DNA from: Kiloniellales bacterium
GTDB taxonomy: Bacteria; Pseudomonadota; Alphaproteobacteria; Kiloniellales; JAKSBE01
Direction: 5' to 3'
DNA length: 64,000 bases
NCBI GenBank assembly: GCA_030066685.1
Contig: JASJBF010000033.1
Location: forward strand, 1-64,000
Position numbers and translations under genes: made by a program. Within the stretch, counting starts at the first letter, position 1. Each line of letters starts with the position of its first letter. This document shows positions 1 through 64,000 of this stretch, piece after piece. The notes beneath the pieces are model-generated. The model worked only from the letters and a program-made list of their open reading frames with translations, searched no databases and was not told the origin of the DNA.

Positions 1-256
1 GTCCTCTGGGGGCGTCAGCGCCGCTCGCCGATGCGCCAGCATCGGCCGCGCGACGCTTCCTGCCCAGAGGACGGCAAAAGCGATCCTAGATATGACGAAC
101 TTAGGAACCACCACACTAGCTATGAGCGGTCATTCTGTGAGGGTGCATGTGGGCCTTTGCTCGGCAAAGGGCGCACCCTGATACCTGCCGAAGCTCGAAG
201 GCTGGATCCGGGTCCCCGAAGCTCTCGGCACCTTGCGCCATGAATGACAGACAATT
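1..256. other. Non-coding start of window
   Basis: No convincing gene. A 70-codon plus-strand frame at 31-243 has no recognisable domain and no good ribosome site. The stretch is the 3' flank of the minus-strand cytochrome gene that ends at 257. Confidence 0.5.
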
Positions 257-988
257 CTATGGTTTATTTACATGAATGAGCTGCTGGTAATAGTAAGCAA
301 TCGCCTTGATTTCATCACGAGACAATCCGGCGGCGACCGGCTGCATGATCTCGGCCTGATCTGTTCTCCGTGATTTATCCGCATAGGCCGCGAATTGTTG
401 TTGAATATAGATGCTGTTCTGACCCGCCAGACGGGGCCCCAACTCGGCATCGCCTTCGCCCGAAGCGCCATGACAACTCATACAGGCGGGAACCTCTTTC
501 TCGGGCACACCCTCTTGAGCGATGGCCTGTCCCTTCCGAAAACGGAGGTCCTTCTCCGCCAGCTTGGCGAGCTCATCGGCGGTTTTCACAGGCGGGGCGG
601 GATACGCGGCGAAGGTGCGGGCCATGAAATCGATGGTTTCCTCGTCCAGCATTGACGCAATCACGCCCATTTCCTCGTGAGGCCGGCGTCCGGACTTGTA
701 GTCGATGAGCGACTGCTTGAGATAGCCCTGCCGCATGCCCCGGAGGGCGGGCGTGCCGAACTGCACATCGGGGCCAAAATCAATGTCACCCCCCGCATGT
801 TCTCCATGGCACGCCAGGCACTTGGCTACTCTTGTCTGCGGATCTCGATGTGGCGAGAAATCCTGTGGATCGATCTGGATGTCTCCCACCATGACGGATT
901 GCGCGTGCCCGTATGGCGGAAAGAGGAACAACAGGGCGAGACATATCGTCCCAAGTCGAAGCGCAAAACCACCACATGCGAGTTTCAT
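257..988 (-). CDS. Di-haem cytochrome c (c4-like)
   Basis: This is a periplasmic electron carrier of 243 residues. An N-terminal signal peptide (about residues 1-30, ending GHAQ) is followed by two class I cytochrome c domains. Haem-binding motifs are CLACH at 57-61 and CMSCH at 169-173. The second domain carries the IMQPVAAGLS segment typical of cytochrome c4, with Met215 as likely axial ligand. The ATG at 988 is chosen because GGGAG lies five bases upstream and the signal peptide starts there. An in-frame ATG at 1000 is less well placed, and the longer upstream frame has no signal sequence. The redox partner is unknown. The flavin oxidase gene follows on the same strand but is too distant to prove an operon. 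Confidence 0.88.
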   Translation of the reverse strand: MKLACGGFALRLGTICLALLFLFPPYGHAQSVMVGDIQIDPQDFSPHRDPQTRVAKCLACHGEHAGGDIDFGPDVQFGTPALRGMRQGYLKQSLIDYKSGRRPHEEMGVIASMLDEETIDFMARTFAAYPAPPVKTADELAKLAEKDLRFRKGQAIAQEGVPEKEVPACMSCHGASGEGDAELGPRLAGQNSIYIQQQFAAYADKSRRTDQAEIMQPVAAGLSRDEIKAIAYYYQQLIHVNKP

Positions 989-1364
989 AGTTGCTCCCAT
1001 TCCTGCCGCGGAAAGACTACCAAAGCACCCGAATATGGACGTGAGCGCGCGACGATGAGTATAGGCTGTACAACGCCGTTTTGGACATCGCCGATGATAC
1101 GCTGCAGCGGATGCGTCGCCGCGGGTTGGTAGCTTTGGGTCACGAGCAGCCCATCGTGCTGTCTGTCTGGCAGTTCCGCTCAAGTGGGGGTGAAGCTGCT
1201 GTGGTTCGCTGATTGGCGGACATCGTACCGGGTCCGTCAACGTCAGATATGCTACTCGGTGACCGAGACGGCCGGCCCGTCTGAGAGCGGTTCAGACCCC
1301 GCCCGCATTGAATTCGTGTTCGGCGCCAGCCACTCGGGCGCAGCGCTATTGAATCCCAGTCGCG
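989..1364. other. Intergenic region, no gene seen
   Basis: This is 376 bases between two minus-strand genes. The open frames here are antisense or out-of-frame readings of the flavin oxidase. It presumably holds the cytochrome gene promoter, but no clear -35/-10 pair could be picked. Confidence 0.4.
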
Positions 1365-2843
1365 CTAGACCGTCGGCTTGATGTTGGCGTTCAGCCGGAA
1401 CAAATTGCCCGGGTCGTAGGTGTTCTTCAACTGCACCAGCCGGGGATAAGCCGGCCCGAAGTTCGCAACCGTCTTGCTCTCCGACTCCTCGCGCAGATTG
1501 TTGTAAAAGCCGTTCGTAAGAGGCTCGAAGGCCGTCCACCAGTCCTCGAGCGTACCGGTCCTGGCCTCGTCCTCCGCGGCATCGCTCCAGCTCACCGTGA
1601 TTCCGATCATGGTCTCGGCGCGCCGATGCGGCCAAGCCGTCGCATCCTCGGCGACCCGGGACACGGCGCCGCCGCAAGTGTTGAAATACAGCTCGTAACC
1701 GGGCAGCGGGCGGAAGCTCTCGACCAACGCGTCGACCAGGTCCTGTGTAAAGGTCGCCACCATGCCGGACTTGGCGTCGTAGCGGTTTCCGTGCGCGGAG
1801 GCTGCGTCGATTGCCGTCTGCGTGGCGATGTAGTCGACCATGCCAACAGCGTCCTCGGCCGGTTTGCCGAACTGGCGCAGCGGCGCCAACTCCTCCTCGC
1901 CGGCCACCGGATCACCGACATAGAGAATGTCCATGCCGACGATACCCCTCTCGTCATCGCCCCCGGAAACCATGAAGGGCGCCGCGTAGAGGTCGTCCGA
2001 CAAACCCGTCGCATACTCAGCCCAGAACTCCAGCACGTCACGTGCCTGAGAGATCGGCCAGATGACGCTGCCGGCGAGCAACTCCGGGCCTGCGGGATGC
2101 AGCGCGAACTCGAAAGCGGTTACGACTCCGAAGTTGCCGCCACCGCCGCGAATACCCCAGAACAGGTCAGCATTTTCCTCCGCGCTCACCCGTCGAATCT
2201 TTCCGTCTGCTGTCACCATGTCGGCGGAGAGCAGGTTGTCGATGGTCATGCCAAACTTGCGATTTAGCCGGCCGAAGCCGCCACTCAAGGTCAGGCCGCC
2301 AACGCCGATGTGGGAGACCACGCCAGTCGTCGTGGCCAGCCCGTGCGCTTGGCTCGCCCCGTCCAAGTCATGAAGCAGGGCGCCGCCGCCCACACGGGCA
2401 CGACGCCTTTGCGGGTCCACTTCGACACCGTTGATGCCTGACAGGTCTATCATCAGTCCGTCTTCGCAGGCTGATCTGCCAAAGAAGCTGTGGCCGCCGC
2501 CCCGAACCGCCGACAGCAAGCTTCGCTCGCGCGCAAAGTCGACAGCCTTGCTGACGTCATGAGTGTCCGCGCAACGGACAATCAGCGCCGGGTGGCGGTC
2601 GTGCCTGCCGTTCCAGACTTTCCGTACATCGTCGTAGCCCGGGCCGCCCTTGACCAGCAGTTCACCTTTCAAGGCTTCGGCGAATTCCTTGATCGCCGCT
2701 TTCTCGAGCACGGTCTCCTCGCCGGAAAGGGTAGCCGCTGGAAGGTCGGCTGAAGGCCGGGTCCCCGCCAAGATAGACCTGAAGGGAAGGCCCACCACCA
2801 TGCCCGTCGCAAAGGCGGACTGGCAAAAATGTCGTCTTTTCAT
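1365..2843 (-). CDS. Tat-exported FAD-linked oxidase (berberine bridge enzyme family)
   Basis: This 492-residue flavoprotein probably oxidises a sugar or alcohol-type substrate with oxygen or an acceptor; the substrate is unknown. The N-terminus has a twin-arginine-like signal (KRRHF, then a hydrophobic stretch), so the enzyme is probably exported folded. The FAD-binding PCMH domain spans about residues 80-260. RGGGHS has His118 in the place used for 8-alpha-histidyl FAD attachment. The C-terminus ends with the BBE signature YDPGNLFRLNANI. The Cys used for a second flavin bond in bicovalent members is absent: the segment reads GVVSHIGVGG. The start at 2843 has GGGAGG six bases upstream. A longer frame to 2933 lacks these features. 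Confidence 0.9.
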   Translation of the reverse strand: MKRRHFCQSAFATGMVVGLPFRSILAGTRPSADLPAATLSGEETVLEKAAIKEFAEALKGELLVKGGPGYDDVRKVWNGRHDRHPALIVRCADTHDVSKAVDFARERSLLSAVRGGGHSFFGRSACEDGLMIDLSGINGVEVDPQRRRARVGGGALLHDLDGASQAHGLATTTGVVSHIGVGGLTLSGGFGRLNRKFGMTIDNLLSADMVTADGKIRRVSAEENADLFWGIRGGGGNFGVVTAFEFALHPAGPELLAGSVIWPISQARDVLEFWAEYATGLSDDLYAAPFMVSGGDDERGIVGMDILYVGDPVAGEEELAPLRQFGKPAEDAVGMVDYIATQTAIDAASAHGNRYDAKSGMVATFTQDLVDALVESFRPLPGYELYFNTCGGAVSRVAEDATAWPHRRAETMIGITVSWSDAAEDEARTGTLEDWWTAFEPLTNGFYNNLREESESKTVANFGPAYPRLVQLKNTYDPGNLFRLNANIKPTV

Positions 2844-3326
2844 GGTGAACCTCCCTGCAAATGATCGAGCGTTGTGACCGAGCACGATCGACCAGATCCA
2901 GACCGACCCTTCGACCAAAGTCCGGAGAGGCAAATGGCCCCGGGTCCCTCTTGACCCGGGATGGCCAGCCGCCTTTGAGATTTGTTTCTTTTCAGCCGAG
3001 GACGAAGTGAGCGTTCAAACGCTGCTTGCCACCGCAACTGGGCTCATCCCCTTTGGACGATGCAGGCCAAAAGGCTACGCGTTGTTGCTCACGATCGCAA
3101 TTCCTCGTGCATCAATCACTTAGAAGTAGCGACCCTGTCGTGGCGCCCTGCGCGCACGCGTCATTTCCGCAAAGGGTCACGCCCGGAAGTGCGATCGCTC
3201 CGTCGCGCATGTCCGCTGTGTAGCCAAAACGAGACGACGGCGCCCTGAAACAAACCAGCGTTCATGATACAGCATGTTCATCTCCTGATGTTGCTGTCAG
3301 TTCCCTCAACTTTTTCCTGGCGCCGG
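2844..3326. other. Intergenic region, no gene seen
   Basis: Comparatively AT-rich sequence upstream of the flavin oxidase. Short frames on both strands have no domain signature. The region runs into an ABC-ATPase remnant on the plus strand. Confidence 0.4.
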
Positions 3327-3546
3327 CGCCAGCGGATCTGCATCGCCCGAGCGCTCGCCATGGAGCCCGAGGTGCAGATCGCCGACGAGGCGGTCTCGGC
3401 CCTCGACGTCTCGGTCCGGTGCTCGCGCTACTGGACGACGTTCGTGCCCGCTTCGACCTGGTTGGCCTCTTGATCACCCGTGACCTACGCGTCGCCGCCC
3501 CCGGCCGCGACTTCGAGTTCGGGCGGTTCGCTTCGCGGCGGCCTAA
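3327..3546 (+). pseudogene. Frameshifted fragment of oligopeptide ABC ATPase joined to GRDFEFGR repeat
   Basis: Frame one encodes [16 protein letters not shown], then [13 protein letters not shown]. This is the C-loop to Walker B/D-loop part of a DppD/DppF-type ATPase. After a shift near 3417 the match continues as [24 protein letters not shown], ending near 3493. The normal next element is the H-loop region. Here the frame instead runs into AAPGRDFEFGR and a stop. The same tail occurs at 6645-6694, and a related one at 4886-4932. The N-terminal half with the Walker A motif is missing, so this cannot make a working transporter ATPase. Confidence 0.7.
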
Positions 3547-3628
3547 CACCAAGGAGCGCTGTCGTTGGCCGCCTGACAGACTTGAATTGATTTTCGCGCT
3601 TAGGGCGCAGGGGTCTCGCTTCGATGGA

Positions 3629-4738
3629 TCAGCCTTCCGCTGTCCCGAGGTCCGAGTTGATGCGTTGGCGCAGTTCCTCTTCTTCCTCGCCGTGGAAGAA
3701 GGCGACCAGGACAAAGCGCCGCCCCTTGGTGACCGGCGTGGCCAAGTGCAGAAGCGAGCAACAAAACACGACGGCGCCACCCACGTCGGGAGCGTAGAGT
3801 TGCGGCCCGAACTCCGGAAAGCGCAAATAGCCGCCCTCGTACTCGTTGGTGTTGAGGTTGATCGTCATGGCGAAGCGCCGGTGTTCGGTGAGCCTGTTCG
3901 TGTTGTCGCGGTGCGCGGCGAAATAGCCGCCTTGGGCCGCATCATAACAACCGACGCGCGGCGTCTCGACTCGAGTGACGCGAAATCCGAAGCCCTTGAG
4001 CACTTCCGGCAGAAGCTGATGGCTGAGCGCCTCGAGCAGGTCGCGGCATTCCATCGAGTCTTCGGGAATCATGACGTCGCTACGCACCTTGGAGCGCTTG
4101 ACAATGTTCCCCCCGGATGCCTCCGAAGCGACCGTTCCCTCAATCCGATCGCCGGTTTCCCATAGGCGGATCAGCGTCCGACAATGCGCCTGGGTCAGGA
4201 CGCGAGGCAAGACCAACACAGGCGGCTGGGCTGTCAACACGGCCGGCCGCAGCACCTCCTTGCGTGCTTGCAGCCAAGTCAGCGCCCGGTCGCATTGACG
4301 CGCCACGTCTGGTTCGGCGAACACGGCTTCGAGTCGCAACAACGGATCGAAGACCAGGGTGCAGGGCCCCTGCGAGATGGCCGATCCCTGGCCCAGGCTG
4401 AGGGCCCGGGTCAATGCACCCTCGGCATCGCAGACCACCGGAAACGACAGTCCCAGCCGCTGGCCCAAGGCAGCGTTCTCGTGGTCCGGCCCGCCAGTCA
4501 CGGCGTAGATTCGAGCCTCCAAGCCGAGCAGGGCATCGGACAAAGCGCTCAGTCTGGCACAGCCGGCCGCCGCCGCATCCGGCGTGGCCGCGAGATGCAG
4601 GACCACCGGCCAGCCGAACAAATGGCTGTGATACAGCGAGATAACCCGGCCCTCGGGGAGGGTGAACACCAAATCATGCAGGCGCTCGCCGAGCGCGAGA
4701 GCACCTTGTTGTGCGGCAGGGTAGGTCTTCAGACGCAT
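3629..4738 (-). CDS. Peroxiredoxin-like / 2OG-Fe(II) dioxygenase (prolyl 4-hydroxylase-type) fusion
   Basis: The protein has 369 residues if the ATG at 4738 is used. Residues about 15-160 resemble an AhpC/redoxin fold (GERLHDLVF, later FPVVCDAEG). They lack the usual TxxC peroxidatic Cys near the start. Residues about 170-350 are a P4Hc dioxygenase domain. The iron ligands are visible as His276-x-Asp278 (AAHRDN) and His331 (LLHLATPV), and an Arg of the KGRR segment is placed to bind 2-oxoglutarate. A hydroxylated substrate cannot be guessed. Start choice is uncertain: in-frame ATGs also exist at 4765 and 4774, and none has a strong ribosome site. Confidence 0.82.
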   Translation of the reverse strand: MRLKTYPAAQQGALALGERLHDLVFTLPEGRVISLYHSHLFGWPVVLHLAATPDAAAAGCARLSALSDALLGLEARIYAVTGGPDHENAALGQRLGLSFPVVCDAEGALTRALSLGQGSAISQGPCTLVFDPLLRLEAVFAEPDVARQCDRALTWLQARKEVLRPAVLTAQPPVLVLPRVLTQAHCRTLIRLWETGDRIEGTVASEASGGNIVKRSKVRSDVMIPEDSMECRDLLEALSHQLLPEVLKGFGFRVTRVETPRVGCYDAAQGGYFAAHRDNTNRLTEHRRFAMTINLNTNEYEGGYLRFPEFGPQLYAPDVGGAVVFCCSLLHLATPVTKGRRFVLVAFFHGEEEEELRQRINSDLGTAEG

Positions 4739-4885
4739 CGCGCAGGCTCGAAGGATCAGACTCATTTCTAACATCGGTGTCCAGCGCGCGGCAAACGCCG
4801 TAGGGGCGTTTCGCAGGGTGGTGAGGTTTCGGATTCCCTTGAGGCGCCAGCGATCACCCCCGTCCAGGGTTCGGGAAACCATCGC

Positions 4886-4932
4886 CGCCCCCGGCCGCGG
4901 CTTCGAGTTCGGCCAGTTCGCGGCGGCTTAGG
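4886..4932 (+). repeat. GRDFEFGR-type short repeat, copy 2
   Basis: The core CCGGCCGCGgCTTCGAGTT differs by one base from the copies near 3500 and 6650. It is followed by an A/T-poor tail ending in GGCGGCTTAG. No ABC-ATPase sequence precedes this copy, so the repeat can exist alone. Confidence 0.6.
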
Positions 4933-5082
4933 CGGACGATCCCGTTCGGCCGCGGTGAGAGCGGGTCTCGATTGGACGGGACAACGCCATGGTCCTGCCC
5001 AATCGGGTGAATCCGGCCCAACTTAAGGGCCTGAAGTCCGCGCTCAACCAAATCCAACGCGCCGTGGATGTGTAACTATGCG

Positions 5083-5176
5083 CTCCAGCGCGTCCTGGCT
5101 ATCTCGAATCAAATCGGTGCTTTGCGCCTAATTTGATTCAGGCTTTAAAGCAGCGCGCTTTCCTTTGAACGCAGAT
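5083..5176. repeat. Degenerate intergenic palindrome
   Basis: GAATCAAAT (5106-5114) pairs perfectly with ATTTGATTC (5130-5138). Downstream AGCAGCGC...GAACGCAGATG resembles one arm of the palindrome at 7794-7833. It is probably a decayed member of the same family. Confidence 0.55.
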
Positions 5177-5472
5177 GAAAATTTCCGTCTACAGAGAGCT
5201 TCCGCCCGGAGATCAAACCAACCACGTGCTATGCTGCATCAGAGTTCGCCGCGCTTGAACCTGTCAGGCTGCCTTGGTCGCCGCAAATCATTGCCGAGTC
5301 GACAGTGGAAAAGAATGGAGAGAGTAAGTTTGACGGCCCCGCAGTTGCCGGCCATCATTCCTGTCTGCCGTGGAGCTTCTTGTGAGGCGCAAAGGTCCTC
5401 CGCGGCAATTTTTGCAGAGCAACACCTTGTCGACTTTTTGATTTGGTTTTTCACCGAGAGATCGGATTTGCC

Positions 5473-6561
5473 ATGACACAGCGTCAGGATTGGAATCTGG
5501 TCATGGTCGGCGCTCGCCGTGCGCGCCGCCATCTACCGAGATTGGGCACATCCCCGGAGCGTATCGACTGGGGAAAGATATCTGCCGCTCATCTGGATTC
5601 CGGCTACACAAGGCACGAGGTGTTCGGCGACTGGGAAGGTGGCGACAATTGGGTGTTCGACGGCCTAAATCTCCTTGAAGCCGACCAGCCTTCGGTCGAC
5701 CCGCTAGATTATGAAGGGAATCCCGGCCACGGCACGCGGACATGCAGCGTTCTCTGCGGCGTCGCAACGGAACCGACCGTGGGCAGCGAGGTCGGTGTAG
5801 CGCCGAGACTACCGATTGCCTCCTACCGAATCATCAACAGCGTTGTTCTCACTCCGGAGTCACAGCGGGAGCGTGTCGCAGCGGCCATTAACGATGCCAG
5901 AACGAAAAAGCATCAAGTGGTGAGCATGAGCCTCGGCACCCCCACCTTTCCGCCTTGGGCCAAGGGCGGCATGGGAAAGGCCGTCGACAGAGCTTATGAA
6001 GCCGGCATTATTATGGTGGCAGCGGGCGGACAGATCATCGACCGAATCACCTACCCTGGAAAATTCGAACGAACGATTGCGGTCGGTGGCGTGACAAGAC
6101 AGCGCCGAATTTGGTTCCGATATGAAAGGACCAAACAGATTGACGTCTGGGCCCCGGCCAAGGATGTTCTTCGCGCCGATGCGCAAAAAGACGACGATAT
6201 CGAAATGGCCAAGATTCTGCGTACTGAAGGCGACGATCCTGGATCGTCGTTCCTGAGCTCAAGCATGGGTAGCGGCAAGTTCGGCTCTGGGGCAGGCACC
6301 TCCTACGCAACCGTTCACGTCGCCGCCGCTGCCGCAATGTGGCTTCGGGCGCGGGATACCGATATCGGCCAAGCCTATGATGAACCCTGGCAGCGCGTCG
6401 AAGCATTTCGTTGGCTGCTCAAGTCGACGGCAAACAAGGTCAATGGCGAACAGCCAAGGGAGAAAACGGGGATCCTTGACATAAACGCTCTGATTGAGGC
6501 GAAACTGCCGAAAGCTGATCGGCTCAAGAAGGCGGCGCCAGATAAGGATAGATGGGGCTGA
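5473..6561 (+). CDS. Subtilisin-like (S8) serine peptidase with altered oxyanion position
   Basis: The protein is 362 residues with no signal peptide, so it is probably cytoplasmic. The catalytic triad is readable: Asp42 (AAHLDSG), His86 (GNPGHGTRT) and Ser277 (GAGTSYAT). The oxyanion-hole Asn, normally in an AAGN motif, is replaced: residues 182-187 read VAAGGQ, giving Gly186. The usual Pro after GTSMAT is also Val. A long insertion (about 210-265) sits before the Ser block. The ATG at 5473 gives a compact N-terminus; a TTG at 5443 is possible. No neighbouring inhibitor or substrate gene is obvious. The gene lies in an AT-richer stretch flanked by repeat remnants, which suggests acquisition. 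Confidence 0.82.
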   Translation: MTQRQDWNLVMVGARRARRHLPRLGTSPERIDWGKISAAHLDSGYTRHEVFGDWEGGDNWVFDGLNLLEADQPSVDPLDYEGNPGHGTRTCSVLCGVATEPTVGSEVGVAPRLPIASYRIINSVVLTPESQRERVAAAINDARTKKHQVVSMSLGTPTFPPWAKGGMGKAVDRAYEAGIIMVAAGGQIIDRITYPGKFERTIAVGGVTRQRRIWFRYERTKQIDVWAPAKDVLRADAQKDDDIEMAKILRTEGDDPGSSFLSSSMGSGKFGSGAGTSYATVHVAAAAAMWLRARDTDIGQAYDEPWQRVEAFRWLLKSTANKVNGEQPREKTGILDINALIEAKLPKADRLKKAAPDKDRWG

Positions 6562-6694
6562 TCACCGACCAGGCCGTCGCGGCCCTTGACGCCTCGGTCC
6601 AGGCGCAAGCGCGGTCGATGCTGGACGACCCGCGCGCCTTCTTCGGCGCCGACGCCGGCCGCGACTTCGAGTTCGGTCGCGAGCGGCCTAAAGT
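6552..6694 (+). pseudogene. ABC-ATPase fragment plus GRDFEFGR repeat, copy 3
   Basis: Immediately after the subtilase gene, and overlapping its stop, the frame reads ITDQAVAALDASVQAQ followed by ARSMLDDPRAFFG. This is a degenerate version of the [15 protein letters not shown]-loop region of oligopeptide ABC ATPases. It then enters the same GRDFEFGR tail seen at 3494-3546. Only about 30 codons of the ATPase remain. Confidence 0.6.
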
Positions 6695-6890
6695 GCGGTC
6701 TGAAGGCCGGACCGGCGATGCCGCGCCGTTGTCCACCTTTGGGTGCAAGCCCGACCCTCCGCAAAGCACGTGAGAGCCGCCGAGCCTGGCCGAGGCCGGT
6801 GGCTGCCACCGGCACGCGCTTTACCGAACTTCCGCCGCTGACCTATCATCTCCCTACGCGCTTTTTGCCGCCAACGGAGGAGGTCGAGGA
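6695..6890. other. Intergenic region before the VWA gene
   Basis: No gene is seen. GC content rises here to the level of the following region, so it marks the edge of the AT-richer block. It ends with the strong GGAGGAGG site of the next gene. Confidence 0.4.
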
Positions 6891-7778
6891 ATGCGGCGTC
6901 GGGTCTCACGGCGGCACTTCGGTCCAGCCATGCCTCCGTCCTCCGAGCCAGGCAGAGGGCGGCGTTTGCAGTTTCTCATCCACGCCGCCATCGCCCTCTG
7001 CGCCGGTCTCTGGCTGCCGGCAAGCGGCGCGGCGGTCGAGCGCCCGGTCGACCTGGAGCTAGTGCTGGCGGTCGACGTCTCCGGCAGCATCGACATCGAG
7101 GAGGCCGTCCTGCAGCGCCAGGGCTATGTCCAGGCCCTGCGGCACCCCTCCGTCGTCGAGGCGATCGAGCACGGCCGGCTCGGGCGCATCGCGGTCACCT
7201 ACGTGGAGTGGGCCGGGAACCACTTCCAGAACATCGTGGTCGACTGGCGCGAGATCTCCGACGCGCGCAGCGCCGCCGCCTTCGCCGAGACGCTGGAGCG
7301 CCGGCCCGTTACGACCGAGCTCTGGACCTCGATCAGCACCGCGATCGACTTCGCGGCCCTGAGCTTCGCGGACAACGGCTTTCGCGGCCGGCGGCGCGTG
7401 ATCGACATCTCCGGCGACGGTCCCAACAACCGGGGCGACCACGTGGTCGTGGCGCGCGACCGGGCCCTGGCCGAGGACATCGTCATCAACGGCCTGGCCA
7501 TCATCAACGGCCGGCCCGGCCGCTACGGCTATCCGCCGCTGCCCAACCTGGACCTCTACTACGAGGACTGCGTCATCGGCGGGCAGAACGCCTTCGTCGT
7601 GGTGGCGGAGGGCTTCGGCGACTTCGGCCGCGCCATCCTGCGCAAGATGCTGCTGGAGATCGCCGGCCGGTCGCCGCCGGCCCGCCTCCTGCGGCCCGCC
7701 CAGGACCGGCCGCGCCCGCCCTGCAACGCCGGCGAGCTCCAGCTGCGGAACTGGAGCCCCGAGTACGACGACTACTGA
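6891..7778 (+). CDS. DUF1194 / von Willebrand factor A-like secreted protein
   Basis: The protein has 295 residues. An Arg-rich N-terminus is followed by a hydrophobic signal segment (about 28-48, ending ASGAA). The remaining sequence matches the DUF1194 family, whose fold is VWA-like. The MIDAS motif DVSGS is at 62-66, and a later DISGDGPNN block is typical of the family. The role is unknown; VWA domains bind partners through a divalent metal. GGAGGAGG lies a few bases before the ATG. A palindromic repeat follows the stop codon, and the gene appears to be transcribed alone. Confidence 0.87.
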   Translation: MRRRVSRRHFGPAMPPSSEPGRGRRLQFLIHAAIALCAGLWLPASGAAVERPVDLELVLAVDVSGSIDIEEAVLQRQGYVQALRHPSVVEAIEHGRLGRIAVTYVEWAGNHFQNIVVDWREISDARSAAAFAETLERRPVTTELWTSISTAIDFAALSFADNGFRGRRRVIDISGDGPNNRGDHVVVARDRALAEDIVINGLAIINGRPGRYGYPPLPNLDLYYEDCVIGGQNAFVVVAEGFGDFGRAILRKMLLEIAGRSPPARLLRPAQDRPRPPCNAGELQLRNWSPEYDDY

Positions 7779-7793
7779 GCGCGGCGACCGCCC

Positions 7794-7898
7794 TAGAGCA
7801 GCCTGCGTTCATTCGAACGCAGATGAGCTGCTCTATCTATATGGAATAGATCGAATTATCTGCGCTCAATTGAGTCCAATTGAGCGCAGTTTGATCTA
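7794..7898. repeat. Double intergenic palindrome (TAGAGC family)
   Basis: The first hairpin pairs AGAGCAGC with GCTGCTCT, enclosing CTGCGTTC and GAACGCAG (7795-7833). The second has perfect 13-base arms CTGCGCTCAATTG (7860-7872) and CAATTGAGCGCAG (7877-7889), flanked by TAGATC and GATCTA. The unit is the reverse complement of the element at 13078-13150. It may also act as a terminator for the DUF1194 gene, although no T-run follows. Confidence 0.85.
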
Positions 7899-8152
7899 GT
7901 CCGGCGCAGCGGCGGCAGCAGGGGCCGAGATCTGATACACTCTCCAACATCGACGTTCGTTGGATGATGGACCGACCGTGCCGCGCGCGAGCCTGTTGCG
8001 GCGCCTGCACCGGCTATCGTCCCGTGCAGGCTCTCCGGCCCGATGGCCGGTCCCGTCGAGCGCCGGTCGGTGACCGGCCCTCGGGGACCCGGCGTCGCGG
8101 TTTCGTCTGATGGCACCGGCGGCACGCTCGGCCATCCGGAAGGAGGTCTGCC
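7899..8152. other. Intergenic region, no gene seen
   Basis: Sequence between the palindromes and the GYD gene. Frames on both strands lack domain signatures. A GGAAGGAGG ribosome site is present just before 8153. Confidence 0.4.
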
Positions 8153-8446
8153 GTGACCATCTACATCATGCTGGCCAACTGGACCGAGCAGGGCGTTCGC
8201 GCCATCAAGGACTCGCCCCGCCGTCTCGACGTCGCCAAGACGGCGCTTCGGGACATGGGCGGCGAGTTCAAGTCGGTCTTCATGACCATGGGCGACTACG
8301 ACCTGATCGCCGTCTACGAGGCGCCGGACGACGCCGTGGCGGCGCGCTTCACCTTGCAGGTCGCGCGCCTCGGGAACATCCGGACCCGGACCTTGAAGGC
8401 CTTTCCCGAGGCGGCCTACCGGGAGATCATCGCCTCCCTCGGCTAG
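8153..8446 (+). CDS. GYD domain protein
   Basis: A 97-residue GYD-family protein (a small ferredoxin-like, dimeric alpha/beta fold) of unknown function. Family features are the N-terminal YIMLANWTEQGV strand, the regularly spaced GGEFKSVFMTMGDYDLI core that names the family, and the C-terminal TLKAFPE. It starts with GTG at 8153, preceded by GGAAGGAGG at ideal distance. It stands alone between a palindrome and the GFA gene. Confidence 0.9.
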   Translation: MTIYIMLANWTEQGVRAIKDSPRRLDVAKTALRDMGGEFKSVFMTMGDYDLIAVYEAPDDAVAARFTLQVARLGNIRTRTLKAFPEAAYREIIASLG

Positions 8447-8684
8447 GGCCCGTCCCGATCAGACGGGTGTTGCGGTCTCGGGCCTCGGCATCTCTTCGAA
8501 ATGCGGGTCGTGCCAGCCAAAGCTGGGGAGAGAGCGACGAGGCCTGCCAAGGACCCGTCGCTTGTGCTCGAAGCTTCGTCGAGAACGGGACGCCGGAGGA
8601 TTTCTCGCCTGTCTAGGATGAAGTGAGCCGCTAGGCTAGGCGGGGCTCGGACGTCTCTCTTGCGGTCCGGCTACAGGTGGCGAA

Positions 8685-9104
8685 ATGAAGCTAAAGGGTG
8701 GATGCCTCTGCGGCGCGGTGCGGTTCGAGACCGACACGCAGCCGCAATGGATCAGGCATTGTCATTGCGTTCAATGCCGCAAGCAGACCGGCGCGGCCTT
8801 CGTGACCGGATTGATGTACCGCGCCGAAGACCTTCGCTGGACCGGCGAAACCCGCAGCTACGAAAGCTCGGCGGGCGTGTCGCGCACCTTCTGTCCGACC
8901 TGCGGCGGCAGCCTGGCCTTCCGGCAGGCGGACGCGCCGGAGAAGGATTGTCTGATGCTGGGGGCCTTCGACGACCCGTCGCTCATCGAGATCGACGGGA
9001 ACGTAGAGCATGTCTTCGCCGAGCGGGAGCTCGACTGGCTGCATCTGGATGACGATTTCCCGCGGGTCGACGGCCAGCCGATGGGGCTCTACAAGATCAA
9101 GTGA
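8685..9104 (+). CDS. GFA / CENP-V-type zinc protein
   Basis: A 139-residue GFA-family protein. Family members bind zinc and some have been linked to glutathione-formaldehyde adducts; a role in formaldehyde metabolism is not shown here. Zinc-binding Cys residues are visible in GGCLCGAVRF (Cys7, Cys9), HCHCVQCRKQTG and FCPTCGGSL. The length is normal for the family. AGGTGGCGA precedes the ATG. No formaldehyde dehydrogenase genes are nearby. Confidence 0.9.
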   Translation: MKLKGGCLCGAVRFETDTQPQWIRHCHCVQCRKQTGAAFVTGLMYRAEDLRWTGETRSYESSAGVSRTFCPTCGGSLAFRQADAPEKDCLMLGAFDDPSLIEIDGNVEHVFAERELDWLHLDDDFPRVDGQPMGLYKIK

Positions 9105-9132
9105 GCCCGGATCACCTCACTTCGGAGCGACG

Positions 9133-9870
9133 ATGATGGACCTCTCGCTGCGCCGCTCGGCCCGTCTGCCCGCCGCCTGTCTCTCGGCGCTGCTGTGCCT
9201 GGCAGCGGGCGGTGCTCTCGCGACCGCCGACGGGCCGGACCGCTACCGGGTCGTCGAGGTCTCGGCGACGAGCGCGCTGAACCTGCGGGCCAGCCCCGAT
9301 ACCGGCGGCGCCGTGATCGGGAGCCTTCCCGCAGATGCCGACGGGATCGCCAACTTCGGCTGCATCGGCGGGCTCAGCCTGGCCGAGTACGAGGCCGCCG
9401 ACGCCGCCGAGCGCGCGGCGGCACGCAAGACCCGCTGGTGCAAGGTCGGCTACGACCGCAAGATCGGCTGGGCCGCCGGGTGGCATCTCGCCGAAGGCGG
9501 AGAGAAGGACGGCTTTCGCGGCGGCGACGCGCTCGCCGGTCTCGCCGGGTCCGAATGGCTGCTGCGCGATTTCGCCGGCGCGCCGGCGCAGGCCGAGGCC
9601 TGGATCGCCTTCAAGGCCGACGGCACGGCCTCGGGGCTCGGCGGCTGCAACAACTTCAACGGCGGCTACAGCGAGGACGCCGGGTCCTTGCGCTTCGGCC
9701 CCATCGCCGCGACTCGGATGGCCTGTCCCGACCCGAAATCCAAGGTCGAGATCGACTTCTTCCAGGCGCTCGATGCCACCCGCGAGGTCGTCGCGACCCA
9801 CCTGGTGCTCGCGCTCTTCGACGATCGGGGGCAGCTCCTGGCGACCCTGACCCGGCGCGACGCAGACTGA
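9133..9870 (+). CDS. SH3-like / META (HslJ-type) domain secreted protein
   Basis: The protein has 245 residues. The signal peptide (about 1-32) ends in GGALATADG. Residues 38-115 resemble a bacterial SH3 domain (LNLRASPDTGG...VIGSL, then KIGWAAGWHL). Residues about 130-240 form a META/DUF306 domain with the family motif GLGGCNNFNGGY and a later AATRMACP. META proteins such as HslJ are envelope proteins linked to stress or resistance phenotypes. Two adjacent ATG codons (9133 and 9136) could both serve as start. The gene is convergent with the next one, with only ten bases between stops. Confidence 0.85.
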   Translation: MMDLSLRRSARLPAACLSALLCLAAGGALATADGPDRYRVVEVSATSALNLRASPDTGGAVIGSLPADADGIANFGCIGGLSLAEYEAADAAERAAARKTRWCKVGYDRKIGWAAGWHLAEGGEKDGFRGGDALAGLAGSEWLLRDFAGAPAQAEAWIAFKADGTASGLGGCNNFNGGYSEDAGSLRFGPIAATRMACPDPKSKVEIDFFQALDATREVVATHLVLALFDDRGQLLATLTRRDAD

Positions 9871-9880
9871 TACCCCGGCA

Positions 9881-11407
9881 TCATCGCCCCTCGTCGGCGG
9901 CGCCCAGGCCGGCCGTGGCCACGCCCTGGCGGATCGCGGCGGCGTCCATCAGCGCGAGGTCTGCGTTGATGGCGAGCATCTCGGCCTCGAGGCGGTCGTA
10001 GCTCCAGTCGCAGTCGAAGCGGTCCAGCAGGGCGAGGCCGAGGCGCTGGGTCGCCTTGGCGCCGGCGATGCCCTCGATGGCCTTGAGCGCCGCGAAGAGC
10101 GGGTAGGTCGAGCCGACGAAGGCGACCTTGGAGAATTCCGCGTTCGACTGGATGAGATAGTCGACGACGGCATAGCGGAACTGGTTCCAGAACTGCACGT
10201 CCGGCTGCGCCGCGCCCTGGGCAAAGCAGCGCTCGATGTGCCGGTCGAGGAAGCGGCCCATCAGGGCGACGTACTGCGGCAGACCGGCGGTGTCGACGAA
10301 GGGCGGATTGACCTCGTAGCGGCGCTTCTCGCGGTTCCAGATCGCCTGCACGCCCTGCACCTCGTGGGCCACGAAGGCAATGGCGGGATCGGCGCCGGGC
10401 AGGTTCATCCGCCGGGCGAATTCGGCGGCGGCCGCGACGAAGCGGGTCTCGGCCTCGGCGGTCACGCTGGCCGCCGTCGTGCCGAGGGCGGCGAGGCGGG
10501 CTTCGGCCAGGTCGAAGATCTGCAGGTTTGCGCCTTCGCGCTCAGCCTTTGGCATGGCGACGAGCTTGCGGTAATGCGAGACGGCCTTGCCTGTGTTGCC
10601 GATACCCTCCGCGGTGCTGGCGACCATGTAGATCAGCTCGGGCCAGCCGGGCGCGGCACGGAGCTGGCCCTCGAGCGAACGCAGATGCTGGGCCAACTGG
10701 TCGTCGACGACATAGCCCTGCAGCGCCTTGCGGTTGGCGGCGTCGATGGCGATCACGGTCTCGATCAGCCCTCGGAAAGCGGCGAGATCGAGCTGGCGGA
10801 TACGGCTTTGCCGGCTTTCCGACAGCCTTGCGTGGAGCAGCGCGTAGGCCGCATAGGCTGCGATCTCGCCGGGATCGCTGCCGGTCTCGAACCAGAGCGC
10901 GCCGTAGTCCGGGGCGAAGGCGCCGAAATCGGCAGTGAGCACCGCGTTGTCCGCCTGCTGGTGGAGGGAGAAGTGGATCGCACGCTCCACGGCGAGCTGG
11001 CGCTGGAGATAGGAGAGCAGCCCGCCGACCTCGACCCCGCCGACGCTGGCGCGGATCTCGACGGGCTCGAAGAGGTCTGTCGGGATCTCGACGGGCCGGG
11101 TGATGAAGAGGGCGGTCGCGCCCAACGGATCGGCGGTATCGGAAGGGTCCGAAGGTCCCGGGGCCGGCGTCTCCCGGGCGGCCTCGAGCTGGGTTTGGAT
11201 GCTGACCAGCCGCCCGGCCATCATCTGGGCCATGGCCAGGCCCGCACCCTCGGGTGTCTTGCCCTTGGGGTCCACGATGTTGAAGGGGCTGATGACGTAC
11301 TCGCTGTCCAAGAACTGGCGGTAGACCGCGCGCAGGAACCAGAGGTTCGCGGTCAGGAGAACGAGACCGATCGTGGAAAATGCGAGGGCCCGGATTAGAA
11401 TGTCCAT
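9881..11407 (-). CDS. Conserved-looking membrane-anchored protein of unknown function
   Basis: The protein has 508 residues and no family I recognise. A single N-terminal hydrophobic helix (about 5-27, ALAFSTIGLVLLTANLWFL) anchors a long soluble region that is mainly helical and Ala-rich. The middle part has repeat-like helical segments (for example VSHYRKLVAMPKAEREGANL) that could be TPR-like. The start at 11407 is chosen because it begins the membrane segment; the long frame upstream to 11962 is antisense to the divergent gene. Only 174 bases separate it from that gene, so the two may share a control region. Confidence 0.72.
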   Translation of the reverse strand: MDILIRALAFSTIGLVLLTANLWFLRAVYRQFLDSEYVISPFNIVDPKGKTPEGAGLAMAQMMAGRLVSIQTQLEAARETPAPGPSDPSDTADPLGATALFITRPVEIPTDLFEPVEIRASVGGVEVGGLLSYLQRQLAVERAIHFSLHQQADNAVLTADFGAFAPDYGALWFETGSDPGEIAAYAAYALLHARLSESRQSRIRQLDLAAFRGLIETVIAIDAANRKALQGYVVDDQLAQHLRSLEGQLRAAPGWPELIYMVASTAEGIGNTGKAVSHYRKLVAMPKAEREGANLQIFDLAEARLAALGTTAASVTAEAETRFVAAAAEFARRMNLPGADPAIAFVAHEVQGVQAIWNREKRRYEVNPPFVDTAGLPQYVALMGRFLDRHIERCFAQGAAQPDVQFWNQFRYAVVDYLIQSNAEFSKVAFVGSTYPLFAALKAIEGIAGAKATQRLGLALLDRFDCDWSYDRLEAEMLAINADLALMDAAAIRQGVATAGLGAADEGR

Positions 11408-11581
11408 GGGCGGCCGTCCGGAGACCAAACCATCTGCTTTCCGAAGCCTAGCAGGACGGGCGGTGACTTGGGAACCGGAGGGCCAAAGGCGATGAGGCCG
11501 GCGAGCGACGTCCGGTCCCTCGCGCGGAGGATGTCCATCGCCTGCAGACCATCGGAAACTCGGGGAAGTCGGGGGCGTGAA

Positions 11582-13081
11582 ATGACCAAGAGCGCGGAAC
11601 TGGAAGGCTCGTCGGCCTTCGTATCGGACATCGCCTTCAATCAGGTCGAAAGGCTCTTCTCGCCCGGTCGCCACAGCCTCGCGGCCTTGGCCGACTTGGT
11701 GGAGCTGGCGCAGGCGGCCATCTTCAACGAGGAGCTCGTCGTGACCGCGGGCGCTTACGAGAACGCCCGGGCGCTCTCGGACCTGGACTTCGTGAAGCCC
11801 TTCGCGCCCGAGGTCGAGGTCACGGAAGCCGAGGAAGACACGGGTCCCGACCCCGAGAACGGCGAAACGGAAGACAAGGGCGGGATCCTCATCGACGTCA
11901 ACGAAGAGGGCTACCTCAAGAGCTCCCACCCGGTGGGCGAGCTCCTCCTGGCGACGCTTCACAGCGTGAACCTGAGGAGCGACCCTCTATTCGGTTCGCT
12001 GGCGAATCCGGGCGGCTTCGAGGGCGAGGCCTTCTCCTCGGAGGAGGCCATCGCGCGCTTTCCCATCTTGATGCTGGCCCTGCAGGCCGACCGCGGCCTC
12101 CTCGCCTACGACAGCGAGGAGGCGCGCCAGTCCCTGGAAGGCCGGCTTTCGGAGTCCATTGACCTGTACAACGCCCATGCCGTGTCCATGAACGCGCTGC
12201 ACCAGCGCTGGGGCATGGACACGGTGCTGTCGGTGCTGGAGCAGCCCTTCGCCGGCACCCGGATCGTCGACCACGCCCTGGAGTTCGCCGAGTCGGACTC
12301 GCCCGCCGAGACCCGGCAGCTCCGGGAGCTCCTGGGCGGCGCGGCGATGAAGGTGCCGGGCCGTGCCGAGTTCTTCGAGCATTGGAACATGCCGCCGCTG
12401 GGCGTCATCGCCCTCGCCGAAGCCAAGGCCATGGACGACGTCCCCAGGGTCCTCCGCGACTCCCGCAAGAGGTTCTCAAAGCTGCGGGACTCGATTTGCC
12501 GGCTCCGGACCGAACGGGCGGCGCTGGTGGAACGCGCGGATCTGTCCTCCAGGGCCGGCGAGCTGGCCCTGAGGGAGCTGGGCGGCTTCGACGCCGAGAT
12601 GCGCGCCGCGCTGGAGGCGGCGACCGAGGAGCTCAGCGTCCGCCGCTCCCGCCTGCAGCGCACGGAGCTGTTTTTCAGCACCCTCGACTTCGCGCTAGAG
12701 CTGCTCGGCGGCCTCGGCGTCGGCACCGTCGGCAAGGTCATCGACGCCCTGGGGCTGAAGCGCGGCGCCGTCATGCAGCGCATCCCCGGGCTGTTCCGGG
12801 CCGTGAACTTCGTCCGGGCGGGCGACGACGTCCTGGCTTCGGACGTCGTCGAGCGGCTGATCGGACGGCTCCCGAGCGACCTAGAGGGTCAGCGCTTCGT
12901 GCTCGACCTGGGCCTCGCTCATGGCCGGCGCTATTCGGACAGCAGCCCGTCGCGACCGCCGCCGGCGGAGACGGCGGTGCGCATCGAGGGCGAGGAGGGC
13001 ACCACGGAGGTGACCGACCGCGACTTCTGGCGCCTGTCCTGCACCGTGGACGGGTTCCTCGGAATCTTCTCTTTTCCCTAG
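11582..13081 (+). CDS. Protein of unknown function, mainly helical
   Basis: The protein has 499 residues and no recognised domain. It has no signal peptide. It is rich in helices, with an acidic low-complexity stretch at about 80-105 (EAEEDTGPDPENGETEDKGG). A probable coiled coil lies at about 290-360 (RKRFSKLRDSICRLRTERAALVERADL). A short hydrophobic patch follows (FALELLGGLGVGTVGKVI). The start is the ATG at 11582; a longer frame begins at 11468 without support. The stop codon TAG is formed by the first bases of the palindrome that follows. The pairing with the divergent membrane protein is suggestive but unproven. Confidence 0.7.
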   Translation: MTKSAELEGSSAFVSDIAFNQVERLFSPGRHSLAALADLVELAQAAIFNEELVVTAGAYENARALSDLDFVKPFAPEVEVTEAEEDTGPDPENGETEDKGGILIDVNEEGYLKSSHPVGELLLATLHSVNLRSDPLFGSLANPGGFEGEAFSSEEAIARFPILMLALQADRGLLAYDSEEARQSLEGRLSESIDLYNAHAVSMNALHQRWGMDTVLSVLEQPFAGTRIVDHALEFAESDSPAETRQLRELLGGAAMKVPGRAEFFEHWNMPPLGVIALAEAKAMDDVPRVLRDSRKRFSKLRDSICRLRTERAALVERADLSSRAGELALRELGGFDAEMRAALEAATEELSVRRSRLQRTELFFSTLDFALELLGGLGVGTVGKVIDALGLKRGAVMQRIPGLFRAVNFVRAGDDVLASDVVERLIGRLPSDLEGQRFVLDLGLAHGRRYSDSSPSRPPPAETAVRIEGEEGTTEVTDRDFWRLSCTVDGFLGIFSFP

Positions 13082-13250
13082 ATCAATCTGCGCTCAATTG
13101 GAATCGATTGAGCGCAGATAACTTGATCAATTCCATATAGATAGAGCACGATGAAATGAGGTCGTACCGACCTCGCATCTGAATCGCGCTCTGACTGTTG
13201 AAGGAGAGTGGGATTCAGGTTCGAAGCCAATCAGCTTCGAATCATCTCGC
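13078..13250. repeat. Triple intergenic palindrome array
   Basis: It contains three hairpins. CTGCGCTCAAT (13088-13098) pairs with ATTGAGCGCAG (13107-13117). GAGGTCG pairs with CGACCTC (13159-13175), inside AGAGC/GCTCT ends. TTCGAAGC (13220-13227) pairs with GCTTCGAA (13234-13241). The first 75 bases are a near-identical inverted copy of the element at 7794-7898. The TAG stop of the upstream gene is inside its left end. Confidence 0.85.
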
Positions 13251-13269
13251 TTTGAACCGCACCGTCCGT

Positions 13270-15105
13270 TCAGCGCTCGATGCCGATGGGCAGCAGGAAG
13301 GCCTCGGCGTCATAGTAGGCGGTGCGCGCGAAGAACCAGTCCACCACCGTATCGCGGTCCTTGGCCGCCTCGGGGTTCTCGGCGCGGAAGGCGGCCCAGG
13401 CCTTGGCGGTCTCGGGGTCGTCGGCGAGCATCTTCTCGGCCATGCGGGTGACGATGTAGTTCTCGCCGTATTCGTGGCTGGTCATCTGGGCGTTGAAGAA
13501 CCCCCAGTAGAAGAAGCTCGACTCGCCGCTCGGCTCCAGCAGCGCCACCGCCAGGGTGCCGAGCGGCTGATCGGTCGGCACCCGGACGTCGCCGGGCCGG
13601 TAGACCACGCGGTGGCGCTCGGCGACCGGGGTGGCCGAGGCCGTGGCGCGGCCCTCGCGGTTGGGATCGTCGATCTTGAACGCCGTCATGCGATAGCGCT
13701 CGACCTCGAGGCTGCGCTCCGTCTCCAGGACCTCCATCTCGATGCCGTGGGCCGTAAGCCGCTCGATCACCTCGGACCAGACGGCGGGCAGGTAATAGGC
13801 GCGCGGCCGCGGGACCGGATCGTCGGGGGTCGAGCGGACGGATTGCTCGACCTCCAGGGTCACGGGGTCGGCGCTCCAGACGATCTGATCGATGCCGAGC
13901 GCCTCGCTGCGGCGGATCTCGTAGGCGAAGCTCTGGAAATCGACCCGCGGCGCCGGGTCGTCGTAGCCCCAGGCGACCGGCACCGGGTCGATCCGCGCGG
14001 CCCGGTCCGCGGCGATCGCCGCGCGCAGGCTCTCGGCCTTCTCGGCCACCACCTCGATGACCCCGAGGAAGAAGGCGTAGGCGCCGAGCACACGCTGGCG
14101 GTAGGGCTTGAGCGCGTGGATCTCGAGCAGATAGGCCGGGATCTGGCGATGGTCGGCGTAGTTCGACGAGTAGGCCGCGCCGTCGCTGAAATAGGGGTAG
14201 TAGCCCTTCTCCGGCGCCATCTTGTCGTTGCCGTCGATGCAGGGACCGGGGATGTGGCCGAGGCCCGCGAGACGGGCCGTCAGCGGGCCGGCCAGCTCGC
14301 GCCGCAGCCAGGCGAAGATGGCGGGACTCAGCCCGGAGTCGCCGTTGTCGCACCAGGTCACGTCGTACTGGTAGTTCTGGCCGTCGGTCGAATGGGCGTC
14401 GATGAAGAACGCCGGGTCGTAGTCGGTCATCACCTTCACGACCGCCCGGATCTCCGGGCTGTCGAGCTTGCCGAAGTCGCGGTTGAGGTTCAGCCAGCGG
14501 CCGTTGGCGCGGCGGCCCGAGGTGTTCGGCCCGTGCTGGTTGATGCGCCCGGTCTCGGACTGGCGCAGGTAGCCCTGGACGTTTAGCACCGGAACGAACA
14601 GGAGGTTCGCCTTGTCGAGCAGCGCCCGCCGGCCGCCGGTGACGGCGAGGTCGCGGACCAGCATGAGGCCGGCATTGACGCCCATGGATTCGCCGGGGTG
14701 GATGCCGGCCTCGATGAAGACGGTCGGCTTGCCGCTGGCCTCGAGCCCGGCCGGCGACTTGTCCGCGGCGCTGGAGACGATCAGCATCCAGACCTGCTCG
14801 CCGTTCGCCAGGGTCGCGATCGAGGTGAGCTCGACCGCGTCGCTCGCCTCGGCGAGCCGGCGGGCGTAAGCCGTCACCTGCGCGTAGGTCGCGGTCTCGG
14901 CGAAGCCGCTGGCCTCGGCCGGCGTCGCCCATGGATCGCCGGGGCCGAGCGCGAAGGTCGCGCTCTCGCCGTCCCAGGCGGGCGACGGCGGCAGCATCTC
15001 CTGCAATTCGGCGGGCGAGAACTGCGTCTGCGGCAGGGCGGAACCGTGAGACAGGGCAACCAGGGTCGCCAGAGCGGCCGCGGCCGCCATCGCAGGCCTT
15101 CTCAT
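13270..15105 (-). CDS. M14-family zinc carboxypeptidase
   Basis: This is a secreted 611-residue metallocarboxypeptidase. The signal peptide covers about residues 1-22. The M14 catalytic domain has zinc ligands His136 and Glu139 in GIHPGES and His238 in FIDAHSTDG. The probable catalytic Glu lies in LLEIHALKP. An additional C-terminal region (about 400-611) has no assigned domain. It probably removes C-terminal residues from peptides in the periplasm or outside the cell. GGGAGG stands five bases before the ATG at 15105. The gene is monocistronic or last in a minus-strand run. Confidence 0.92.
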   Translation of the reverse strand: MRRPAMAAAAALATLVALSHGSALPQTQFSPAELQEMLPPSPAWDGESATFALGPGDPWATPAEASGFAETATYAQVTAYARRLAEASDAVELTSIATLANGEQVWMLIVSSAADKSPAGLEASGKPTVFIEAGIHPGESMGVNAGLMLVRDLAVTGGRRALLDKANLLFVPVLNVQGYLRQSETGRINQHGPNTSGRRANGRWLNLNRDFGKLDSPEIRAVVKVMTDYDPAFFIDAHSTDGQNYQYDVTWCDNGDSGLSPAIFAWLRRELAGPLTARLAGLGHIPGPCIDGNDKMAPEKGYYPYFSDGAAYSSNYADHRQIPAYLLEIHALKPYRQRVLGAYAFFLGVIEVVAEKAESLRAAIAADRAARIDPVPVAWGYDDPAPRVDFQSFAYEIRRSEALGIDQIVWSADPVTLEVEQSVRSTPDDPVPRPRAYYLPAVWSEVIERLTAHGIEMEVLETERSLEVERYRMTAFKIDDPNREGRATASATPVAERHRVVYRPGDVRVPTDQPLGTLAVALLEPSGESSFFYWGFFNAQMTSHEYGENYIVTRMAEKMLADDPETAKAWAAFRAENPEAAKDRDTVVDWFFARTAYYDAEAFLLPIGIER

Positions 15106-15212
15106 GCCACACCTCCCAAGGGGCTATCCGACCTTATGCCAATACCGAGGCGCGCCAAGATGACGCCTTCTTCACAGATGACCGCCAAGGACGCAGCTCG
15201 GCCGTCGCCCCG

Positions 15213-16130
15213 TCACGCCGCGACCAGCGGCGCCCCCGCCGGCAGGACGAAGGGCAGACGCCGTTCCAGGACCTCGACCCGGAAGCTCTGCCGGTGCAGT
15301 CTTTCGCCGTCGGGGCTCAGGGGAATCTCGTGCTCGGACTCGACTTCCAGCCACTTGTGTCGGTCATATTCGATGTACTGCAGCTTTTCCTTCCCCTCCT
15401 GGATCAGTTCTATGTCCTGGATGACCGTGGACAGTCTTTGCAAGGGGAAGTCCTTCAGGGTCACCACGTCCAGCAGGCCGTCGTTCAACTTTGCCCTCGG
15501 GGCCAGCCGCACCCCGCCGGCCTGCACGCCGTTGCAGGCGGCCGCCATGATCATGACGTCGTCCTTCCATTCGCGGCCGTCGTCCGAACGTGCGTCCGAT
15601 CGGTAGAGAACCTCGCCTTTCAGGGCCATGAGAAAGCCGGTCAATCCGTAGGCGGCGCCCTTGAACGCCGTCTTCAGGCGTTCCGAGGTCTGGAAGGTGA
15701 CATTCGCGCCGAAGCCGGCGACCAGGGCGTTCAGGAAACAGGAATCGTCGATCCGGCCCACGTCTATGGGCGTCACCTTGCCCCTGGCCGCCAGGCGAAG
15801 CGCGGCCAGCGGATTGTTGACGCCGATGCCGCAACCGCGCGCGAAGTCGTTGGCCGAGCCGAGGGGGAGCACCGCCATGGCCGCCTCGGGGGAGTCGGTC
15901 TCCGCCATGATGCCGTTGACGATCTCGTTCACCGTGCCGTCGCCGCCGCCGGCGACGATCACGTCGACCCGCTCCCGCAAGGCCCTGGCCGCGTGGCGCG
16001 CCGCATCGCCGGCCTCCCAGGTCACCTCGACCTCGATGCCGACTCCCTCCCGACGGAGGTTCTCGACGGCGGGACGAAGGCGGGGATCGCCCGCTTTCTT
16101 GCCGTTGAGAATCAGCCGAAGTGAGCGCAC
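15213..16130 (-). CDS. YegS/DagK-type lipid kinase
   Basis: A 305-residue cytoplasmic kinase of the diacylglycerol-kinase catalytic family. The nucleotide-binding motif GGGDGT is at 61-66, followed by VNEIVNGI, LPLGSANDFARG and DVGRID. These are classic YegS/YtlR blocks. It probably phosphorylates a lipid such as phosphatidylglycerol or diacylglycerol; the substrate is inferred only from the family. It starts with GTG at 16130, with GGGGA upstream. It is 17 bases downstream of the next gene in transcription order (16148-17179), so the two are probably co-transcribed. Confidence 0.92.
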   Translation of the reverse strand: MRSLRLILNGKKAGDPRLRPAVENLRREGVGIEVEVTWEAGDAARHAARALRERVDVIVAGGGDGTVNEIVNGIMAETDSPEAAMAVLPLGSANDFARGCGIGVNNPLAALRLAARGKVTPIDVGRIDDSCFLNALVAGFGANVTFQTSERLKTAFKGAAYGLTGFLMALKGEVLYRSDARSDDGREWKDDVMIMAAACNGVQAGGVRLAPRAKLNDGLLDVVTLKDFPLQRLSTVIQDIELIQEGKEKLQYIEYDRHKWLEVESEHEIPLSPDGERLHRQSFRVEVLERRLPFVLPAGAPLVAA

Positions 16131-16147
16131 TTTCCAGGTCCCCAGGA

Positions 16148-17179
16148 TCAGTTCGACGACCTCTTGCGCGCCGAGTCGAAGTAGGACTTGATCGAGTCGT
16201 TCATCCGCGACTGCCCGACCGAGGAGGCGACCCCGCTGAAGAAGCCGGCGATCTTATCCGTCGAGGTGCTGTTGAAGTAGAAGACGATCGAGCCCTCTTC
16301 CACCGGCAGGACCAGCCCGCCCGTCACCTGCGAATTGTAGGTGTGGCCCACGAAGAACTGCTTGCTGGCCCAGACAATATAGTCCTCGCCCCGTTGCATC
16401 TGGTTGTGCTGGAGGATGAAGGCCGGGCGTCCCTCGACCTTCTGCTTGCGCCAGGCGAACTCGTTCTCGACCTCCGCCGGCTGGTCCTGCGGAAAGGACA
16501 GGAAAGCCCGGTTGAGGGCGGGGAAATAGGTCTCGAAGAAGTCGTCGTCCGCACGCCATGTCATGCGGATCTCCTCGGCCGGGGAGACCGCCTTGCCGCC
16601 GCCCCGATCGTAGGCGGCGACGCCGTCCAGACCGCGCTCCAGGTAGGCGGCGAAGCGCGCCTTCATCAGGTCGCGGTAGGCCTCGGAGACCGCCGCGGCG
16701 GCCCCGTCCTGGTCCGCGGAGACGGCGGAGAGGCGCTCGCCCAGCTGCGCGAACTCCTCGGCCGAAAGATTGAGGTCATCGCCCGGCTTCGCCCTGAGGA
16801 TCTTGCCGAGCTCGTCCTTGTCGCCGCCGTCGAAGGCCAGCTTCGCCCATTCGCCGTCCTTCGGCGGCGCGCCGAGCAGGCTGAAGCTGAGGTTGTTGGC
16901 GTCGAGCTCGATGTCGCTCCCCGCCGGGTAGGCCGCCTCGAACTTGGCCAGGGGGACCGGCAGGCGCATGGCGACCGCGGCGATGATCTCCTTTTCCCCG
17001 ACGCGATCGAGGTCATGGGAAACGATCTCGCCGGCGAGCAGCGCCTTCTCGTCCTCGGCCGTGAACCCGATCGCCTGCATCACCTCGTCGATCGTGGGGA
17101 CCTTGCCCTCTGCCGCCGCGGCGCCCGGCCGCGCAGCGACCAGCACGAAGGCCAGCGCGATGATGCCGTAACGGACCAT
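16148..17179 (-). CDS. Exported protein of unknown function
   Basis: The protein has 343 residues. Its signal peptide (about 1-23) ends in GAAAAEG. The rest is soluble, with a helical N-terminal half (IDEVMQAIGFTAEDEKALLAGEIV). A more beta-rich C-terminal half has several aromatic segments (ALNRAFLSFPQDQP, YNSQVTGGLVLPVEEGSIVFYFNS). I do not recognise the family. GGGAGG lies five bases before the ATG. It is first in a two-gene minus-strand unit with the lipid kinase, which hints at an envelope-lipid context. It diverges from the aldo-keto reductase. Confidence 0.82.
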   Translation of the reverse strand: MVRYGIIALAFVLVAARPGAAAAEGKVPTIDEVMQAIGFTAEDEKALLAGEIVSHDLDRVGEKEIIAAVAMRLPVPLAKFEAAYPAGSDIELDANNLSFSLLGAPPKDGEWAKLAFDGGDKDELGKILRAKPGDDLNLSAEEFAQLGERLSAVSADQDGAAAAVSEAYRDLMKARFAAYLERGLDGVAAYDRGGGKAVSPAEEIRMTWRADDDFFETYFPALNRAFLSFPQDQPAEVENEFAWRKQKVEGRPAFILQHNQMQRGEDYIVWASKQFFVGHTYNSQVTGGLVLPVEEGSIVFYFNSTSTDKIAGFFSGVASSVGQSRMNDSIKSYFDSARKRSSN

Positions 17180-17504
17180 GATGCCCTCCCTGTCTCATCC
17201 GATCCTGCTACGACCCTAGCCCACCTCAAGCCATAGTAGAACAACGGAGCGAGCGATCCCCCAGGAATCTCTTTTCGGGCGGTGTTGCTGCGATCTCGCG
17301 CTGCAAGGCGATCCGGGTCTTGGCTCCCCCGTCTCCTTGCCGAGGCCTCGATTCGTCGGCAAGGACCGCGGCGGAGAGCCCGGCGGTTCCGTCCGCTGCG
17401 CCGGCCCGCTATCATCAGGATCTGGCAAGATGCGATCCGGAGCGCTTCGCCGGAGGCATTCTCGCCTTGGGTCGGTAGCGGAGGACTTTACGGCGGTGGC
17501 CATC
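17180..17504. other. Divergent intergenic region
   Basis: This is 325 bases between divergent genes and should contain promoters for both. No operator dyad or clear sigma-70 pair was identified, and there is no coding signal. Confidence 0.4.
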
Positions 17505-18485
17505 ATGATCGATCAGCGTTTGCTTGGAAGAGAGGGGCCGTCCGTTGGCTGTCTCGGTTACGGCGCTATGGTTCTCGAAGGCTACTACGGCGGGTCGGAT
17601 GACGACGCGGCCGTCGAGACCTTGCGGCATGCGATCGATCTCGGGATGATGATCGATACCGCCGATGCCTACGGAAACGGGCACAACGAGCAGCTCGTGG
17701 CCCGCGCCTTGGCGCCGCGGCGCGACCGGGCCTTCATCGCCACGAAATTCGGCATCGTCTTCGACGAGGCGGAAACGGCCAGCGACCTGCCGACGGGATG
17801 GGGCTTCTCGCTCCGGATCAACGGCAGGCGGGACTACGTCCTGCGGGCTCTCGACACCAGCCTTCAGCGCCTGGGCGTCGACGCGATCGACCTCTGGTAC
17901 GCCCACTACCTCGATCCGAAGACGCCGATCGAAGAGACCGTGAGCGCGATGGCCGAAGCGGTCCGTGCCGGCAAGGTCCGATATCTCGGCCTCAGCAACG
18001 TCACCGCGGCCCAGGTGACGCGCGCCCACCGGGTGCATCCGATCGCGGCCGTCCAGTACGAATACTCGCTCTGGCGCCGTGAGGCCGAGACCGAGCTCCT
18101 GCCCACCTTGCGCGACCTCGGCATCGCCCTCGTCGCCTGGTCGCCGCTCGGCGCGGGCTTTCTGGCCGGACCGCCCGCGGCGCTCGACGAAGGCGACTTT
18201 CGTCAGAATAACCCGCGTTTCGCCGGGGACAACTTGGCCGCCAACCGCGACCGTTTCGCGCCCCTCATGGACCTGGCCGAGGAGCTTGGCATCTCTCCGG
18301 CGCAGCTCGCGCTGGCGTGGCTGCTGCACCAAGGCGAGGACATCGTGCCGATCCCGGGTACGCGCCGCCGGGAACGGATCGATGAGAACGCGCAAGCGGC
18401 GAAGCTCCGCCTGACCCCTGAGACCCTGGAGCGGATCGATTCCCTGGCGCGCCCGGGCCGCGCCCTCGGAGCGACGCTGGTCTGA
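17505..18485 (+). CDS. Aldo/keto reductase
   Basis: A 326-residue NADPH-dependent oxidoreductase. The catalytic tetrad is Asp51 and Tyr56 (DTADAYG), Lys81 (ATKFG) and His134 (WYAHYLDP). The NADPH-binding C-terminal block IPGTRRRERIDEN is intact. The pattern fits the AKR13-like group of bacterial aldo/keto reductases acting on aldehydes. The start at 17505 aligns with the usual family N-terminus. The longer open frame upstream to 17337 has no homology. The ribosome site is weak. Confidence 0.92.
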   Translation: MIDQRLLGREGPSVGCLGYGAMVLEGYYGGSDDDAAVETLRHAIDLGMMIDTADAYGNGHNEQLVARALAPRRDRAFIATKFGIVFDEAETASDLPTGWGFSLRINGRRDYVLRALDTSLQRLGVDAIDLWYAHYLDPKTPIEETVSAMAEAVRAGKVRYLGLSNVTAAQVTRAHRVHPIAAVQYEYSLWRREAETELLPTLRDLGIALVAWSPLGAGFLAGPPAALDEGDFRQNNPRFAGDNLAANRDRFAPLMDLAEELGISPAQLALAWLLHQGEDIVPIPGTRRRERIDENAQAAKLRLTPETLERIDSLARPGRALGATLV

Positions 18486-18869
18486 CCCGCCGCCCTGGAC
18501 GCGCAGTTCTGGTCCTGGGCAAGGGCGAGCTGAACATGGTGGCGATCAGCTGCTACGTCCGCGGCCTCGATCCGGGCATCCCGGCACGCAGGTTCGACCA
18601 TGCCTGCAAGCTCTCGCTGGCGGCCGGCAAGCTCCGCGAGGACCTCGAAACGACGAGGAGCCGCGAGCTGGCGGCGCGTTGCGGCGTCGCGCACCCACCG
18701 CTGAAACGCCACGACGCCGTCGGCGCAGGCGCGCTGGACCTGACTCCCTCCGTCTGGAGGTGTAGGGTCGATCCTGTGAGGGGCCGTGCCCTTCGCGCCA
18801 GGACGCCGGCGCCGAGGACGGTCGCCGCTCCCTGGGTCCGGGTTCGCGTCGCCCTGGGGGAGGGCCGAC
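18486..18869. other. Intergenic region with MerR-like dyad
   Basis: No gene could be supported on either strand, though several long frames cross it because of the high GC. The only structured element is the GC-rich dyad at 18747-18760. The end of the region carries the GGGGGAGGG ribosome site of the next gene. Confidence 0.4.
18744..18766 (+). promoter_or_regulatory. Possible MerR-type promoter/operator dyad
   Basis: CCTCC-GTCT-GGAGG is a short inverted repeat. It sits between a CTGACT (-35-like) and a TAGGGT (-10-like) hexamer spaced 17 bases apart. MerR-family promoters place a dyad in this position but normally use 19-20 bases. No MerR gene is visible nearby, so this is tentative. Confidence 0.25.
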
Positions 18870-19313
18870 ATGAAGCTTGCGATCGCCGCTCTGCTCCTTC
18901 TGGTCCTCGCCGCCTGCCAGGCCTTTACCGGCAAGTTCCCGCAGCGCTACCGCGCCGACGAAGCGAGCTACGCGGTCACCGGGGCCTCGGAGATCCTCGT
19001 CGTCTACATCGGCGCAGCCAACTGCCCGCCCTGCTACACCTACAAGGCCAGGGACTACCCGGTCTGGGCCCGCAGCCAGGAATACGCGCACGTCCGCTAC
19101 CGGGAACTGCGCTTCCCGCTGTTCCAGCGCACCGACGAGGACCGCTACTGGCCCGAGGACCTGAGATGGGTGCGCGACGCCGCCTATGCCCGACAGGGCG
19201 CGCCGCGCTGGATCCTTGCCGTGGACGGCCGCGTGGTCGCCAACGAGTTGGATTGGCGGCGCCGGGCCTTCCCGCTGATCCGGCGGCTGGTCGCCCGGAA
19301 GCGCGCGGGATGA
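18870..19313 (+). CDS. Thioredoxin-like lipoprotein with CPPC motif
   Basis: The protein has 147 residues. A lipoprotein signal ends in the lipobox LAAC, with Cys16 as the lipidated residue. The mature part has a thioredoxin-like strand (EILVVYIGAA) leading into the redox motif CPPC at 52-55. It probably acts in periplasmic thiol-disulfide exchange. GGGGGAGGG precedes the ATG at 18870. Its stop overlaps the start of the DsbD-alpha-like gene (ATGA), so translation is coupled and the two products likely work together. Confidence 0.85.
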   Translation: MKLAIAALLLLVLAACQAFTGKFPQRYRADEASYAVTGASEILVVYIGAANCPPCYTYKARDYPVWARSQEYAHVRYRELRFPLFQRTDEDRYWPEDLRWVRDAAYARQGAPRWILAVDGRVVANELDWRRRAFPLIRRLVARKRAG

Positions 19314-19906
19314 CGGCCCTCGCCGAAGGCAAGCTCTCGAGTCCGCGGGTGCGCGGCCCGCTGGCACGCGCTGTCCTGTGCCTGTCTCTGCTGTGCTCGG
19401 TCCTGCTCCAGCGGCCGGAGGCCGCCCTCGCCGCGGACTGGACCGAAAGGGAGTTCGCCAGGTTCCGGCTCCTGCCGGGCGTCACCGCGGTCGAGGCCGC
19501 GCGCGATCTTCTGGTCGGCCTGGAGGTCGAGCTGGCGCCCGGATGGCAGTTCTATTCCGAAAACCCCGGAGACTACGGCGTCGCGCCGCGCCTCGACTGG
19601 AGCGCCTCGCGCAACCTAGCCGAGGCCGAGATCCATTGGCCCGCGCCCAAGGCCTACATCTACGGCAGCGATCCGACGGTCAGCACCCTGGGCTACAAGG
19701 ACTCCTTCCTGCTGCCGCTCGCCCTGGTCGCGGAACGCTCCGGCGAGGCCTTGGACCTCCGCCTGGCCCTGGACTACGCCGTCTGCGAGGCCTTCTGCGT
19801 GGTCGACAGGGTCGAGCTGCGCCTCACACTGCCGCCGGGCCGGCCCGAGGCGACCGGCCACGACGCACGGCTCCGCCGGGCCCTGGGGGAGGCACGCGCC
19901 CGCTGA
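19310..19906 (+). CDS. DsbD alpha-domain-like periplasmic protein
   Basis: The protein has 198 residues: a signal peptide (about 1-42, ending AALAAD) followed by a domain like the N-terminal domain of DsbD/ScsB. The redox pair is in DYAVCEAFCVVD, matching the family VCxxxC pattern. Other family marks are WQFYSENPGDYGVAP and TLGYKDSFLLP. The membrane and C-terminal thioredoxin parts of full DsbD are absent, so it cannot draw electrons across the membrane by itself. It may use the CPPC lipoprotein encoded just upstream as partner. The start is set by the ATGA overlap. Confidence 0.85.
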   Translation: MTALAEGKLSSPRVRGPLARAVLCLSLLCSVLLQRPEAALAADWTEREFARFRLLPGVTAVEAARDLLVGLEVELAPGWQFYSENPGDYGVAPRLDWSASRNLAEAEIHWPAPKAYIYGSDPTVSTLGYKDSFLLPLALVAERSGEALDLRLALDYAVCEAFCVVDRVELRLTLPPGRPEATGHDARLRRALGEARAR

Positions 19907-19907
19907 C

Positions 19908-20816
19908 TCATGGCAGCTCGCCGCTCAGCAGCCAAGCGGCGCAGTCCGCCCCAAGCTCGTCGCGCGCCCTGCGCTCGTAGGCAGCGGCCTCCTCCGCGGT
20001 CAAGACGTCGCGCCAGCGGCCGTTGCTGCCCTTGTGCAGGAAGGTCTCCGCACCGCCCTCCCAGAAGGCGCCGCCCAGGGGCACGCTGACCTCGGCGTTG
20101 GCCTTCATGTAGTCGAAGCCGCAGTGCGCGACGATGGCCTCCCACCTGGCCTCGTCGACCGGGATCTCGAGAAAGGCCGCGATGCGCCGGATCTCGCCGG
20201 GCAGGTCCGCCTTCAGCCGGCCGAAGTGCACCAGCAGCAGGTTCGGCAGATGCCGGATCTCCCACCAGGAGGCGACGTTTTCCCAGAACGACCAGAAAGG
20301 AAAGCCGTCCTTCTCGAACCAGTCCCGGTAGTACTGCCGGACCGAGTCCGGCGGCGGCTCGATCGGCGGGCCGACCCGCCCCGGGCTGTCGTTCAGCGCC
20401 TCGTACCACAGCGCGTTGGCCTTGGCGTGGTGGTTGTAGAGGCTCCAGACCACGTCGCGCCCGTCGCGGCCGATGTAGAGGTACTTGGCCTCGGGTGAGA
20501 AGACCAGAGCGTCGACCGGCAGATGGGTCTTCACGAAGCGCCGGTGGCTCTGCTTCTCGACCTCGGCCAGCTTGACCTTCTTGGGCGGCACCCGCAGGTC
20601 CAGCCAGGGCGACATCTCCGCCACCGGCAGGCCTTCCTCGCCCTTGAAGATGAGCTGGCTGACGATCTGCTGCAGCCAGGTGGTGCCGGCCTTCGCGTAG
20701 CTGGCGATGACGATGTCGTCGTCGCGAAAGCGGAAGTCGTTCCAGACCGTCGAATCGAAATGATGGTTGTGCAGTTCCCTGGCCTTTTGCGGCCAGGCCT
20801 CGGGTTCCTGTGTCAC
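19908..20816 (-). CDS. PAPS-dependent sulfotransferase
   Basis: A 302-residue cytosolic sulfotransferase of the Sulfotransfer_1 family. The 5'-phosphosulfate loop is YAKAGTTW (40-47). The catalytic His98 is in VKTHLP. The 3'-phosphate region is YIGRDGRDVVWS. The C-terminal RKGxxGDWKN motif is present in the variant form HKGSNGRWRD. It transfers sulfate from PAPS to an unknown hydroxyl or amine. It starts with GTG at 20816 behind a GGGGGA site. It is convergent with the DsbD-like gene, with one base between stops. Confidence 0.93.
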   Translation of the reverse strand: MTQEPEAWPQKARELHNHHFDSTVWNDFRFRDDDIVIASYAKAGTTWLQQIVSQLIFKGEEGLPVAEMSPWLDLRVPPKKVKLAEVEKQSHRRFVKTHLPVDALVFSPEAKYLYIGRDGRDVVWSLYNHHAKANALWYEALNDSPGRVGPPIEPPPDSVRQYYRDWFEKDGFPFWSFWENVASWWEIRHLPNLLLVHFGRLKADLPGEIRRIAAFLEIPVDEARWEAIVAHCGFDYMKANAEVSVPLGGAFWEGGAETFLHKGSNGRWRDVLTAEEAAAYERRARDELGADCAAWLLSGELP

Positions 20817-21087
20817 CTCGTCCCCCTGGACCGTGTCGGCTTTTCGGTCCCCGACGATTATGCGCCAGCTCAGGGAAATCCCCTAGTGTGACGAAACCCA
20901 CGCTGGAGCGTCGGCGGGTCTGCCAGGCTTCGCCCTCGGCCCGCCGGCACGGGGGGAATCGCCCCTCGGCGGCGGCGCGCCGCGCCGAGCGGGGTCACGC
21001 CGACCGGAAATGCAAGATCGCGCAACAACTTCATCATCGCAAAGCGGGTGAGCGGTCGGGCCGCCCAGCCGCCCGAGGAGGTGCATC

Positions 21088-22230
21088 ATGACTGGCAGCA
21101 GAGTCAGGATTTGGAAGCAGGATCCCAGCGTCGTCAGCGCCGGAGTCCGGACCGCCTACATCTCGACCGACGTCGAGCACGGCCCACAGGACGCCGACGT
21201 CGCAATCCGCGGCATGCCGCACGTCATCGCCAACTCGGACGACGACTTCCTCTTCGATCCGGCGGAGAACCCCATAGAGTTCGACGCCGTCCACACCTTC
21301 GCCGTGGTCCGCCAGGTCCTGACCATGTACCGGCGCGCCCTGAACCGGAACGGCATCACCCAGAACTTCGACTGGCAATGGGGCGGCAACGCGCCGATCG
21401 ACGTCTACCCCCGCGCCGGCATCGACGCCAACGCCTATTACAGCCGGGACCTCAAGTCGCTGCGCTTCTTCTACTTCCACCCCGGCGGCAACGAGACCAG
21501 GCCGCTGGTCTACACCTGCCGGTCCTTCGACATCGTCGCCCACGAGGTCGGACACGCCGTGCTGGATTCCCTGCGGCCGGGCTATTGGGACAGCTGGCAT
21601 CCGCAGACCGGCGGCCTGCACGAGTCCTTCGGCGACATCACGGCGATCCTCACCATGCTCGCGCAGATGGACCAGTGCGAGGCGATCATCGCCCATTCCA
21701 AGGGCGACCTGCACGCCAAGGGCTTCTTCCCCGCGGTCGCCGAGCAGTTCGGCGAGGCGCTGCACGGCCGCAGGACGGGGCTGCGCAACGCCGACAACGA
21801 CCTGAAGCTCAGCGAGGTCTCGACCCAGGTCCACCAGATCTCCCAGGTCTTCACCGGCGCCTTCTACGACATCCTCGCCGACATCTTCGAGGACTACCAC
21901 AAGCCCGATCAGTACGATCAGGCGGAGACCCTGTTCCGGGTCGGCAAGCACATGACCGCGCTGATCATCCTGGCGCTGCTGGAGGGCCCCGAGGTAAACG
22001 CGACCTACAAGGACATCGCCGAGAAGATGATCGAGATCGAGCCCGAGGCGAAGTGGAAGGAGTTCATCCACGCGCAGTTCGCGCGCCGGGAGGTCTTCGG
22101 CGGCCCGGTCGGCCTTGCCAAGGTCAAGCCCCAGGCCGTCGAGTTCAAGGGCTGTTGCGGCACGCTGCAAAGCGCCGAACACAGCGGCGCCGTCGAGAAG
22201 TCGATCGCGCGGGCGCTGAAGAAGGGCTGA
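21088..22230 (+). CDS. M4-like gluzincin metallopeptidase without signal peptide
   Basis: The protein has 380 residues. The zinc site reads AHEVGH (His152, Glu153, His156), and the third ligand is Glu179 in GLHESFGD. This combination is typical of thermolysin-type M4 enzymes. The usual signal peptide and long propeptide are missing, so the enzyme may be cytoplasmic or exported by another route. The N-terminal part (about 1-145) does not resemble the classical propeptide. GAGGAGG lies ahead of the ATG. The neighbour downstream is a convergent HAD hydrolase gene. Confidence 0.85.
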   Translation: MTGSRVRIWKQDPSVVSAGVRTAYISTDVEHGPQDADVAIRGMPHVIANSDDDFLFDPAENPIEFDAVHTFAVVRQVLTMYRRALNRNGITQNFDWQWGGNAPIDVYPRAGIDANAYYSRDLKSLRFFYFHPGGNETRPLVYTCRSFDIVAHEVGHAVLDSLRPGYWDSWHPQTGGLHESFGDITAILTMLAQMDQCEAIIAHSKGDLHAKGFFPAVAEQFGEALHGRRTGLRNADNDLKLSEVSTQVHQISQVFTGAFYDILADIFEDYHKPDQYDQAETLFRVGKHMTALIILALLEGPEVNATYKDIAEKMIEIEPEAKWKEFIHAQFARREVFGGPVGLAKVKPQAVEFKGCCGTLQSAEHSGAVEKSIARALKKG

Positions 22231-22258
22231 GCCGGCACGGGCGGCCGGGGCGGTCGGG

Positions 22259-22675
22259 TCAGCCGGCCAGCATCCGCGCCAGGCCTTGCAGGTCCTGCGG
22301 GAAGCGCGCGACCCGCAGCGCGCGCAGGCCGACCGCCTGGGCCGCCCAGGTCTCCACCAGGTTCTCCCCGACGAAGACGCAGTCCTCCGGCGGGACGGCC
22401 GCGCGGCCGACCGCGAGGCGAAAGATCGCCGGGTCCGGCTTCTCCACGTTCACTTCGGAAGAGAGCAGCACCAGGGCGGGCCGGAAGTCGTCGAAGCTGA
22501 AGTCGCCCGGCAGGCCGGCGGCGAGCTGCGGCCGGGTCAGGTTCCCCGTGTTCGAGATCAGGCCCAGTGGCAGCCCCGCCGTGCTGAGCGCGCCCAGGCA
22601 GTCCCGCGCGCCGGGCATCCAGGACGAGCCCCCCACCAGGGTGTCGCCGATGTCGAAGAAGACGGTGATAGGCAT
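22259..22675 (-). CDS. Short HAD-superfamily hydrolase
   Basis: A 138-residue HAD protein with little or no cap domain. Motif I is DIGDT, motif II SNT, the Lys motif EKPDPAIF, and motif IV VGEN (Glu replacing one of the usual Asp residues). It may be a phosphatase of small metabolites; the substrate is not deducible. AAAGGAG precedes the ATG at 22675. It lies downstream of the SDR gene on the same strand, but 159 bases separate them. Confidence 0.85.
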   Translation of the reverse strand: MPITVFFDIGDTLVGGSSWMPGARDCLGALSTAGLPLGLISNTGNLTRPQLAAGLPGDFSFDDFRPALVLLSSEVNVEKPDPAIFRLAVGRAAVPPEDCVFVGENLVETWAAQAVGLRALRVARFPQDLQGLARMLAG

Positions 22676-22834
22676 GATGCCGGCTCCTTTCCCGGTCCGT
22701 TTCCCGGCCCGAAAGCCTGGCTGAAGTCAGCGCGGCCGCGGCCCGGATTGCAGCATGTGGCCGACGCTGAAGCCGGTCGGCGCTTCGCCGCGCATGGCCC
22801 GGAGCCGCGGCACCGGAGGACCGCCGGGCCGGCC

Positions 22835-23596
22835 TCAGATCGAGCCGGCCTCGACCATGTAGTTGTTGGCCGTGCACATGGCGGCGTCGTCCGAGGCCAG
22901 GAACAGCACCATGCGCGCCAGATAGACCGGCTCGATCAGGTCCGGCAGGCACTGCCTCTGGCGGTGGCGCTCGAGCGACTCCGGCGTCGCCCAGAGTTCC
23001 TTCTGGCGCTCGGTCATCACCCAGCCGGGCACCACGGTGTTGACCCGGATGCGGTGCGGCCCCAGGTCCCGGGCGAAGGCGCGGGTCATGCCGTGGACCG
23101 CCGCCTTGGCCGAGGTGTAGACCGGCATGCCGCCGGCCGCTTCCCACCAGGAGTTGGAGCCGAAGTTGATGATCGAGCCCTTGCCGGCGGCGATCATGCC
23201 CGGCGCCACCGCCTGGATGGCGAAGAACATGTGCCGCAGGTTGGCGGCGATCCGCTCGTCGTAGTAGTCGGCGCTAACCTCCTCCCAGGCGTGGCGGTCG
23301 TCCCGCGCCGCGTTGTTGACCAGCACCGTCGCCGGGCCCAGCGCGTCCTGCAGCGCCGCGAAGCCGCGCTTCAGGGCCTCGATGTCGCGCAGGTCGCAGG
23401 CCTCGAAGCGGACCGCCCCGCCCTGCTCCGCCAGGGTCTCGGCCAGGGCCGCGCCGCGCGCTTCATCGATGTCGAGGAAGCCGACCTGGGAGCCCTGCGC
23501 GGCGAAGGCGCGCACGATCTCCTCGCCAATGCCCGAGGCACCGCCGGTGACGAAGACCACCGCTTGGTTCAGGCTGGGATAGCGGGCGAAGGACAT
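22835..23596 (-). CDS. SDR oxidoreductase, sugar 1-dehydrogenase-like
   Basis: A 253-residue classical short-chain dehydrogenase. The NAD(P) motif TGGASGIG is at 17-24, NNA at 94-96, and the catalytic Ser147 or Ser149 with Tyr160-x3-Lys164. The sequence around IRVNTVVPGWVMTERQ and the C-terminal ARMVLFLASDDAAMCTANNY resembles bacterial D-xylose, L-arabinose or D-galactose 1-dehydrogenases, so an aldose is the likely substrate. The ATG at 23596 is chosen over the longer frame because the family N-terminus fits and CCGGAG lies upstream. Confidence 0.88.
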   Translation of the reverse strand: MSFARYPSLNQAVVFVTGGASGIGEEIVRAFAAQGSQVGFLDIDEARGAALAETLAEQGGAVRFEACDLRDIEALKRGFAALQDALGPATVLVNNAARDDRHAWEEVSADYYDERIAANLRHMFFAIQAVAPGMIAAGKGSIINFGSNSWWEAAGGMPVYTSAKAAVHGMTRAFARDLGPHRIRVNTVVPGWVMTERQKELWATPESLERHRQRQCLPDLIEPVYLARMVLFLASDDAAMCTANNYMVEAGSI

Positions 23597-23765
23597 GGCG
23601 CGACTCCGGAGGGACTGCGGCGAGCGTTGCGCTCGGGCGCCGGCTTCGGCCGTGCGTTCCGCGCCCGAGCGGAGGGCATCGCCATGGACGCAGAAATTCT
23701 GCGCCGCCACCATGAAATAGATCAAGCCGTCCCTGCTCTTTCGGCTCCGCGCGGGCGGCGCGCGC

Positions 23766-24197
23766 TCAGCCCTGGTTCTCGACCGCCTTGAGCACGGTGT
23801 CGGAGGCGCCGGCGACGCCGTCGATCAGCTTGGCGACCTGGGTGACGCGCTCGGCGACGGCTTCGCCGCCCTCCACCTCGTCGGCCAGAGCCTTGGCCGC
23901 GGCGACCAGTTGCGCGACGGCCTGCTTCGCGTAGCGGCTGTCCTCGACGAGGCTTCGCTCGTCGTCCTCGAGCTCGCGCAGCGCCTCGTTGGCCCGGTTC
24001 CGCAACCGTCTCAGGTCGCGGACCTTGGTCTTGCGCGTCTCCAGGTCCAGGCTCTGGTCCCCCGAGACCGCCTCGGCTTCCGCCAGGCAGCGCGTGATCG
24101 TGGCCATCTCGGCGGCCTGCCCCGCGCGGTTTGCGGCCAGCGCCTCCGTCCCCGGCACGGGTTCCGCAGCGTTGCTATCGAGTCCTGTATCGCTCAT
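23766..24197 (-). CDS. Small helical/coiled-coil protein of unknown function
   Basis: The protein has 143 residues. Beyond an N-terminal disordered stretch it is almost entirely amphipathic helix, Ala/Glu/Lys-rich. A probable coiled coil lies at about 45-90 (RKTKVRDLRRLRNRANEALRELEDD). There is no signal peptide or domain signature. GGGGAG precedes the ATG. It begins only 15 bases after the stop of the upstream lipoprotein gene (24213), so the two form an operon, and its product may bind or regulate that protein. Confidence 0.75.
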   Translation of the reverse strand: MSDTGLDSNAAEPVPGTEALAANRAGQAAEMATITRCLAEAEAVSGDQSLDLETRKTKVRDLRRLRNRANEALRELEDDERSLVEDSRYAKQAVAQLVAAAKALADEVEGGEAVAERVTQVAKLIDGVAGASDTVLKAVENQG

Positions 24198-24212
24198 CTC
24201 TCGCTCCCCGTC

Positions 24213-25379
24213 CTAGCTTTCGGCCAGCGCTTCTGTCGCCTTCTTGATCTCTTCGAGCTGACCGGCCAGCTTCTTCAGAAGCTTGATCGTCGCGGCGAAG
24301 TCATGATCGGGATCCTCCAGGGCGGACTTCAGCGACGCATGCGCGGCCGAGACGCCGAGCAGGGGCTCCACGTAGTTCGCCGACCCAACCTCCCGCAGCA
24401 CGACCACGGCCGAATCCATGGTCTCGAGCAGCGCGAAGATCTTGCGGTCCTCTTCGAGGCTCCGCTTCGCGTCCTTGGCCAGGTTGTAGTCCTCGACCGC
24501 CTCGCCGAGGCGGAAGCGCGCGTCGCGCACGATCTCGAAGCTCAAGACCAGGGCCGCGTGGCAGGCGATGGCCGCGCTGTCCCTGACCGCCGGATCGGTC
24601 TCGACCACCACCTTCTTGATGAAGCGGAAGCGCTTCTCCCGCAGGATGGCGCCGGTGAGTGTGACCGCCGCGTTGCCGACGGCCGTCACCACCGGCGCGG
24701 CCGCCACCCCGTAGGGACCCGCCGCCGCGGCCAGCTTGCCGAAGGCGTCCGCGACCTTCTGCGCGGCCTCCTCCAGCGCCTCGATGTCCTTCGCTTCCGC
24801 CGCCTCCTTGAGAGCGCTCGCGTAGGCCGCCAGGGCCGGCATCACCCGGGCCTGGGCCTCGACCCGCGGCGGCGGCGGCGGGATCTGGCCCGACTTGCCG
24901 TTGCCCAGGCCCCCGCCCTCTGCGAGGCCCGTGAGGTGGGCCGGGTCGATTCCGCAGAGATAGAGCGGATCCCTGAGCCTGCGCTCCGCGGCCGGGGCGG
25001 CGGCCGCCGCCGCTCCTTCGGCGGTCTCGACGGCGCAGTCCTCGGCCGCCTTCTCGAGCAACTTCTGCCGCTCCTTAAGCGCGGTGGCGCGCCCCTCTTC
25101 GTCCGCGGCGCCCGGGCTCGACGGCGCCGCGCCGCCGCTGCCGCCGGCCAGGTCGAAGATCTGCCCGCAGGCGGCCGTCGTCCGCAGCGTGGGCCGCTCG
25201 TCGGCGATCAGGCTGTAGTTGCGCCGCTTGCGCACCGAGGTGTTGGCATCGACGACCTTGGTCAGGGCCTCGTCGGCGCCGGTCACGGCCTCCGCGTAGT
25301 CGCCCGCCACCTTCGACAAGTCCGGGGCGCAGGCGCCCAGGGCCACCGCAAGACAAGCAGCCAAGGCTGTCCGGCGCAT
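24213..25379 (-). CDS. Helical lipoprotein of unknown function
   Basis: The protein has 388 residues. The lipoprotein signal ends at ALGAC (Cys17), followed by a mainly helical mature chain. A flexible Gly/Ser/Ala-rich linker is present at about 75-95. A second low-complexity segment of Pro and Gly (GKSGQIPPPPPRVEAQ) divides the protein into two helical halves. The first half is Cys-containing. No known domain was recognised. GAGGGGGG is a good ribosome site for the ATG at 25379. It is the first gene of the pair with the coiled-coil protein. Confidence 0.78.
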   Translation of the reverse strand: MRRTALAACLAVALGACAPDLSKVAGDYAEAVTGADEALTKVVDANTSVRKRRNYSLIADERPTLRTTAACGQIFDLAGGSGGAAPSSPGAADEEGRATALKERQKLLEKAAEDCAVETAEGAAAAAAPAAERRLRDPLYLCGIDPAHLTGLAEGGGLGNGKSGQIPPPPPRVEAQARVMPALAAYASALKEAAEAKDIEALEEAAQKVADAFGKLAAAAGPYGVAAAPVVTAVGNAAVTLTGAILREKRFRFIKKVVVETDPAVRDSAAIACHAALVLSFEIVRDARFRLGEAVEDYNLAKDAKRSLEEDRKIFALLETMDSAVVVLREVGSANYVEPLLGVSAAHASLKSALEDPDHDFAATIKLLKKLAGQLEEIKKATEALAES

Positions 25380-25685
25380 CACACCCCCCTCGATTATCTC
25401 GTTGAAACGACCTCGCGCCACCGGGCCCTCGGCGTCCTGCCCTTCGGGCCCCGAAGCGCGCGCGAGTAGAGCATGGGGCCGAAGGGCAAAACGTGGCGAA
25501 AGTCACACCCCGGCGGCGCAGGAAGCCCTCGCCCCGCGCTCGGGACCTTTCTCGGGGCCGAGGACGATGCAGGCCGCCCTGTGACCAAGCCCACACGCCC
25601 GGCCCGGAGGCGGTGGCAGGATCCGCCCCATCGCGGCGCGCCGGATCGGCCGGCGGCGGCCGCCTTTGTACGAGGGGAAGTGGCC

Positions 25686-26345
25686 GTGCAGGAGCTGACC
25701 GTCGACAGCGGCTGGCTGATCCACGTCGCCGCGCTGCTGCAGGTGCTGGGCCTGCTGCTGCGGCGCCAGCTGCTGCTGCGACTCTTCCTCCTCGCCGGCA
25801 GCCTCGCTTACGTCGCCTACTTCTACGCCCACGCGGTCGAACCGATGTGGGCCCCGGTCTTCTGGAGCGCGGTGCTCGGCACGGCCAACGCGATCGGCAT
25901 CGCGCGCCTGGTCCTGGAGCGCCTGCACTTCCGCCAGAGCGAGGAGGAGCGCCGTTTCCTCGAGACCCTGCGGGTCCTGAGCCCGGGCGAGCTGCGCCGG
26001 CTGATGCGCCTCGCCCAGTGGCGCGAGGCCGGGGCGACGACGACCCTGACCCGGGAGGGCCGGCCGGTCCGCGAGCTCTACTACGTGCTCGACGGCGGGA
26101 TCGTGATCGACAAGGCCGGCAAGTCCTTCCCGGTCCGCCCCGGCGTCTTCATCGGCGAGGTCGCCTTCCTCCTGGACACGCCGGCCTCCGCCACGGTGAC
26201 CCTGGCCCCGGGCGCCCGCTACATCGCCTGGCCGGCCGGCCCCCTGCGCCGCCTGATCGGCCGCACCCCCTCCCTGGGCCTGACCATGGAACGCCTCTTC
26301 AACCAGGAGCTGGCCCGCAAGGTCGCCCGATCCTGGGGCGCTTGA
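25686..26345 (+). CDS. Popeye-like membrane protein with cNMP-binding fold
   Basis: The protein has 219 residues: about three N-terminal membrane helices (roughly 8-70), then a cyclic-nucleotide-binding-type beta barrel. The barrel is visible as VRELYYVLDGGIVIDKAG and RPGVFIGEVAFLLDTPASATVTL. This is the architecture of Popeye-domain proteins. The canonical phosphate-binding RxA motif of CAP-type domains is replaced by PASATV, so ligand binding is uncertain. The start is uncertain: GTG at 25686 has GAGGGG at eight bases, while GTG at 25680 is too close. With four cyclase loci in the window, a cyclic-nucleotide link is tempting but unproven. Confidence 0.82.
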   Translation: MQELTVDSGWLIHVAALLQVLGLLLRRQLLLRLFLLAGSLAYVAYFYAHAVEPMWAPVFWSAVLGTANAIGIARLVLERLHFRQSEEERRFLETLRVLSPGELRRLMRLAQWREAGATTTLTREGRPVRELYYVLDGGIVIDKAGKSFPVRPGVFIGEVAFLLDTPASATVTLAPGARYIAWPAGPLRRLIGRTPSLGLTMERLFNQELARKVARSWGA

Positions 26346-26409
26346 GGCGCGTCGCGGCGAGGGCTGGAAATCCCGTCCGCTCGCTTGCCGCCGCCGCTAC
26401 ACTGCCGCC

Positions 26410-26964
26410 ATGCGCCAGCCCCTGACGCCTCACCCGGAGACGCCCTGCGGCGCGGTGATCCAGATCGCCGTCGAGGCCGCGCGGACGGGCCCCGGCGCCC
26501 TGCGGCTGCGCTACCGGGTGACCGGCGAGATCGGCGGCCTCAGCCTGCCGCCCGTGTCCGCGCCCGCACGCGCCGAAGGTCTCTGGCAGCACAGCTGCTT
26601 CGAGGTCTTCCTGCGGACCGGGCCGGGCGGCGCCTACCACGAATTTAACTTCGCGCCCTCGACGCGCTGGGCGGCCTACAGCTTCGAGGGCTACCGGGAG
26701 GGCATGCGGGTTGCCCACGAAGTGGAGGCGCCGCGGCTCGCGGTCGAGACCCGGGACGGGGCCTTCGAGCTGCGGGCCAATCTGGCGCTGGACCGTCTGC
26801 CCGACCTGTCGGCCGACGCGCCCTGGCGGCTCGGCCTCTCGGCGGTGATCGAGGAGGCAAGCGGCCGCCTCTCCTACTGGGCCCTGGCGCATCCGCCGGG
26901 GCGGCCGGACTTTCATCATTCCCATTGCTTTGCCCTGGAACTTCCCGCAGCTTTGCGGCCATGA
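26410..26964 (+). CDS. DOMON-like domain protein
   Basis: A 184-residue beta-rich protein of the DOMON-like family, often found beside DUF1343 genes. Recognisable blocks are GLWQHSCFEVFL, YHEFNFAPSTRWAAY and the C-terminal FHHSHCFALEL. DOMON folds bind haem or sugars; here the ligand is unknown. There is no signal peptide. Its stop overlaps the start of the NamZ-like gene (ATGA), implying translational coupling. Confidence 0.85.
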   Translation: MRQPLTPHPETPCGAVIQIAVEAARTGPGALRLRYRVTGEIGGLSLPPVSAPARAEGLWQHSCFEVFLRTGPGGAYHEFNFAPSTRWAAYSFEGYREGMRVAHEVEAPRLAVETRDGAFELRANLALDRLPDLSADAPWRLGLSAVIEEASGRLSYWALAHPPGRPDFHHSHCFALELPAALRP

Positions 26965-28163
26965 ACTTCGGCATCGACCGGCTCATCGCCGACCCCGCCC
27001 TGCGCGCCCCGCTCCAGGGCAAGCGCGTCGCCCTCCTCGCCCACCCGGCCTCGCTCACCGCGGACCTCACCCACGCCCTCGATGCGCTCGCCGCCTGCGG
27101 CGATCTCCGGCTCAGCGCCGCCTTCGGCCCGCAGCATGGCCTGCGCGGCGACAAGCAGGACAACATGATCGAGACGGCGGACTACGACGATCCGGTGCAC
27201 GGCATCCCGGTCTTCAGCCTCTACGGCGAGGTTCGCCGGCCGACGGACGCGATGATGGAAAGCTTCGACGTCCTGATGGTCGACCTCCAGGACCTGGGCT
27301 GCCGGATCTACACCTACGTCACGACTCTGCGCTACGTCCTTGAGGCGGCCGCCGACCGCGGCAAGGCGGTCCGGGTGCTCGACCGGCCCAATCCCGCCGG
27401 CCGGCCGGTCGAGGGCCTGCGCCTGCGCCCCGGCTGGGAGAGCTTCGTCGGCGCCGGCCCCCTGCCGATCCGCCACGGCCTCACCCTGGGCGAGCTCGGC
27501 CAGTGGTTCGTCGCCAGCCTCGGCCTCGACGTGGACTACGGGGTCATCGAGATGCAGGGCTGGCAGCCCGAGGCCGGGCCGGGCTTCGGCTGGCCACTGG
27601 GCGCGCGGGTCTGGGTCAACCCCAGCCCCAACGCGCCCAACCTCTGGATGGCGCGGGCCTTCCCGGGCACGGTGATGCTCGAAGGCACGACCCTCTCCGA
27701 GGGCCGCGGCACGACCCGGCCGCTCGAGCTCTTCGGCGCCCCCGACCTCGACGCGCGCCGGCTCCTCGCTGAGATGCAGGCCCTGGCGCCCGAATGGCTG
27801 GCCGGCTGCCGCCTGCGCGACTGCTGGTTCGAGCCGACCTTCCACAAGCACCAGGGCAAGCTCTGCCACGGCCTGCAGATCCACGCCGAGGCCCCCGGCT
27901 ACGACCACGGGGCCTTCCGCCCTTGGCGCCTCCAGGCCCTGGCCTTCAAGGCGCTCCGCCGGCTCCATCCGGACTACGAGATCTGGCGCGACTTCCCCTA
28001 CGAGTACGAGGAGGGCAAGCTGCCGATCGACGTCATCTGCGGCGGGCCGCAGCTGCGCGACTGGGTCGACGACCCGGCCGCGACGCCCCGGGACCTCGAC
28101 GCGCTGGCCAACCCGGACGAGCAGGCCTGGCTGAGCGAACGCCGGGCCCATCTCCTCTATTGA
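26961..28163 (+). CDS. namZ: DUF1343 / NamZ-like exo-beta-N-acetylmuramidase
   Basis: The protein has 400 residues. The DUF1343 family includes NamZ, which removes terminal MurNAc from peptidoglycan glycans during recycling. Family blocks are present: GPQHGLRGDKQDNM, VFSLYGEVRRPT, DLQDLGCRIYTY, DRPNPAGRPVEG, ATTLSEGRGTTRPLE-like TTLSEGRGTTRP and FRPWRLQALAF. It has no signal peptide, so it may act on cytoplasmic muropeptides. The start overlaps the DOMON gene. Remnants of its last codons occur twice downstream (28611-28665 and 30669-30743), which points to a local duplication. Confidence 0.88.
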   Translation: MNFGIDRLIADPALRAPLQGKRVALLAHPASLTADLTHALDALAACGDLRLSAAFGPQHGLRGDKQDNMIETADYDDPVHGIPVFSLYGEVRRPTDAMMESFDVLMVDLQDLGCRIYTYVTTLRYVLEAAADRGKAVRVLDRPNPAGRPVEGLRLRPGWESFVGAGPLPIRHGLTLGELGQWFVASLGLDVDYGVIEMQGWQPEAGPGFGWPLGARVWVNPSPNAPNLWMARAFPGTVMLEGTTLSEGRGTTRPLELFGAPDLDARRLLAEMQALAPEWLAGCRLRDCWFEPTFHKHQGKLCHGLQIHAEAPGYDHGAFRPWRLQALAFKALRRLHPDYEIWRDFPYEYEEGKLPIDVICGGPQLRDWVDDPAATPRDLDALANPDEQAWLSERRAHLLY

Positions 28164-28222
28164 GTGCGACCGAAGGCGCGGACCCTGGCAAGGCACAACA
28201 CAAGCCCGAAAGCGAAGTTCCA

Positions 28223-28570
28223 ATGAGAACCTGGATCGCGATCCTGCTCCTGGTCGGCCTCCTGGCTCCCGGCCCGCTCCTCGCCCCCGCACCGGCCAGC
28301 GGCCAAGCGGTGGGCGACATCGTTGCGGGCGAGCGCCTGGCGCGCGAGGTCTGCGCCGCCTGTCACGCGGTCGAGAAGGGCGACACCCTGGTCTCCTTCG
28401 AGGGCGCGCCGCCCTTCCAGCGGGTCGCCAACGACCCTTCGGCGAGCGAGGTCGGCCTGCGCGTCTTCCTGAGGACGCCGCACGAGAAGATGCCCGACCT
28501 CATCCTGACCCCGCAGCAGACCGACGACATCGTCACCTACATTCTGAGCCTCAGGGACCGGGTGGACTGA
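28223..28570 (+). CDS. Small class I cytochrome c
   Basis: A 115-residue periplasmic mono-haem cytochrome. The signal peptide (about 1-28) ends in ASGQA. The haem motif is CAACH at 44-48, and the likely axial ligand is Met90 in HEKMPDLIL. The C-terminal helix TDDIVTYILSL is typical. The ATG at 28223 has a weak GAAG upstream. The redox partner is unknown. It lies between the intact namZ end and the first namZ remnant, so it may have arrived with the inserted block. Confidence 0.88.
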   Translation: MRTWIAILLLVGLLAPGPLLAPAPASGQAVGDIVAGERLAREVCAACHAVEKGDTLVSFEGAPPFQRVANDPSASEVGLRVFLRTPHEKMPDLILTPQQTDDIVTYILSLRDRVD

Positions 28571-28923
28571 ACCCGGACACCTAAGAGCGACTGGTGTCGA
28601 CAACGGACTAACGCTGCCGAACCTCGACGCCCTTGCCACCCCGGACGAGCCGTCTCGGCTGGAACCGCTTGGTCCCACACGTCGGAAGCCGGGTTTTCCG
28701 GCAGAAATCGCTCAGGCCACTCTCCGCAATATGACATATATTTTATATGCTAAAAGTGGTATAGTTATGCCGTTGTCTCGACTTGACCCAATGGAGAGGC
28801 GGTCATGTCAGCAGACGCCCCAGCTCCAAAGTCCCGCATTGCCGCAACGTAGTCACCCGTTTCCACTGCGGGCGCGGTCTTGGCCGACGACGACGATGAC
28901 AATGACGTTCGGGAGGCCTGGAA
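28571..28923. other. Intergenic region with namZ scrap and AT-rich patch
   Basis: It holds a namZ 3'-end fragment (28611-28665), an AT-rich patch near 28725-28770 (ATATATTTTATATG) that may contain a promoter, and a short broken frame at 28805. There is no intact gene. Confidence 0.5.
28611..28665 (+). pseudogene. namZ 3'-end fragment, copy 1
   Basis: The frame reads LPNLDALATPDEPSRLEP and corresponds to PRDLDALANPDEQAWLSE near the C-terminus of the intact gene (around 28085-28145). Only about 18 codons can be matched. Confidence 0.6.
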
Positions 28924-28970
28924 ATGCTGTTCACACAATGCACGAACACCAACAGGATGATCGCTGGCGG
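28805..28970 (+). pseudogene. Broken short exported-peptide frame with Asp run
   Basis: An ATG at 28805 opens a frame with a stop after 15 codons. The same frame then continues as VSTAGAVLADDDDDND, which looks like a signal-peptide end followed by Asp-rich mature sequence. It may be the decayed start of a relative of the next gene. This is a weak call. Confidence 0.25.
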
Positions 28971-30534
28971 CCTGGTGATCACCGCCCTTTGCTTTCTCTA
29001 CGGAGGACGATCTGAGGCTGAGCCGCTCCTGCCTTGCTCGTCTCCGGATGCCGCAGAGATTATGGTGCAGGAGGGTTTCGACTGCGAGGTCTTCGTCGCG
29101 GGCCTCTTCCAGCCGACCGCCCTCGCCGTCGAAGCGAATGGGAACGTCTTGGTCACCGAAACCGGTTTCACCACAGGTCAGAACCCGGTCAAGAGATTTT
29201 CCCCTGCCGGCGAGCTGCTGGCCACCAGCGATCCCTTTGCGGATCCGGACGGCGTCACCGTCGACACGACGGGGCGGATCCTGGTCACGGACAGCCCGCA
29301 GATCACCATCGTCAACTCCCTCGACGGCGGGATCGACGAGGTCTGCCAGCCCGTGCCCGGCAATCTGCAGGACGTCGACGTGGACAGCCAGGGCCGGATC
29401 GTCGTCATGGACTTCAACGGCAACATCTACGATGTCGTCTGCGGCGAGAGCACGACGCTCTGCGTTACCCTGGGCTCGATCGGCGTGGGCGTCGCCTTCG
29501 ACGAAAGCGATCGGCTCTTCGCCACCCGTTTCGCCGCGGGAGCCGGGCTCTTTCGGATCGACCAGTGCACGCCGGCCGACACGGTCAAGGTCGCGAACTT
29601 GTCGGGGGCAAGGCGCATCGCCTTTGGCCCCGGCGGGCGTTTTGGAGAGGAGATCTACGTCACCGACGAGAATGTCACCAATGCCGGCCGGCTCGTGACC
29701 ATCGACGAGGTCAGCGGCACCGAAACCGAGTTCGCCACCGGGTTCATGATACCTAACGGTCTCGCCTTCGACGGGCAGAATAGCTTGTACGTGACCGACC
29801 TGCGACGCGGCCGCGTGATCAAGATCTTCGCCGAAGAGCTTCCGGTCGCGGATTTCCGCTGCAACGAGGCCGAGGGCGCCGACATCGACATCGTCGTCTC
29901 GCTCGAGGATCAGTTCGAAGCGATGGAAGCGCTGGTCGACGAGCCGACGCGCTTCTGCAGTCCGGTCGATAAGGACGGCGGGGGAATCCCCGACCCCAGC
30001 GCGCACCTGGCCTGCTACGAGATCGAGGTCAGTGGCAACGATGACGATGACGATGACGACGATAGCGCTTCGGTTCTGCGCGAGGTCACGATCGAAAATC
30101 AGTTCGGGGAGCAAGTGCTGACCACGGGCAGGTCGAAATCACTCTGCGTTCCCTCCAGGAAGAATGAGGAGCCCTCGGACTTGGTCCTCGACCATTTCAA
30201 GTGCTACGAGGCCAAGGGGGACGGCTTGAACGCAACGGTCGACCTCTCCGATGGGTCCTCGACCGCGCGCGGGGTGATCGTGAAGCGCCCGAAGCGTTTC
30301 TGTAATCCGGTCGATAAGAACGGTGAGGGAATCCTGGATTCCTCGTCCCACTTGACCTGCTATCGGATTCGTGTGCCCGGCCCTGAGTACGACGACGAGC
30401 TCGCTGTGCTCGCCTCCAACCAGTTCGGCGAGCAGGTTCTGGAGGTCGGCGATCCCAAGCTGCTCTGCATTCCCTCGGAGAAGCTGGGTTTCGAGGTGAT
30501 CGAGAGCCCGAACGACGACGACGATGACGACTGA
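28924..30534 (+). CDS. Secreted beta-propeller protein with two four-Cys repeats
   Basis: The protein has 536 residues. An N-terminal signal segment (about 11-32) is followed by an NHL/SMP-30-like propeller (about 45-305). Its repeated blades are of the type PTALAVEANGNVLVTE and IAFGPGGRFGEEIYVTD. Then come two copies of a Cys-rich repeat, about 310-412 and 423-520. Each has four Cys residues (313, 345, 364, 408 and 427, 460, 479, 515) and shares PVDKxGxGI and NQFGEQVL. A run of eight Asp interrupts repeat one, and a second Asp run ends the protein. GGGAGG precedes the ATG. It is probably extracellular and calcium-binding; the function is unknown. Confidence 0.85.
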   Translation: MLFTQCTNTNRMIAGGLVITALCFLYGGRSEAEPLLPCSSPDAAEIMVQEGFDCEVFVAGLFQPTALAVEANGNVLVTETGFTTGQNPVKRFSPAGELLATSDPFADPDGVTVDTTGRILVTDSPQITIVNSLDGGIDEVCQPVPGNLQDVDVDSQGRIVVMDFNGNIYDVVCGESTTLCVTLGSIGVGVAFDESDRLFATRFAAGAGLFRIDQCTPADTVKVANLSGARRIAFGPGGRFGEEIYVTDENVTNAGRLVTIDEVSGTETEFATGFMIPNGLAFDGQNSLYVTDLRRGRVIKIFAEELPVADFRCNEAEGADIDIVVSLEDQFEAMEALVDEPTRFCSPVDKDGGGIPDPSAHLACYEIEVSGNDDDDDDDDSASVLREVTIENQFGEQVLTTGRSKSLCVPSRKNEEPSDLVLDHFKCYEAKGDGLNATVDLSDGSSTARGVIVKRPKRFCNPVDKNGEGILDSSSHLTCYRIRVPGPEYDDELAVLASNQFGEQVLEVGDPKLLCIPSEKLGFEVIESPNDDDDDD

Positions 30535-30668
30535 CACAGCGCCAACGAACCCGGAGCCGGAGGGTGCTTGACGAATTCGAAAGCTCTTCCGGTTCCGGCA
30601 CCCCGCGAGGATTGGCTGATTCCTTTCGGTGCCTCCGATGACCGGATAGAGCCCGTTGCAAAGAACCA

Positions 30669-30743
30669 CTCGCGTCGCCATGCTTGGCCGCGTCGGAGGC
30701 GCAGGCTTGGCTGAACGAGCGCCGGGCGCATCTGCTGTATTGA
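30669..30743 (+). pseudogene. namZ 3'-end fragment, copy 2
   Basis: The frame ends SEAQAWLNERRAHLLY followed by TGA, almost identical to the intact C-terminus DEQAWLSERRAHLLY at 28163. The upstream residues LASPCLAA loosely match LANPD. The fragment lies directly before the small gene at 30761. Confidence 0.75.
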
Positions 30744-30760
30744 AAGACGCTGGCCGTGTG

Positions 30761-31087
30761 ATGGAAGACGACAACGAGACCTGGATCCTCGACGCGGGCG
30801 ACGAGGTCATCCAAAAGCGCGCGGCGCAGGGGCCGGCCGCGCTGCAGCCCCTCGAGCGGCTGATCTATTGCCTCTGGGTCGCCGACTACGGCATGCGGAA
30901 CGCCGGCGACCTCTCGGCTGCCGGCGATCTCTACCCGGACTTCCAGGCCGAGGCGGCGGAGCTGGCAGGTGACCTGAAGCTGCCGACCACCCATGCCGCC
31001 TTCGCCCTGCCTCCGGCCGAATTGGAGCAGCGCTACCTCCAGCTTTTCGATGCCATCTGCGAGGAAATTCGCGCGAAGCAGGCCTGA
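30761..31087 (+). CDS. Small acidic cytoplasmic protein of unknown function
   Basis: The protein has 108 residues, with no signal peptide and a high Glu/Asp content. A conserved-looking helical core is LERLIYCLWVADYGMRNAGDL, followed by helices ending EEIRAKQA. The family is not recognised. The start at 30761 follows the namZ remnant; the ribosome site is weak. It may originally have stood directly behind namZ before the cytochrome/propeller block was inserted. Confidence 0.65.
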   Translation: MEDDNETWILDAGDEVIQKRAAQGPAALQPLERLIYCLWVADYGMRNAGDLSAAGDLYPDFQAEAAELAGDLKLPTTHAAFALPPAELEQRYLQLFDAICEEIRAKQA

Positions 31088-31195
31088 GTTAACGGATTCG
31101 CTCCGAGGCAGGCATTATCGTCGAGAACGACGCAGGCGGGCAAAGCCGCCCCTGGCGGCAGCGCCTCGCCGGTTCCCCATTGCGCCAGGTGACCC

Positions 31196-31684
31196 ATGCC
31201 GAAATTCCTGTTCAAGGCCAACGACGACGTGATTTCCCACTGCCAATGCCAGGACGCGCCGGCCATGTCGACCGGGCAGTTGGACTGCCCCTGGTGTGGC
31301 TGCGGCTGGCTGATCTCCTGCGCGAAGTGCGCGAAGGCCTTCACCTACGGAATCGTGCGGGAGACGGACGTACCGATCATCGAGCTAGGGCGCAGGGAGG
31401 TGCGGCGCCGTGGGCTCGACTCGGTCTCGGAGCAGGAACTCGAAGACTGGGCCGACGCCATGGCGCGCGAGTTCGCGCGTTTCGACATCGGCCAGATCGT
31501 GGTCTACCTCGACGGTCACTATTGGCCGCTGGACGCCGAGAAGGTCACCTTCGACGGCTACTTCGCCAGTCACGACCTCGAGGTCCTGCCCCATGCAGAG
31601 GCGCTGAAACGGCCCGAGGCCCTGTCCGAGCTGCTCTCCGACCAGGCCTACTGGTTGGAACGGGAGCTGCCCGACCGCGACTGA
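31196..31684 (+). CDS. Putative zinc-ribbon protein of unknown function
   Basis: The protein has 162 residues. The N-terminal part is rich in Cys: Cys16 and 18 (HCQCQ), Cys31, 34 and 36 (CPWCGC) and Cys42 and 45 (CAKC). This suggests one or two zinc ribbons at about 14-50. The rest is an acidic alpha/beta region (WADAMAREFARFDIGQIVVYLDGHYWPL). No known family was recognised. There is a short AGGTG ahead of the ATG. It stands alone. Confidence 0.72.
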   Translation: MPKFLFKANDDVISHCQCQDAPAMSTGQLDCPWCGCGWLISCAKCAKAFTYGIVRETDVPIIELGRREVRRRGLDSVSEQELEDWADAMAREFARFDIGQIVVYLDGHYWPLDAEKVTFDGYFASHDLEVLPHAEALKRPEALSELLSDQAYWLERELPDRD

Positions 31685-31834
31685 CGGCGAAGGTCTGCAC
31701 TTCAGGGGCCCGACGCGCGCCAGACGCGGTCGTGCGGAGACGCCTTGCCCCCGGCGGGCGCAGTCAGGACGCAACCTCCGCGGACTTCCCTGCGGCCCCA
31801 GGGTGAGGTCCGGCATTCGGGCTTGATGGATCGC

Positions 31835-32701
31835 TCAGGGCCCCGCCCAGATGGTCATGGCGTCGTACTTCGCCTGGCGGCGCTGCGCGCCCGGCAGCGT
31901 CCGGTCGTGGTCGAAGGGCGCGGACTCCCAGGAGCCGTACATGGGGTTGGCGATCACGAACCACAGGCTGCCCCACATGTCCCTGTGCTCGGTCAAGAGC
32001 GCCTGCCGCGCCGCCGGGGAGCCCTTGTAGCCGTCAACGAAGTCGCCGAAGTTGTCGCCGATCATCATGACGACACGGTAGGTCTCGGCGATGTGGGCGC
32101 GCCGCGGACTCTTCTCGAACGACTTCCAGGCCTCGCTTTCGCCCCGCGTCAGCACGGTATCCTCGGTCTCGTCGACCGGGTAGCCCAAGGCCTTGAGGTT
32201 GTTGCGGGTCGCCTGCTCCTGAGGCGCCCTGCGGTTGGTCACGTAGAAGACCTTCACGCCCTTGCTCACCGCACGCTCGATGAACTCGAGCGAACCCGGA
32301 ATCGGGCGCGATGTCTCGGAGCGGACGAAGGAAACCCAGGTCTTCAAGGCCGCGCTCTCGCCCGTCTTCGCGAGCCAGGCCTGATAGGCCGAATTGTCGA
32401 GCACCGTCTCATCGACGTCCAGGATGACCGCCGGCGGCTTGTCCCCGAAGCCGCTGCCCTGCTCGGCGGGGGCCGCGGTCAGGGATGTATCGGCCAGGGC
32501 CTCGTCCAGCATGATCCCGGCGAGCCTGTAAATCGCCAGGCTGTTGGCCTTGAACTCGACCGACGACTGCGTCCAGAGGGTCGCGTTGAGGAGATCATTG
32601 TGCGCCTTCGGCTCGAAAGCCGCCGCGCCTTCCGGCAGAGCGACCTGGACCGCGGCCGCCGCAACCAGCGTGAGGCCGATCGTCTTGATGGCTCGTCGCA
32701 T
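31835..32701 (-). CDS. HAD-type acid phosphatase (class B/C, 5'-nucleotidase e(P4)-like)
   Basis: The protein has 288 residues. A signal peptide (about 1-28, ending GAAAF) directs it to the periplasm. There is no lipobox Cys, unlike e(P4) lipoproteins. The HAD motif DVDETVLDN contains nucleophile Asp95 and acid Asp97. Further motifs are VFYVTNRR and VMMIGDNFGDF. It probably dephosphorylates nucleotides or phosphomonoesters outside the cytoplasm. GGAGGA precedes the ATG at 32701; an upstream in-frame ATG at 32719 is less likely. Confidence 0.9.
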   Translation of the reverse strand: MRRAIKTIGLTLVAAAAVQVALPEGAAAFEPKAHNDLLNATLWTQSSVEFKANSLAIYRLAGIMLDEALADTSLTAAPAEQGSGFGDKPPAVILDVDETVLDNSAYQAWLAKTGESAALKTWVSFVRSETSRPIPGSLEFIERAVSKGVKVFYVTNRRAPQEQATRNNLKALGYPVDETEDTVLTRGESEAWKSFEKSPRRAHIAETYRVVMMIGDNFGDFVDGYKGSPAARQALLTEHRDMWGSLWFVIANPMYGSWESAPFDHDRTLPGAQRRQAKYDAMTIWAGP

Positions 32702-33069
32702 GGGCCTGTCCTCCCCCATCGGGTCGTCGGGCCCTCGCGCAGCGCCGGATCTGACGGCCCAAGCCAGAACATAGTGCGCGCGCCGCGCGCATGACAGGCG
32801 TTTGCGTCGCGCCCCGCAGGACCTCCTGGTCACGCGGGCTGCCCGGAGAGCGGGTGTCGGAGGGCCCTTGATCGGCGAAGTGCGCCGTTCCGCGAGAGAT
32901 CGCGATCATCACGCTCGAGGAGAACTTGGTTCTCTAGGCTGCCGTCTCGGCGTGACTATTCCTGGCGGCAACGAAGGACGGGACGCGAACCCAGGACAGG
33001 ACTGCCGTCTACGAGAGCCAGCAAACGGGCTCCGGCCCGGGCAGGGCAACCGGGGATTTCTCACGCGAC
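32702..33069. other. Intergenic region, no gene seen
   Basis: This is 368 bases between two minus-strand genes. A small GAGAAC/GTTCTC hairpin lies near 32918-32936 without a T-run. A GGTTCG-like word on the minus strand near 32980 does not fold into a tRNA. Confidence 0.4.
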
Positions 33070-33684
33070 CTAATGGTGAATGAGCCACCGCGGGGTTTGG
33101 CCTCTGTAGGCCTCGTACTCGGCGCCGAAGCGCTTCAACAGCAAGCGTTCCTCCACGCCTACCTGCGCCGTCACGGCCCAGGTTCCGGCGACCAGACAGG
33201 CCAGCGTGAAAAGCGATGGCAAGGCCAAGAAAAGGCCGAGCTGAGCCGCGACCACACCCAGCATCATCGGGTTGCGCGAGACGGCGAAAGGACCCTTGGT
33301 GATCAGTCGAGTTTGGTCCTCGGCGCGCGTGCCGGATCGCCAATCCTGCCCCATGTACCAGTGAATGGCGATGACCGCCGAGAACCCGGAGATCAAGAGG
33401 ACCTGGCCGAGGATGAGGACGAGGGGATGCCACAAGGCATCGAAGGTGACCAGGTATCGGTCGAGCCCGGGCCACACGAGGCGGAGAACGCAAACCCCGA
33501 GAATCAAAACGCGAAACACCCGAAAGGCAAAGTGGGTTGCCCAGTGCCGGGACCCGGGATGACCGGCGAACACCGGAGAGGTCCGGGTGCGACGAATGAT
33601 CGCAAGGATGCGAAGCGTATAAAACGCGGCGACGCCGACGAAGAACAGCGCCAAAAACCAGCGCGTAAAGTCAATTACCGTCAC
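33070..33684 (-). CDS. Isoprenylcysteine methyltransferase-like membrane protein
   Basis: A 204-residue integral membrane protein with about five hydrophobic helices. The C-terminal block LITKGPFAVSRNPMMLG, then VEERLLLKRFGAEYEAYRGQTPRWL, is the SAM-binding signature of the ICMT/PEMT superfamily. It probably methylates a lipid or small hydrophobic substrate. The GTG at 33684 is chosen because it begins the first membrane helix and has CGGGGGC upstream. A longer TTG-started frame to 33759 adds only charged residues. Confidence 0.82.
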   Translation of the reverse strand: MTVIDFTRWFLALFFVGVAAFYTLRILAIIRRTRTSPVFAGHPGSRHWATHFAFRVFRVLILGVCVLRLVWPGLDRYLVTFDALWHPLVLILGQVLLISGFSAVIAIHWYMGQDWRSGTRAEDQTRLITKGPFAVSRNPMMLGVVAAQLGLFLALPSLFTLACLVAGTWAVTAQVGVEERLLLKRFGAEYEAYRGQTPRWLIHH

Positions 33685-34232
33685 CTTCTGCCCCCGTCGT
33701 CGCGCGAGCTCAGATGTGGTCACGCGGCGCGTCCAAGCGTGCCGCTCCCGAAGCTTCAAACATTTGTCGAGCCTACGTCAATGGAACGACGGTTTCGTGT
33801 CATCCTCGAACCAAGGCCAGCCCGACCTCGGAGGTCCGCTCCTGGGGTCGGGCGGACCCGATCCGCGGACACCCCGCCATCCCAAGGTACGCGCCGCGAT
33901 AGCCGATCCCTGGGGCGTCCTGCGAGACCGTGGATCGCCCGGACCGGAGGTCGGAGGCGTAGATACCCCACCGACACTGCGCTATCGTTCTTCGAGGGCG
34001 ATCGAAGACTGAAGGCCTTCTGGTCGGAATGCTGATCGCTGACGTGCCTGCCGATGGCCGCCTCAGGAGGAGGATCGGACACGCAGGCCGATCGCGCAGG
34101 AGGCGCGCAGCGAGCAGTCGATCGCCCCCAAGAGGGACGTGTGCCCCAGGCGCATCGTCGAGGTCATGGGCGAAGGCGCGGTGATGCGACTTGCCATGGA
34201 GGCATTGCTGCCCGGTTTCCGAGGGGGGAAAG
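33685..34232. other. Intergenic region, no gene seen
   Basis: This is 548 bases between divergent genes. Frames exist on both strands but have no domain signature or good ribosome site. Promoters for both neighbours must lie here. The end carries GAGGGGGGAAAG, the ribosome site of the next gene. Confidence 0.4.
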
Positions 34233-34625
34233 ATGGTGGTGACAAGCGACACTCAGTCCATTCGTGACATCGTCAAGGCCAACAACGACCGTTGGAACGC
34301 CGCATTCAACAGTGGCGACGCGGTCGCGGTGGCGACTCTGTATACCACCGAGGCAACGGTCTTGCCGCATACGCACGACGTAGTGACCGGCGCGGAGAGC
34401 ATTCAAGGGTTTTGGAAATCCGTAATCGACGCCGGTTTCAAGGACCACAGGATCGAGATCCTGGACGTCCACGTCAAAGGCGACCTGACCTACGAGATCG
34501 CCAAGTGGGCGGCGACGGGGCCCGGCGAAGACGGCGAGCCGCAGAGCTTCGGGGGAAGCCTGGTGAACGTCTATGAACGCCAGGGCGACGACGGCTGGAA
34601 ATGCTGCCTGCATATCTGGAACTAG
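34233..34625 (+). CDS. SnoaL/NTF2-like (YybH-type) protein
   Basis: A 130-residue cone-shaped alpha+beta protein of the SnoaL-like/SgcJ family. Features are the N-terminal helix VKANNDRWNAAFNSGD, the YTTEATVLP strand and the C-terminal NVYERQGDDGWKCCLHIWN. Members may be small-molecule isomerases, hydrolases or ketosteroid-isomerase-like binders; no specific substrate is evident. GAGGGGGG precedes the ATG at 34233. It is convergent with the large cyclase, with a shared palindrome between. Confidence 0.85.
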   Translation: MVVTSDTQSIRDIVKANNDRWNAAFNSGDAVAVATLYTTEATVLPHTHDVVTGAESIQGFWKSVIDAGFKDHRIEILDVHVKGDLTYEIAKWAATGPGEDGEPQSFGGSLVNVYERQGDDGWKCCLHIWN

Positions 34626-34634
34626 GCGCTCCGC

Positions 34635-34689
34635 TCCAGAGCGGGATTCAGACATGAAGCTGGATTGGCTTCATGTCATCCCGCTCTAG
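34635..34689. repeat. Intergenic palindrome between convergent genes
   Basis: AGAGCGGGAT pairs with ATCCCGCTCT, enclosing ACATGAAGC and GCTTCATGT. The right arm, 34667-34687, is identical over 21 bases to the right arm of the element at 40343-40363. The TAG stop of the cyclase gene (34686-34688) is part of the palindrome. It could terminate transcription from both sides. Confidence 0.85.
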
Positions 34690-37600
34690 TGATCGGCTGA
34701 TTGCCGTGCCAGCGTCAAAGCGTCTTTCGCTCTTCGAAGGTCGGCTGTGCCGTGGCCTTCGGTAAACTCCGAATAGACGGACTCCAGGAGATCGAGGAAG
34801 GAGTCGGGGCGGCCCTGTTCGGACCGTAGCGGGCCGAGGCTCATCACGGTGCGAAGCTCCCACAGGCGCGCACCCTGCGCGCGCGCCACCAGAAGTGCCC
34901 GTTCGAAGCATGCCTCGGCGCGTCGCTCGTCGCGCAAGTCTGGCGTCAGCAGCGTCTCCCCGATTGTCCGATGCACTTCGGCCTCGAACCAGCGCTCCTT
35001 GCTTCCCTCGATCCGCTTCTCGGCCTCGTCCAGAACCGAAAGCGCCTTGGCCGGCTCGCCGTAGCGTATGTGCAGGTCGGCAAGCAAGGCGAGAAAATAG
35101 GGCATCATGAAGTTGGCACCGGTCTTCTGCCACTCGCCGATGCCGTCCTGCATGGTCTTCATGCCTGCCTGCAGGTCGCCTTCGTTGGCCACCACCCAAC
35201 CTTGCAGGATGTTGCCTCCCGCCAGCCAGAACCGAAATCCCTCTTCTTCGGCGAGCTTTGCCAGCTCGTCGGCCATGGTGCGCACGCGCCGGGTGTCGCC
35301 GCATTGCTGGCGAAGGGTCGCTCCGAAGAACAACGGCAAAGCGAGGCTGTTGCGGTGTCCGATTCGTCTCGCCTCCGCAACGGCCTCTTCGTTCCGCTCG
35401 ATCGCCTGATCCAGCAAGCCCAGCGGAAGCAGGGTGCGCGCCAGGTAGTCCAGGCAAACCACCTGGGGATCGAAGGCATAGACGAAGGCGGGTGTACGAT
35501 GCTTCTTTGGATCGTAGAGAGACAGGGCTTCCTCGAGATGCCCGCGCGCCGCAGTGAAATCGCCCGCGGGATAAGAGCTGACCCCGGCAGCCCGCTGCGC
35601 GAAGAAAAGCGGCCCGGGTTCGTTGATCGCTTCGGACAGCTTCAGCAGTTGACCGGACGCTGCTTGGGCAGCGTCTAGGTCTGCCGAGTAGAGATGGAAA
35701 AGGCAAAGCCCGTATAGGACCGGGAAAAGTCGCTCACGATCGTTCAGTTTCTGGCAGAGCTCGCGGGCGCGCACATAGGCTTGTTCGGTTTCCGGGGCGG
35801 CGAATCCGTGGGCTGCAACCAAGGCGCTGCCGATTGCCAACTGAAGTTCAAGCTCCCGACGATGGCGGTCCGCGTCACTCTCAGGCAGAGTCTTTACGTT
35901 CTGCAAACCGGCGTTCAGGTGGGCGATCGCCTCCTTTGTGGCGGAGCGGTCCATCGCGAGCTGCGCGGCGAGTTTCCAGTACTCGATTGCCTTTTCTGTC
36001 GTCCCCGCCTCCGTGCAATGGCGTGCCAGCAGCTCCGGTTGTCGTTGGACGATCTCCGGGAACTGCTTCTCGATCGCGTCGACGACCTGAAGGTGGAGAA
36101 CCTGCCGGCGCCGCCGCAGCAAGGACTCGTAGGCCGCATCCTGCACGAGTGCGTGCTTGAAGCTGTAGGTGGCGTTTGGCAGTGCGCCTCGCCGGACCAT
36201 GAGCTCGGATGCAACGAGCTGATCCAGGGCAGACTGCAGTTCCGCCGCCGGTCGGTTCGCAACCGCGGCCAGGAGCTCGTAGGAGAAGTCCCTGCCGATG
36301 ACCGCACCGATCTGCGCCACCTCCTTGACGGGCGCCATGCGATCCAGTCGGGCCATGAGCGAGTCCTGCAAGGTCGCCGGAATCGCGAGCGGCGGCAGGG
36401 GACCGCAGAGCGCGTACTTCTTGCCCACCGAGCGCAGCAGACCCGACTCGAGGACCAACTTGGTCAGTTCCTCGACAAAGAGCGGGACTCCATCCGTACG
36501 GGCGAGGATGTGTTCCAGGACCGGGCCGGGCAGGCCGCAGCCTTCGGTCATGCGGTCGACGATATCTGCCACGTCGTCGCGACCGAGCCGCTTGAGCGTG
36601 AGCAAGGTCGCGTGCGGGCATCCCAGCCAGCGTGGCGCGGAATCGGGACGAGAGGTAAAGACGAGAAGAACCGGAAGGCCTTGGGCACGATCGACCACCT
36701 GGTCGAACAACTCCAAGGACGACGGATCCATCCAATGAAGATCTTCCACGATCTCGAGGATCGGCTGACGGGCGGTGAGACCGTCCAGCTGCTCCAGCAA
36801 GATCTCGAAAAGCCGGGTCTTCTGGCGCTGGGGCGACAGGTTGAGTGGCGGATAGCGGTCATCGAAAGGAACCGACAGGAGCGATGCGACAACCGGCACG
36901 GCCTCGTCGAGCGAGTCGGCCGCTTGCGCCAGCAGCGCTTCCAGCTTCTCGAGTCTCTGTTCGGCCGTGTCATCTCGTTCGAAGCCGGCGGCACGGCTCA
37001 GCTGGGTGATACACGGATAGAACGCGCTGTTGCTGTGAAACGGCGAGCAGAAATAGGAGAGCCGCAAATGAGGTTCGGCCGAGACCTGGTTGCGCAAGGC
37101 CTGGACAATTCGGGACTTACCGATCCCGGGCTCCCCCATCAGCTGGACCACTTGGCCCTCGCCCGACTTGGCGAGGCGCCATCGATCGAGCAGGAGAGCG
37201 ATCTCCTGTTCTCTCCCGACGAGGGGCAGCAGGCCGCTGGAATGGAGCGCTTCGAAGCGGCTCTCGGCCGAGCTCTCCTGCAGGACTTGATAGGCCAGGA
37301 CCGGCTCCGAGAACCCCTTGACCGCGCGCGCTTCGAGTGCACGCAGATCGAACAGGCGCCCCAAGAGACGGGCCGTGCCTTCCGCAATCACGACCTGATC
37401 CGGCAGTGCCAAGGCCTGCAGCCGAGCCGCCAGATTCGGGGTCTCGCCGACCACCGCTTCCTCTTGCGCCGCGCCCTCGCCAACGAGGTCGCCGACGACA
37501 ACGACACCCGTTGCGATACCCACGCGCGCGGCGAGCCCCCCGCCTTGCTGCGTCGTCAGGGCGCCGACGGCCGCGGTCACGGCGAGACCGGCTCTGACGG

Positions 37601-38093
37601 CGCGTTCGGCGGCGTCTTCATGCGCCCTGGGCCAACCGAAGTAGGCCAGCACCCCGTCACCCATGAACTTCGCGATGTGTCCTTCGAAGCGCGTGATTTC
37701 TCCCGTGACCGTGTTCTGATACTGCCGGATGATGTCGCGCATTTCTTCCGGGTCGAGATCGTGGCTCAGCTCGGTCGAACCCACGAGGTCGACGAAAACG
37801 ACGGTGAGCTGGCGTCGTTCGGCCTCTCCTTCGTTGCCCGAAGAACCGACCTGCGTCGGCCCGGGACCGTCGGATTGCCGATCTGCTGCCTGGGCGAGGG
37901 GTGGCGCCTCGCCCGCGTTGAGCGCCGCGATCGCGTCAAGCATGCGCCGGCGATGGCCGACCAAGGTGACGCCCAAGTCCTTAAGGTCGTCGCCCGTGAG
38001 AGTGAGCAGGACGTCGCCGTCGACCTCGTTCGCGTCGAACGCTGCCTGGTAGCGTTCGAGGCCGAGGCTTCGAAGCCATTCCCCCACATCCAC
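34686..38093 (-). CDS. SAM / class III cyclase / AAA ATPase / TPR signalling protein
   Basis: The protein has 1135 residues. Order: SAM domain (about 1-60), class III adenylyl cyclase (about 93-275), P-loop NTPase of the STAND/AAA_16 type (LVGREQEI at 291-298, GEPGIGKSR at 320-328) and C-terminal TPR-like helices. The catalytic set is complete: metal Asp102 and Asp146, transition-state Asn220 and Arg224 (TPNLAARL). It probably makes cAMP in response to a signal sensed by the ATPase/TPR part. It starts with GTG at 38093, eight bases after GGGGGAG. A paralogue lies at 60023-63337. Confidence 0.92.
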   Translation of the reverse strand: MDVGEWLRSLGLERYQAAFDANEVDGDVLLTLTGDDLKDLGVTLVGHRRRMLDAIAALNAGEAPPLAQAADRQSDGPGPTQVGSSGNEGEAERRQLTVVFVDLVGSTELSHDLDPEEMRDIIRQYQNTVTGEITRFEGHIAKFMGDGVLAYFGWPRAHEDAAERAVRAGLAVTAAVGALTTQQGGGLAARVGIATGVVVVGDLVGEGAAQEEAVVGETPNLAARLQALALPDQVVIAEGTARLLGRLFDLRALEARAVKGFSEPVLAYQVLQESSAESRFEALHSSGLLPLVGREQEIALLLDRWRLAKSGEGQVVQLMGEPGIGKSRIVQALRNQVSAEPHLRLSYFCSPFHSNSAFYPCITQLSRAAGFERDDTAEQRLEKLEALLAQAADSLDEAVPVVASLLSVPFDDRYPPLNLSPQRQKTRLFEILLEQLDGLTARQPILEIVEDLHWMDPSSLELFDQVVDRAQGLPVLLVFTSRPDSAPRWLGCPHATLLTLKRLGRDDVADIVDRMTEGCGLPGPVLEHILARTDGVPLFVEELTKLVLESGLLRSVGKKYALCGPLPPLAIPATLQDSLMARLDRMAPVKEVAQIGAVIGRDFSYELLAAVANRPAAELQSALDQLVASELMVRRGALPNATYSFKHALVQDAAYESLLRRRRQVLHLQVVDAIEKQFPEIVQRQPELLARHCTEAGTTEKAIEYWKLAAQLAMDRSATKEAIAHLNAGLQNVKTLPESDADRHRRELELQLAIGSALVAAHGFAAPETEQAYVRARELCQKLNDRERLFPVLYGLCLFHLYSADLDAAQAASGQLLKLSEAINEPGPLFFAQRAAGVSSYPAGDFTAARGHLEEALSLYDPKKHRTPAFVYAFDPQVVCLDYLARTLLPLGLLDQAIERNEEAVAEARRIGHRNSLALPLFFGATLRQQCGDTRRVRTMADELAKLAEEEGFRFWLAGGNILQGWVVANEGDLQAGMKTMQDGIGEWQKTGANFMMPYFLALLADLHIRYGEPAKALSVLDEAEKRIEGSKERWFEAEVHRTIGETLLTPDLRDERRAEACFERALLVARAQGARLWELRTVMSLGPLRSEQGRPDSFLDLLESVYSEFTEGHGTADLRRAKDALTLARQSADH

Positions 38094-38370
38094 CGCGTTC
38101 GCTCCCCCCGAGGATCGCCCCAAAGATGTGACGCACCATTGGAACGAGGATGCTCGCCAAAGTTACCTAACCGGCGCAGTTTGGAAGGCGCGCAATGCTA
38201 ACACGGCGACCGATTTCTAGGGGCGCGAAACATCTTCTTCGGACCCAATCATCTGGACTACGCCTAGCGTCGTCCAAAGGCTACGCCTTCCGATCTACTC
38301 GCCTGGCCGCTCTTTCCGAACTGAATTCCGATTCCGAGGTTCCATCCCAAATGACCAAAAGCACGTTGCT

Positions 38371-40302
38371 CTAGCTCGTCACCGAGCGGTAGATCGCGGG
38401 CAGGGCGGTCACCAGCTTCGAGAGCCGCGGCACGACGGCGAAGCGGCCGCGGCCGAACATGTGGGGCAGGTATTCCGTCGCGTTGCGGTCGACGGTGACG
38501 GCGAAGACCGTCTGGCCCTTGCGGGCGGCCTCGCGCACCGCCTGGCGGGTGTCCTCGACGCCGTAGCGCCCCTCGTAGTGGTCCAGGTCGTTGGGCTTGC
38601 CGTCGGTCAGGAGCAGCAGCAGCCGGTAGCGGTTCGGGCGCGCCTCCAAGAGGCTCGAGACGTGGCGCAGCGCCGCCCCGATGCGCGTGTAGTAACCGGG
38701 CTTGAGCGCGCCGATGCGCTGCTCGACCTGCGGCCCCATGGACTCCTCGAAGGCCTTGACGGTCGTGACCAGGACCATGGAACGCTTGCGCGAGGTGAAG
38801 CCGTAGATGGCGTTGGCATCGCCGGAGGCCTGCAGCCCGTAGCCCAGGCTGGTCAGCGCCTCCTTCTCGACATCCAGGACCCGCCGGTTGTCGACCCAGC
38901 TGTCGGTCGAGAGCGACAGGTCGATCAGCACCGCGACCGCGAGATCCCTGGCCGCGTCCCGGGCCTGGAGGTAGACCCGGTTCGAGCCCCGGCCGCTGGC
39001 CATGAGGTCGCAGCGCGCGCGGATCACCGCGTCCATGTCGAGCTCGGCGCCGTCGAGCTGCCGGTTGCAGACCTCGCGCTTGGGCCGCAGGGCCTCGAAG
39101 TAGCGCCGGACCCGGCGGATCTGCCGCCGGCTCTCCTCGCTCGGCTGCCAGGGCGCCGGGTCCGGCCGGCTGGCATCGACGAAGACGCGGCAATGGTCCG
39201 GATGGTAGGCGCCGCGCCGGAAGTCCCATTCCGGATAGAGGAGGCCCTCCTCGATCGGGCCGGCGTCGGGGTCCAGGGGGCTCAGGTCGAGGTCGAAGCG
39301 CAGCCGCGTCGCGGCGCGCTTGTGGTGCCGCGTCAGCGTGACCTCGTCGGCGTCGTCCAGGGCCTTCTTCGCCGCCGCGCTGTCGTCGTCCTCGACCTTG
39401 CGGCTGAGGTTCAACATCTCCGCCCAGGACAGGATCGTCTCGAAGCGGTTGAGAATCAGGGGATCGCCGCGCTCGCTCCGCTCCTGGCGCTTCCGCCTGG
39501 CTTTGCGGAGCTGGCCGCGGCCGAGCTCCTCGACGGCGCCGGCCGTCCCGTCCTCCGAGGCCTCCGAGTTGGCCCCGTCGAGCGTCTCGGCCGCGACCTC
39601 GCCCCAGAGCGGCAGCGGCAGGAAGCGGCGGTAGCCGGCGGGCGCGCGCAGCCCGGCCAGGGAGTCCTCGGAGTCGCGCAGCACCTCCACCGACGACGCG
39701 GCGGCGGCCTGCGCGGCCGGATCGCCGAGCAGGGCCAGGACCAGGTCCTCGACCCGGCGCTCGGTCTCGGGCAGCCGCCGGCGCGGGCGCTCCTTCAGCA
39801 GGGCCCGGCAGAGCCGCTCATGCGACGGCCGCAGTCCCGGATAGGACGACAGCAGCGCTTCCGTGGTTTGCAGGGCGCGGCGCAGGAAGGCCAGGTCCGC
39901 CTGCAGCGGATCCGCCGGCCTGCGCGGCTCCGGCGGCGGCGAGGCGGCCAGGAAGGCGGCGTTCCAGAGATAGAGCGCGCGGTTCAGCTCGCGATCGGGA
40001 AAGGCGGCGATGGCGCGCGGCAGCAGCAGCTTGTCGCCGCGCAGGCAGGCCCGCTCGAGGCTCTCCTCGGTCCGCCCGAGGCGCTGCCGCAGGGTCAGGC
40101 GATGCCCGGAGCGCTGCGGCGCCTGGGACGACACCTGGATGCCCGGGTCGCCGCCCAGCCCTCGGAAGACCACGCCGAGCATCCCGGCAAGGTCTTCGAA
40201 GGCCACCGCCGCCTCGGGATAGCTCGGATAGCTGGACTTCTCGCCGACGCGGCGGTGCCACCAGCGCCCGACCCCTTCCTCGGCCTCCAGGAACCCCGCC
40301 AT
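38371..40302 (-). CDS. norD: Nitric oxide reductase activation protein NorD
   Basis: A 643-residue cytoplasmic protein with a C-terminal VWA domain, needed with NorQ to insert or activate the metal centre of nitric oxide reductase. The VWA MIDAS appears as LIDLSLSTDS, with a later LLTDGKPND. The N-terminal half (about 1-400) is the family-specific helical region. The C-terminal YLPHMFGRGRFAVV is typical of NorD. It is the last gene of the norCBQD series. It is separated from norQ by 122 bases containing two hairpins. No clear ribosome site is visible in front of the ATG at 40302. Confidence 0.93.
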   Translation of the reverse strand: MAGFLEAEEGVGRWWHRRVGEKSSYPSYPEAAVAFEDLAGMLGVVFRGLGGDPGIQVSSQAPQRSGHRLTLRQRLGRTEESLERACLRGDKLLLPRAIAAFPDRELNRALYLWNAAFLAASPPPEPRRPADPLQADLAFLRRALQTTEALLSSYPGLRPSHERLCRALLKERPRRRLPETERRVEDLVLALLGDPAAQAAAASSVEVLRDSEDSLAGLRAPAGYRRFLPLPLWGEVAAETLDGANSEASEDGTAGAVEELGRGQLRKARRKRQERSERGDPLILNRFETILSWAEMLNLSRKVEDDDSAAAKKALDDADEVTLTRHHKRAATRLRFDLDLSPLDPDAGPIEEGLLYPEWDFRRGAYHPDHCRVFVDASRPDPAPWQPSEESRRQIRRVRRYFEALRPKREVCNRQLDGAELDMDAVIRARCDLMASGRGSNRVYLQARDAARDLAVAVLIDLSLSTDSWVDNRRVLDVEKEALTSLGYGLQASGDANAIYGFTSRKRSMVLVTTVKAFEESMGPQVEQRIGALKPGYYTRIGAALRHVSSLLEARPNRYRLLLLLTDGKPNDLDHYEGRYGVEDTRQAVREAARKGQTVFAVTVDRNATEYLPHMFGRGRFAVVPRLSKLVTALPAIYRSVTS

Positions 40303-40313
40303 GGACGCGCCGC

Positions 40314-40364
40314 CCTAGAGCGGGATGACATGAAGCCAATCCGGCTTCATGTCATCCCGCTCTC
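40314..40364. repeat. Perfect 21-bp stem palindrome upstream of norD
   Basis: The left arm at 40317-40337 and right arm at 40343-40363 are perfectly complementary, with a five-base loop. The right arm equals that of the element at 34667-34687. The left end is 12 bases from the norD start codon, so transcripts from norQ should fold it within the norD leader. Confidence 0.92.
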
Positions 40365-40374
40365 TTTCAAAAGT

Positions 40375-40428
40375 TTAGAGCACGATTCAGACATGAGGTC
40401 GTTTCGACCTCATGCCATCGTGCTCTAG
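40375..40428. repeat. Palindrome at the norQ stop codon
   Basis: AGAGCACGAT (40377-40386) pairs with ATCGTGCTCT (40417-40426), with CATGAGGTCG/CGACCTCATG inside. The norQ stop TAG (40425-40427) lies in the right end. Together with the adjacent element it makes a tandem hairpin between norQ and norD. Confidence 0.9.
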
Positions 40429-41243
40429 CCCAGGACCGCGCGCACCACCTCGGCCAGGCCTTGCTTGACGTCGGCGTCGTCGGTCAGGGGCTCGATCATG
40501 GCGGCCTGGATCGCGGTCATGGGCTTGGTGCCGGCGCGGATCAGGGTCGCGCAGTGCACCACCAGGCGCGTAGACACGCCCTCGTCCAGGTCCCGGCCCT
40601 TGAGCTCGCGCAGGCGCTGCGCCAGCAGGACCAGGGGGCGGCAGCGCTCCGCCGGCAGCCCGCTCTCGGTGCTCACGATCTCGATCTCCTGCTCCTGCGG
40701 CGGGAAATCGAAGTCGATGGCGATGAAGCGCTGGCGCGTGCTGGTCTTCAGGGACTTCAGGATGTTCTGGTAGCCGGGGTTGTAGGACAGCACGAGCATG
40801 AATTCGGCGGGCGCCTCCAGCAGCTCGCCGGTCCGCTCGAGGGGCAGGATCCGCCGGTCGTCGCTCAGCGGGTGGAGCACGACGGTGACGTCCTTGCGCG
40901 CCTCGACGATCTCGTCGAGGTAGCAGATGCCGCCGAGGCGCACGGCGCGGGTCAGCGGCCCGTCGGTCCACACGGTCTCGCCGCCGTGCAGGAGGTAGCG
41001 GCCGGTCAGGTCGGCCGCCGCTAGGTCGTCGTGGCAGGCCACGGTGAAGAGCTCGCGCCCCAGGCGCGCCGCCATGTGCGCGACCAGGCGGCTCTTGCCG
41101 CAGCCGGTCGGCCCCTTGAGGAGCAGCGGCACGCAGTTCCGATAGGCGGTCTCGAAGATCTCGCACTCGTCGCCGATCGGCAGGTAGTAGGGCAGCGAAC
41201 CCGGCTGCGGCGCGCCGGCGACCGGCGCGGCGGGCTGCGCCAT
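40425..41243 (-). CDS. norQ: NorQ/CbbQ-type AAA+ ATPase
   Basis: A 272-residue MoxR-class AAA+ ATPase that acts with NorD in maturing the NorBC complex. Walker A is GPTGCGKS, and Walker B is the ICYLDEIVEARKDV block. The C-terminal CbbQ domain has VSTRLVVHCATLI. It is cytoplasmic and probably hexameric. It starts six bases after the norB stop, so it is co-transcribed. The stop codon is embedded in a repeat palindrome. Confidence 0.94.
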   Translation of the reverse strand: MAQPAAPVAGAPQPGSLPYYLPIGDECEIFETAYRNCVPLLLKGPTGCGKSRLVAHMAARLGRELFTVACHDDLAAADLTGRYLLHGGETVWTDGPLTRAVRLGGICYLDEIVEARKDVTVVLHPLSDDRRILPLERTGELLEAPAEFMLVLSYNPGYQNILKSLKTSTRQRFIAIDFDFPPQEQEIEIVSTESGLPAERCRPLVLLAQRLRELKGRDLDEGVSTRLVVHCATLIRAGTKPMTAIQAAMIEPLTDDADVKQGLAEVVRAVLG

Positions 41244-41249
41244 GCCCGG

Positions 41250-42593
41250 CTACTCGGCTGGCTGCGGCGCGGCGGCCGCGGGCTCCGTCTCGCCGCGCGG
41301 CACGAAGACGGCCCAGATGAACAGCAGGGCGCCGATCACCACGACGATCCCGGCACCGAGGCGCATCAGGAAGAAGATCCCCAGCTCGTCCTGAACGTCC
41401 ATGTAGTACTCGCCGCGCACCCGCTGCAGATGGGTCTGCACCACCCCGGCGAAGGTCAGGGTGAAGGTCATGAAGGCCATGCCGCCGTTCATCAGCCAGA
41501 AGCTCCACATGTTGAGCACCTGGTTGAAGGGCTGCCGCCCGCGCAGATAGGGCATGGCGTAGGTGATGATCGCGAGGTTGAGGGAGACGTAGGCGCCGAA
41601 GAAGGCCAGGTGGCCGTGGGCCGCGGTGATCTGGGTCCCGTGGGTGTAGTAGTTCACCGTCGAGAGCGTGTGCATGAAGCCCCAGACGCCGGCGCCGAAG
41701 AAGGCCACGACCGAGGTGCCGAGGCTCCACAGCAGGGCCGCCTTGTTGGGATGGGTTCGGCCGCCCTTCCAGACCATCATGAAGGTGAAGACCACCATGG
41801 CGAAGAGCGGCGCGACCTCCAGGGTCGAGAAGACGTTGCCGATCCACTGCCAGTACCCCGGCGTGCCGATCCAGTAGTAGTGGTGCCCGGTGCCGAGCAG
41901 GCCCGAGAAGAGCGCCAGGGCGACGATCACGTAGAGCCACTTCTCGACCACCTCGCGGTCGACCCCGGTCAGCTTGATCATGAGGAAGGCCAGGATCGCG
42001 GCCATGATCAGCTCCCAGACCGCCTCGACCCAGAGGTGGACGACGTACCACCAGTACATCTTGTCCAGGGCCAGGTTGGAGGGGTTGTAGAAGGCGAAGA
42101 GGAAGAAGACCGCGAGGCCCCAGAGGCCGAGCAGCAGGACGTTGGTGACGACGGTCTTGCGGCCCTTCAGCACGGTGAGCGTGATGTTGTAGAGGAAGAT
42201 CAGGACCCCGATCACGATCACGACCTTGACCCACAGCGGGTGCTCGAGGAACTCGCGCCCTTCGTGGATGCGGAAGAGGTAGCCGACCACGGTCGCCAAG
42301 GCGGCGAAGAAGAGGATGGCGAACTGGATGTAGGCGAGCTTGGTGCTGTAGAGCTCGGTCTCGCTCTCTTCGGGAATCAGGTAGTAGGCCGCACCGAAGA
42401 AGCCGAGCAGCAGCCAGACGATCAGCGCGCTGGTGTGGATCATCCGCAGGATGTTGAAGGGAAGGAGCTCGGCGAGGAAGTTCGGGTTGACGTAGACGTA
42501 GCCGGCGAGCAGGCCGAAGACGACCTGCGCGGCGAAGAGGATCATCGCGCCGGCGAAAAAGACGAGCGCGACCTTTTGCGACTGGTACTGCAT
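41250..42593 (-). CDS. norB: Nitric oxide reductase large subunit (cNor type)
   Basis: A 447-residue haem-copper oxidase-family membrane protein with twelve predicted helices. It reduces NO to N2O at a haem b3-FeB centre, using electrons from NorC. Haem and metal ligands are visible: His in RMIHTSALIVW, the HLWVEAVWEL block with conserved Glu, GTGHHYYWIGTP, and AAHGHLAFFGAY. The length is normal for cNor (short) enzymes, not quinol-dependent qNor. It lies 26 bases downstream of norC. The C-terminal tail is Ala/Pro-rich. Confidence 0.95.
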   Translation of the reverse strand: MQYQSQKVALVFFAGAMILFAAQVVFGLLAGYVYVNPNFLAELLPFNILRMIHTSALIVWLLLGFFGAAYYLIPEESETELYSTKLAYIQFAILFFAALATVVGYLFRIHEGREFLEHPLWVKVVIVIGVLIFLYNITLTVLKGRKTVVTNVLLLGLWGLAVFFLFAFYNPSNLALDKMYWWYVVHLWVEAVWELIMAAILAFLMIKLTGVDREVVEKWLYVIVALALFSGLLGTGHHYYWIGTPGYWQWIGNVFSTLEVAPLFAMVVFTFMMVWKGGRTHPNKAALLWSLGTSVVAFFGAGVWGFMHTLSTVNYYTHGTQITAAHGHLAFFGAYVSLNLAIITYAMPYLRGRQPFNQVLNMWSFWLMNGGMAFMTFTLTFAGVVQTHLQRVRGEYYMDVQDELGIFFLMRLGAGIVVVIGALLFIWAVFVPRGETEPAAAAPQPAE

Positions 42594-42619
42594 CGGCCTC
42601 CCTCAGACCTGGCGGGCGG

Positions 42620-43072
42620 TCAGCCCGATTCCTCCGGCGGCCAGCCCTGGGTATCGATCCGGCTGACCCATTCGAAAAAGTCGACCAGGTCGTCGAGCTC
42701 CTGGTCGTCGAGCCCGAAGTTGGGCATCTGGCGGCGGCCCTCGATCCCGGTCGGCTGCGACTCGATCCAGAGCTTCAGGGACTCCCGCGCGCCCTCCGGG
42801 TCGTCGGCGCCGCCGTAGCGCAGCCAGACGTTGCCCAGCTCCGGCGCGAAGTAGGCGCCTTCGCCGAGCAGCGTGTGACAGTTGATGCAGGAGTGCTTCT
42901 CCCAGACGTGCTTGCCGCGCGCGACGGCCTCGGTCAGGCCTTCCGAGTCGGTCGATTCGTTCACGATGTAGAGGTGACTGTGAGCCGTGAGGCCCAGGAA
43001 GATCAGAAGAAAGATGAGCGACCCGCCGTAGAAGATGTTTCGCGCCGCCGACTTGGTCAGCCGATCTTCCAT
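42620..43072 (-). CDS. norC: Nitric oxide reductase cytochrome c subunit
   Basis: A 150-residue subunit with one N-terminal membrane anchor (about 13-32, FYGGSLIFLLIFLGLTAHS). A periplasmic cytochrome c domain follows, with haem motif CINCH. The axial Met is in RRQMPNFGL. It passes electrons from periplasmic donors to NorB. GGGAG lies six bases ahead of the ATG at 43072. It is the first gene of norCBQD. The upstream region is shared with the divergent TRAP operon; no full FNR/NNR box (TTGAT-N4-ATCAA) was found there, only half-sites. Confidence 0.95.
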   Translation of the reverse strand: MEDRLTKSAARNIFYGGSLIFLLIFLGLTAHSHLYIVNESTDSEGLTEAVARGKHVWEKHSCINCHTLLGEGAYFAPELGNVWLRYGGADDPEGARESLKLWIESQPTGIEGRRQMPNFGLDDQELDDLVDFFEWVSRIDTQGWPPEESG

Positions 43073-43142
43073 ATACGACTCCCATCAACTGTGCGAACCG
43101 GCGCGCCGTCGGCCCCCCGGTCCGATTCCCGCGCAACTATAG

Positions 43143-43241
43143 ATCAAGTGTGCGGCCGAGAACACCTCGCTGTGCGCTTTTCGCGCGCCCGAGCCAGGAC
43201 GGCGACGCCGGCAAGGCGCCGTGCTTGTAACGACACTTGAT
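43143..43241. promoter_or_regulatory. Spaced 9-bp inverted repeat in the norC/dctP divergent region
   Basis: ATCAAGTGT at 43143-43151 is the exact reverse complement of ACACTTGAT at 43233-43241. Each contains a half-site (ATCAA/TTGAT) of FNR-type boxes. The distance between them is too long for a single dimer, so they may bind two regulators or arise by chance. Confidence 0.35.
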
Positions 43242-43262
43242 AAGTCGTCCGTATCTGGGAAA

Positions 43263-43275
43263 CTTGTCAGACAAG
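43263..43275. promoter_or_regulatory. Predicted GntR/FadR-type operator
   Basis: CTTGTCAGACAAG is a perfect 13-base palindrome of the TTGTCnGACAA type bound by FCD-subfamily GntR regulators. It stands 94 bases before the dctP start codon. The same operon encodes an FCD GntR protein (46280-46996), so autoregulated control by the imported substrate or a metabolite is likely. Confidence 0.6.
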
Positions 43276-43368
43276 CGATGCCCGGGCGGGACGGGGAAGG
43301 CGATCCACCCCCTCGTCCCCCCCGGCGCCATAAGAACGCAAACTCAGAAGTTCCGAGGGAGGTTATCC

Positions 43369-44355
43369 ATGATCAGCTTCAGACAGGCCATCCCCTATCT
43401 GGCGGCGACCGCCTTGCTGGCGGGCGTCACCTCGGCGGCCCAGGCCGCGGAATGGCGTGGCTGGAACATCCACAAGCCGGACTATCCCAACACCGTGGCG
43501 ATGGACAAGTTCGCCGAGCTTCTCGAGGAGAAGTCCGGCGGCAAGATCACGCTGAAGATGTTCCATTCCGGCACCCTGGGCACCCAGCCCGACGCCATCG
43601 AGCAGGTCCGCATCGGCGGCCTGGAGATCGGCAACTTCAACCTGGGTCCGATCGGCCCGGTGGCGCCGGAAGCGAACGTGGTCTCCCTGCCCTTCATCTT
43701 CAGGGACATGGAGCACATGCACCGCGCCCTTGACGGCGAAGCGGGCGACCAGATCAGCGCCGGCATGGCCAAGAAGGGACTGATCGCGCTGGCCTGGTAC
43801 GATTCGGGCGCGCGCTCCTTCTACAACTCCAAGAAGCCGATCGAGACCCCGGCCGACGTCTCCGGCATGAAGGTCCGGGTCATGAACAACGACCTCTACT
43901 CCGGCATGATTTCCGCGCTCGGCGGCAACCCCTCGCCGATGGCCTTCTCCGAGGTCTACCAGTCGCTCAAGACCGGCGTCGTCGACGGCGCCGAGAACAA
44001 CTGGCCGTCCTACGAGTCGACCGGGCACTTCGAGGTCGCCGGCTACTACTCCCTGTCCCAGCACCTGATCATCCCGGAGTGCGTCTGCATCAACGCCTCG
44101 GTCTACGACGGCCTGTCCGACGCCGACAAGGCGCTGGTGAAGGAGGCCGCGCGGGAGTCCGCGACCCTGCAGCGCGAGCTCTGGGCCAAGCGCGCCGAGT
44201 CCAGCCGCGAGAAGGTGATCCAGGCCGGGGTCAAGTTCAACGACATCCCGGACAAGGCCGCCTTCCAGGAGGCCATGCAGCCGGTCTACGACAAGTATCT
44301 GAGCGCGAACCCCGACCTGAAACCGCTGGTCGAGCTGATCCAGAACACGAAGTAG
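43369..44355 (+). CDS. dctP: TRAP transporter solute-binding protein (DctP family)
   Basis: A 328-residue periplasmic binding protein. The signal peptide (about 1-26) ends in AAQAAE. The family Arg that pairs with substrate carboxylate is in GMKVRVMNN, and the domain block GVVDGAENNWPSY is typical. The ENNWPSYESTGHFEVAGYYSLSQH region resembles uronate- and sugar-acid-binding members, so an organic or sugar acid is likely. GAGGGAGG lies just upstream of the ATG at 43369. A hairpin follows the stop and may favour higher expression of this subunit. Confidence 0.93.
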   Translation: MISFRQAIPYLAATALLAGVTSAAQAAEWRGWNIHKPDYPNTVAMDKFAELLEEKSGGKITLKMFHSGTLGTQPDAIEQVRIGGLEIGNFNLGPIGPVAPEANVVSLPFIFRDMEHMHRALDGEAGDQISAGMAKKGLIALAWYDSGARSFYNSKKPIETPADVSGMKVRVMNNDLYSGMISALGGNPSPMAFSEVYQSLKTGVVDGAENNWPSYESTGHFEVAGYYSLSQHLIIPECVCINASVYDGLSDADKALVKEAARESATLQRELWAKRAESSREKVIQAGVKFNDIPDKAAFQEAMQPVYDKYLSANPDLKPLVELIQNTK

Positions 44356-44369
44356 GTCCCTTCGGCAAA

Positions 44370-44409
44370 GGCCACCGGCTCTCGGCGAGCACCGGGAGAA
44401 CCGGTGGCC
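44370..44409 (+). terminator. Hairpin between dctP and dctQ
   Basis: GGCCACCGG (44370-44378) pairs with CCGGTGGCC (44401-44409). An inner CTCTCGG/CCGGGAG pairing makes a long stem starting 15 bases after the dctP stop. There is no T-run. It is probably an mRNA-stabilising or attenuating structure that separates the SBP message from the permease genes. Confidence 0.65.
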
Positions 44410-44459
44410 GCGCCCGACTTGGCGCGCGGCTGCGGTATTGCTCGGAGCGGTGACGACTC

Positions 44460-44981
44460 ATGCCCGACCGGACGCACCCGGATAGGAAATCCCGCTACGA
44501 CCAGCTGCTGGACCTGATCAGCTCCGTCAGCATGCTGATCGGCGGCATCGCGTTGGTCGCCCTGACGGCGATGTTCGGCTGGCTGGTCTTCGGCCGTTAC
44601 GTCCTGAACTCGACCCCGACCTGGGTCGAGCAGGCCGCGCTGCTCCTGGTGATGCTGATCGGCTTCCTGGGCGCCGCCGTCGGCATCCACAGGAACACCC
44701 ATCTCAGCATCTCCTACTTCCGCGAGGTCAGCCCCCGGCCGCTGCGGCTCGCCTTCGTCGTGATCTCGCACCTCGCCCTGCTCGGCTTCGGCGCGGTGAT
44801 GATGGTCAAGAGCTACGAGCTCGCCGTCTTCAAGTGGGGCACCGAGATCCCGCTGATCCACCTCCCGGAGGGGCTCCGGGCCATCCCGATCATGCTCTGC
44901 GGGGCCTTCACCTCGCTGTTCTCCATCGGCCATCTGATCCGGCTCTTCAAAGGGGCCGGAGACGACGGGTCGGACGGCTGA
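44460..44981 (+). CDS. dctQ: TRAP transporter small membrane subunit (DctQ)
   Basis: A 173-residue protein with four membrane helices. The family block PTWVEQAALLLVMLIGFLGAA and the second-helix pattern GIHRNTHLSI are typical. It pairs with DctM to form the sodium- or proton-coupled permease. The start at 44460 has GGAGCGG upstream at a long distance. It is followed after ten bases by dctM. Confidence 0.93.
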   Translation: MPDRTHPDRKSRYDQLLDLISSVSMLIGGIALVALTAMFGWLVFGRYVLNSTPTWVEQAALLLVMLIGFLGAAVGIHRNTHLSISYFREVSPRPLRLAFVVISHLALLGFGAVMMVKSYELAVFKWGTEIPLIHLPEGLRAIPIMLCGAFTSLFSIGHLIRLFKGAGDDGSDG

Positions 44982-44991
44982 GGGCTAGACC

Positions 44992-46275
44992 ATGGGCCTG
45001 GTCGTCCTGCTGGGGATCTTCGCGGCCTGCGTCGTGGTCGGCATACCGGTCGCCTTCGCCCTGGGCATCGCCGCGGTCTCGGCCTTCTTCTACGAGGGCC
45101 TGCCTCTGATCATCGCCTTTCAGCGGATCATCTCGGGCATCAACGTCTTCTCGCTGATGGCGATCCCCTTCTTCATCTTCGCCGGCGAGCTGATGTTCCA
45201 CGGCGGCATCGCCATCCGCCTGGTCCGCTTGGCCTCGGCGGCGGTCGGCGCCCTGCGGGGCGGCCTCGGCATCGTCAACGTCTTCTCCTCGATGCTCTTC
45301 GGCGGGATCTCCGGCTCGGCCGTCGCCGACATCTCGGCGCTGGGCTCGATCCTGATCCCGGTGATGAAGGAGAAGGGCTACGACGACGACTACGCGGTCA
45401 ACGTGACCGTGACCTCGTCGATCGCCGGGATCCTGATCCCGCCGAGCCACAACATGATCCTCTTCGCCGTGGCCGCCGGCGGCGGCGTGTCGATCTCCAG
45501 CCTGTTCCTCTCGGGCGTCGTGCCCGGCATGGTGATGTGCGTCTGCCTGGCGGCCGCCGCCTACCTGATCGCCGTGCGGCGGGGCTACCGCGCCGAGGCC
45601 TTCCCCGGCGTCCCGGTGCTCCTGGTGAGCTTCATCGCCGCGCTGCCGGGCCTCTTCACCGCGGTCATCATCGTCGGCGGCGTCCTCAGCGGCATCTTCA
45701 CGGTCACCGAGTCCGGCGCCTTCGGGACGATCTACGCCTTTCTCGCGACCATCGTCGTCTACCGCGCGCTGACCTGGGAGAACTTCAAGATCGCGGTCGT
45801 CAACTCGGTGCGGACCACCTCGATGGTCATGATCCTGGTCGCCTGCGCCGCCGCCTTCGCCTACATGCTGACCTTCTACCAGGTGCCCTCGCGGATGACC
45901 GGCTTCATGTTCGGCATCTCCGAGAACCCGGTGGCGGTCCTGCTGATGATCAACCTGATGCTGCTGGTGCTCGGCATGATCATGGACATGGCGGCGCTGA
46001 TCCTGATCTGCACGCCGATCTTCCTGCCGGTCGCGCAGTCGCTGGGCATGGACCCCCTGCAGTTCGCGATGATCATGATGATGAACCTGGGCCTGGGGCT
46101 CTGCACGCCGCCGGTCGGCGCCTGCCTCTTCGTCGGCTGCGCCGTCGGAAAGGTGCCGATCGAGCGCGCCGTCAAGACCATCTGGCCCTTCTATGCGGCG
46201 ATCCTGGTGGCCCTGATGCTGACCACCTTCGTGCCGGCGATCTCGCTGGCCCTGCCGACCTGGTTTGCGGGCTAG
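44992..46275 (+). CDS. dctM: TRAP transporter large permease (DctM)
   Basis: A 427-residue membrane protein with about twelve helices. Family motifs include the N-terminal GIPVAFALGIAA, SSMLFGGISGSAVADISALG, VTSSIAGILIPPSHNMI and the C-terminal LGLCTPPVGACLFVG. It forms the ion-coupled transport channel with DctQ and receives substrate from DctP. It lies in a tight operon with dctQ before and gntR after (four bases). Confidence 0.95.
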   Translation: MGLVVLLGIFAACVVVGIPVAFALGIAAVSAFFYEGLPLIIAFQRIISGINVFSLMAIPFFIFAGELMFHGGIAIRLVRLASAAVGALRGGLGIVNVFSSMLFGGISGSAVADISALGSILIPVMKEKGYDDDYAVNVTVTSSIAGILIPPSHNMILFAVAAGGGVSISSLFLSGVVPGMVMCVCLAAAAYLIAVRRGYRAEAFPGVPVLLVSFIAALPGLFTAVIIVGGVLSGIFTVTESGAFGTIYAFLATIVVYRALTWENFKIAVVNSVRTTSMVMILVACAAAFAYMLTFYQVPSRMTGFMFGISENPVAVLLMINLMLLVLGMIMDMAALILICTPIFLPVAQSLGMDPLQFAMIMMMNLGLGLCTPPVGACLFVGCAVGKVPIERAVKTIWPFYAAILVALMLTTFVPAISLALPTWFAG

Positions 46276-46279
46276 CGGG

Positions 46280-46996
46280 ATGGTCGATCTGAAGCTCAGG
46301 ATCGAGAAACGCGAGCGGCTGGCCGACCAGCTCTACGGCCAGCTGCTGGAGAAGATCGTCTCCGCCGAGCTGAAGGAGGGCGACAAGCTGCCCTCCGAGA
46401 ACCAGATATCGCGCGCCTTCAAGGTCTCGCGGCCGGTGATCCGCGAAGCCCTGCTGCGCCTGCAGGCCGACGGCCTGGTCTACACCCGCCAGGGCGCCGG
46501 GACCTTCGTCAAGGCCCGGCCGCCCGAGGGCCTGATTCACTTCGCCTCGCCGTCCGACGTCGCCGGGCTGCTGCGCTGCTTCGAGGCGCGGCTGCCCCTC
46601 GAAGGCGCGGCCGCAAGCCTGGCGGCGCAACGGGCGACGGCCGAGGACATCAAGAACATCGAGGCCAGCTTCGGGAAGCTGCAGGCCGCCCTGAAGGGTG
46701 ACGACCTGGCGGACGAGGCCGACTTCGCCTTCCACATGGCGGTCGCCAAGGCCACCGGGAACGACGTCTTCGTCGGCATCCTGTCTTCGCTCAACGCGGC
46801 GATGATCGCCGGCATGCGGGTCGCCCTCAAGATCAGCAGGCGGGGCTCGCCGGAGCGCATCCGGAAGATCCTCGACGAGCACCGGGCGATCGCCGACGCA
46901 ATCTCGACTGGAGACGCGGTCGGGGCCGACCTGGCGATGCGCTACCACATTCACTGCGCGCGCAAGCGCGTCACCGACCACCTGCGCGACCGGTGA
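46280..46996 (+). CDS. FadR/GntR-family transcriptional regulator (FCD domain)
   Basis: A 238-residue regulator. The N-terminal winged helix-turn-helix (about 10-80) has GDKLPSENQISRAFKVSRPVIREALLRLQ and the wing GLVYTRQGAGTFV. The C-terminal FCD domain has metal or ligand residues in ADFAFHMAV (Asp148, His152), DEHRAI (His201) and MRYHIHCARK. It is expected to bind the operator at 43263-43275 and respond to the TRAP substrate or a catabolic intermediate. It starts with ATG at 46280, four bases after dctM. Confidence 0.93.
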   Translation: MVDLKLRIEKRERLADQLYGQLLEKIVSAELKEGDKLPSENQISRAFKVSRPVIREALLRLQADGLVYTRQGAGTFVKARPPEGLIHFASPSDVAGLLRCFEARLPLEGAAASLAAQRATAEDIKNIEASFGKLQAALKGDDLADEADFAFHMAVAKATGNDVFVGILSSLNAAMIAGMRVALKISRRGSPERIRKILDEHRAIADAISTGDAVGADLAMRYHIHCARKRVTDHLRDR

Positions 46997-47066
46997 TCGG
47001 CGCGGGGAGTCGCGCGGTCCCTCCGGGCCGTGCCCAGCTGTCAGCAAACGAAGTGGAAAGCGAGGA

Positions 47067-47828
47067 ATGACTCAGGATCTAGCAGGCAAGTCGGTCCTGG
47101 TGACCGGTGCAAGCACGGGAATCGGCGCGGCGGTGGCCAAGGGTTTTGCGGGCTGCGGCGCCAAGGTCGCGGTCCACTACGGCTCCAGCCGAGCTGAAGC
47201 CGAGGCGGTCCGGGCCGGGATCGCCGAGGCCGGCGGCACCGCCAAGGTCTTCCAGGCCGACGTGCGCTCGACCGAGGCGGTGCGGGGCCTGGTCGAGGCC
47301 GTGGCCGCGGACTTCGGCGGCCTGGACGTCCTGGTCTGCAACGCGGGCGGCCTGGTCGGCCGCGTGAACCTTCAGGAGCTGACCACCGAGTTCTACGACG
47401 AGGTCATGACCCTGAACGTGCGCTCGGTGATGGAGTGCTGTTCCGCCGCCATCCCGCACTTGATCGCGGCCAAGGGCAACGTCATCGTCACCGGCTCGCT
47501 GGCGGCGCGCATGGGCGGCGGCGCCGGCGCCAGCCTCTATGCCGGCGCCAAGGCGGCGGTCGAGAACATGGTGCGCAACTATGCGCGGGAGTTCGGCGAG
47601 CAGGGCGTGCGCTTCAACGCGGTCGCCCCGGGCACCATCTACACCCTGTTCCACCAGGTGCACACCCCGCCGGAGGTCTTGGAGGCGATCAAGTCGACGA
47701 TCCCGATGAAGCGCCTGGGCACGCCTGAGGACTGCGTCGGCACCTACCTCTACCTCGCCTCGGACGCGATGTCGGGCTACGTCACCGGCCAGGTCGTCGA
47801 GGTCAACGGCGGCCAGCTGATGCCGTAA
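47067..47828 (+). CDS. Short-chain dehydrogenase/reductase of the TRAP operon
   Basis: A 253-residue classical SDR. TGASTGIG binds the dinucleotide, CNAGG lies at the active-site strand, and catalytic Ser plus Tyr-x3-Lys are in VTGSLAARMGG and SLYAGAKAA. The C-terminal GYVTGQVVEVNGGQLMP is standard. It is related to sugar-acid or 3-oxoacyl-type reductases and probably oxidises the acid imported by the TRAP system. GCGAGGA precedes the ATG. It is the last gene of the operon, 70 bases after gntR. Confidence 0.9.
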   Translation: MTQDLAGKSVLVTGASTGIGAAVAKGFAGCGAKVAVHYGSSRAEAEAVRAGIAEAGGTAKVFQADVRSTEAVRGLVEAVAADFGGLDVLVCNAGGLVGRVNLQELTTEFYDEVMTLNVRSVMECCSAAIPHLIAAKGNVIVTGSLAARMGGGAGASLYAGAKAAVENMVRNYAREFGEQGVRFNAVAPGTIYTLFHQVHTPPEVLEAIKSTIPMKRLGTPEDCVGTYLYLASDAMSGYVTGQVVEVNGGQLMP

Positions 47829-47863
47829 CGCCCGTCCGAGATCGGGATCTTCGCCGAAGAGCT

Positions 47864-48307
47864 TCAGGCCGCGGCTCTCTGGGCCTCGGCCGTGTCCCGC
47901 ATGTGCTTCGCCGTGCGCAGATAGATCGCCGCGGACCAGGCGGCGATCACCGTCACCTCGAGGGGCGTCGTCGGCATGGTCTCGAGGTCGCCGAAGGCGT
48001 AGGACCAATACAGGATCAAGGCCACCAGGATCGGGATGCCGAAGACCAGGAACCGCACCGCGACGACGAAGCCGATGCCGAAGTACTTCGCGGCGAAGTC
48101 CTGCCCTTCGCCGCCGCGGTTCGCGCGATAGGCGTAGACCGTGCCTGCGACCGCGATCAGGACGCTCAGCACGGACAGGAGGCCGTCCCAGAAGTTCGTC
48201 GCCTCGGGCGGGAAATGGGTGCCGAGCTCGAGGAGACCGCCTCGAACCCGACGAAGACGATGACCTAGGGAAAGACCCGCCCCTCGGACCCAAGCCGCCC
48301 GTTCCAT
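47864..48307 (-). CDS. Small integral membrane protein of unknown function
   Basis: The protein has about 147 residues with the chosen start. Three hydrophobic helices are apparent (around LLSVLSVLIAVAGTVYAY, FLVFGIPILVALILYWSYAF, and TVIAAWSAAIYL). The family is not recognised. Start codons are ambiguous: the frame is open to 48388, but ATG 48307 has GAGG five bases upstream. The Arg-rich N-terminus before the first helix may be too long even so. It lies convergent with the SDR gene. Confidence 0.65.
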   Translation of the reverse strand: MERAAWVRGAGLSLGHRLRRVRGGLLELGTHFPPEATNFWDGLLSVLSVLIAVAGTVYAYRANRGGEGQDFAAKYFGIGFVVAVRFLVFGIPILVALILYWSYAFGDLETMPTTPLEVTVIAAWSAAIYLRTAKHMRDTAEAQRAAA

Positions 48308-48605
48308 CCGGACCTCGGCCGGTGGCACCGCTTTCGCCATACGCCGGGCTAGCCGGTGGATCCGCCAAGGATTTTCCGGAGTTTCCATCTCCGGCCGGAA
48401 GCCGACGAGCCGCAGGATCGAGCCTGTCGCCCGGGCTTGGCCGCCGGGGCGCGGCGGCGCCAGGAGGACTTCCCCGACCGCGCCTCAGAGGCTAGGCTTG
48501 CCGCGACGTCGTCCTGGGCGCCGGGCGCCGCGACCGGAAGGTTCAGCGCGGAGACGCGAGAGGATCCAGGGTCGGCGTCTTGAAACGACCGAGGTGGCGA
48601 ATCCG

Positions 48606-49256
48606 ATGACCCGCGCCAGCAGGCCCGAAAGCGATCGCCTGCCGCGTCGAAGGTTCGTTCTCTCCGCGAGTTGCCTGGCCGGCCTCGGGCTGGTCGGATG
48701 CCAGCTTCCCGGAAGCGGCGCAGCCCCGCGCCGGATCCGGCTGGCGCCCCTGGAGGACTTTCCGCCGGGCCCTCGGACCGCAGCCTGGACGCTGCAGGTC
48801 AACGAGCCGACCGCCACCTTGTCGCTGAACACGGCGCGGATCGCGATCGGCACGCGGGACGACATCAAGTACGTCTCCGGCGGCCAGTGGGCGAGCCGCG
48901 CGCCCGAGATGGTCATGGAGCTGCTGGTCAAGTCCTTCGGTAATTCCAACAGGATCTCGAAGGTGGTCGACCGGCGCGGTCGGATCCGCCCGGACTTCGT
49001 CCTGAACCTGCAGCTCATCCAGTTCCATATCGAGACGACGGCAGCGACTGCGCAGCGGGGCACCGTGCGCGTGCGCCTGGACACCAGCCTGATGAAGCCG
49101 CCCCGCCGGGACCCCCTGGCCACCGCCTCCTTCGATTCCGCCTACGAGATCGAGAACATCACCCTCGACAACATCGTAACCGGCTTCGATACGAGCCTGG
49201 GCGACGTCATGCAGGACGTCGTGGCCTGGACCTTGGAGACCGCCGCCGAGGCCTGA
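48606..49256 (+). CDS. ABC-type transport auxiliary lipoprotein-like protein
   Basis: A 216-residue lipoprotein. The signal contains RRRF and ends at GLVGC (Cys32). The mature part resembles the ABC-type transport auxiliary lipoprotein family (PqiC-like), with features such as RIRLAPLEDFPPG, ARIAIGTRDDIKYVSGGQWASRAPEMVMELLV and FDTSLGDVMQDVVAWTLE. Such proteins tether MCE transport systems to the outer membrane. No mlaD or pqiB gene is adjacent, so here it is an orphan. The ATG at 48606 has GAGGTGG upstream. Confidence 0.85.
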   Translation: MTRASRPESDRLPRRRFVLSASCLAGLGLVGCQLPGSGAAPRRIRLAPLEDFPPGPRTAAWTLQVNEPTATLSLNTARIAIGTRDDIKYVSGGQWASRAPEMVMELLVKSFGNSNRISKVVDRRGRIRPDFVLNLQLIQFHIETTAATAQRGTVRVRLDTSLMKPPRRDPLATASFDSAYEIENITLDNIVTGFDTSLGDVMQDVVAWTLETAAEA

Positions 49257-49608
49257 CCGGCCACCGCGGTCAATCGAGGATCAGCAGCAGGCCCCGGTCC
49301 CTGAGGCTGACCTGAGCGGCGGCCACCGTCACATCCGACTCCGGGAGCGGACCCGACAGGGGAAGGAATTCCGGCCGGCCGCGCGCTGATGTCCGTTCTT
49401 GGCGGGATAGCGGGCGCCCTGCGGATCTCGGCAGGATGTCGTCGTCAAGCCACAAGCTGACATAATTCCGTTCCAGTCAAACGCGGCGTTTGCCATCGGG
49501 CAGGCTTGGCTCGACATCGGCAAGCTTGATGTGGATCAAAGTCTCATCCGCGAATTCGGCATTAATCGAAACTGAAAATCAACGATAAGCCTGCTTGCGA
49601 CCGCACCA
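49257..49608. other. Intergenic region with dispersed repeat
   Basis: The first part is the repeat unit at 49275-49465. The rest is AT-richer than the flanks and has no coding signal until the hemerythrin start. Confidence 0.5.
49275..49465 (-). repeat. Dispersed chimeric repeat, copy A (D-aminoacylase scrap plus unknown)
   Basis: Read on the minus strand it contains VAAAQVSLRDRGLL, a scrap of the D-aminoacylase C-terminal region. This is joined to about 130 bases of unrelated sequence ending GCGGATCTCGGCAGGATGTC. The same junction occurs at 52615-52800. The matching continues with some differences to about 49465. Confidence 0.75.
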
Positions 49609-50136
49609 GTGTTTCTGCAACCACCGACCTTCAGCCAATGCGCTACCGCAGCCGAGGTGATTGCCGATCCTCTGGGCTTTATCCTCTTGGAACACCGAGA
49701 GCAGGAAGAGATTTGCGCCCGGCTGGAGAAGCTCGTGGACGACCTCACGAAGCCCGACGCCTCCGGAGAGGCAGCAGCCATAAAGGCGTACCTGTTGGAA
49801 GATCTTCCTGACCACGAAACAGACGAAGAGAGGGTTCTGCTTCCCCTGCTGCAATCGCGCTGCCGGGACGACGAAATCGGTTTGGTCCTGTCGCGGCTCC
49901 GACGAGAACATGACCAGGACAGAAGGCTTGTGGAAACGCTCGTCGACGACCTGGGGGCCATCTGCGCAGAGGTGCCACTGGGTCTGCCAAACGACTTCGC
50001 TATCAACGCTCTCATGCTCGTCGAGAGATGGAGACGTCACCTCTTCTGGGAAAACCGCAGCGTCTTGCCCCTTGCCCGTCGGTGGCTCAGCGAAGCCGAC
50101 TTGAGTGCGCTAGGTCACGCAATAGCCGGACGTTGA
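49609..50136 (+). CDS. Hemerythrin HHE-type protein
   Basis: A 175-residue four-helix protein that may bind a di-iron centre for O2, NO or redox sensing. Candidate iron ligands are His29 (LEHREQEE), His69 and Glu73 (DHETDEE), His101 (EHDQD), and the C-terminal WRRHLFWENRSVLP. This pattern fits the hemerythrin family. The GTG at 49609 is the only start that preserves helix one, but no ribosome site is clear. It is AT-richer than typical genes here and lies in a repeat-rich region. Confidence 0.8.
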   Translation: MFLQPPTFSQCATAAEVIADPLGFILLEHREQEEICARLEKLVDDLTKPDASGEAAAIKAYLLEDLPDHETDEERVLLPLLQSRCRDDEIGLVLSRLRREHDQDRRLVETLVDDLGAICAEVPLGLPNDFAINALMLVERWRRHLFWENRSVLPLARRWLSEADLSALGHAIAGR

Positions 50137-50424
50137 AGGTTGAACGTCCGATTCGGATTTGTTTTGGGTGTCGAAAGCCGGCCCCGCAGGGGTCTCTTTC
50201 CTGCACCAGCTGTCGGGCTCTGCTCGAACTCGTTTCTTGAGCGACTTTGCAAATTGACGGCGCCAATCGCTGGCAACGAAGAGGATAGCCGCGAGCGAGG
50301 TTCTCCAGCTTCCAATGGCGACGTGGATTTTGCTGGACCGATGGATGAGGTGCCGAGGACGGCGGGTGATCCTGAGTCGGAGCGAAGCGAGTACACGGCA
50401 TGCTGAGGGTGAAGGCCATAGAGG
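50137..50424 (+). other. Intergenic region with possible zinc-finger scrap
   Basis: A frame around 50149-50240 reads IRICFGCRKPAP then GSLSCTSCRALLE, a C2-C2 pattern like a small zinc ribbon. It lacks its own start and ribosome site. Nothing else is recognised before the kinase gene. Confidence 0.3.
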
Positions 50425-51996
50425 ATGTGTTTCAAAGGCAATGATGATCTCGGGACCTCCTCCAGTTTCCTGAGGTCCGTTCTCGACTCCTTGACAGAAC
50501 AGATCGCCGTTATCGACGAAGGCGGCAAGATAGAGTGGGTCAACGAAGCCTGGATCGCCTTCTCGAAGGAAAATGGCGGCGCACTGGAGAAGACCTGTCC
50601 GGGCGTCAATTACTTGCAAGTTTGTCGTCAGTCTGCCGAGAGTGGCGAGACGGAAGCTCAAGAAGCCTATGCTGGTATCCGGGACGTTATAGAGAAACGG
50701 CGGCCCCTATTCCATTTCGAATACCCCTGCCACAGTCCCCAAGAAAAGCGATGGTTCATGATGTGGATCAAGCCACTTGAGATGGATGGCCCTCGCAAGT
50801 TCGTCGTACAGCATCAAAACATTACCCAACGCAGATCTCTGGAAGAACAGCTTCTGCGCTCTCAGCGAATGCAGGCGATCGGGCAAATGACAGGGGGCGT
50901 TTCCCATGACTTCAACAATCTCCTCGCTGTCATGATCGGAAACGCAGAGGCCCTGGAAGATAAGGTCGGCTGGGACCAGGAAGCGAAGTATCACATAGAA
51001 GAGATCAAGTGGGCGATAGACCGGGGCTCGTCCCTCACCAACCGGCTGTTGGCGTTCTCGCGCCAACAGCCGCTGGAACCGGCGTCGACGGACGTAACCG
51101 GGCTCGTCGGTAGTCTAAGTGATATCCTGCGCCGTACGCTTGGCGAGACCGTAGAGCTGAGAATAGCCTGCGCTTCAGACCTGTGGCCGGCGATGATCGA
51201 TCCGCGCCAGCTGGAAAACGCTCTCATCAATTTGGCGGTGAATGCACGGGACGCCATGCCGAATGGCGGGACGCTGATGATCGAGTCCACCAACGTCACT
51301 CTCGATGACTCCTATGCTGATAAACACGAAGAGGTGACCCCTGGGGACTACGTGGAGATCGTGGTGAGTGACACTGGCACAGGTATACCGAGTGAGACTC
51401 TGGAAAAGGCATTTGAGCCCTTTTTCACGACAAAGGAAGTGGGAAGAGGCAACGGTCTTGGTCTAAGCGTTGTCTACGGCCTCCTAAAGCAGTCAGGAGG
51501 GCATATAACGATCGAAAGCAGAGTTGGTCGCGGCACTACGGTAAGGCTCTACCTGCCTCGCTCGTATGAAGCCGCCACTCAGGGAAGCGCTGACCGCGAT
51601 ACGGTGGAGCTTGCACGTGGATCAGAACGTATTCTAGTTGTCGAAGACAATCCAAGCGTCCGACGAATTTCAGCAGACATCCTCCGTAGTCACGGTTACG
51701 AAGTTGTGGAGGCAAGAAACGGTACCGAAGCGATAAGACGACTTCGGAATGGCAAAGGTTTTGCTCTCTTATTCACTGACGTTGTGCTACCTGGGGGCAT
51801 GAACGGTGTGGAAATCTCGGAAAAGGCCAAACGAATACAGCCAGGCATTCGAGTTCTCTATACCACGGGCTACGCCGAGAACCCGGTTGTCCATGAAGGG
51901 CAGTTGCAGACCGAGGTGAATCTGGTGAGGAAGCCCTATCGGCGCGGCGAGCTTCTTGCGAGGATTCGTGCCATTCTTGAGAGCGACTGCAGCTGA
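50425..51996 (+). CDS. PAS-domain hybrid sensor histidine kinase
   Basis: The protein has 523 residues with no membrane helices, so it is a cytosolic sensor. Order: PAS domain (about 12-135), dimerisation/phosphoacceptor domain with H161 in [11 protein letters not shown], HATPase_c (N-box [15 protein letters not shown]1 DTGTGIP, G2 GNGLGLS) and C-terminal receiver with Asp452 ([10 protein letters not shown]). Phosphotransfer to the fused receiver suggests a cognate regulator elsewhere, as none is adjacent. It has lower GC than the surrounding core genes. The start at 50425 is plausible, with TGAAGG upstream. Confidence 0.9.
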
Positions 51997-52119
51997 CACT
52001 CTCGGGGCCAAGTGAGCTTTCTTCGGTGTCTCGCTGCAAAGCTGTGTTGATATGCCGAGGATTGGTTTGGCTCACTTGTTCCCGTCAGGGACTGTCGCCG
52101 CGCACGTCCGAAAACGGGT
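51997..52119. other. Short gap before duplicated block
   Basis: No gene or clear terminator. The sequence merges into the decayed duplicate of the D-aminoacylase 3' region. Confidence 0.4.
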
Positions 52120-52660
52120 GCTGAGCGGTCCTCCCTGTCTCTGATGTCTGGAGCTGGGGGTCAGCCGAACCTGCCGCGGAAAGGACCGTGATCGATAGGT
52201 TTCGTCGAGAGGCGGCACCCGTGTTGCAGCAGAGCCTTATGCCTTGTTGGCAGCACGCCCAACGCGACGCCTTGACCGAGACCGCTGCGAAAGCCCTGCG
52301 ATGCGGCCGCTCTGTCGCTATCTTGGCACCTCGCTGGGTCAGAGCCGGGATCGCCCTCGACCGCCATCATGGCCCGGCGAGAGCGGATCGCGCGCGGGCG
52401 AGGTCCTGTTCCGCCGCCGCCCGCGGCGGGTCCTGGTCCTGCCGGCGCAGGGCGCGGCCCGGGCGCACGCCGCTGTGGGCGCTGCCGTCCCAGACCGTCC
52501 GGCCGTTGACCATCACCAGCTCGATCCCGGCGGCCGGCCGCTTCGGCTCCTAGAAGGTCGCGCTGTCGATCACCGTCTCGGGATCGAAGAGCACCAGGTC
52601 GGCGAAGGCGCCCGCGCGCAGCAGGCCCCGGTCCTTAAGGCTGAACCAAGCGGCGGCCAA
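52120..52660 (-). pseudogene. Duplicated 3' end and flank of D-aminoacylase gene
   Basis: About 540 bases match 57391-57930. The part 52120-52380 corresponds to the non-coding flank (GTGATCGATAGGTTTCG, then CCCTGCGATGCGGCCGC, CTCGACCGCCAT). The part 52390-52660 corresponds to the last quarter of the gene. On the minus strand it encodes [20 protein letters not shown] and ETVIDSATF, then a stop where the intact gene reads DEPKRP. No start region exists, so it cannot make the enzyme. Confidence 0.88.
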
Positions 52661-52804
52661 GGTCACATCCGACCCCGGAAGCAGACCCGACAGGCGAAGA
52701 GATTTCCGGACAGCCGCGCTCTGAAGTCCGTTCTTTGGCGGCATGGCGGTTGCGCTGCGGATCTCGGCAGGATGTCGTTGTTCAACTACAGGCGGACTTA
52801 TGAG
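52615..52804 (-). repeat. Dispersed chimeric repeat, copy B
   Basis: It is about 190 bases and homologous to 49275-49465, including the same joint between D-aminoacylase sequence and an unrelated stretch (GATTTCCGGACAGCCGCGC, then GCGGATCTCGGCAGGATGTC). The shared joint shows that the fusion happened before copying. Confidence 0.78.
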
Positions 52805-53568
52805 CGTGCCTTTCCTGAGGTTGTGGATATCACCCAGATTCGGTGGATAAGTCCGTATTTTGTCCCCAAGATATTGCAGATTCATGGCAGTCAATTCTTG
52901 TGATCTGAGCCAACGATTCACTAGACTATTTGTGGATCGAGGAGCCTTCGGGCCGATTGATCCGGGAGACGTCAGGAGCAAGGATTCGCGTCCAAGCAAC
53001 TGGCGTCTCTTTTATTGTGGGAGGTAAAGATCGAGCTGTGGTCCTGCGGTGGCGGTATGGCCCGGCACTGGGCGTTTCCGCCGTCAAAGCACCGGGCCAA
53101 CCCGTCAGGCAGGATTCTTCGCGTCCAGCAACGCAACGTCCCTAGCGACCCGCCCGGATTCGTGTCAACAGTTCGATGAGCGGTGGCGCTCCCCGGGCGC
53201 TGAGCACGGTCCCCCGGCACCGACTGCTAGCACAGACTTCCGGAAACGAGGCAGAGCGGCCCTCCAAGGCCCTGATGTCTGCCGTTACGACCGAAGCATC
53301 CGAATGGACGGCACGGTCGGGCCGGCTGCCATCGAACCTCGAACGCCAGTCCCTTCTGGACCCGCACAAGACGAGCTGCCACGTCGGATGGCTAGGCGTC
53401 AGGGCTATCAGGCCAGCTGTGCCGGCTCGAACTGTCCAGTGTGCACTAGACAGCAGGAGGTATGGTCGACTAGGACGTTAGACCTCTAAGGCTTCGCGGT
53501 TCGAGCCCGCCGGGTAGCTCATAGCTGCTCCAAATCCGTGAAAGTCTTACAATTCGGGAGTGGTCGCG
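52805..53568. other. Gene-poor region with degenerate repeats
   Basis: There is no intact gene. Around 53200-53275 the sequence CACCGACTGCTA...TCCGGA...GGCAGAGCGG matches the flank near 57353-57405. A T-arm-like word GGTTCGAGCCCGCC lies at 53498-53511 but has no complete tRNA around it. The end has the GGGAG site of the cyclase gene. Confidence 0.5.
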
Positions 53569-55020
53569 ATGCGCTCGATTGCCTCGGTCCTCAAAGGGAT
53601 GCAATCCAAGTATTCGCCGTTGCGTCCTGGATCGACCGACCCGGCAATCCAAACCGCGATCAAGGCTGCCGAGCGAGAAGGCCAACTCCTTGCGCTCAAG
53701 GTTCGAACCTCGGCCTTGTCCCTGTTGGCCCTGTGGCTTGCCTTGTTCGCGCCAAGTGTCGAAATCCTCTATCCCCTAGTCCTGACGGTCCTGCTGATTC
53801 TCCTTGGGCTCCTGCCGCTCTTGCTGCGCCGCGCCGGCTTCGAACGGGCCTGGTTGCCCCATGCGCTGGTGTTCCTGGATTCGGCCTTCCTGGCACTCGC
53901 GTTGTTTGTGCCAAACCCGCTGGTGCAGGAACACTTTCCTCTGGCGATCTATCTTCGCTTCGATTGGTTCGTCTATTTTTTCGTCCTTCTGGCATTTTAT
54001 GCTCTGAGCTATTCACCGTCGCTCGTGCTGCTGAGCGGCATCTCCGGCGCAGCCGCCTGGAGCCTTGGCGTTTGGTTTCTTGTCTCTTTGCCCGGCACAC
54101 GGCCCTTCGCCCCGCTCACAGCCGGGCCCGATTTCGACGTTTCGGCCCGTCTGGAGGCAATATTGGACCCTGCCTTTATCGATGTGAACAAGTGGGAGCA
54201 GCAGGTCGTCGTCTTGGTGCTGGTCGCGATTGTGCTGGCGGCGGCCGTGTGGCGGTCACGTCAGCTGGTCGCGATCCAGGCGACGGCCGAGCGTGCGCGA
54301 ACCAACCTGGCACGCTATTTCTCACCTAACCTGGTTGACGAAATCGTGGCATCGAATCGGGGCCTCGATCTCGACTCCGTCCGCCAGCAGAAGGTGGCCG
54401 TCTTGTTCGCCGACATCGTAGGGTTCACGACGCTTTCGGAAGGTCTGACACCAATGCGTGTCGTTAAGTTTCTTCGAGGGTTCCATCGGCGCATGGCGAA
54501 TGCGGTCTTCGCCCATAACGGCACAATCGACAAGTATTCCGGCGACAGCGTCATGGCCACGTTCGGAACGCCACACGCTGACGATTCGGACGCAAGCCGA
54601 GCGATCGCTTGCGCGCTTGAGATGGTGGCGCAGATCGATCGCTGGAACGAAAAGCGCCAGAGTCGCGGCGACGGTCCAATCGAGATAGGGATCGGGGTGC
54701 ACTACGGCGAGGTCGTCGTCGGCAATATTGGCGACGAACGGCGTCTCGAATACACGGTGATCGGCGACACCGTGAACGTTGCGAGCCGTTTGGAGCGATT
54801 GACGAGGGAGCTCGATGCCGTTGTCGCCATCAGTGACAACCTTATCAAGGCGGCCCGAGCATCGAGTCCTGAAGCTCAAGGACACTTGATGGGCTTTGAA
54901 CGTCAGCCCGACGCGACCGAAATTCCAGGACGCAGTCTGCCGGTAACTATCTGGACTTTCAGACGAAACGCGCGATCTGCAAGACATGCGACGCGCTCTG
55001 CGACTTTGGACGCCGACTAG
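53569..55020 (+). CDS. Membrane-bound class III adenylate/guanylate cyclase
   Basis: The protein has 483 residues. About six membrane helices occupy 45-230. A short linker with the RYFSPNLVDEIV segment is followed by a class III cyclase domain (275-460). Catalytic residues are complete: metal Asp282 (FADIVGFT) and Asp326 (YSGDSVMATFG), adenine-site Asp400, transition-state Asn403 and Arg407 (VIGDTVNVASRL). It is likely to make cAMP in response to a membrane signal. The ATG at 53569 is eight bases behind GGGAG. A decayed cyclase on the other strand follows. Confidence 0.92.
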   Translation: MRSIASVLKGMQSKYSPLRPGSTDPAIQTAIKAAEREGQLLALKVRTSALSLLALWLALFAPSVEILYPLVLTVLLILLGLLPLLLRRAGFERAWLPHALVFLDSAFLALALFVPNPLVQEHFPLAIYLRFDWFVYFFVLLAFYALSYSPSLVLLSGISGAAAWSLGVWFLVSLPGTRPFAPLTAGPDFDVSARLEAILDPAFIDVNKWEQQVVVLVLVAIVLAAAVWRSRQLVAIQATAERARTNLARYFSPNLVDEIVASNRGLDLDSVRQQKVAVLFADIVGFTTLSEGLTPMRVVKFLRGFHRRMANAVFAHNGTIDKYSGDSVMATFGTPHADDSDASRAIACALEMVAQIDRWNEKRQSRGDGPIEIGIGVHYGEVVVGNIGDERRLEYTVIGDTVNVASRLERLTRELDAVVAISDNLIKAARASSPEAQGHLMGFERQPDATEIPGRSLPVTIWTFRRNARSARHATRSATLDAD

Positions 55021-55059
55021 ACAAGACGTGCAGCAAAGACGGTGGCTCGTGCAGGTGAC

Positions 55060-55330
55060 AGAAATGTATGGCTTTGGGCATCGTTTCTTGGGCACCTTTT
55101 TATGCCGGCTGACGTTGCGATGTTCACGCCTTAGCCCTCGATGATGGTGTCGCCTAGATTGACTCCGACGCGATAGACGATGCGCAGAGCTTCTAGGGCA
55201 TGCTTGTTGTGGCATCTCACTCCATCCTGGGCTTTTTGAGGCGGACCGAGCCGCATCCATTACGCTTGCGAACTCGACGAGGATGGGATCGCCCATATCT
55301 TTCAAACGGCCCAGCCCGGTTGTCCAGCAG
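55060..55330 (-). pseudogene. Class III adenylate cyclase pseudogene fragment
   Basis: The minus strand reads RLKDMGDPILVEFASVMDAARSAS and then, in another frame, ALRIVYRVGVNLGDTIIEG, a stop codon and GVNIA. These match consecutive blocks of the CHD-type cyclase domain: MGDGFLVEF, then YRVGINLGD and GVNVAARLE. Frameshifts and a stop show decay. It is oriented opposite to the intact cyclase just upstream, so it is not a simple tandem copy. Confidence 0.8.
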
Positions 55331-55750
55331 CTCCGGATATCGCGAATGGATAGACTTCCTCGTCGCTGCGTCCGGTCACGAACATCTGGAATCAGCGCCA
55401 ATGCGGTGCTCCCCGGATCTGTTGTCTGAAGTTGGAGATAAGCCGGACCTGCCACGGACTAAGCTTCGAGGGCAAGGTGTAGCCACAAGCGGCCCTTCAG
55501 GAAAACCTGGTGAAAGGCTGATCTACGGAAGAAGCTGGGGGACGATACCCTAGTTGTCTTGCACCGGGATGTGGTGGCGCCGGTTATCGTGGTCCATCAG
55601 CACTGAAGGACCGTCTGGATGCCAAGAGCCGGGCCGAATGGGTTGCCGGTCTTGGTCATTCACCTATCATCGTGGCAGGCACCAGGAGATATCCAGACAA
55701 TATCGGCTGGAGAGTGCTAGGCGCGGATTGATCAAGACGGACAACGTGCG
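55331..55750. other. Intergenic region with degenerate repeat
   Basis: Around 55410-55465 the words CTGTTGTCTGAAGTTGGAG and AAGCCGGACCTGCCACGG match the left end of the duplicated block at 52135-52180. There is no gene. It presumably holds the promoter for the aminotransferase-like gene. Confidence 0.5.
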
Positions 55751-57031
55751 ATGAGCAACAGCGAGCGTAGCCGGGTCTTCCGGTACGGCGGTGACTTTGC
55801 TGATCAGTGCATTGTGCGGGCCAAGGGCTCCTACATCTACGATCGCGATGGCCACGAGATCCTCGATTTCACCTCGGGCCAGATGAGCGGAATTCTCGGT
55901 CATGGCCATCCCGAGATCGTCGCCGTCGTGCAGGACATGGTCGCCAACCTCGATCACCTTCACAGCGGCTTTCTGTCCGATCCGGTGGTCGAGTTTGCCG
56001 ATGCGCTCGCTGAGATGCTTCCCGAAGGGCTCGACCGGGTGCTTCCGCTTTCGACGGGCGGTGAGTCCAACGAGGCGGCGCTCCGGATTGCCAAGACCTA
56101 CACCGGTGGCTTCGAGATCGTCGCCTTCGACCGTTCGTGGCACGGCGTCACGGGTGGTGCGGCAGCCACGACCTATTCCGGTGGCCGCCGCGGCCATGGC
56201 CCAACCCTTCCGGGGGTTTTGACCCTGCCGACACCCCACGCATACCGCTCGCCTTTCAATCGCGATGGCGACTACGACTGGCGCACGGAGTTCGAATTCG
56301 GCTGGGACATGATCGACCGCCAGAGCACCGGCCAGTTGGCGGCGATTATCGTCGAGCCGATCCTGAGTGCGGGCGGCATCATCGAACTCCCGGACGGCTA
56401 CTTGACCGCGCTGCAAGAAAAAGCACGCGAGCGGGGGATGCTGTTGATCCTTGACGAAGCCCAAACCGGCATGGGGCGGACCGGCAACAGTTTCGCCTTC
56501 GAACGCGAAGGCGTCGTTCCAGATATCCTCACCCTCTCGAAGACCCTGGGCGCCGGTTTGGCCCTCTCGGCAACGATTACCTCGACGGCGATCGAGCAGG
56601 ACTGCCATGATAAGGGCTTCCTCTTCTACACGACTCACGCTGCCGATCCGCTGCCGGCGGCGGTCGGACGCAAGGTGGTGGAGATCGTCATGCGTGACCG
56701 ATTGGCAGACCGCGCTCGCGATCTCGGCGTATACCTGAGTTCCCAGCTTCACGACCTGCAGCAACGACACCCGATCATCGGCGATATCCGAGGGCGCGGC
56801 CTGCTGCTTGGTGTCGAACTGGTGGCCGATCGCCAAACCAAGACGCCGACGCCGGAGGTCGGGGTGGCCGTGAGCCAGCGCTGCCTCGAACTCGGGGCCT
56901 GCCTCAACATCGGCCGACGCTCCATGGCCGGTGTGTTCCGACTGGCGCCGCCGTTGACGGTGACCCGAGACGAGATCGACCGGGCCGTGGCGATATTCGA
57001 TCAGGCCCTAAGCGAATGCGCGATGGCTTAG
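55751..57031 (+). CDS. Class III PLP enzyme, 2,2-dialkylglycine decarboxylase-like
   Basis: A 426-residue PLP-dependent enzyme of the class III aminotransferase fold. PLP Lys264 is in LSKTLGAG, Asp235 binds the pyridine ring (LILDEAQTGMGRTG), and the phosphate block is STGGESNEAA. The N-terminal FTSGQMSGILGHGHPEI and HLHSGFLSDPVVE segments, with Gln43, resemble dialkylglycine decarboxylase. This enzyme decarboxylates alpha,alpha-disubstituted amino acids and transaminates pyruvate. A true aminotransferase role cannot be excluded. No strong ribosome site is visible before the ATG. Confidence 0.87.
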   Translation: MSNSERSRVFRYGGDFADQCIVRAKGSYIYDRDGHEILDFTSGQMSGILGHGHPEIVAVVQDMVANLDHLHSGFLSDPVVEFADALAEMLPEGLDRVLPLSTGGESNEAALRIAKTYTGGFEIVAFDRSWHGVTGGAAATTYSGGRRGHGPTLPGVLTLPTPHAYRSPFNRDGDYDWRTEFEFGWDMIDRQSTGQLAAIIVEPILSAGGIIELPDGYLTALQEKARERGMLLILDEAQTGMGRTGNSFAFEREGVVPDILTLSKTLGAGLALSATITSTAIEQDCHDKGFLFYTTHAADPLPAAVGRKVVEIVMRDRLADRARDLGVYLSSQLHDLQQRHPIIGDIRGRGLLLGVELVADRQTKTPTPEVGVAVSQRCLELGACLNIGRRSMAGVFRLAPPLTVTRDEIDRAVAIFDQALSECAMA

Positions 57032-57390
57032 TCAGCTCGCCCGGGTGACCTTCTTGCCACCAGTATTAATGTTAAGGTGTGCAAGAGACTCCGAATAACA
57101 TCTTCGGACCGATCATTGGCGCAGGTGTCGTCTTGCCCGCCTGGGTGGCCAAGACCTGCATTCACTGCCCCATCGGACGCCCTCGAGATAGGGCAGGCCG
57201 ATGGCTATGCAATTTCTGTGAAACGCGCCGGTTGGGCCACAGCATAGATAATACCAGCGGGCAGCCGTGCCCGGTCAGAGCTTGGCACAGTAGCAGACGT
57301 TGCTCCATCAACCTGCATCGGTTTCCTCCGGATCGGGACACGCTTCCCTGTCACCGACTGCTACCCTGCATGTCCGGAGTCTGGGGCAGA
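57032..57390. other. Intergenic region, no intact gene
   Basis: Low-coding sequence between the PLP gene and the duplicated block. The part at 57353-57405 shares words with 53215-53275. No function is seen. Confidence 0.45.
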
Positions 57391-57671
57391 GCGGTCCGCT
57401 CGAGCCCGGGGGATCCAAGCCGGGGCCAAAACGAACCTGTCGCCGACTTGAGCGTGATCAATAGGTTTCGCCAAGGGGCGACGCCCGTGCCGCAAGAGAA
57501 CGTCGTGCCTTCTTGGCACGACGCCTTACGAAACGTGTTGGCTGAGACCCTTGCAAAAGCCCTGCGACGCGGCCGCTATGTTGCCTTCCTGGCAGCTTGC
57601 CGGGTGAGAGTCGGATTCGCCCTCGACCGCCATTCTGGCCCGGCGAGAGCGGAGCTTGCGGCGGCGCGGCC
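57391..57671. repeat. 3' flank of D-aminoacylase, source of the 52.1-kb duplicate
   Basis: This non-coding flank matches 52120-52395 base by base with many substitutions, and the match continues into the coding region. The intact gene is here, so this copy is probably the parental one. Confidence 0.75.
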
Positions 57672-59159
57672 CTATTCCGCCGCCGCCCGCGGCGGGTCCT
57701 GGCCCTGGCGGCGCAGGGCGCGGCCCGGCCGGTCGCCGCTGTGGGCGCCGTCCCGCCAGACCGTGCGGCCGTTGACCATGACCAGCTCGATCCCGGCGGC
57801 CGGCCGCTTCGGCTCGTCGAAGGTCGCGCTGTCGATCACCGTCTCCGGGTCGAAGAGTACGAGGTCGGCGAAGGCACCCGCGCGCAGCAGCCCGCGGTCC
57901 TTGAGGCCGAACTGCGCGGCGGTCAGTCCGGTCATCTTGCGCACCGCCTCCTCCAGGGGGAAGAGGCCGAGCTCGCGGGCGTAGTGCCCCAGCACCCGCG
58001 GGAAGGTGCCCCAGAGCCGCGGGTGGGGGTGGACGTCGTGGGGCAGGCCGTCGGAGCCGATCATGGCATGGGGATAGGCGAGGATCCGCTGCACGTCGGC
58101 CTCGTCCATGACGAAGAAGATCCCGCCCGCCGGCGACAGTGCCTCGACCGCCGCGTCGCGCTCCAGCCCCATTTCGGCGGCGATCTCGTCCAGGTCGCGC
58201 CCGGCGACCTCCGGGCGGGTCTGCGACCAGGTGACGATGACCCGCTCGGCGTTGAGCGCCCGGCCCGAGGCCAGCATGGTCGAGCCGGCGACGTAGGGAT
58301 AGACGTCGAGCCCGACCGGCTGGTCCCGCCGCGCCGCCTCGATCCGCGCCAGGGTCTCGCTCGAGCGGCCGAAGTTCTGCCGCCCGGTGCACTTGTGGTG
58401 CGAGATCACGACCGGCGCCCCGGCCTCCCGGCCGATCCGGAAGCTCTCCTCCAGGGAGTCGAGCACGCGGTCGCCCTCGTCGCGCATGTGGGTGGAATGC
58501 AGGGCGCCGAAGGCCGCGAGGCCCCGGGCGATCTCGATCACCTCCTCGGTCGGCGCGGCCGCGGCCGGCGGATAGAAGAGGCCGGTCGAGAAGCCGATCG
58601 CGCCGGCCTCGAGCGACTCCTCCAGGGCGGCGCGCATGGCCTTGGCCTCGGCCGCGGTCGCGGGCCGCGCCAGGTCGTCCATGGCGCCGACCCGCAGGGT
58701 CGCGTGGCCGACCTGGGCGGCGAGGTTGACCGCCGGCGGCTCTTGGTCCAGGGCCTCGAGGTAGCCGGCGAAGTCGGCGAAGAAGCCCTCCGGCGCGTCG
58801 CAGACCAGGTCCATGGGTGCCGGCGGCCGCCGCGCGGTGGTCAGCGGCGCGAGGCTCACCCCACAGTTCCCGGCCACCACCGTGGTCACGCCCTGGCTGA
58901 CCTTGCAGGTCATCAGGGGATCGGCCAGCACCGCCCGGTCGTCGTGGGTGTGGGCGTCGATGAAGCCGGGCGCCAGGGCCTTGCCGCCGGCCTCGACCTC
59001 GCGCGCGGCTTCGAGGCCGTCCAGCTCGCCCAGCGCAAGGATCCGGTCGTCCGCCACCGCCAGGTCGCCGCGCCGCGACGGCGCCCCGCTGCCGTCGATC
59101 AGCCGCGCGTTCCGGATGATCAGGTCCGCCTTGCCCGCAGCCACTTCGCCCTCGACCAT
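57672..59159 (-). CDS. N-acyl-D-amino-acid deacylase (D-aminoacylase)
   Basis: A 495-residue cytoplasmic amidohydrolase that releases D-amino acids from their N-acyl forms. Zinc ligands His70 and His72 (FIDAHTHDD), Cys99 (GNCGVS) and the later HHKCTG block are present. The GSDGLPHDVHPHPRLWGTFPRVLG region is the family signature. The C-terminal [18 protein letters not shown] and ELVMVNGRTVWRDG are complete. GGAGG lies four bases ahead of the ATG at 59159. Fragments of its 3' part occur at 52.1-52.7 kb and 49.3 kb. Confidence 0.94.
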   Translation of the reverse strand: MVEGEVAAGKADLIIRNARLIDGSGAPSRRGDLAVADDRILALGELDGLEAAREVEAGGKALAPGFIDAHTHDDRAVLADPLMTCKVSQGVTTVVAGNCGVSLAPLTTARRPPAPMDLVCDAPEGFFADFAGYLEALDQEPPAVNLAAQVGHATLRVGAMDDLARPATAAEAKAMRAALEESLEAGAIGFSTGLFYPPAAAAPTEEVIEIARGLAAFGALHSTHMRDEGDRVLDSLEESFRIGREAGAPVVISHHKCTGRQNFGRSSETLARIEAARRDQPVGLDVYPYVAGSTMLASGRALNAERVIVTWSQTRPEVAGRDLDEIAAEMGLERDAAVEALSPAGGIFFVMDEADVQRILAYPHAMIGSDGLPHDVHPHPRLWGTFPRVLGHYARELGLFPLEEAVRKMTGLTAAQFGLKDRGLLRAGAFADLVLFDPETVIDSATFDEPKRPAAGIELVMVNGRTVWRDGAHSGDRPGRALRRQGQDPPRAAAE

Positions 59160-59358
59160 GTCGCCTCCAGCTTCGTCCCGCCCCGAGGATAGGCCGCTCG
59201 GCCCGAGAAATCACCCGCCGCGCAGACGCATCCCGGCGAGGGGGCGCTCGAAGTGGGCGGCGCCCCCGCCCGCCTCCCTCCCCCTCGACGGGGCGCGTAC
59301 GCGCGGCGCTGCGCGCGGGTCGGGGTGGGGGTGGCTCTCCGATCTCCGCCGGCCATCC

Positions 59359-59658
59359 CTAAGTCAGGCTCAGCAGGACGACCCAGACCAGCGCCGCGAG
59401 GCGCAACCGCTCGGCCCGGCCCCGGTCGCCGTCGTGTCGGTCGGCGGCGCGCCAGACCCCGACCACCGCCAGGAGGTTGTAGGGCAGGGAGAGGCCGTAG
59501 CCCACGGCCAGGGCCGCGAGCGGCCGATCCGCCATTACCAGAGCCAGGAACAGCAGGCTGGTCGCGAGGTTGACGAGCAGCCCGCCGGCCACGGCATAGG
59601 TCCAGAACGCCCGGTCGAGCGGCAGCTCGCCGGACCAGAGGCGGCGGAGTTCACCCAC
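59359..59658 (-). CDS. Small membrane protein of unknown function
   Basis: A 99-residue protein with three hydrophobic helices (TYAVAGGLLVNLATSLLFLALVMA, LAALAVGYGLSLPYNLLAVVGVW, and LRLAALVWVVLLSL). The N-terminus RRLWSGELPLDRAFW is conserved-looking and seen in small alphaproteobacterial membrane proteins. Its function is unknown. It starts with GTG at 59658; the ribosome site is poor. The preceding 199 bases, down to the D-aminoacylase start, are GC-rich with no other gene. Confidence 0.72.
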   Translation of the reverse strand: MGELRRLWSGELPLDRAFWTYAVAGGLLVNLATSLLFLALVMADRPLAALAVGYGLSLPYNLLAVVGVWRAADRHDGDRGRAERLRLAALVWVVLLSLT

Positions 59659-60022
59659 GGCCGGAGGCCTTTCCTTGCTCTCTTGGCACTACGCCCTTTC
59701 GGCAGGGGCCAAAACGGGTGCTCTTCTTGTATCCTGGTGCGGGACTGCCGTCGCCCCCGGATCGCCGGCCCTTCGGCCGCGCCCTCGCGGGGCCGGCCCG
59801 AGCGCCCGCCGGCGCTGCCGAAACTTTTCGGCGGGTGGCAATGGCCACAGACGCGGGGGCGCTCGCCGGGCCTTGTTTCCTGCCATCGTGGTTCGAGGCG
59901 GCGGCCAGAGCCCGGGATTCCTCGAAGTCGCGTTTCCGGCTATAGTCGGAGCCGAAAAGGCGCGGAACTCTCGGGGCAATGACGGGTTGGACCGGGCGGC
60001 TGCGCGATCGGGGAATGTGGTC
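59659..60022. other. Divergent intergenic region
   Basis: This is 364 bases between the small membrane protein and the second large cyclase. No domain-bearing frame is seen. GGGGA lies eight bases ahead of the cyclase GTG. Confidence 0.4.
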
Positions 60023-63000
60023 GTGGACGACAGGGTTGTAAGCCTGCTGCGGAAGCTGGGGCTGGAGGCGCACGCCGGGGCCTTCGAGGCCAACGACGTC
60101 GACCTCGAGGCGCTCGGCTACCTCGACGACGACGATCTGAAGGAGCTCGGCCTCTCGCTGGGTCATCGCCGCAAGCTCCTGGCGGCGCTCGCCGGGCTGC
60201 GCGAGTCCGCGGAGGACGGCGATCCGGAGGGCCGCGACCCGGAGCCGGAGCCGCGGCGGCCCGGCGGCGAGGGCGCGGCCGAGCGCCGGCTGCTGACCGT
60301 CATGTTCATCGACCTGGTCGATTCCACGCCGCTCGCGCACGAGGTCGACCCCGAGGAGCTGCGCACCCTGACGCGCAACTTCCAGGTCGCCGTGACCGCC
60401 GCCGTCGTCCGCTTCGAAGGCTACGTCGCCAGGTTCCTGGGCGACGGCGTCCTGGCCTACTTCGGCTGGCCGAGGGCCCACGAGGACGAGGCCGAGCGCG
60501 CGGTCCGCGCCGCGCGCGACGCCCTCGCCGCGGTCAAGGCCATCGCGACCCCGGCCGAGCGGCCCTTGCGGGCGCGGGTCGGAATCGCCACCGGCGAGGT
60601 CGTCGTCGGCTCGATCGTCGGCGAGATCACCACCGACGAGGAGGCCGTCGTCGGCACCGCGCCGGCCCTGGCCGACCGCCTGCAGCGCCTGGCCGCGCCC
60701 TTCGAGGTGGTGATCGGGCCGACGACCCGCCGGCTCCTGGGCGACGCCTTCGAGCTGGAGTCCCTCGGCCGCCGCGAGCTCAAGGGCTTCGACGAGGCGG
60801 TCGAGGCCTGGCGCGTCCTCGGCGAGGGGCGGGCCGAGACCCGCTTCGAGGCGGTGCGCGGGCGCGGTCTGGTCCGCCTGGTCGGGCGCAATCACGAGCT
60901 CGGGCTGCTCGAGGAGCGCTGGCAGCGCGCCAAGGACGGCGAGGGCCAGGTCGTGGTGCTCTTCGGCGAGGCGGGCATCGGCAAGTCGCGGCTGGTCCAG
61001 GAGTTCCGGCGCAAGATCGCCGACCAGCCGAGCTTCAGCTTCCGCTACCAGTGCAGCCAGCATCACAGCAACAGCGCCTTCCATCCGGTGATCGAGCAGA
61101 TCCGGCAGGCCGCCGGGATCACGGAGGACGAGCCGGCCGAGGCCAGGATCGGCAAGCTCGAGGCCCTGGCCGGCCTGGCCTCGGAGGACCTGGGGCGCGC
61201 GGTGCCGATCATGGCCTCGCTGCTGCGGGTCCCGGCGGAGCCGGCCTACCCGGCGCTGGAGATGCCGCCGCAGCAGCTGCGGCAGAGCACCATCGCCTGC
61301 CTGGTCGAGCAGGTCATCTCGCCCGCCAGCCGGCATCCGGTCCTGGTCGTGGTCGAGGACGCGCACTGGGCCGACCCCTCGATGCTCGACTACGTCGGCG
61401 AGCTGATCAACGCCATCGGCGACCGGCCGGTCCTGCTGGTCGTCACGGTGCGCACCGAAGACGACGGCGGCTGGCCCGACCGGGCCCACCTCACCCCGAT
61501 CACCCTGGGCCGGATCGGCCGCCGCCAGGCGACCGAGATCGCGCGCTCGATCGGCGGCTCCCAGCTCCAGGATTCGACTCTGGAAGCGATCGTCCGGCGC
61601 GCCGAGGGCGTGCCGCTCTACGTCGAGGAGCTGACCCGCACCATGGTCGAGACGGAAGACGGCGCCACGGGCGGCGTCGAGCTGGTGCCGACGACCCTGC
61701 AGACCTCCCTGGTCGCGCGCCTCGACCGCCTGGGCGAGGCCAAGGCGGTCGCCCAGATCGGCTCGGTGATCGGCCGCGAGTTCGACCACGGGCTGCTCGC
61801 CGCCCTGGCCGGGGAGGCCGGGGTCGCGATCGAGGGCCCGCTCGAGCGCCTGGTGGAGTCCGGCCTGGTCATCCGCCGCGGCCAGCCGCCCGACGCGCGC
61901 TACGCCTTCAAGCACGCCCTGGTTCAGGACGCCGCCTACGCCACCCTGCTGATGAGCCGGCGCAAGGAGCTGCACGGCCGCATCGTCGCCGCGCTCGAGG
62001 CCCGCTCGGCCGAGGGCAAGCGGGCGCACGTCGACCTCGTCGCCCACCACGCCCTGCAGGCGGAGGATTGGCGGCGCGCCTTCGAGGCCTACAAGCGGGC
62101 CGGCGAGGACGCCATCGGCCGCTCGGCCCTGCGCGAGGCGATCGGGCAGTTCAAGCAGGCCCTGGTCGCCTCGAAGCAGCTGCCGGATTCGCCGGAGCTC
62201 ACGGGCCGGGTGATCGACCTCCACTTCGAGCTGCGCAACGCGCTCTGGGCGGTCGGCGGCTTCGAGGAGATCCTGAGCCACCTCGACCAGGCCGAGCGCC
62301 TGTCCAAGGCCCTCGGCGACGAGGTCCGCCTGGGCTGGGTCTCGGTCTACCGCGGCGCCAGCCTCTGGCAGCTCGGGCAGTCGGACCATGCCAAGGCGGC
62401 GGTCGAGCGGGGCCGCGAGATCGGCGAGCGCGCCGATGCCCTGGCCCTGGAGATGGCGGCCAACTTCTATCTCGGCTGCGCCTACGTCACCTCCGGCGAG
62501 TGCCGCACCGCGGAGGCCTACTTCGAGCGGGTCGTCGAGGCCCTGCCCGGCCAGCGCGCCAAGGAGAAGTGCGGGCTGCCCTTCGCGCCCTCGATCATCT
62601 CGCGCTCCTGGCTGGTCTGGTCCTACGGCGAGCGCGGCGAGTTTGGCCGCGCGGAGGACCACGCGGAACGCGCCATCGCGCTCGCCGAGGAGGTCGGCAA
62701 TCCCTTCAACAAGGCGCACATCTACTACGACGTCGGCTACCTCGAGATCGTCCGCGCCGACCACAAGGAGGCGATCCGGGCGCTCGAGCGGGCGCTCGGG
62801 CTGATCGAGACCTGGAGCCTCGCCTACCTCTCGCCCTTCACCCTGGGCTTCTTGGGGCATGCCTGCGTCGAGAGCGGCCAGGTCGAGCGCGGCCTCGAGC
62901 TTCTGGAAGAGGCCAACCGGCGCTACGCGCGCATGGGCCTCGGCCTCTTCAAGTCCCTGGTCGGCATGCAGCTGGCCAACGCCTACCTGCGCGCCGGGCG

Positions 63001-63337
63001 GCTCGAGGAGGCCTCGAAGCGCCTGCAGCAGGCGCTCGAGGTCGCCCGCAGCCGCCAGGAGCGCGGCCACGAGGCCTACGGCTTCTTCGTGCTCGGCGGG
63101 ATCGCCGCGCGCACCCCCGGCAGCGGCAGCGGCGACGCCCGGCAGTGCTACGAGAACGCCCTGGCGCGCGCCGAGGACCTGGGCATGGCGCCCCTGGCCG
63201 CCCAGTGCCACCGGGCCCTCGGCCGCCTGCTCTCCGAGGGCGCCGCCGAGGAGGAGGCGGCGAAGCGCCACCTCTCCCGCTCCCGGGAGATGTTCAAGGG
63301 CCTCGGCCTCTCCGAACCCGACTCGCCCCCCGGCTGA
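60023..63337 (+). CDS. SAM / degenerate class III cyclase / AAA ATPase / TPR protein
   Basis: The protein has 1104 residues and is a paralogue of 34686-38093. SAM domain about 1-58, cyclase domain about 88-270, STAND/AAA ATPase with LVGRNHEL and GEAGIGKSR, then TPR helices to the end. Metal Asp97 (FIDLVDST) and Asp141 (LGDGVLAYFG) remain. The transition-state Asn is replaced by Ala215 (GTAPALADRL against GETPNLAARL), while Arg219 is kept. Cyclase activity may therefore be weak or lost, leaving a signalling scaffold. It starts with GTG at 60023; an earlier GTG at 60017 is too close to the ribosome site. Confidence 0.9.
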   Translation: MDDRVVSLLRKLGLEAHAGAFEANDVDLEALGYLDDDDLKELGLSLGHRRKLLAALAGLRESAEDGDPEGRDPEPEPRRPGGEGAAERRLLTVMFIDLVDSTPLAHEVDPEELRTLTRNFQVAVTAAVVRFEGYVARFLGDGVLAYFGWPRAHEDEAERAVRAARDALAAVKAIATPAERPLRARVGIATGEVVVGSIVGEITTDEEAVVGTAPALADRLQRLAAPFEVVIGPTTRRLLGDAFELESLGRRELKGFDEAVEAWRVLGEGRAETRFEAVRGRGLVRLVGRNHELGLLEERWQRAKDGEGQVVVLFGEAGIGKSRLVQEFRRKIADQPSFSFRYQCSQHHSNSAFHPVIEQIRQAAGITEDEPAEARIGKLEALAGLASEDLGRAVPIMASLLRVPAEPAYPALEMPPQQLRQSTIACLVEQVISPASRHPVLVVVEDAHWADPSMLDYVGELINAIGDRPVLLVVTVRTEDDGGWPDRAHLTPITLGRIGRRQATEIARSIGGSQLQDSTLEAIVRRAEGVPLYVEELTRTMVETEDGATGGVELVPTTLQTSLVARLDRLGEAKAVAQIGSVIGREFDHGLLAALAGEAGVAIEGPLERLVESGLVIRRGQPPDARYAFKHALVQDAAYATLLMSRRKELHGRIVAALEARSAEGKRAHVDLVAHHALQAEDWRRAFEAYKRAGEDAIGRSALREAIGQFKQALVASKQLPDSPELTGRVIDLHFELRNALWAVGGFEEILSHLDQAERLSKALGDEVRLGWVSVYRGASLWQLGQSDHAKAAVERGREIGERADALALEMAANFYLGCAYVTSGECRTAEAYFERVVEALPGQRAKEKCGLPFAPSIISRSWLVWSYGERGEFGRAEDHAERAIALAEEVGNPFNKAHIYYDVGYLEIVRADHKEAIRALERALGLIETWSLAYLSPFTLGFLGHACVESGQVERGLELLEEANRRYARMGLGLFKSLVGMQLANAYLRAGRLEEASKRLQQALEVARSRQERGHEAYGFFVLGGIAARTPGSGSGDARQCYENALARAEDLGMAPLAAQCHRALGRLLSEGAAEEEAAKRHLSRSREMFKGLGLSEPDSPPG

Positions 63338-63434
63338 CCCCGACCGCGCCGCCGGGACGGATGGCGGCAGAACGGCGGAACGGCCGTTCTCATAGCCCGG
63401 GTTTGGAACCGCCTTCACCCCCCAGCGAAGACCC

Positions 63435-63992
63435 TCAGAACGGCAGCGCGAAGTTGACGTGGACCTCGTCCTCCCCCGGGTTTTCGTCGTGGATCTGGGC
63501 GTTGGAGATGTGGCCGAGGGTGAGCCCCAGGCGCGAGCCGTCCTCGAACTGGTAGGTGAGGCCCAGCGCGAGGCGGAACTGGAACACCCCGCCGAGGTCG
63601 CTGCTGTCGGCCTGGTGGTAGGCGCCCAGGCCGGCCAGGGGCGTGACCACGAGATCGCCGTACTTGAAGTCGGCGTAGAGGCCGACGTAGCCATAGGCGC
63701 CGCGGTCCGTGTTGGCCAGGGCGCCGACCGCCGGGCCGAGTCCGTAGAGCTTGTCGCCGAGCCTGAACTCGACACGCGCGGCGGCCGAGCGCTTGGAGTC
63801 GGACTTGCGCTCGAAGACGTCGAAGACCCCGACGCCGAGGTCCAGGTAGTGCGGCCCCTGCCCCAGCAGGTCGACGCCCCAGAAGGACTCGACGACCGCT
63901 TGCTCCTCCGCCCGGGGCGCGCCGGACAGCGCCAGCGGCGCCGCGAGGACCGCGGCCGCGAGGGCACCGGAGCGCGCGACCGCGCGCCTCAT
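63435..63992 (-). CDS. PagL-like outer-membrane lipid A 3-O-deacylase
   Basis: The protein has 185 residues. The signal peptide (about 1-28) ends in APRAEE. The rest alternates hydrophobic and polar residues, as in an outer-membrane beta barrel. The C-terminal GLTLGHISNAQIHDENPGED matches the PagL active-site block with catalytic His and Ser and a nearby acidic residue. The last residue is Phe, as usual for outer-membrane proteins. It likely removes the 3-O acyl chain of lipid A. The start at 63992 is eight bases from the window edge, so the ribosome site is not fully visible. Confidence 0.87.
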   Translation of the reverse strand: MRRAVARSGALAAAVLAAPLALSGAPRAEEQAVVESFWGVDLLGQGPHYLDLGVGVFDVFERKSDSKRSAAARVEFRLGDKLYGLGPAVGALANTDRGAYGYVGLYADFKYGDLVVTPLAGLGAYHQADSSDLGGVFQFRLALGLTYQFEDGSRLGLTLGHISNAQIHDENPGEDEVHVNFALPF

Positions 63993-64000
63993 GTCCAGGC

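Follow-up and report, generated by a model that had tools for sequence, protein, structure and literature searches.

Two displaced copies of the namZ end suggest at least two rounds of gene addition behind namZ in a Kiloniellales bacterium

The stretch of DNA analysed here, 64,000 nucleotides of a Kiloniellales genome (the window), contains a gene of the exo-beta-N-acetylmuramidase family, namZ (26961..28163, + strand), which carries NamZ_N and NamZ_C domains and serves as the anchor of the locus. A second whole namZ was not found in the same genome, which gave one protein match at E 0.001. Upstream of namZ stands a conserved gene (26410..26964, +) with a tblastn match in 78 of 80 GTDB namZ loci (the best 80 of 546) and no family in Pfam and NCBIfam searches. 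Behind namZ, on the same strand, come a small c-type cytochrome (28223..28570; Cytochrom_C, E 1.7e-7) and an NHL-type propeller protein (28924..30534) with NHL and DUF7450 matches and poly-Asp runs besides its DUF7450 region; a block upstream of the propeller gene (28745..28826, +) is 87% identical by blastn to a sibling genome (G002, L039 3090-3170). Two further genes on the + strand encode proteins of unknown kind, one of 108 amino acids (30761..31087) and one of 162 (31196..31684); Pfam and NCBIfam searches gave neither of them a family, and the second had relatives in none of the 57 genomes of the order. The series is followed on the - strand by a putative gene (31835..32833) that we take to be acid-phosphatase-like from its DVDETVLDN motif and that is 84% identical in nucleotides to L039 5795-6778 of the same sibling. 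A scan of the locus for promoters and terminators yielded nothing useful, and the intervals 28662-28830 and 30520-30765 had no repeats in their own genome at E 0.001 among the matches listed.

The window holds both a cytochrome c gene and a propeller gene, and each has behind it a short copy, or scrap, of the namZ 3' end in the same orientation as namZ (+ strand). Scrap 1 (28587..28661) starts 16 nt past the cytochrome stop codon and is a decayed copy of namZ 28057-28133, 76% identical with indels; its alignment scores 56, against 28 for the best of 500 simple shuffles, and its ungapped core (28611-28661) is identical to namZ at 40 of 51 positions. Scrap 2 (30685..30743) is a namZ end that includes the stop codon, and the ATG of the 30761 gene lies 17 nt past that codon in an arrangement resembling an operon joint. 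Its core (30694-30743) matches namZ 28114-28163 through the stop codon at 42 of 50 positions (84%), with a score of 60 against 33 for the best of 500 simple shuffles; laxer scoring widens it to 30685-30743 with 47 of 59 positions identical, weakly so from 30685. The left edge of scrap 2 is sharp, the identities per 10 nt leftward from the stop codon being 8, 9, 8, 9, 8, 5, 0, 4 and 2. An earlier note on this DNA had reported that the end of namZ recurs twice in the same orientation, and these scores bear it out, the similarity holding up on alignment for both scraps. Its first scrap, placed at 28611-28665, exists, with 24 nt on the left omitted; its second, placed at 30669-30743, has the right end and began 16-25 nt too early.

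That these resemblances arose by chance or as an assembly artefact is scarcely credible. When the last 264 nt of namZ were compared with the window by blastn, scrap 2 was recovered at E 3e-10 and scrap 1 at E 2e-7, the next match after namZ itself and both scraps having E 0.05. Among the 91 ORFs of the window that span 200 aa or more and have 1.5 kb or more behind them (both strands and all frames, many of them spurious), namZ was the sole one whose last 110 nt had a match scoring above 37 within 3 kb downstream. The genome is a draft of 73 contigs, which leaves some room for misassembly, but the scraps have accumulated differences from namZ, which an assembly echo would lack, and they lie far from the ends of a contig of 139,583 bases. 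Two more namZ-tail matches in the same genome, on contigs C52 and C54, are 29-37 nt long and G+C-rich and were taken as chance. Genome-wide scrap counts are lower bounds, since 40 of 196 candidates were scored in the namZ-tail search, which did not list scrap 2, and the namZ tail was not among the matches listed in another search for repeats.

The two scraps overlap on namZ by 20-29 nt (28105/28114-28133), rather than covering adjacent parts of it as the earlier note had stated. Over the 29 positions of the overlap they agree with each other at 20, and with namZ at 23 and 22, respectively. Overlapping, and no closer to each other than to namZ, they do not resemble the two sides of one break or of a target duplication. 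They also differ in their mode of divergence, on the small counts of 8 differences for scrap 2 and 11 for scrap 1. Scrap 2 is codon-like, with 0, 2 and 6 differences at codon positions 1, 2 and 3 across 16 codons and no indel, and is the less decayed of the two; the core of scrap 1 is not, with 3, 4 and 4 differences across 17 codons and indels further left. Over the same 16 codons the namZ genes of the two siblings differ from that of the window by 1/2/6 (G001) and 0/0/5 (G002), and over the same 50 nt scrap 2 agrees with the window namZ at 42 positions, G001 at 41 and G002 at 45. Both in pattern and in amount, the differences of scrap 2 from namZ thus resemble those of an orthologue in another species, an indication that this scrap belonged to a functional namZ until not long ago. 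In pairwise identity it is about equally far from all three namZ tails (window, G001 and G002), while scrap 1 is slightly nearest to the window's own namZ; scrap 2 aligns to the namZ tail in five of the seven namZ-bearing relatives, whereas the search for the intact namZ end listed it in 2 of the seven, so that this count, too, is a lower bound.

Comparison with relatives shows how these genes are arranged elsewhere. It turned up two further genomes of the genus, each of which has one of the genes behind namZ without the other. In G001 the cytochrome c gene comes next after namZ and the propeller is missing; the window cytochrome is 78% identical in amino acids to its product (C4:25164-25493), the next matches being 53-54%, and a close orthologue behind namZ occurs in G001 only. 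Neither the propeller nor the acid phosphatase has a match in the G001 genome. In G002, namZ is followed by the propeller (76% identical in amino acids) and then by the acid-phosphatase-like gene, which is present in one of the seven namZ-bearing relatives; the best cytochrome match is only 39% and located elsewhere. The propeller has its orthologue behind namZ in G002 only and no match in the 56 other relatives. No scraps were found behind namZ in either sibling.

These arrangements bear on the possibility, raised in the earlier note, that the propeller inserted into, and so split, a single old second namZ end. The scraps do stand in the correct order and on the correct strand, scrap 1 as the left part and scrap 2 as the right part. 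Their overlap, in which they agree with each other no better than with namZ, and their different types of decay nevertheless speak against a split, as does G002, in which the propeller lies behind an intact namZ, 450 nt from its stop codon to the propeller start codon, and no second namZ end was found between the two genes or downstream. We therefore regard the split as improbable.

At the DNA level, the blastn pieces of at least 100 nt common to the window and the sibling contigs are namZ with the 26.4 kb gene, the cytochrome c gene (G001), the propeller and acid phosphatase genes (G002) and a short dispersed repeat; nothing beyond these was found in common, and by tblastx some weaker matches are scattered over other parts of the window. 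These genes therefore behave as separate pieces. Between scrap 1 and the propeller block (28662-28744), no similarity to the matching G002 stretch was found (score 17, with 256 of 500 shuffles as good), so that the co-linearity of scrap 1 and propeller is a matter of gene order. At fourfold sites, the cytochrome c gene has diverged from G001 (8/55, 14.5%) much as namZ has (42/217, 19.4%), and the acid phosphatase gene from G002 (30/124, 24.2%) much as namZ has (52/208, 25.0%); the propeller gene stands somewhat above namZ (71/211, 33.6%). Along namZ itself, visual inspection of site counts per 150 nt brought out no obvious mosaic block favouring one sibling.

The earlier note had proposed repeated segmental duplication as a second explanation, and the namZ end has indeed been duplicated more than once. 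In its in-place form, two tandem segmental duplications would have been followed by deletions that spared only the ends of the extra namZ copies, with new genes filling the gaps. Scraps that share one orientation and consist of tail pieces only, in surroundings that share little DNA-level synteny with the siblings, would agree with such a course. We consider it rather unlikely, however, given that the genes behind the tails are mutually unrelated and two of them stand singly behind namZ in siblings, which fits serial gain of allelic or foreign segments, anchored on namZ, better than tandem duplication in place. Moreover, scrap 2 has diverged as a working gene to a between-species level and would need a long-lived second namZ, whereas each of the eight namZ-bearing genomes (own included) has one namZ match.

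We lean towards reading the locus as a stack of alternative segments from downstream of namZ, assembled by at least two additive recombination events with namZ as the homologous anchor. From the scraps and the sibling loci we infer the following route of recombination, donors and sequence of events. Incoming DNA from a related bacterium would carry the namZ region together with the donor's gene or genes behind namZ; homologous recombination would act on one side, within or upstream of namZ, and illegitimate recombination on the far side, inside or near the recipient's namZ 3' end. Each event would leave an intact namZ, hybrid or replaced, followed by the donor's downstream gene, and would shift the recipient's truncated namZ end, together with the recipient's genes behind it, further downstream. 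The namZ end formerly ahead of the propeller would then survive as scrap 1 and that formerly ahead of the 30761 gene as scrap 2, each the mark of an old junction and probably without any function of its own.

Several observations bear on such serial gain, some for and some against it. Part of the anchor is duplicated at the far side, as scraps 1 and 2, a feature of homology-facilitated illegitimate recombination. Simpler states, in which a gained gene lies directly behind the anchor, were found for two of the three segments and not for the 30761 gene. Divergence like that of another lineage's allele is seen, on small counts, in scrap 2 and not in scrap 1. If entry were always directly behind namZ, scrap 2 would be expected to be the older and more decayed; as it is the less decayed, either the stretch from namZ through cytochrome and scrap 1 to the propeller was replaced as a whole in the last event, or the events came in another order. 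The comparison recommended in the earlier note, with relatives in which namZ directly precedes the 30761 gene, yielded the single-gene states of the two siblings, and no genome with namZ and then the 30761 gene was found. Among the 57 order relatives, this gene has matches only in G053 (68%) and G034 (38%), with no namZ tail in the 1.5 kb ahead of either homologue. The 80 GTDB loci mentioned above do not have it near namZ within the flanks covered, and a class-wide draw of 384 other genomes, at least four of them shared with the order set, did not contain it either. The complete order namZ-cytochrome-propeller-30761 was found in no relative, and accordingly in none that lacks the scraps.

The process envisaged is known from other bacteria. 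Homology-facilitated illegitimate recombination has been proposed for the arrays of orphan immunity genes in the type VI secretion clusters of Vibrio cholerae, and these share several features with the namZ locus: a conserved upstream anchor with a replaced downstream module, retention of the gene that followed the former gene behind the latter's displaced 3' end, and simpler intermediate states in related strains (PMC5361080). What is displaced in those arrays is a toxin effector together with its immunity gene (PMC5361080), and retention of the old gene is plausibly selected. At the namZ locus, by contrast, a cell-wall hydrolase gene that is conserved across species acts as the anchor, and the cytochrome c, propeller and unknown protein encoded behind it have no evident relation to it. 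Rhs loci, described in the same source as strings of orphaned 3' regions, likewise combine a conserved 5' part with successive displaced 3' ends; their 3' region is the variable part, while the tail encoded by the namZ scraps is conserved and only what comes after it differs (PMC5361080). In the laboratory, joining by homology at one end of the incoming DNA and illegitimately at the other, the same combination as proposed for namZ, is reported from experiments with competent or conjugating bacteria (PMC3240628), whereas at the namZ locus it is read from old junctions only.

The namZ locus is, modestly, a fresh example of the pattern published for the V. cholerae arrays. With the siblings still in single-gene states, a route proposed for toxin-immunity and Rhs loci becomes traceable in ordinary surroundings, and short displaced gene ends can serve as a record of how neighbouring genes were gained. 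More tentatively, this lineage could be using the end of namZ, an ordinary conserved gene, as a docking anchor for the repeated capture, through homology on one side only, of whole neighbour genes from relatives, stacking rather than exchanging them; if so, the growth mode of toxin arrays would be a general route for accreting unrelated genes, legible from such short displaced ends.

Displaced 3' gene ends are also the classical trace of site-specific integration. The namZ 3' end might accordingly be a present or past attachment site, at which successive integrase-dependent insertions displaced the gene end, and both scraps do start within the last 110 nt of namZ. We hold this to be very improbable, as none of the four proteins encoded at 28.2-31.7 kb matched an integrase in Pfam and NCBIfam, the overlap contains no identical core common to namZ and both scraps (20-23 of 29 positions alike), and no comparable displaced tail turned up downstream in other namZ loci. 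The latter were drawn from the same 80 GTDB loci, 78 of which have at least 150 nt downstream (two were left out; flanks from 235 nt to about 10 kb), and their best downstream score was 41, against 60 and 56 here. As far as these data go, displaced ends behind namZ are not a general hot spot.

Seven loci in that scan of about 150 flanks beat the best of 25 shuffles by at least 4: L074 (40), L086 (35), L096 (37) and L123 (41) downstream, and L045 (43), L111 (44) and L121 (35) upstream. All except L121 were retested with 100 Markov resamples each, which were as good or better in 0/100 cases for L074, L123, L045 and L111, 1/100 for L096 and 2/100 for L086. The six alignments were taken as noise, a weak true echo being possible, because all are gappy and G+C-rich, L096 alone is both downstream and near the gene end, and so many flanks were tried. 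On plasmids, the propeller protein has only weak matches, at 27-28% identity in 2 records.

The 3' end of namZ, an exo-beta-N-acetylmuramidase family gene (26961-28163), recurs twice downstream on the same strand, and these displaced gene ends are a genuine, tidy and modest case. The locus lies in a contig of 139,583 bases from a 5.96 Mb genome in 73 contigs. A conserved gene of unknown function starting at 26410 precedes namZ, which is followed by a small cytochrome c gene (28223-28570), the first copy, scrap 1 (28587-28661), an NHL-propeller gene with a DUF7450 region (28924-30534), scrap 2 (30685/30694-30743), two genes of unknown function starting at 30761 and 31196, and, on the strand opposite to these, a gene (31835-32833) that we take to be acid-phosphatase-like. 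The propeller protein carries aspartate runs, internally and at its extreme C-terminus, that are kept in the sibling genome G002. The 162-aa product of 31196-31684 has two CxxC motifs (CPWC, CAKC), matches no Pfam or NCBIfam family and has relatives in 0 of 57 order genomes.

The recurrence described in the earlier note is borne out by local alignment, in which scraps 1 and 2 score 56 and 60 against the namZ end (maxima of 28 and 33 over 500 shuffles), and by a blastn search of the entire window with the final 264 nt of namZ, where namZ itself and the two scraps are the only strong matches, making chance resemblance very unlikely. Among 91 long-ORF tails in the window, namZ alone has a downstream echo of such strength (runner-up score 37); that a fault of assembly generated the copies is likewise unlikely. 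Jointly the scraps cover namZ 28057-28163 and have 20-29 nt of it in common, rather than being strictly adjacent parts of its C-terminus, as had been suggested.

By codon position (first/second/third), scrap 2 and namZ show 0/2/6 differences over the last 16 codons including the stop, close to the pattern of the siblings (1/2/6 and 0/0/5). Scrap 2 is indel-free and retains its stop codon, and the ATG of the 30761 gene follows at a distance of 17 nt. Small as these counts are, we infer that scrap 2 may be the end of a namZ that worked until recently, and that namZ would formerly have stood immediately ahead of the 30761 gene. Scrap 1 shows 3/4/4 differences over 17 codons and indels farther left, a pattern that, small counts granted, is as expected of an older remnant.

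Of the 58 genomes searched (the window's own and 57 order relatives), eight carry namZ, its own included, and two of these, G001 and G002, belong to the same genus. G001 has a cytochrome c orthologue 213 nt behind namZ (78% aa; next matches in the set 53-54%); propeller and acid phosphatase gave no match there, although that draft carries 10% contamination and the absence is not final. The gene next to namZ in G002 is the propeller (76% aa), found in no other order relative, and the acid phosphatase comes after it; the block upstream of the propeller shared with the window starts 93 nt past the namZ stop. For the cytochrome, G002 has at best a 39% homologue, located elsewhere; in a genome 81% complete this absence is not final. 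Downstream of namZ, no tail echo above shuffles occurs in G001, G002 or five other relatives, over a reach of at most 9 kb per genome (only 235 nt in G019, 3.5 kb in G023). Among 78 flanks, downstream echoes with scores of 35-41 turned up in four; they are weak and were treated as noise.

These comparisons disfavour the proposal that a second namZ end was split by insertion of the propeller gene. Across the 29 overlapping sites the scraps agree with each other at 20 and with namZ at 23 and 22, and thus give no sign of being two sides of one break; the G002 order, with no echo behind it, speaks against it too. Duplication of namZ with later deletion is conceivable, yet requires long-lived extra namZ genes, none of which was seen in the genomes searched. 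Use of the namZ 3' end as an integrase-dependent site is opposed by the lack of an integrase among the four proteins of 28.2-31.7 kb, of a core and of recurrence.

The simplest account is that this genome stacked segments by namZ-anchored recombination, two of them being held singly by the siblings. Homology in namZ and in the conserved gene ahead of it would anchor the exchange, and on the far side an illegitimate joint close to the former namZ end would close it. Judged by decay, scrap 2 would be the one displaced most recently. This fits a putative last event in which a single block of namZ, cytochrome, scrap 1 and propeller entered before a native namZ-30761 pair, and does not fit a strict order with the newest next to namZ. 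Against stacking, namZ adjoining the 30761 gene was found in no genome searched, no obvious mosaic block was seen by eye along namZ, and the 83 nt behind scrap 1 are unlike the matching G002 stretch. Displaced gene ends have been described for type VI and Rhs loci, and the same model is proposed for Vibrio cholerae type VI immunity-gene arrays, where incoming modules push older ones back and the former effector's 3' end stays behind (PMC5361080).

Otherwise the window has almost no DNA-level synteny with the two sibling contigs, and tblastx shows scattered weaker matches in other parts of it. Between propeller and acid phosphatase, the G002 locus (L039 5123-5795), corresponding to the window stretch with scrap 2 and the two unknown genes, appears by eye to be filled with TGTCATGCCCGG...CCGGGCATCCAT-type repeats. 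A dispersed 110-nt repeat (7793-7902) is 90% identical to G001 C4:25631-25740, just behind cytochrome c; G001 has a further copy and G002 has one (81-82%), and by eye the repeat looks palindromic, like a small mobile repeat.
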